Assembly: GCA_030606765.1 (NCBI GenBank)
Contig: JAUWFX010000047.1
Span: forward strand, 1 to 10,893
DNA: 10,893 nt
Source: Dehalococcoidia bacterium
GTDB taxonomy: Bacteria; Chloroflexota; Dehalococcoidia; GIF9; AB-539-J10
Direction: 5' to 3'
Below are positions 1 through 10,893 of this stretch, one piece after another; the stretch's first letter is position 1; each line of letters begins with the position of its first letter. The translations under genes were made by a program, and so were the position numbers. Below the pieces are notes generated by a model. It had not been told where the DNA came from, ran no database searches, and saw only the letters and a program-made list of their open reading frames with translations.

Positions 1-1082
1 TCATGAGCACCGACGCCAAGAAAAGTCGCCTGATATCCTTGCTCAAAAAGGGTATCTAAAGATTCGATGCGAGTATTTAGTCTTATTTCCACACCCGCAG
101 TCTCAATTTCTCTAATCTCATCGCGGAGTATGTTACGCGGAAGCCGATATTCAGGGATTCCCACTCTCATCATTCCTCCCGGCTCCGGGAGAGCTTCAAA
201 TACAGTTACCCCATGCCCGAGTTTAGCCAGATAATAAGCACAGGTGAGCCCGGCCGGCCCCGCCCCCACTATTGCTACTTTTTTACCAGTTGAAGGAAGG
301 AACTTCGCTTGCTCCTTCCAACTATCATCACCGTTATCAGCGGCAAAGCGCTTAAGAATTCTTATGTGTAATGCTTTATCCACATCACGGCCACGGCGAC
401 ATTCTTCTTGACATGGAGCGGCGCAAACTCTACCTAATACAGCAGGAAAAGGAACCTTCTCTCTTATTACTGCCAAGGCCGTACTTGGTTTCCCTCTTCC
501 AATAAGATGAATATAACGGGGAATGTCTATGCCCGCAGGACAAGCTACCTGACAAGGAAAGGCAGTCTCAATCACCCCAAGTCCTCTTATCTCGTCACAG
601 ACCCGAAGACAGCGATTGCATAAAATGCAAAAACTGGAATCACGGGCGAAGAAGGGATTATCCTCTAAAGGAGCTAAAGATCTAGGAATATGGACAGGTA
701 TCTCCTTTAAACCAATATAATCGATGGCTTGTTGAAGTTCGCAATCCCTTTTTTCAAAGCAGATATCAGTAGGTTGTCTAACTAAAATGGCAAGCAGATT
801 TTTTTGCTGTAGCTCTCGTATCTTCGGTGTCTTTGTCTTAACTACCATTTTCTCAGAGACAGGAGTGACACAGGAAAGGACGAGGTTACCATTCGCTTCC
901 ACTATGCAAAGCTGGCAAGCCTCGTCAGGGATTACCTGGGGTAGAGGTTTCAGGCCGGGATAATAGCAAAGACTGGGAATATAAATTCCTGCGCTTCTGG
1001 CGGCCTCCAATATCGTCTGCCCCTGCCTGGCTTTTATATCCTTGTCATCAACACTTAATGTAATTATGCCATCTTCAGCCAT
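1..1082 (-). CDS. NuoG-like [2Fe-2S]/[4Fe-4S] module fused to GltD/NfnB-like FAD-NAD(P)H oxidoreductase; 3' end outside window
   Basis: The first 360 residues of a long iron-sulfur flavoprotein. Order: a NuoG/HydA-type [2Fe-2S] domain (1-80; C39, C56, C59, C71); the His-Cys cluster region, reduced to C108 and C114 in TDICFEKRDCELQ with no histidine or first cysteine; one complete [4Fe-4S] motif C152/C155/C158/C162; then directly the GltD-type N-terminal Fe-S domain (C177, C181, C220, C224, C228; VACPAGIDIPRYI, GRVCAAPC) and the FAD Rossmann fold KVAIVGAGPAGLTCAYYLA (268-286) with GGMMRVGIPEYRLP (302-315). The GltD part implies NAD(P)H chemistry. With the NuoE- and NuoF-like proteins it resembles the catalytic (A) subunit of an NfnABC-type complex of the HydABC/Bfu family, a likely but unproven match. 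The ATG at 1082 follows AAGGAAGGAA. C39 and C56 are separated by 16 residues, longer than in most NuoG proteins. Confidence 0.88.
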   Translation of the reverse strand, partial: MAEDGIITLSVDDKDIKARQGQTILEAARSAGIYIPSLCYYPGLKPLPQVIPDEACQLCIVEANGNLVLSCVTPVSEKMVVKTKTPKIRELQQKNLLAILVRQPTDICFEKRDCELQQAIDYIGLKEIPVHIPRSLAPLEDNPFFARDSSFCILCNRCLRVCDEIRGLGVIETAFPCQVACPAGIDIPRYIHLIGRGKPSTALAVIREKVPFPAVLGRVCAAPCQEECRRGRDVDKALHIRILKRFAADNGDDSWKEQAKFLPSTGKKVAIVGAGPAGLTCAYYLAKLGHGVTVFEALPEPGGMMRVGIPEYRLPRNILRDEIREIETAGVEIRLNTRIESLDTLFEQGYQATFLGVGAH

Positions 1083-1311
1083 TGCCTGTTCCTTCCTTAA
1101 CGAACGCTAGTTACATTACATCACCTTGACCTGAATTAACTAAACTGGGAAAGCCTAAGTCTTGAGATAACTGCCTCCAAAACATCCGACTAATTGAGTT
1201 CCAGAGAGCAACTTCAAGGCTTGGACTATATCATGAACAGAGGCTTTAACGCAAATAGAGATATCGAGATTACTCATTTCGTGTCAAAGTGATAGCTAAA
1301 GAGTTGTTGGG
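1083..1311 (-). other. 229-base gap between the DUF3786 gene and the NuoG/GltD-like gene
   Basis: This is the longest non-coding stretch of the window, so the last gene may have its own promoter. A weak sigma-70-like pair can be drawn: TTGCGT (1249-1254) and TATAGT (1225-1230) with 18 bases between them, confidence about 0.15. AAAGCCT/AGGCTTT occur as distant complementary heptamers (1150-1156 and 1241-1247). No terminator-like hairpin with a U-tract was found. AAGGAAGGAA at 1089-1098 is the ribosome binding site of the next gene. The stretch also holds the 40-codon frame described separately. Confidence 0.5.
1155..1277 (-). CDS. Possible 40-residue small ORF in the gap after the DUF3786 gene
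   Basis: An ATG at 1275-1277 opens a 40-codon frame ending in TAG at 1155-1157. It starts MSNLDISICVKASVHDIVQA, and about residues 9-25 could form an amphipathic helix. It has no good ribosome binding site (GACACGAA precedes the ATG) and no recognised family. It may be a small protein, the remnant of a gene start, or chance. Confidence 0.22.
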   Translation of the reverse strand: MSNLDISICVKASVHDIVQALKLLSGTQLVGCFGGSYLKT

Positions 1312-1959
1312 TTAGGTAGAGGGAATACTTTTGACCAGCTTCCAAGCAATAGTTTCACAGAGCACAGTTATATCCTCGGTGGAGAGGTAATCAGAAATAT
1401 TAGCATCAAACAATATCCCTCCACTAGGAGAAAACTCCTCATCACCTCTCCACAAAGCAAAGGTTATAGGCACATGATGGAAGGCGTTGATGGTTACAGA
1501 TACCTCCCCCTGGTCCGCTTCACAGCCGCCAAAGTTTGCCGCGATGTCTATTAGCAGCTCAGGCTTTTGGCCAAAGTGCTTTACAAAAGGATTTATGGCT
1601 CTTTGGGAAAATGCCGGAAAATAGCTGACACCTCCCGGCAGCTGTTTATAGTTAATCAATATACCGGTAGATGGGGTGCCCTTTGCCAAAGTGAAATAAT
1701 GAAGTATCAGGATTTTGTCCTTCAGTGGAACTTCCATCTTGCTATCCCCTAACAAAATTTCGACATCGGGAAGGATAATATGGTATGGCTGATTCAGATA
1801 GTCAATGACTAGCTTATTAGGCTCTACGTACTGCGCAGCGCTTTTACGGCATTGCCCCTCTATATCACTGATTTTGGCCAACTGCTCACGAGCGAGCTTA
1901 TAAGGAAGCTCAAGACCCTGCTCCCGGGAACCGTGTGATGAATAATGTTGGTTTTTCAT
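1312..1959 (-). CDS. DUF3786 domain protein of unknown function
   Basis: A 215-residue soluble protein that looks like a DUF3786 member. The recognisable stretches are ILILHYFTLAKGTP (83-96), LPGGVSYFPAFSQRAINPFV (107-126), KHFGQKPELL (127-136), VPITFALWRGDEEFSPSGGI (163-182) and LFDANISDYLSTEDITVL (183-200). There is no signal peptide, membrane segment or clustered cysteine motif (C37, C146 and C201 are scattered), so it probably does not carry an Fe-S cluster by itself. The ATG shares one base with the metF stop (TAATG), which ties its translation to metF; no clear Shine-Dalgarno was found. The biochemical role is unknown. Coupling to metF suggests a task in the methyl branch or in corrinoid/CODH-ACS maturation, which is inference from context only. 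The family assignment is by memory of motifs. Confidence 0.82.
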   Translation of the reverse strand: MKNQHYSSHGSREQGLELPYKLAREQLAKISDIEGQCRKSAAQYVEPNKLVIDYLNQPYHIILPDVEILLGDSKMEVPLKDKILILHYFTLAKGTPSTGILINYKQLPGGVSYFPAFSQRAINPFVKHFGQKPELLIDIAANFGGCEADQGEVSVTINAFHHVPITFALWRGDEEFSPSGGILFDANISDYLSTEDITVLCETIAWKLVKSIPST

Positions 1960-2888
1960 TATGGGGTAAACTTAGGGCGGGGCAAAAGACCAGTTGCCTC
2001 TACTATCTCAGGCACTGCTTCCTCCCACTCGATAGCCATGAGGTGAATACCCGCCACACCCTCGATTTCACGCACCTGCTCAATAATGTCAACGCAAAGC
2101 TTGATACCTTCCTTAGACACCTCCTCCCTAGGTACTCCTTGAAGCCGGGCAACAATGCCGTCAGGCACATCCATTCCGGGAACTCTGGTCTTCATATATT
2201 TTGCGGCACCCACTGACTTTATGGGGGCAACACCGGCCAGTATCTTTACCCTCTCATGTAATCCTCTGTCCCGCACCATCTTCATCCATTCAGCGAACCT
2301 ATCTACATTGTAGATAATCTGAGTTTGGATGAAATCTGCCCCTGCTGACACTTTCTTGCTGAGACGCACCACCCTGAACTCGAAAGGGTCGGCAAAAGGA
2401 TTGGCAGCAGCTCCGACGAAAAGACGAGGCTCAACTGCCATCTCTTCCCCACACTGAAACTTTTTTTCGTCTCGCATATCCTTCACTATGTTAACCAGTT
2501 GAATAGAATCAACATCATAAACACCTCTGGCCATAGGATGGTTACCGAATTTCTGGTGGTCGCCGGTGAGACACAAGATGTTATTGATGCCCAGTGCTGC
2601 TATACCTAGCACATCCATCTGGAGAGCAATGCGATTTCGATCCCGACAGGTCATCTGGACAATATGATCTAACCCTTCCTCTTTACCTATAAGGCAAGCT
2701 GCCCAGGATGCCATGCGCACGACCGCAGTCTGACCATCGGTGACATTAACGGCATCTACATGCCCTTTCAGTATCTTGGCTTTTCTCTTAATTACCTCAG
2801 GGTCAGCGCTTTGCGGCGGGCCCAATTCGCCTGTGACAGCAAACTGTCCGGCCTCTAGTACCCGTTCCAAATTGCTTTTCGTCTTCAT
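1959..2888 (-). CDS. metF: 5,10-Methylenetetrahydrofolate reductase, MetF
   Basis: A TIM-barrel flavoprotein of 309 residues that reduces methylene-THF to methyl-THF, the methyl donor for AcsE/AcsC/AcsB. Seen motifs: FAVTGELGPPQ (16-26) with E21 at the place of the catalytic glutamate (Glu28 in E. coli MetF); VTDGQTAVVRM (49-59); QMTCRDRNRIALQ (78-90); ILCLTGDH (104-111), the flavin-binding strand; and ADFIQTQIIYNVDRF (184-198), with the substrate-side QTQ. The length is that of stand-alone bacterial MetF. It lacks the C-terminal regulatory domain of eukaryotic MTHFR and, like acetogen MetF, is expected to take electrons from a partner (MetV and the MetV-RnfC fusion) rather than from NADH directly. 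The ribosome binding site is GGAGG four bases before the ATG. The TAA shares one base with the next start (TAATG). Confidence 0.96.
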   Translation of the reverse strand: MKTKSNLERVLEAGQFAVTGELGPPQSADPEVIKRKAKILKGHVDAVNVTDGQTAVVRMASWAACLIGKEEGLDHIVQMTCRDRNRIALQMDVLGIAALGINNILCLTGDHQKFGNHPMARGVYDVDSIQLVNIVKDMRDEKKFQCGEEMAVEPRLFVGAAANPFADPFEFRVVRLSKKVSAGADFIQTQIIYNVDRFAEWMKMVRDRGLHERVKILAGVAPIKSVGAAKYMKTRVPGMDVPDGIVARLQGVPREEVSKEGIKLCVDIIEQVREIEGVAGIHLMAIEWEEAVPEIVEATGLLPRPKFTP

Positions 2889-2947
2889 TGCTCCTCCGGT
2901 TGTTTCGATAACAATAGCATCAGGAAAGCCTCTTTGGTGGCGGTCAT
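2885..2947 (-). CDS. Possible 20-codon coupling ORF between metV and metF
   Basis: The frame reads MTATKEAFLM then LLLSKQPEEQ and stops. Its ATG overlaps the metV stop in an ATGA, and its TGA overlaps the metF ATG in a second ATGA, so it fills the metV-metF gap exactly. It contains the GGAGGAG ribosome binding site of metF. No function is recognised. It could be a real micropeptide, a device to pass ribosomes from metV to metF, a remnant of a longer metV 3' end, or chance. Only the geometry supports it. Confidence 0.25.
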   Translation of the reverse strand: MTATKEAFLMLLLSKQPEEQ

Positions 2948-3555
2948 GAAACAGGGCTCACATTCCAATTCTTTGCTGGCGCAAGCCTTTCCAATGTATC
3001 AAGCTGTCCTAGCTTGGCAAGGCGATCGATAATCTGTTGCCACACGCAAGGCATATCCGGATCAACTTCACATTTGCCATCCTGTGAGCCGCCACAGGGA
3101 CCGTTAAGAAGGTTCTTGGAACATAGAGCAACGGGGCAAAGTCCTCCAGTATAGTTCAGATAGCATTCCCCGCATTGATCACAGTTGAATTCCTTGGCAG
3201 TAAGCCCCTGGAAACCATTCAGATAAAGAGTATCGCAACATGTATAGACTATTCTATCTTCCAGCAGCGAGGAAACAACCTGAGCTCCTACCCCGCAGGA
3301 GAAAACAAGGATTACCTGTGCCTTTTCTATTTCACTGGCATACGCCTTGATGTATTCGTGAACAAATTCCCTATGACAGAGATAGTCAAGAGATGCCTTG
3401 CCAACGACTTCTTCCTTCAAGCTGGCTATGAATTGTTCTGCCTCCTCCACTGGATAATGAACGTCCCGACAGCCTAGGCATTCAAAGATAAAGAGTTTCT
3501 TTGAGGAAATTAGCGGGACTATCTCTTCCTCAGCCTTTATTTGCACTGCGAGCAT
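2944..3555 (-). CDS. metV: Methylene-THF reductase iron-sulfur/zinc subunit MetV
   Basis: A 203-residue cysteine-rich protein of the MetV family, the usual length for a free-standing subunit. It passes electrons to MetF in the methyl branch of the Wood-Ljungdahl pathway. Cysteines C26, C29, C60, C87, C106, C107, C125, C128, C131, C140, C145, C154, C162 and C170 include the Fe-S and zinc ligands; LNYTGGLCP (133-141) and LLNGPCGG (149-156) are family signatures. Almost every cysteine has a counterpart in the MetV domain of the upstream fusion protein, so the two are paralogues that probably both bind metal. The ATG at 3555 has a good ribosome binding site (AGGAG at 3563-3567, seven bases away) inside the 3' end of the fusion gene, giving a 26-base overlap. 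metF follows after a 55-base gap that contains a coupled 20-codon frame. Confidence 0.94.
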   Translation of the reverse strand: MLAVQIKAEEEIVPLISSKKLFIFECLGCRDVHYPVEEAEQFIASLKEEVVGKASLDYLCHREFVHEYIKAYASEIEKAQVILVFSCGVGAQVVSSLLEDRIVYTCCDTLYLNGFQGLTAKEFNCDQCGECYLNYTGGLCPVALCSKNLLNGPCGGSQDGKCEVDPDMPCVWQQIIDRLAKLGQLDTLERLAPAKNWNVSPVS

Positions 3556-5557
3556 ACACCTTCTCCTGTCTTATAAAACTCAGAAGGGCAATCTTAGAAG
3601 CACATATGTATTCACAGCATCCACATTCCACACATTCCTCTACCTTGTATTCGATTGCTTTTCCCAGGTCGCCCTTCTTCCCATAGAAACCATAGAAAAG
3701 CGGATAGAGCTGCATGGGACAGACTTCCACACAACGACCACATTTTATGCAATCCCTTTCCTCAGAAGCCTTTACAGGATACTTCCTCAGAATAGTGAGC
3801 CCTGTAGTCCCTTTGATAACAGACGAATCCAGACTTGCTTGGGGAATTCCCATAACTAGACCGCCCATTTTCACGTCGTATTCCTCCAGAACCCTGTCCA
3901 CGTTCTTGTCAAAACAGTACTCCATGATATCCTTGAGCGGAGTTCCTATCTTGACCATGTAGTTTCCAAATCTGGTCAAGCCTTCTCCGGACACCGTCAT
4001 AACCCTTTGAAACAGGGGAACACCTTTTACCACTGCTTGATAAATGGCAAAAAGTGTACCGACATTTGAAACCATCACTCCCACATCGAAAGGAAGCCCC
4101 TTCGGAGGCGGAGGGACCTCTCTGTCCAGAATCCTCTTGATTAATGCTCTTTCCGCACCTTGAGGATATTTGGTTTTTAAACTAACCAGCTCGACTGATG
4201 GAGATTTATCTGAGAATCTGTTCAAAGCTGCCATGGCTTCAGGTTTATTGTCCTCGACTCCCACAAATACCCTTTCGACACCCAGGATGTTCTGGACTAT
4301 CCTTATCCCTGTAAAAATCTCTTCTGGATGCTCAATCATAATCCGGTTATCACCGTTTAAATAAGGCTCGCATTCACATCCATTTACAAGCAAAGTATCT
4401 ACTTCCTTAGGAGGAGAGAATTTTACGTGTGTTGGAAACATTGCTCCGCCAAGACCCACGATTCCACTTTCCTTTATTATTTCCAGCAAAGTCTCTTTCG
4501 GTAGTTCTTCAAAATCCTCACGAGGTTGAATCAGAGGATCAAGCTCGCTCTTTCCATCATTTTCTACTACTATAGCCAGCTCTTTCCTTGGCGCTGCGGG
4601 ATACGTTCGCTCCTCTATAGCTATAACCTTCCCACTGATGCTCGAGTGGATGGGAGAGGAAACAAAACCGTCAGCCTCTCCAATCTTCTGCCCGACCTTC
4701 ACTTCGTCACCCGACTGGACTATAGGATTGGCTCGTCTGCCCGCGTGTTGACTAAGGAATATGATCGCTATTTGAGGTTCCGGGAAATCCTCTATCTGTT
4801 TGTCCGCAGTTGCTTCCTTTTTCTCTAGAGGATGAAAGCCTCCGTAGAATCCCTCGCCTCTAAGCGTTTGATTCTGCAAGGATAGATCGCTTCTAAGCTT
4901 CCAGGATGGTTTCGAGTAGTCTCTTAGTTGAACATATTCTGAGGCGAACTGTTCCCCTCGTTTCTGAAGTCGCTCATGAATTCTTACCCAGGCGCAATCA
5001 ACACTTGAATTCACCTCACACTTTCCGTCCGTTGCTCCGCCACAAGGGCCATTCAACAGACCCTTGGCGCAATTCGTAATAGGGCAAATCCCTCCAGTTA
5101 AATTCAAATAACACTGCCCGCAAGCGGCACATTTCTCTTCTTCCAGAGAAATACCATGATAGCCGACCTCAGAGGGACAATTTACACTGTGCGGCACTGA
5201 ATCGGCTAAGGCGTAAACAGGCGTCTCCTCTAAAAGCTTAGCGACAAACTGAACTCCCAGACCACAAGAAACTACCCCTATGCTGTCGCAATGAGAAAGA
5301 TCTAAGTCTGAAATCCTCTTTTTAGACAAAAAATCATTACACAGAAAATCAATTCGTACGTGACCCAGGACTTTCTTGCTGTCCTCTCCTAGAATCTCCA
5401 GAAGCCGTGCATACAGTTCTTCGTTTTCCTCTTCAAATTTCTTGTAACATTTGCCACATGATAGGATGAATATCTGATTTACTCGTTCAAAGACTTCCCT
5501 GATTTCTTCGTCAGGTTTCAGTCTGAATTTAGTGTAGTCCATTAGTCGCATTTCCAT
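3530..5557 (-). CDS. Fusion protein: MetV-like Fe-S/zinc domain joined to RnfC2-like NADH module
   Basis: A 675-residue fusion. Residues 1 to about 210 are a MetV domain (methylene-THF reductase C-terminal-like), with C34, C37, C73, C98, C127, C143, C146, C149, C158, C163, C172, C180 and C188; LNLTGGICP and LLNGPCGG are typical. After a linker (about 212-235), residues 237-665 are RnfC-like: barrel-sandwich segment (NPIVQSGDEVKVGQKIGEA), flavin/NADH motif GLGGAMFPTHVK (368-379), NGCECEPYL (392-400), an SLBB segment, and two [4Fe-4S] motifs C603/C606/C609/C613 and C642/C645/C648/C652. In Acetobacterium woodii MetF, MetV and RnfC2 are separate subunits of an NADH-dependent methylene-THF reductase; here MetV and RnfC2 are one chain, and a second metV and metF follow. 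The likely role is NADH entry and electron transfer to MetF. It is soluble: no signal peptide or membrane segment, and no other Rnf genes nearby. Start: ATG at 5557 with GAGG ten bases upstream; M3 or M6 are possible. It overlaps metV by 26 bases. Confidence 0.92.
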   Translation of the reverse strand: MEMRLMDYTKFRLKPDEEIREVFERVNQIFILSCGKCYKKFEEENEELYARLLEILGEDSKKVLGHVRIDFLCNDFLSKKRISDLDLSHCDSIGVVSCGLGVQFVAKLLEETPVYALADSVPHSVNCPSEVGYHGISLEEEKCAACGQCYLNLTGGICPITNCAKGLLNGPCGGATDGKCEVNSSVDCAWVRIHERLQKRGEQFASEYVQLRDYSKPSWKLRSDLSLQNQTLRGEGFYGGFHPLEKKEATADKQIEDFPEPQIAIIFLSQHAGRRANPIVQSGDEVKVGQKIGEADGFVSSPIHSSISGKVIAIEERTYPAAPRKELAIVVENDGKSELDPLIQPREDFEELPKETLLEIIKESGIVGLGGAMFPTHVKFSPPKEVDTLLVNGCECEPYLNGDNRIMIEHPEEIFTGIRIVQNILGVERVFVGVEDNKPEAMAALNRFSDKSPSVELVSLKTKYPQGAERALIKRILDREVPPPPKGLPFDVGVMVSNVGTLFAIYQAVVKGVPLFQRVMTVSGEGLTRFGNYMVKIGTPLKDIMEYCFDKNVDRVLEEYDVKMGGLVMGIPQASLDSSVIKGTTGLTILRKYPVKASEERDCIKCGRCVEVCPMQLYPLFYGFYGKKGDLGKAIEYKVEECVECGCCEYICASKIALLSFIRQEKVYARSANKG

Positions 5558-5721
5558 GTGTTAACAACCTCACGTGTAAGTTGACTGAGGAAACCCTGCC
5601 TCCCTGTACTATGCCCGATGATAGGTTCCAGTTTTCCCTTCACCATTTATCTTCTGGCAAACCGTTGTATTTTACCCTAGCAGCCATCAATTTCACAAGC
5701 TCTCGTTGTTCAGTAGTTCCA
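5558..5721 (-). other. 164-base gap between cooC and the metV-rnfC fusion gene
   Basis: This is the second longest non-coding stretch and a possible site of internal regulation. No convincing promoter or terminator was found. A protein-like frame, open from within the end of cooC and closing at a TGA at 5640-5642, reads MAARVKYNGLPEDKW from an ATG at 5685-5687; it is too short to name. Near the 3' side, 5565-5583 can fold into a six-pair hairpin (CAAC against GTTG plus two inner pairs) that would cover the GAGG at 5568-5571, the only candidate ribosome binding site of the next gene, ten bases before its ATG. Confidence 0.5.
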
Positions 5722-6489
5722 TCATAGAAACAAGCTCTCGACTATCTCTTTCACCTCTAATTGAAGGGGAGATTCCTGGGGGAGTTCAGTTACGGGTCTT
5801 CCCTTCATTTCCAAACCCGCCATATCGGGGTCTTCTGGAATCATAGCAATGACTTGAAGACCAGATTCATCAATTACCTTTTTTATCTCTGGAGACAATT
5901 CACCTTTGACACGATTAATTACAAGCCCGACCTTATCCACGTTTGACCTCAATTCCCCAATGAGCTTCTTCATTCGAGCCGCCACAGTGAGACCTCTTAT
6001 TGTGGGGTCAGACATAATGAGCAAAACATCCACATCTCTGGTTGTTTGGCGACTAATGTGTTCCATACCTGCCTCACAGTCCATGACAATATAATTATAC
6101 TTATAATCTTTCACCAGCTTATCTAAGGAGGCACGCAGAAATTCATTAGGGGCACAATAGCACCCAGGCCCTTCCGGACGCCCCATGGCTAAAAGGTCAA
6201 AACCCTTGGACTCTACTAAGGATTCCATTATCTTGCTAAACAGATACTCCGGCTTGGTAATGGTTGGGCTAAAGCGACCCTTGGAGACATCCTCAGTTAT
6301 CTTTTCCCGTATTCCACCCACAGTCTTACTATCATCCAGAGGCAGACCCAGCGCCTGGCTAAGATTGGTGCTAGGGTCAGCATCTACAGCCAGGACCAAT
6401 CCCTTTTGCGAAAGGAGCTTGATGAGTAAGGCAGCAACAGTAGTCTTGCCTGTGCCTCCTTTTCCTGCGATAGCAATCGTCTTGGTCAT
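5722..6489 (-). CDS. cooC: CooC/AcsF-type nickel-insertion ATPase for CODH/ACS
   Basis: A 255-residue P-loop ATPase of the MinD/CooC family that inserts nickel into CO dehydrogenase or acetyl-CoA synthase. It has the deviant Walker A GKGGTGKTT (residues 9-17, signature lysine K10, catalytic K15), the switch I VDADPSTN (35-42) and the Walker B-like VMDCEAGMEH (135-144). C110 and C112 (PGCYCAPNEFLRA) form the CxC pair that binds nickel at the dimer interface of CooC proteins and separates it from MinD/ParA. The ATG overlaps the nuoF-like stop (ATGA), and AAGGAA precedes it. Its position downstream of acsB and acsC fits maturation of their complex. Sequence alone does not tell whether it serves the C-cluster (CooC proper) or the A-cluster (AcsF). 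The stop is followed by the 164-base gap before the metV-rnfC fusion. Confidence 0.94.
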   Translation of the reverse strand: MTKTIAIAGKGGTGKTTVAALLIKLLSQKGLVLAVDADPSTNLSQALGLPLDDSKTVGGIREKITEDVSKGRFSPTITKPEYLFSKIMESLVESKGFDLLAMGRPEGPGCYCAPNEFLRASLDKLVKDYKYNYIVMDCEAGMEHISRQTTRDVDVLLIMSDPTIRGLTVAARMKKLIGELRSNVDKVGLVINRVKGELSPEIKKVIDESGLQVIAMIPEDPDMAGLEMKGRPVTELPQESPLQLEVKEIVESLFL

Positions 6490-8399
6490 TTCCTTGCTCT
6501 CTTTTCAGACAAGTTCGGGGAAGGCAGCAAGCTAACAGGCGATAGCTTCACCACCGCATCATACTCGGGAGGACAGACATCCAGGCAAGTGCCGCAATTA
6601 ACGCATTTTTCTTGATCAATAAACTTTATCTCTCCCTTTTCGCCTTTAACGGCCTCGGTGGGGCAGGTAAGGACGCAATGCTCACAGCTTCTTTCGCACT
6701 TATCTGGCAAGATATAGTAAGCGGTGAGTTCGGGACATACTCTGGCGGGGCAGCGCTTTTCCAAGATGTGAGCTTCGTATTCATCCCGGAAATAGCGCAG
6801 GGTTGTGAGGACAGGGTTGGGGGCTGTTTTTCCTAAGCCACAAAGCGACCCTATCTTAACATCCTCAGCCAATGCGAGGAGAAGGTCAATATCCCCTATT
6901 GTGCCTCGACCAGCCGTGATGTCCTCCAAAATGTGTAGCATTTGCAAAGTCCCTAAGCGACACATAGTGCATTTCCCACAGGATTCCTTGGTAGAGAAAT
7001 CAAGAAAAAACCTCGCAGCATCGACCATGCAGTTATCCTCATCCATGACAATCATACCCCCTGAGCCCATCATTGAGCCAGCCTCTCGAAGGGAATCATA
7101 ATCGATAGGGATGTCAAGCAAAGTCTCGGGGAGACAACCCCCCGAGGGTCCTCCTATCTGTACTGCTTTAAACTGCTTATCTTTAGCAATTCCACCACCG
7201 ATGTCATAAGTAAGCTCGCGAAGTGTTGTTCCCATAGGCACTTCAGCCAATCCTGCGCTAGCCACTTTGCCTGCCAGGGTAAACACTGCTGTGCCCTTGC
7301 TTCCTTCAGTGCCGATGGAGGCAAACCAATCCGCCCCTCGTTTAACTATCAAAGGAACATAAGCAAAGGTCTTCACATTGTTTAACAGAGTAGGTTTATC
7401 CCATAATCCAAGCTCGGCAGGATAAGGTGGCCTGGGGCTAGGCGTGCTCATTTTCCCCTCAACAGCCGCTATAAGCGCTGTTTCTTCACCAGAGACGAAA
7501 GCACCAGCCCCTGCCGCTATCTCGATATGGAAACCAAAACCACTCCCTAAGATATTATCTCCCAGGAAACCTAGTTCCTCGGCTTGCTTTAAAGCAATCT
7601 GCACACGCTCAATAGCTAAAGGATATTCAGCACGGACATAGATATAGCCTTGCTCGGCACCTATAGTGTGACCGGCAATAATCATGCCCTCGATAACTTG
7701 ATGGGGGTCGCTTTCTAGAACCACCCGGTCCATAAAAGCGCCGGGGTCTCCTTCATCAGCATTGCATATGACATATTTTGGTGTGCTTCTAGCCTTACGG
7801 CATAGCTCCCACTTCCGATGGGTAGGAAATCCAGCCCCTCCCCTCCCTCGCAGCCCGGATTTCTTCAGCTCCCCAATTATCTTCGCAGGCGACATCTTTA
7901 ACGCCTTCTCCAGACCGCTGTAACCACCATTGGCAATATAGTGATTTATATTTTCAGGGTCGATATAGCCACAGCGGCGCAGTATGAGACGAAGCTCATG
8001 CTCAAACCTGGGAAGCTCGGGAATGTAGATTGCTTCCCCATCACCTCCTTCAAAGGTGCCTAAGGCAAGCTCAAGGCAAGGGTCATCGCCGGCAACATAA
8101 CCTTCCACAAGGCGAGGTACAATCTCCGGAGTCACATTGGCATACACGACACGAAGAGAGCCAGCCTTGGATATAACGACCAAGGGATCAGCATAGCATA
8201 AACCCGTGCAGCCAACCTGCATAATCGGAACTTCCAGCCCTTGCCTCGTTAGCTCCTTATTAAAGGCATCAACTACATCCAGGGCACCCGCTGCCCGACC
8301 ACAAGTAGCTGTGCCGATAAGGATATAGCTGCCATTCTGCAGAGCTTCCCATTCCGACTTTGCTTTATTATTAATTTCCTCGAAAGTCACGTTAAACAC
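6486..8399 (-). CDS. NuoF-like NADH/FMN iron-sulfur subunit with C-terminal 2[4Fe-4S] ferredoxin domain (HydB/BfuB type)
   Basis: A 637-residue flavoprotein that oxidises or reduces NAD(H) through FMN. Domains: thioredoxin-like [2Fe-2S] domain (about 20-105; C33, C64, C68); the Nqo1 core with NADH/FMN motifs GLRGRGGAGFPTHRKW (182-197) and CNADEGDPGAFMDR (212-225); the SLBB segment; the N3-type [4Fe-4S] cluster C474, C477, C480 and C520 (SCGKCTMC, SLCGLGK); then a ferredoxin domain with C568/C572/C575/C579 and C599/C602/C605/C609. H544, C550 and C555 (HILEKRCPARVC) resemble the extra metal site of HydB. Length and architecture match HydB of bifurcating hydrogenases rather than complex I NuoF, which lacks the N- and C-terminal additions. 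Oddities: I28 stands where a fourth [2Fe-2S] cysteine is expected, and the first ferredoxin motif has CxxxC instead of CxxC. The start is a GTG without a Shine-Dalgarno; an in-frame GTG at 8390 is an alternative. The stop overlaps cooC (ATGA). Confidence 0.93.
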   Translation of the reverse strand: MFNVTFEEINNKAKSEWEALQNGSYILIGTATCGRAAGALDVVDAFNKELTRQGLEVPIMQVGCTGLCYADPLVVISKAGSLRVVYANVTPEIVPRLVEGYVAGDDPCLELALGTFEGGDGEAIYIPELPRFEHELRLILRRCGYIDPENINHYIANGGYSGLEKALKMSPAKIIGELKKSGLRGRGGAGFPTHRKWELCRKARSTPKYVICNADEGDPGAFMDRVVLESDPHQVIEGMIIAGHTIGAEQGYIYVRAEYPLAIERVQIALKQAEELGFLGDNILGSGFGFHIEIAAGAGAFVSGEETALIAAVEGKMSTPSPRPPYPAELGLWDKPTLLNNVKTFAYVPLIVKRGADWFASIGTEGSKGTAVFTLAGKVASAGLAEVPMGTTLRELTYDIGGGIAKDKQFKAVQIGGPSGGCLPETLLDIPIDYDSLREAGSMMGSGGMIVMDEDNCMVDAARFFLDFSTKESCGKCTMCRLGTLQMLHILEDITAGRGTIGDIDLLLALAEDVKIGSLCGLGKTAPNPVLTTLRYFRDEYEAHILEKRCPARVCPELTAYYILPDKCERSCEHCVLTCPTEAVKGEKGEIKFIDQEKCVNCGTCLDVCPPEYDAVVKLSPVSLLPSPNLSEKRARK

Positions 8400-8405
8400 A
8401 AGATG

Positions 8406-8440
8406 GAGACAGAAAGAGGGTAGGGTAGGAGTTCTGTCTC
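8406..8440 (-). repeat. Inverted repeat spanning the nuoE stop and the nuoE-nuoF gap
   Basis: GAGACAGAA at 8406-8414 and its exact complement TTCTGTCTC at 8432-8440 form a perfect nine-pair stem with a 17-base loop that is pyrimidine-rich in the mRNA. Two bases of the nuoE-like stop codon lie in the stem. The 3' side of the stem ends six bases before the GTG start of the nuoF-like gene. No purine-rich ribosome binding site exists there, so the structure may influence re-initiation. There is no U-tract, so it is not a terminator. Confidence 0.55.
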
Positions 8441-8930
8441 AACTCTTCTCGCCCTGAGGTTCCTGCTTATACGGTATTAAAGCCTCCTCCACCTTAAAGG
8501 GTGTCATCTTAGGATAGATTTTATCCCTTATTACTATGACGGGAGCCAGCATGCAGCACCCAATACAAGCGACCCTTTCCAAGCTGAAGTTACCATCCTT
8601 GGCAGTCTCTCCTACTTTGATATCTAACTCACGCTCCAGGGCTTCTAAAATAAGTTTACCCCCCGCTAAGTGACAGGCAGTCCCCATGCAAACCCTGGTG
8701 TGGTATTTCCCTAACGGAACAAAGCGAAACTGATTATAGAAAGTAGCAACCCCCCAAATCTCAACCTCTGGTACCTCCAGGAAGCCGGCAATTTTTTGCA
8801 GCGCTTCCTTGGGGAGATACCCCAGGCTTGTCTGGACTTCTTGCAATAGGGGGATTAAATTTTTCTTTTCTTTTTTATGCGAGCTTAAAATCTCAGCTAC
8901 TGCTTGGCTAGCTTGCTCCTCTGTAATCAT
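8439..8930 (-). CDS. NuoE-like 24 kDa [2Fe-2S] subunit (HydC/BfuC type)
   Basis: A 163-residue thioredoxin-fold ferredoxin of the complex I 24 kDa (NuoE/HydC) family. The N-terminal helical part contains LIPLLQEVQTSLGYLP and the family motif EIWGVATFYNQF. The [2Fe-2S] ligands are C81 and C86 (CMGTAC) and C122 and C126 (CIGCC), with the normal spacing. Length and motifs are complete. In NADH dehydrogenases and electron-bifurcating hydrogenases this subunit docks on the NuoF/HydB subunit and shuttles electrons from its FMN; the nuoF-like gene follows after 38 bases in the same frame. The ATG overlaps the acsC stop (ATGA), which implies translational coupling, and AAAGG lies directly before it. 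A place between acsC and cooC suggests that the electron carrier serves the acetyl-CoA pathway. The name nuoE is used only for the family; no quinone-reducing complex I genes are visible. Confidence 0.93.
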   Translation of the reverse strand: MITEEQASQAVAEILSSHKKEKKNLIPLLQEVQTSLGYLPKEALQKIAGFLEVPEVEIWGVATFYNQFRFVPLGKYHTRVCMGTACHLAGGKLILEALERELDIKVGETAKDGNFSLERVACIGCCMLAPVIVIRDKIYPKMTPFKVEEALIPYKQEPQGEKS

Positions 8931-10291
8931 CCTTTAAGTTGCTTAGCAAATCCAGGCAGGAAAGCTCCTATTCCAGTCGTTTCCCGGGGACCGATTATTA
9001 TCTCCCACTCGAGGTTCAAAGCATCTTCAAGCTCACCTTTGATTCTGGCCACTTTCCCCGGGATAACTAGCTTTCTATGTTTCACCTTATCCTCGATGCC
9101 ACATTTCTTGATAAATGTTCCTACGGAATCGCCGCTAAACTTACCTGCTGCCCAGGCAGTGAGGACACCGAGTCCCTCTGCGTCTTTAACACAAATGTAA
9201 GCGGAAACCTTGGCAGCCTCAACAGCCGATGAGACAAGGAAGTAGGTCAAAGCCCAGTTTGAAGTAACCAGAACCGGGGAGGATTCATCAGGCTCTCCCA
9301 CTTCATAATACTTCTCCTCTACCGCCATGGGAAAACGAGGATCGGTGTAGATGTTAAGCCGTTGAACCAGGAGAGGAAGCAGGGAATACTGGTCGAAATC
9401 AGAAAATACAATAATGCTGGCCCATTTATTTATGAACGTCGAGCCTATTAGCATTTCCTTCAGTCCGTCTTTGGCCATGAAGCAAGGAAAGCCAATAGTG
9501 GGATAGCCAAGAGGCTTGAAACCCTTCTTTAGCGCTGCCTTCCTGATAAAAGTCTGGTCTCTTATTGCCTCCAGCAAATTTTTAGAACCCGGGTCTAAAA
9601 CCAGTTCCTCAATCCCGGCATCTTTTAACTTGGTGGTTAGAGTAACGAGTTCTTCAATACTTTGCCCACGAAGGCCAACAGGAGTAACATTCGCTTCAAT
9701 CTTTGGAATGGCCTCATCAATGTTTTCTTTCGTTATGGGGTAAAGAAGTGGATGCCTATCCGCACATATATCCCGTGCCGCAAATAAGGCATCCATATCT
9801 TCTGAGATTAAGATCATACCCAGGTCTGTTGAATCATAAACTTTTTTCACCAAAGCCAAAAACTTATCCCTGTCCCCCGATTCAAAATGAAGTGCCAAGA
9901 GGTCTGCCTCTAGATTTACGCCAACCCAGGGGAACTGCAATGCCTTTATCTTCTTTATTTTCTCTTCGATTTTGGCTTTGTCTTCCTTGTCTGAGATAAG
10001 GAGAGTAATGCCCGGTGAATGGACAAAAGTTTTCTCATGCCGGTATATCACTTCTTCGTTCCCGATTTTGACGGCGTTTTCCCCAGAGCCTATAGTAACA
10101 AGCTTTATCGGCGGTGCCAGAAGATCCAGCAGCTTGGCTTTCGTTTCCTCGGAGAGGTAAGGGCATTTGTCCACAGTAGTTCCACCTGATGCTAGCTTCA
10201 TGGCAAAGGCAAAACAAGTAGGGAAGCCACAGTCCTTACACGGTCTCTTTCCGGGAAGCATCTTTACAATCTCAGAACCTGCAATTGGCAT
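8927..10291 (-). CDS. acsC: Corrinoid iron-sulfur protein large (gamma) subunit
   Basis: This protein carries the methyl group on its cobalamin from methyl-THF (via the AcsE methyltransferase) to the A-cluster of AcsB. It has 454 residues from the ATG at 10291, close to the roughly 446 of Moorella AcsC. The N-terminal domain holds the single [4Fe-4S] cluster with C18, C21, C26 and C43 in CKDCGFPTC plus DKCPYL; this cluster reactivates the corrinoid reductively. A TIM-barrel region (roughly residues 60-310) and a C-terminal corrinoid-binding domain follow, ending in the typical WEIIIGPRETTGIGAFLPGF. The start is set by the AGGAGG at 10298-10303, just downstream of the hairpin after acsB. The stop overlaps the nuoE-like start in an ATGA. 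Its usual partner AcsD (small subunit) is not in the window and must be encoded elsewhere, perhaps upstream of acsB. Confidence 0.96.
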   Translation of the reverse strand: MPIAGSEIVKMLPGKRPCKDCGFPTCFAFAMKLASGGTTVDKCPYLSEETKAKLLDLLAPPIKLVTIGSGENAVKIGNEEVIYRHEKTFVHSPGITLLISDKEDKAKIEEKIKKIKALQFPWVGVNLEADLLALHFESGDRDKFLALVKKVYDSTDLGMILISEDMDALFAARDICADRHPLLYPITKENIDEAIPKIEANVTPVGLRGQSIEELVTLTTKLKDAGIEELVLDPGSKNLLEAIRDQTFIRKAALKKGFKPLGYPTIGFPCFMAKDGLKEMLIGSTFINKWASIIVFSDFDQYSLLPLLVQRLNIYTDPRFPMAVEEKYYEVGEPDESSPVLVTSNWALTYFLVSSAVEAAKVSAYICVKDAEGLGVLTAWAAGKFSGDSVGTFIKKCGIEDKVKHRKLVIPGKVARIKGELEDALNLEWEIIIGPRETTGIGAFLPGFAKQLKG

Positions 10292-10297
10292 AGCAAA

Positions 10298-10303
10298 CCT
10301 CCT
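10298..10303 (-). promoter_or_regulatory. Shine-Dalgarno AGGAGG of acsC
   Basis: A perfect AGGAGG lies six bases before the ATG at 10289-10291. It decides the acsC start: an in-frame TTG at 10304-10306 would put this ribosome binding site inside the coding region. Confidence 0.9.
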
Positions 10304-10304
10304 C

Positions 10305-10345
10305 AATTAAAACTGAGATAGGATTATGAATCTCAGCTTTTAATT
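10305..10345 (-). repeat. AT-rich inverted repeat (RNA hairpin) between acsB and acsC
   Basis: The arms 10305-10319 and 10330-10345 pair over 15 bases with one bulged base at 10337 and a 10-base loop (10320-10329). The inner seven pairs, CTGAGAT/ATCTCAG, are perfect. In the transcript the hairpin begins 11 bases after the acsB stop and its 3' arm ends one base before the AGGAGG of acsC. The outer stem is A/U only and no separate U-tract follows, so it is a poor terminator. A role in mRNA processing, stability or access to the acsC ribosome binding site is more likely, but this is inference. Confidence 0.7.
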
Positions 10346-10356
10346 CATTCTCGTAT

Positions 10357-10893
10357 TTATGTTGGAAGCTCTACTTCCCCTTTTAGCCAAGGATGCCCCA
10401 CTTTTTCTAAGAACTCTAGAAGCTCATCCACGTTTTTAACGTCTTCCTCTGTGGCTATTTTATCGTAGAGTCCTTTCGCGTCCAGGGCATCTTTAAATCT
10501 TTCCTTTATCTCCTTGGGCATCCACACTATCCTGGCCAGACCACCATCCGCTTGGATGAATTTGGGAGACCTCAGTTGCTCCAGTCCGGTTCCTAATCTT
10601 CCTTCTATCTGTTTTCCTCCAGAAGTGTCACCGGCCATGTGGGAAAATGTTTCTCCAATTACAGTTTCGCCCTTGAAATCTCTGTTCACTACTCCAAAGG
10701 CATCTGTTTCAGGAATGTAATATACAATTGCTTCGAAACAGCCACAAGATGTATGGGGGTGCTCAAATGCACTGTAGAGATAAACTCTATCGTAGTTTCC
10801 CAGAGACTTTTCAGCTTCAATTGCATTCGCTCCTGAATATTCACCTTTTATAGCATCTATAAGCTCCCCCTTTGGTATGGCAAATATGGGCCC
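10357..10893 (-). CDS. acsB: Acetyl-CoA synthase (CODH/ACS complex) subunit AcsB, C-terminal part; 5' end outside window
   Basis: This is the 3' end of the gene for the nickel-iron-sulfur enzyme that joins a methyl group, CO and CoA into acetyl-CoA, the last step of the Wood-Ljungdahl pathway in the cytoplasm. The frame is open to the window edge and shows 178 residues before a TAA. Visible residues 46-56 contain HPHTSCGCFEA; C52-G53-C54 is the Cys-Gly-Cys that ligates the distal and proximal nickel of the A-cluster (Cys595-Gly596-Cys597 in the Moorella enzyme). Further typical stretches are GEYSGAN, GETFSHMAGDTSGGKQ and ARIVWMPKEIKERF. The number of residues after the CGC motif (124) is close to that of the Moorella protein (about 130), so the C-terminus is intact. 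The cysteines that bind the [4Fe-4S] part of the cluster should lie beyond the right edge. A GTG inside the frame at 10689 is an internal valine (FGVVNRDFKG), not a start. acsC follows after 65 bases. Confidence 0.96.
   Translation of the reverse strand, partial: GPIFAIPKGELIDAIKGEYSGANAIEAEKSLGNYDRVYLYSAFEHPHTSCGCFEAIVYYIPETDAFGVVNRDFKGETVIGETFSHMAGDTSGGKQIEGRLGTGLEQLRSPKFIQADGGLARIVWMPKEIKERFKDALDAKGLYDKIATEEDVKNVDELLEFLEKVGHPWLKGEVELPT

Follow-up and report, generated by a model that had tools for sequence, protein, structure and literature searches.

A mosaic metV in a type III methylene-THF reductase operon of Dehalococcoidia suggests acquisition of the RnfC2 module by recombination

Gene content of the locus

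The window, the whole stretch of 10,893 nucleotides analysed here, belongs to a contig of a Dehalococcoidia bacterium. Every gene that could be assigned is on the minus strand. In order, these are acsB (3' part), acsC, a NuoE-like gene, a NuoF-like gene, a cooC-like ATPase gene, rnfC2, metV, metF, a DUF3786 gene and, truncated at the edge, the beginning of a further gene. The features surrounding rnfC2 are the following.

5722..6489, minus strand: cooC/acsF-like ATPase gene upstream of rnfC2 (Pfam CbiA)
3530..5557, minus strand: rnfC2, MetV-RnfC fusion of 675 aa (frame, Pfam/NCBIfam, identity to A. woodii-like RnfC2)
4922..5557, minus strand: MetV-like domain of RnfC2, residues 1-212, with 12 invariant Cys (PF12225)
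4850..4921, minus strand: inter-domain linker of RnfC2, residues 213-236 (low pLDDT)
3551..4849, minus strand: RnfC domain, residues 237-669, the NADH/FMN module (TIGR01945; fold match 9eri_C)
3602..3751, minus strand: two [4Fe-4S] motifs, Cys 603-652 of RnfC2
3530..3555, minus strand: overlap of rnfC2 and metV, 26 nt
2944..3555, minus strand: separate metV, 203 residues, adjoining the 3' end of rnfC2
1959..2888, minus strand: metF, 309 aa, of a lineage occurring next to MvhD/HdrA or hydrogenase genes
1312..1959, minus strand: DUF3786 gene downstream of metF (Pfam)

A separate metV is encoded beside rnfC2, and the fusion therefore does not replace MetV.

The NuoE-like and NuoF-like genes occupy positions 6486-8930 between acsC and cooC, and the NuoF-like protein has C-terminal [4Fe-4S] motifs. 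The edge-cut gene (3-1082) shares about 91% identity with the first part of a 1365-aa protein from locus L103 (187-4284), which consists of a NuoG-like start, a GltD-like domain and a formate dehydrogenase alpha subunit scoring above the NCBIfam cut-off. The protein resembles StnC as presented in the available part of PMC7483475, but with a full formate dehydrogenase part. The NuoE/NuoF-like genes and the StnC-like gene could encode a bifurcating formate dehydrogenase or a transhydrogenase.

The fused protein

The original prediction of an uninterrupted 675-residue frame holding MetV, RnfC and both [4Fe-4S] motifs is confirmed by the frame, the domain matches and the cysteine alignment. The rnfC2 gene is a single ATG-started frame without internal stop, read on the minus strand from 5557 to 3530, and PF12225, RnfC_N, Complex1_51K and TIGR01945 were all matched in one chain. 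Pfam assigns the MetV-type Cys-rich domain PF12225 to residues 136-208, RnfC_N to residues 237-336 and Complex1_51K to residues 361-507, and the NCBIfam model TIGR01945 (rnfC) spans residues 237-669 with 486 bits (cut-off 246). All 25 aligned fused proteins keep the two four-cysteine [4Fe-4S] motifs (603/606/609/613 and 642/645/648/652); this set has one row per place and combines 16 fused loci with nine of the 120 listed homologs. The 12 cysteines of the MetV part are kept in all 25 as well, and likewise in 16 of 16 adjacent MetV and 10 of 10 other MetV. The linker, which opens with the motif R-[DN]-[YHF], can be aligned across all 25 rows. We considered the fused MetV domain as a dead copy and ruled this out, all 12 cysteines being kept.

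The fold model of RnfC2 (mean pLDDT 76, pTM 0.68) is unreliable on the packing of the MetV domain against the RnfC domain, and pLDDT falls below 50 at residues 1-6, 122-147, 167-171 and 210-245. The best fold match of the RnfC part is 9eri_C, the NADH-bound RnfC of the A. woodii Rnf complex (TM 0.87 by target). A single-sequence search retrieved no solved structure of MetV, and a profile search gave seven weak matches, none of them MetV, the best being a designed repeat protein (E 0.0002).

The homolog search scored 7828 candidates, and all 120 matches listed carry PF12225 and RnfC domains (table read by eye), 119 being near full length and one (P0097) a 507-residue piece. Whole-genome searches (E 1e-60 for the groups of G002, G005 and G006, 1e-125 for the class of G319) located the fusion in at least 4 of 294 genomes in the class of G002, a Dehalococcoidia record, and at least 6 of 391 in the class of G319, an Oscillospiraceae record, both counts being lower bounds since three or four candidates were scored per genome. 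The fusion is also present in 3 of 17 genomes in the phylum of G005, an Aerophobetes record, and in 1 of 6 in the class of G006; G007, of the same phylum as G005, has a 124-residue piece of the fusion at a contig edge (L017). In each of the 16 distinct fused loci, the next genes are a separate metV and metF, the latter continuing past the contig end in L004, L005 and L006. A 26-nt overlap links rnfC2 to metV in the window, L001-L006 and L098-L100, and L092-L097, the six loci of the Clostridia class, have 1 nt between the two genes instead.

The MetV domains of the fused proteins group in a single clade (bootstrap/SH-aLRT 100/99), as do fused RnfC domains when placed against 41 of the 58 RnfC matches (SH-aLRT 99, quick method). 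The two clades point to a likely single old fusion, under midpoint roots and with long-branch warnings, which the tree tool issued for the MetV, RnfC, MetF and split-MetV trees.

Relation to the A. woodii reductase

The original prediction took MetV and RnfC2 to be merely separate subunits in A. woodii and was aware of no described enzyme with this chain. The available parts of three published accounts (PMC3315566, PMC8760232, PMC8515935) describe A. woodii RnfC2 itself as a MetV-RnfC fusion, with a 220-residue N-terminal extension similar to MetV (PMC3315566) and with MetV and RnfC domains 41% identical to the single subunits (PMC8515935). The A. woodii enzyme, as quoted in PMC8760232, is a 1:1:1 complex containing 2 FMN and some 24 Fe that catalyses NADH-dependent reduction, and MetVF without RnfC2 does not use NADH; six [4Fe-4S] clusters are given for the enzyme in the same source. 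Since A. woodii RnfC2 is a fusion, the published enzyme comprises MetV-RnfC, MetV and MetF, which is the gene set of the window.

An A. woodii-like genome (G410) has three genes followed by rnfC2, a metV of 205 residues and metF. By size, the three genes are presumably fhs, fchA and folD, and from the published gene order we infer that G410 is A. woodii. Window RnfC2 is 43% identical (63% positives) to the 654-residue G410 protein over residues 7-670, linker included.

The novelty of the fusion is thus refuted by the A. woodii literature and this identity: the architecture is common, with at least 120 homologs listed, and is already characterised. The suggestion that it fixes the stoichiometry fares no better, as MetV is also encoded separately and the fusion alone sets no simple ratio. 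What stands of the earlier interpretation are the domains and a likely NADH-linked enzyme of MetF, MetV and RnfC; the premise of unfused A. woodii subunits does not.

Judged from its genes, the window system is a predicted type III (RnfC2-MetV-MetF) methylene-THF reductase within a Wood-Ljungdahl cluster. It has an RnfC-like subunit with an N-terminal MetV domain, a separate metV (2944-3555) and metF (1959-2888) adjacent to rnfC2, and, by Cys positions, the ligands of the six-[4Fe-4S] enzyme, 12 + 12 in the two MetV and 8 in RnfC. Its MetF is not of the A. woodii lineage, a property that is not a published type III criterion.

The separate MetV is a mosaic

In six Dehalococcoidia fused loci (window, L001-L004 and L098) the separate MetV is a mosaic of two parts. 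Residues 1-120 of window MetV are 74% identical to MetV of L099, a fused locus of the Aerophobetes-record phylum, and 29% to that of L134, a hydrogenase-type Dehalococcoidia locus; for residues 156-203 the values are 35% and 79%. By the maximum chi-squared method, all 12 runs (six loci, two parent pairs) break at residue 138-145, and in each run 0 of 5000 permutations were as extreme. Seven of eight control triplets reached 108 to 1557 of 2000 permutations, the one at 108 being borderline, and the eighth gave a weak signal at 8 of 2000 with a chi-squared of 15, against 44-89 in the six mosaic loci. The two parts correspond to the following positions.

3142..3555, minus strand: metV residues 1-138, of probable type III (RnfC2-linked) ancestry (max-chi2, split trees, codon positions)
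2944..3141, minus strand: metV residues 139-203 and stop, of probable Dehalococcoidia (hydrogenase-operon) ancestry (max-chi2, split trees, codon positions)

Separate trees of the two parts disagree on the position of the six loci. The N-terminal part places them with other RnfC2-linked MetV (100/99.9), in one group with L099, L005 and L100 of the Aerophobetes-record phylum and with L006, and a grouping with hydrogenase-linked MetV is rejected (AU p 0.001). The C-terminal part places them among Dehalococcoidia MetV, with the hydrogenase-linked proteins (100/98); grouping this part, 73 columns long, with other type III MetV is nearly rejected (AU p 0.055). When MetV is analysed at whole length, the 16 adjacent proteins all fall into a single clade (96/90), which would follow from dominance of the longer N-terminal part. 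The position of the N-terminal part with loci of the Aerophobetes-record phylum and of the C-terminal part among Dehalococcoidia makes it the simplest direction that RnfC2 and the N-terminal part came in, while MetF and the C-terminal part were resident.

The mosaic might instead have arisen by convergent selection, the C-terminus of MetV adapting to a new MetF after an exchange of MetF alone, with no recombination in metV. The shortness of the C-terminal part and the AU value of its alternative grouping leave some room for this, but we consider it unlikely, as the agreement extends to the DNA. The C-terminal parts of the window and L098 share 81-83% of their nucleotides and 62-67% of their third codon positions with L134, against 52-56% and 43-48% with L099, and the C-terminal tail is shared with hydrogenase-type MetV almost residue by residue. 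Agreement at third positions is clearest in these two loci: in L098, the N-terminal part agrees with L099 at 72% and with L134 at 36%, and the C-terminal part with L134 at 67% versus 48% with L099. The signal is weaker in L004, whose C-terminal part has 73% DNA identity to L134 and third-position agreement of 49% (L134) and 32% (L099).

The six loci do not form one clade in the N-part tree, and RnfC2 of L098 is closer to that of L099 (81%) than to other Dehalococcoidia copies (69-77%). More than one transfer is therefore possible.

MetF of another lineage

Window MetF shares 35% identity with A. woodii-like MetF and 56-61% with the proteins of L020-L022, in two of which (L021, L022) MvhD directly precedes metV. 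The fused loci L099, L100 and L006 carry A. woodii-like MetF (51-55%). A single clade of all type III MetF is rejected (AU p 9e-6, for a group picked after the identities were known), in a tree from which L005 was omitted for its shortened metF. The two partners of L098 differ in their affinities: against L099, RnfC2 is 81% and MetF 41% identical, and against the window, RnfC2 is 77% and MetF 92% identical.

Deep-sea Chloroflexi have been reported to possess an Hdr-MvhD-MetVF cluster and two metVF sets, with one MetF nearer to Moorella and one nearer to A. woodii (PMC5736913, available part); RnfC2 is not mentioned in that part of the account.

Electron-input genes in related operons

Close MetF matches occur in 55 of the 294 genomes of the G002 class, and we inspected the surroundings of 20 without a full-length fusion. 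[NiFe] hydrogenase genes precede metV-metF in four of them (L134, L135, L139 and L116). The first three encode a small subunit, a large subunit and a maturation protease (by Pfam in L134 and L139, by similarity in L135), and L116 has part of the large subunit at a contig edge.

L134:9636-12603: [NiFe] hydrogenase genes directly before metV-metF
L135:10554-13470: [NiFe] hydrogenase genes directly before metV-metF
L139:3189-6172: [NiFe] hydrogenase genes directly before metV-metF

The flanks of L134 are those of the window: acsC, NuoE, NuoF, cooC, the hydrogenase genes, metV, metF and DUF3786. Three of the 20 surroundings have MvhD (L137) or both HdrA and MvhD (L149, L150), and L148 has a single metV before metF within a short contig. 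In the other 12, several of which are short contigs, metV was not found directly before metF in the available stretch. HdrA genes are nearby in L141 and L142, in the opposite direction.

A DUF3786 gene follows metF in Dehalococcoidia operons of both the RnfC2 type (L001-L003, L098) and the hydrogenase type (L134, L135). By eye, the start of the hydrogenase small subunit has no apparent export signal. MetV beside the hydrogenase has Asp at the position of window Cys 87 in L134 (8960-9610) and L135 (9910-10560), and L139 keeps Cys. L135 has a further metV-like gene (9191-9829), located between its metV and metF, that seems broken, as MetV similarity continues beyond the end of the open frame.

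We regard the hydrogenase-metV-metF operons as candidates for an H2-driven methylene-THF reductase, a suggestion from gene content that could be assayed. Among the available open-licence literature, we found no report of RnfC2 in Dehalococcoidia, of the MetF swap or of a hydrogenase-metVF operon.

Proposed origin and mechanism

RnfC2 of the window would be the NADH-input subunit of a type III reductase. Along with the first ~138 residues of MetV, it would have been acquired horizontally from an Aerophobetes-like type III operon, Aerophobetes-group copies being those it resembles among the loci compared. Recombination inside metV would then have joined the incoming module to the resident MetV C-terminus and MetF, the RnfC2 module taking the position occupied by a [NiFe] hydrogenase in close relatives. 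We put the probability of this origin, together with the mechanism set out next, at about 80%.

In the assembled enzyme, NADH would reduce FMN in the RnfC domain, and electrons would pass through the two RnfC [4Fe-4S] clusters to the clusters of the fused MetV, on to the separate MetV and to the flavin of MetF, which would reduce methylene-THF to methyl-THF. This route from NADH over RnfC2 and MetV to MetF is proposed by analogy with A. woodii biochemistry and from the conserved ligands. The N-terminal part of MetV may dock the electron-input module, and the C-terminal part may dock MetF.

A different role for RnfC2 was hypothesised for A. woodii by Poehlein et al. 2012 (PMC3315566, available part): RnfC2 would replace RnfC on the membrane Rnf complex and feed Rnf electrons to the reductase via its MetV domain, and would not be a soluble NADH module. 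Of 15 carrier genomes, 12 have RnfD and 11 have RnfA/E. We nevertheless judge such docking unlikely. A separate RnfC lies beside rnfD in four of four carriers inspected (G002, G004, G005, G006), and the A. woodii enzyme was purified as an NADH-active three-subunit complex (as quoted in PMC8760232). G001, G003 and G151 gave no RnfD or RnfA/E match, which is weak evidence, genome completeness not being stated. Docking to Rnf is not needed to explain the system. That metV and rnfC were brought together by a chimeric contig or a frame error, including an assembly join at residues 210-235, is very unlikely, since full-length fused homologs have the same junction in separate assemblies, and the same fusion, linker and gene order recur across many of these and on an A. 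woodii-like chromosome.

With RnfC2 as a horizontally acquired NADH module, a broader scheme can be put forward tentatively, at odds somewhat below even. MetF of one Dehalococcoidia lineage may have an exchangeable electron socket, driven by NADH (RnfC2), H2 ([NiFe] hydrogenase) or Hdr/MvhD, with the donor changed by recombination inside metV. If true, the N-terminal part of MetV is the input side and the C-terminal part the MetF side, and the swap breakpoint gives a map of both docking sides that can be tested. The electron donor of methylene-THF reduction sets the energy saved by an acetogen.

Comparison with known systems

The RnfC part shares the fold and motifs of RnfC of the Rnf complex (9eri_C, 7zc6_C), with 40-42% identity in structure alignment. 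RnfC of the Rnf complex, however, lacks a MetV domain, and the fused RnfC domains form a clade of their own; no domains of the rnfABDEG membrane subunits were detected among the ten window proteins scanned. The MetF lineage links the window to the type IV system (HdrABC-MvhD-MetVF, Moorella thermoacetica), as it occurs beside MvhD/HdrA in L022, L149 and L150, whereas HdrA, HdrB, HdrC and MvhD are absent among the same ten proteins.

The closest likeness is to A. woodii RnfC2 (Awo_c09290), which has the same N-terminal MetV and C-terminal RnfC, the neighbouring separate metV and metF, and the conserved cluster ligands. The window differs from it in sequence (43% identity), in a metF partner of another lineage (35%) and in its mosaic metV. 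Its rnfC2 is part of an acs cluster (acsB-acsC-nuoE-nuoF-cooC) and overlaps metV by 26 nt, whereas A. woodii rnfC2 is located beside fhs-fchA-folD, with a 1-nt gap before metV in the A. woodii-like locus. The fusion itself is nothing new; what is new is the hybrid operon that surrounds it.
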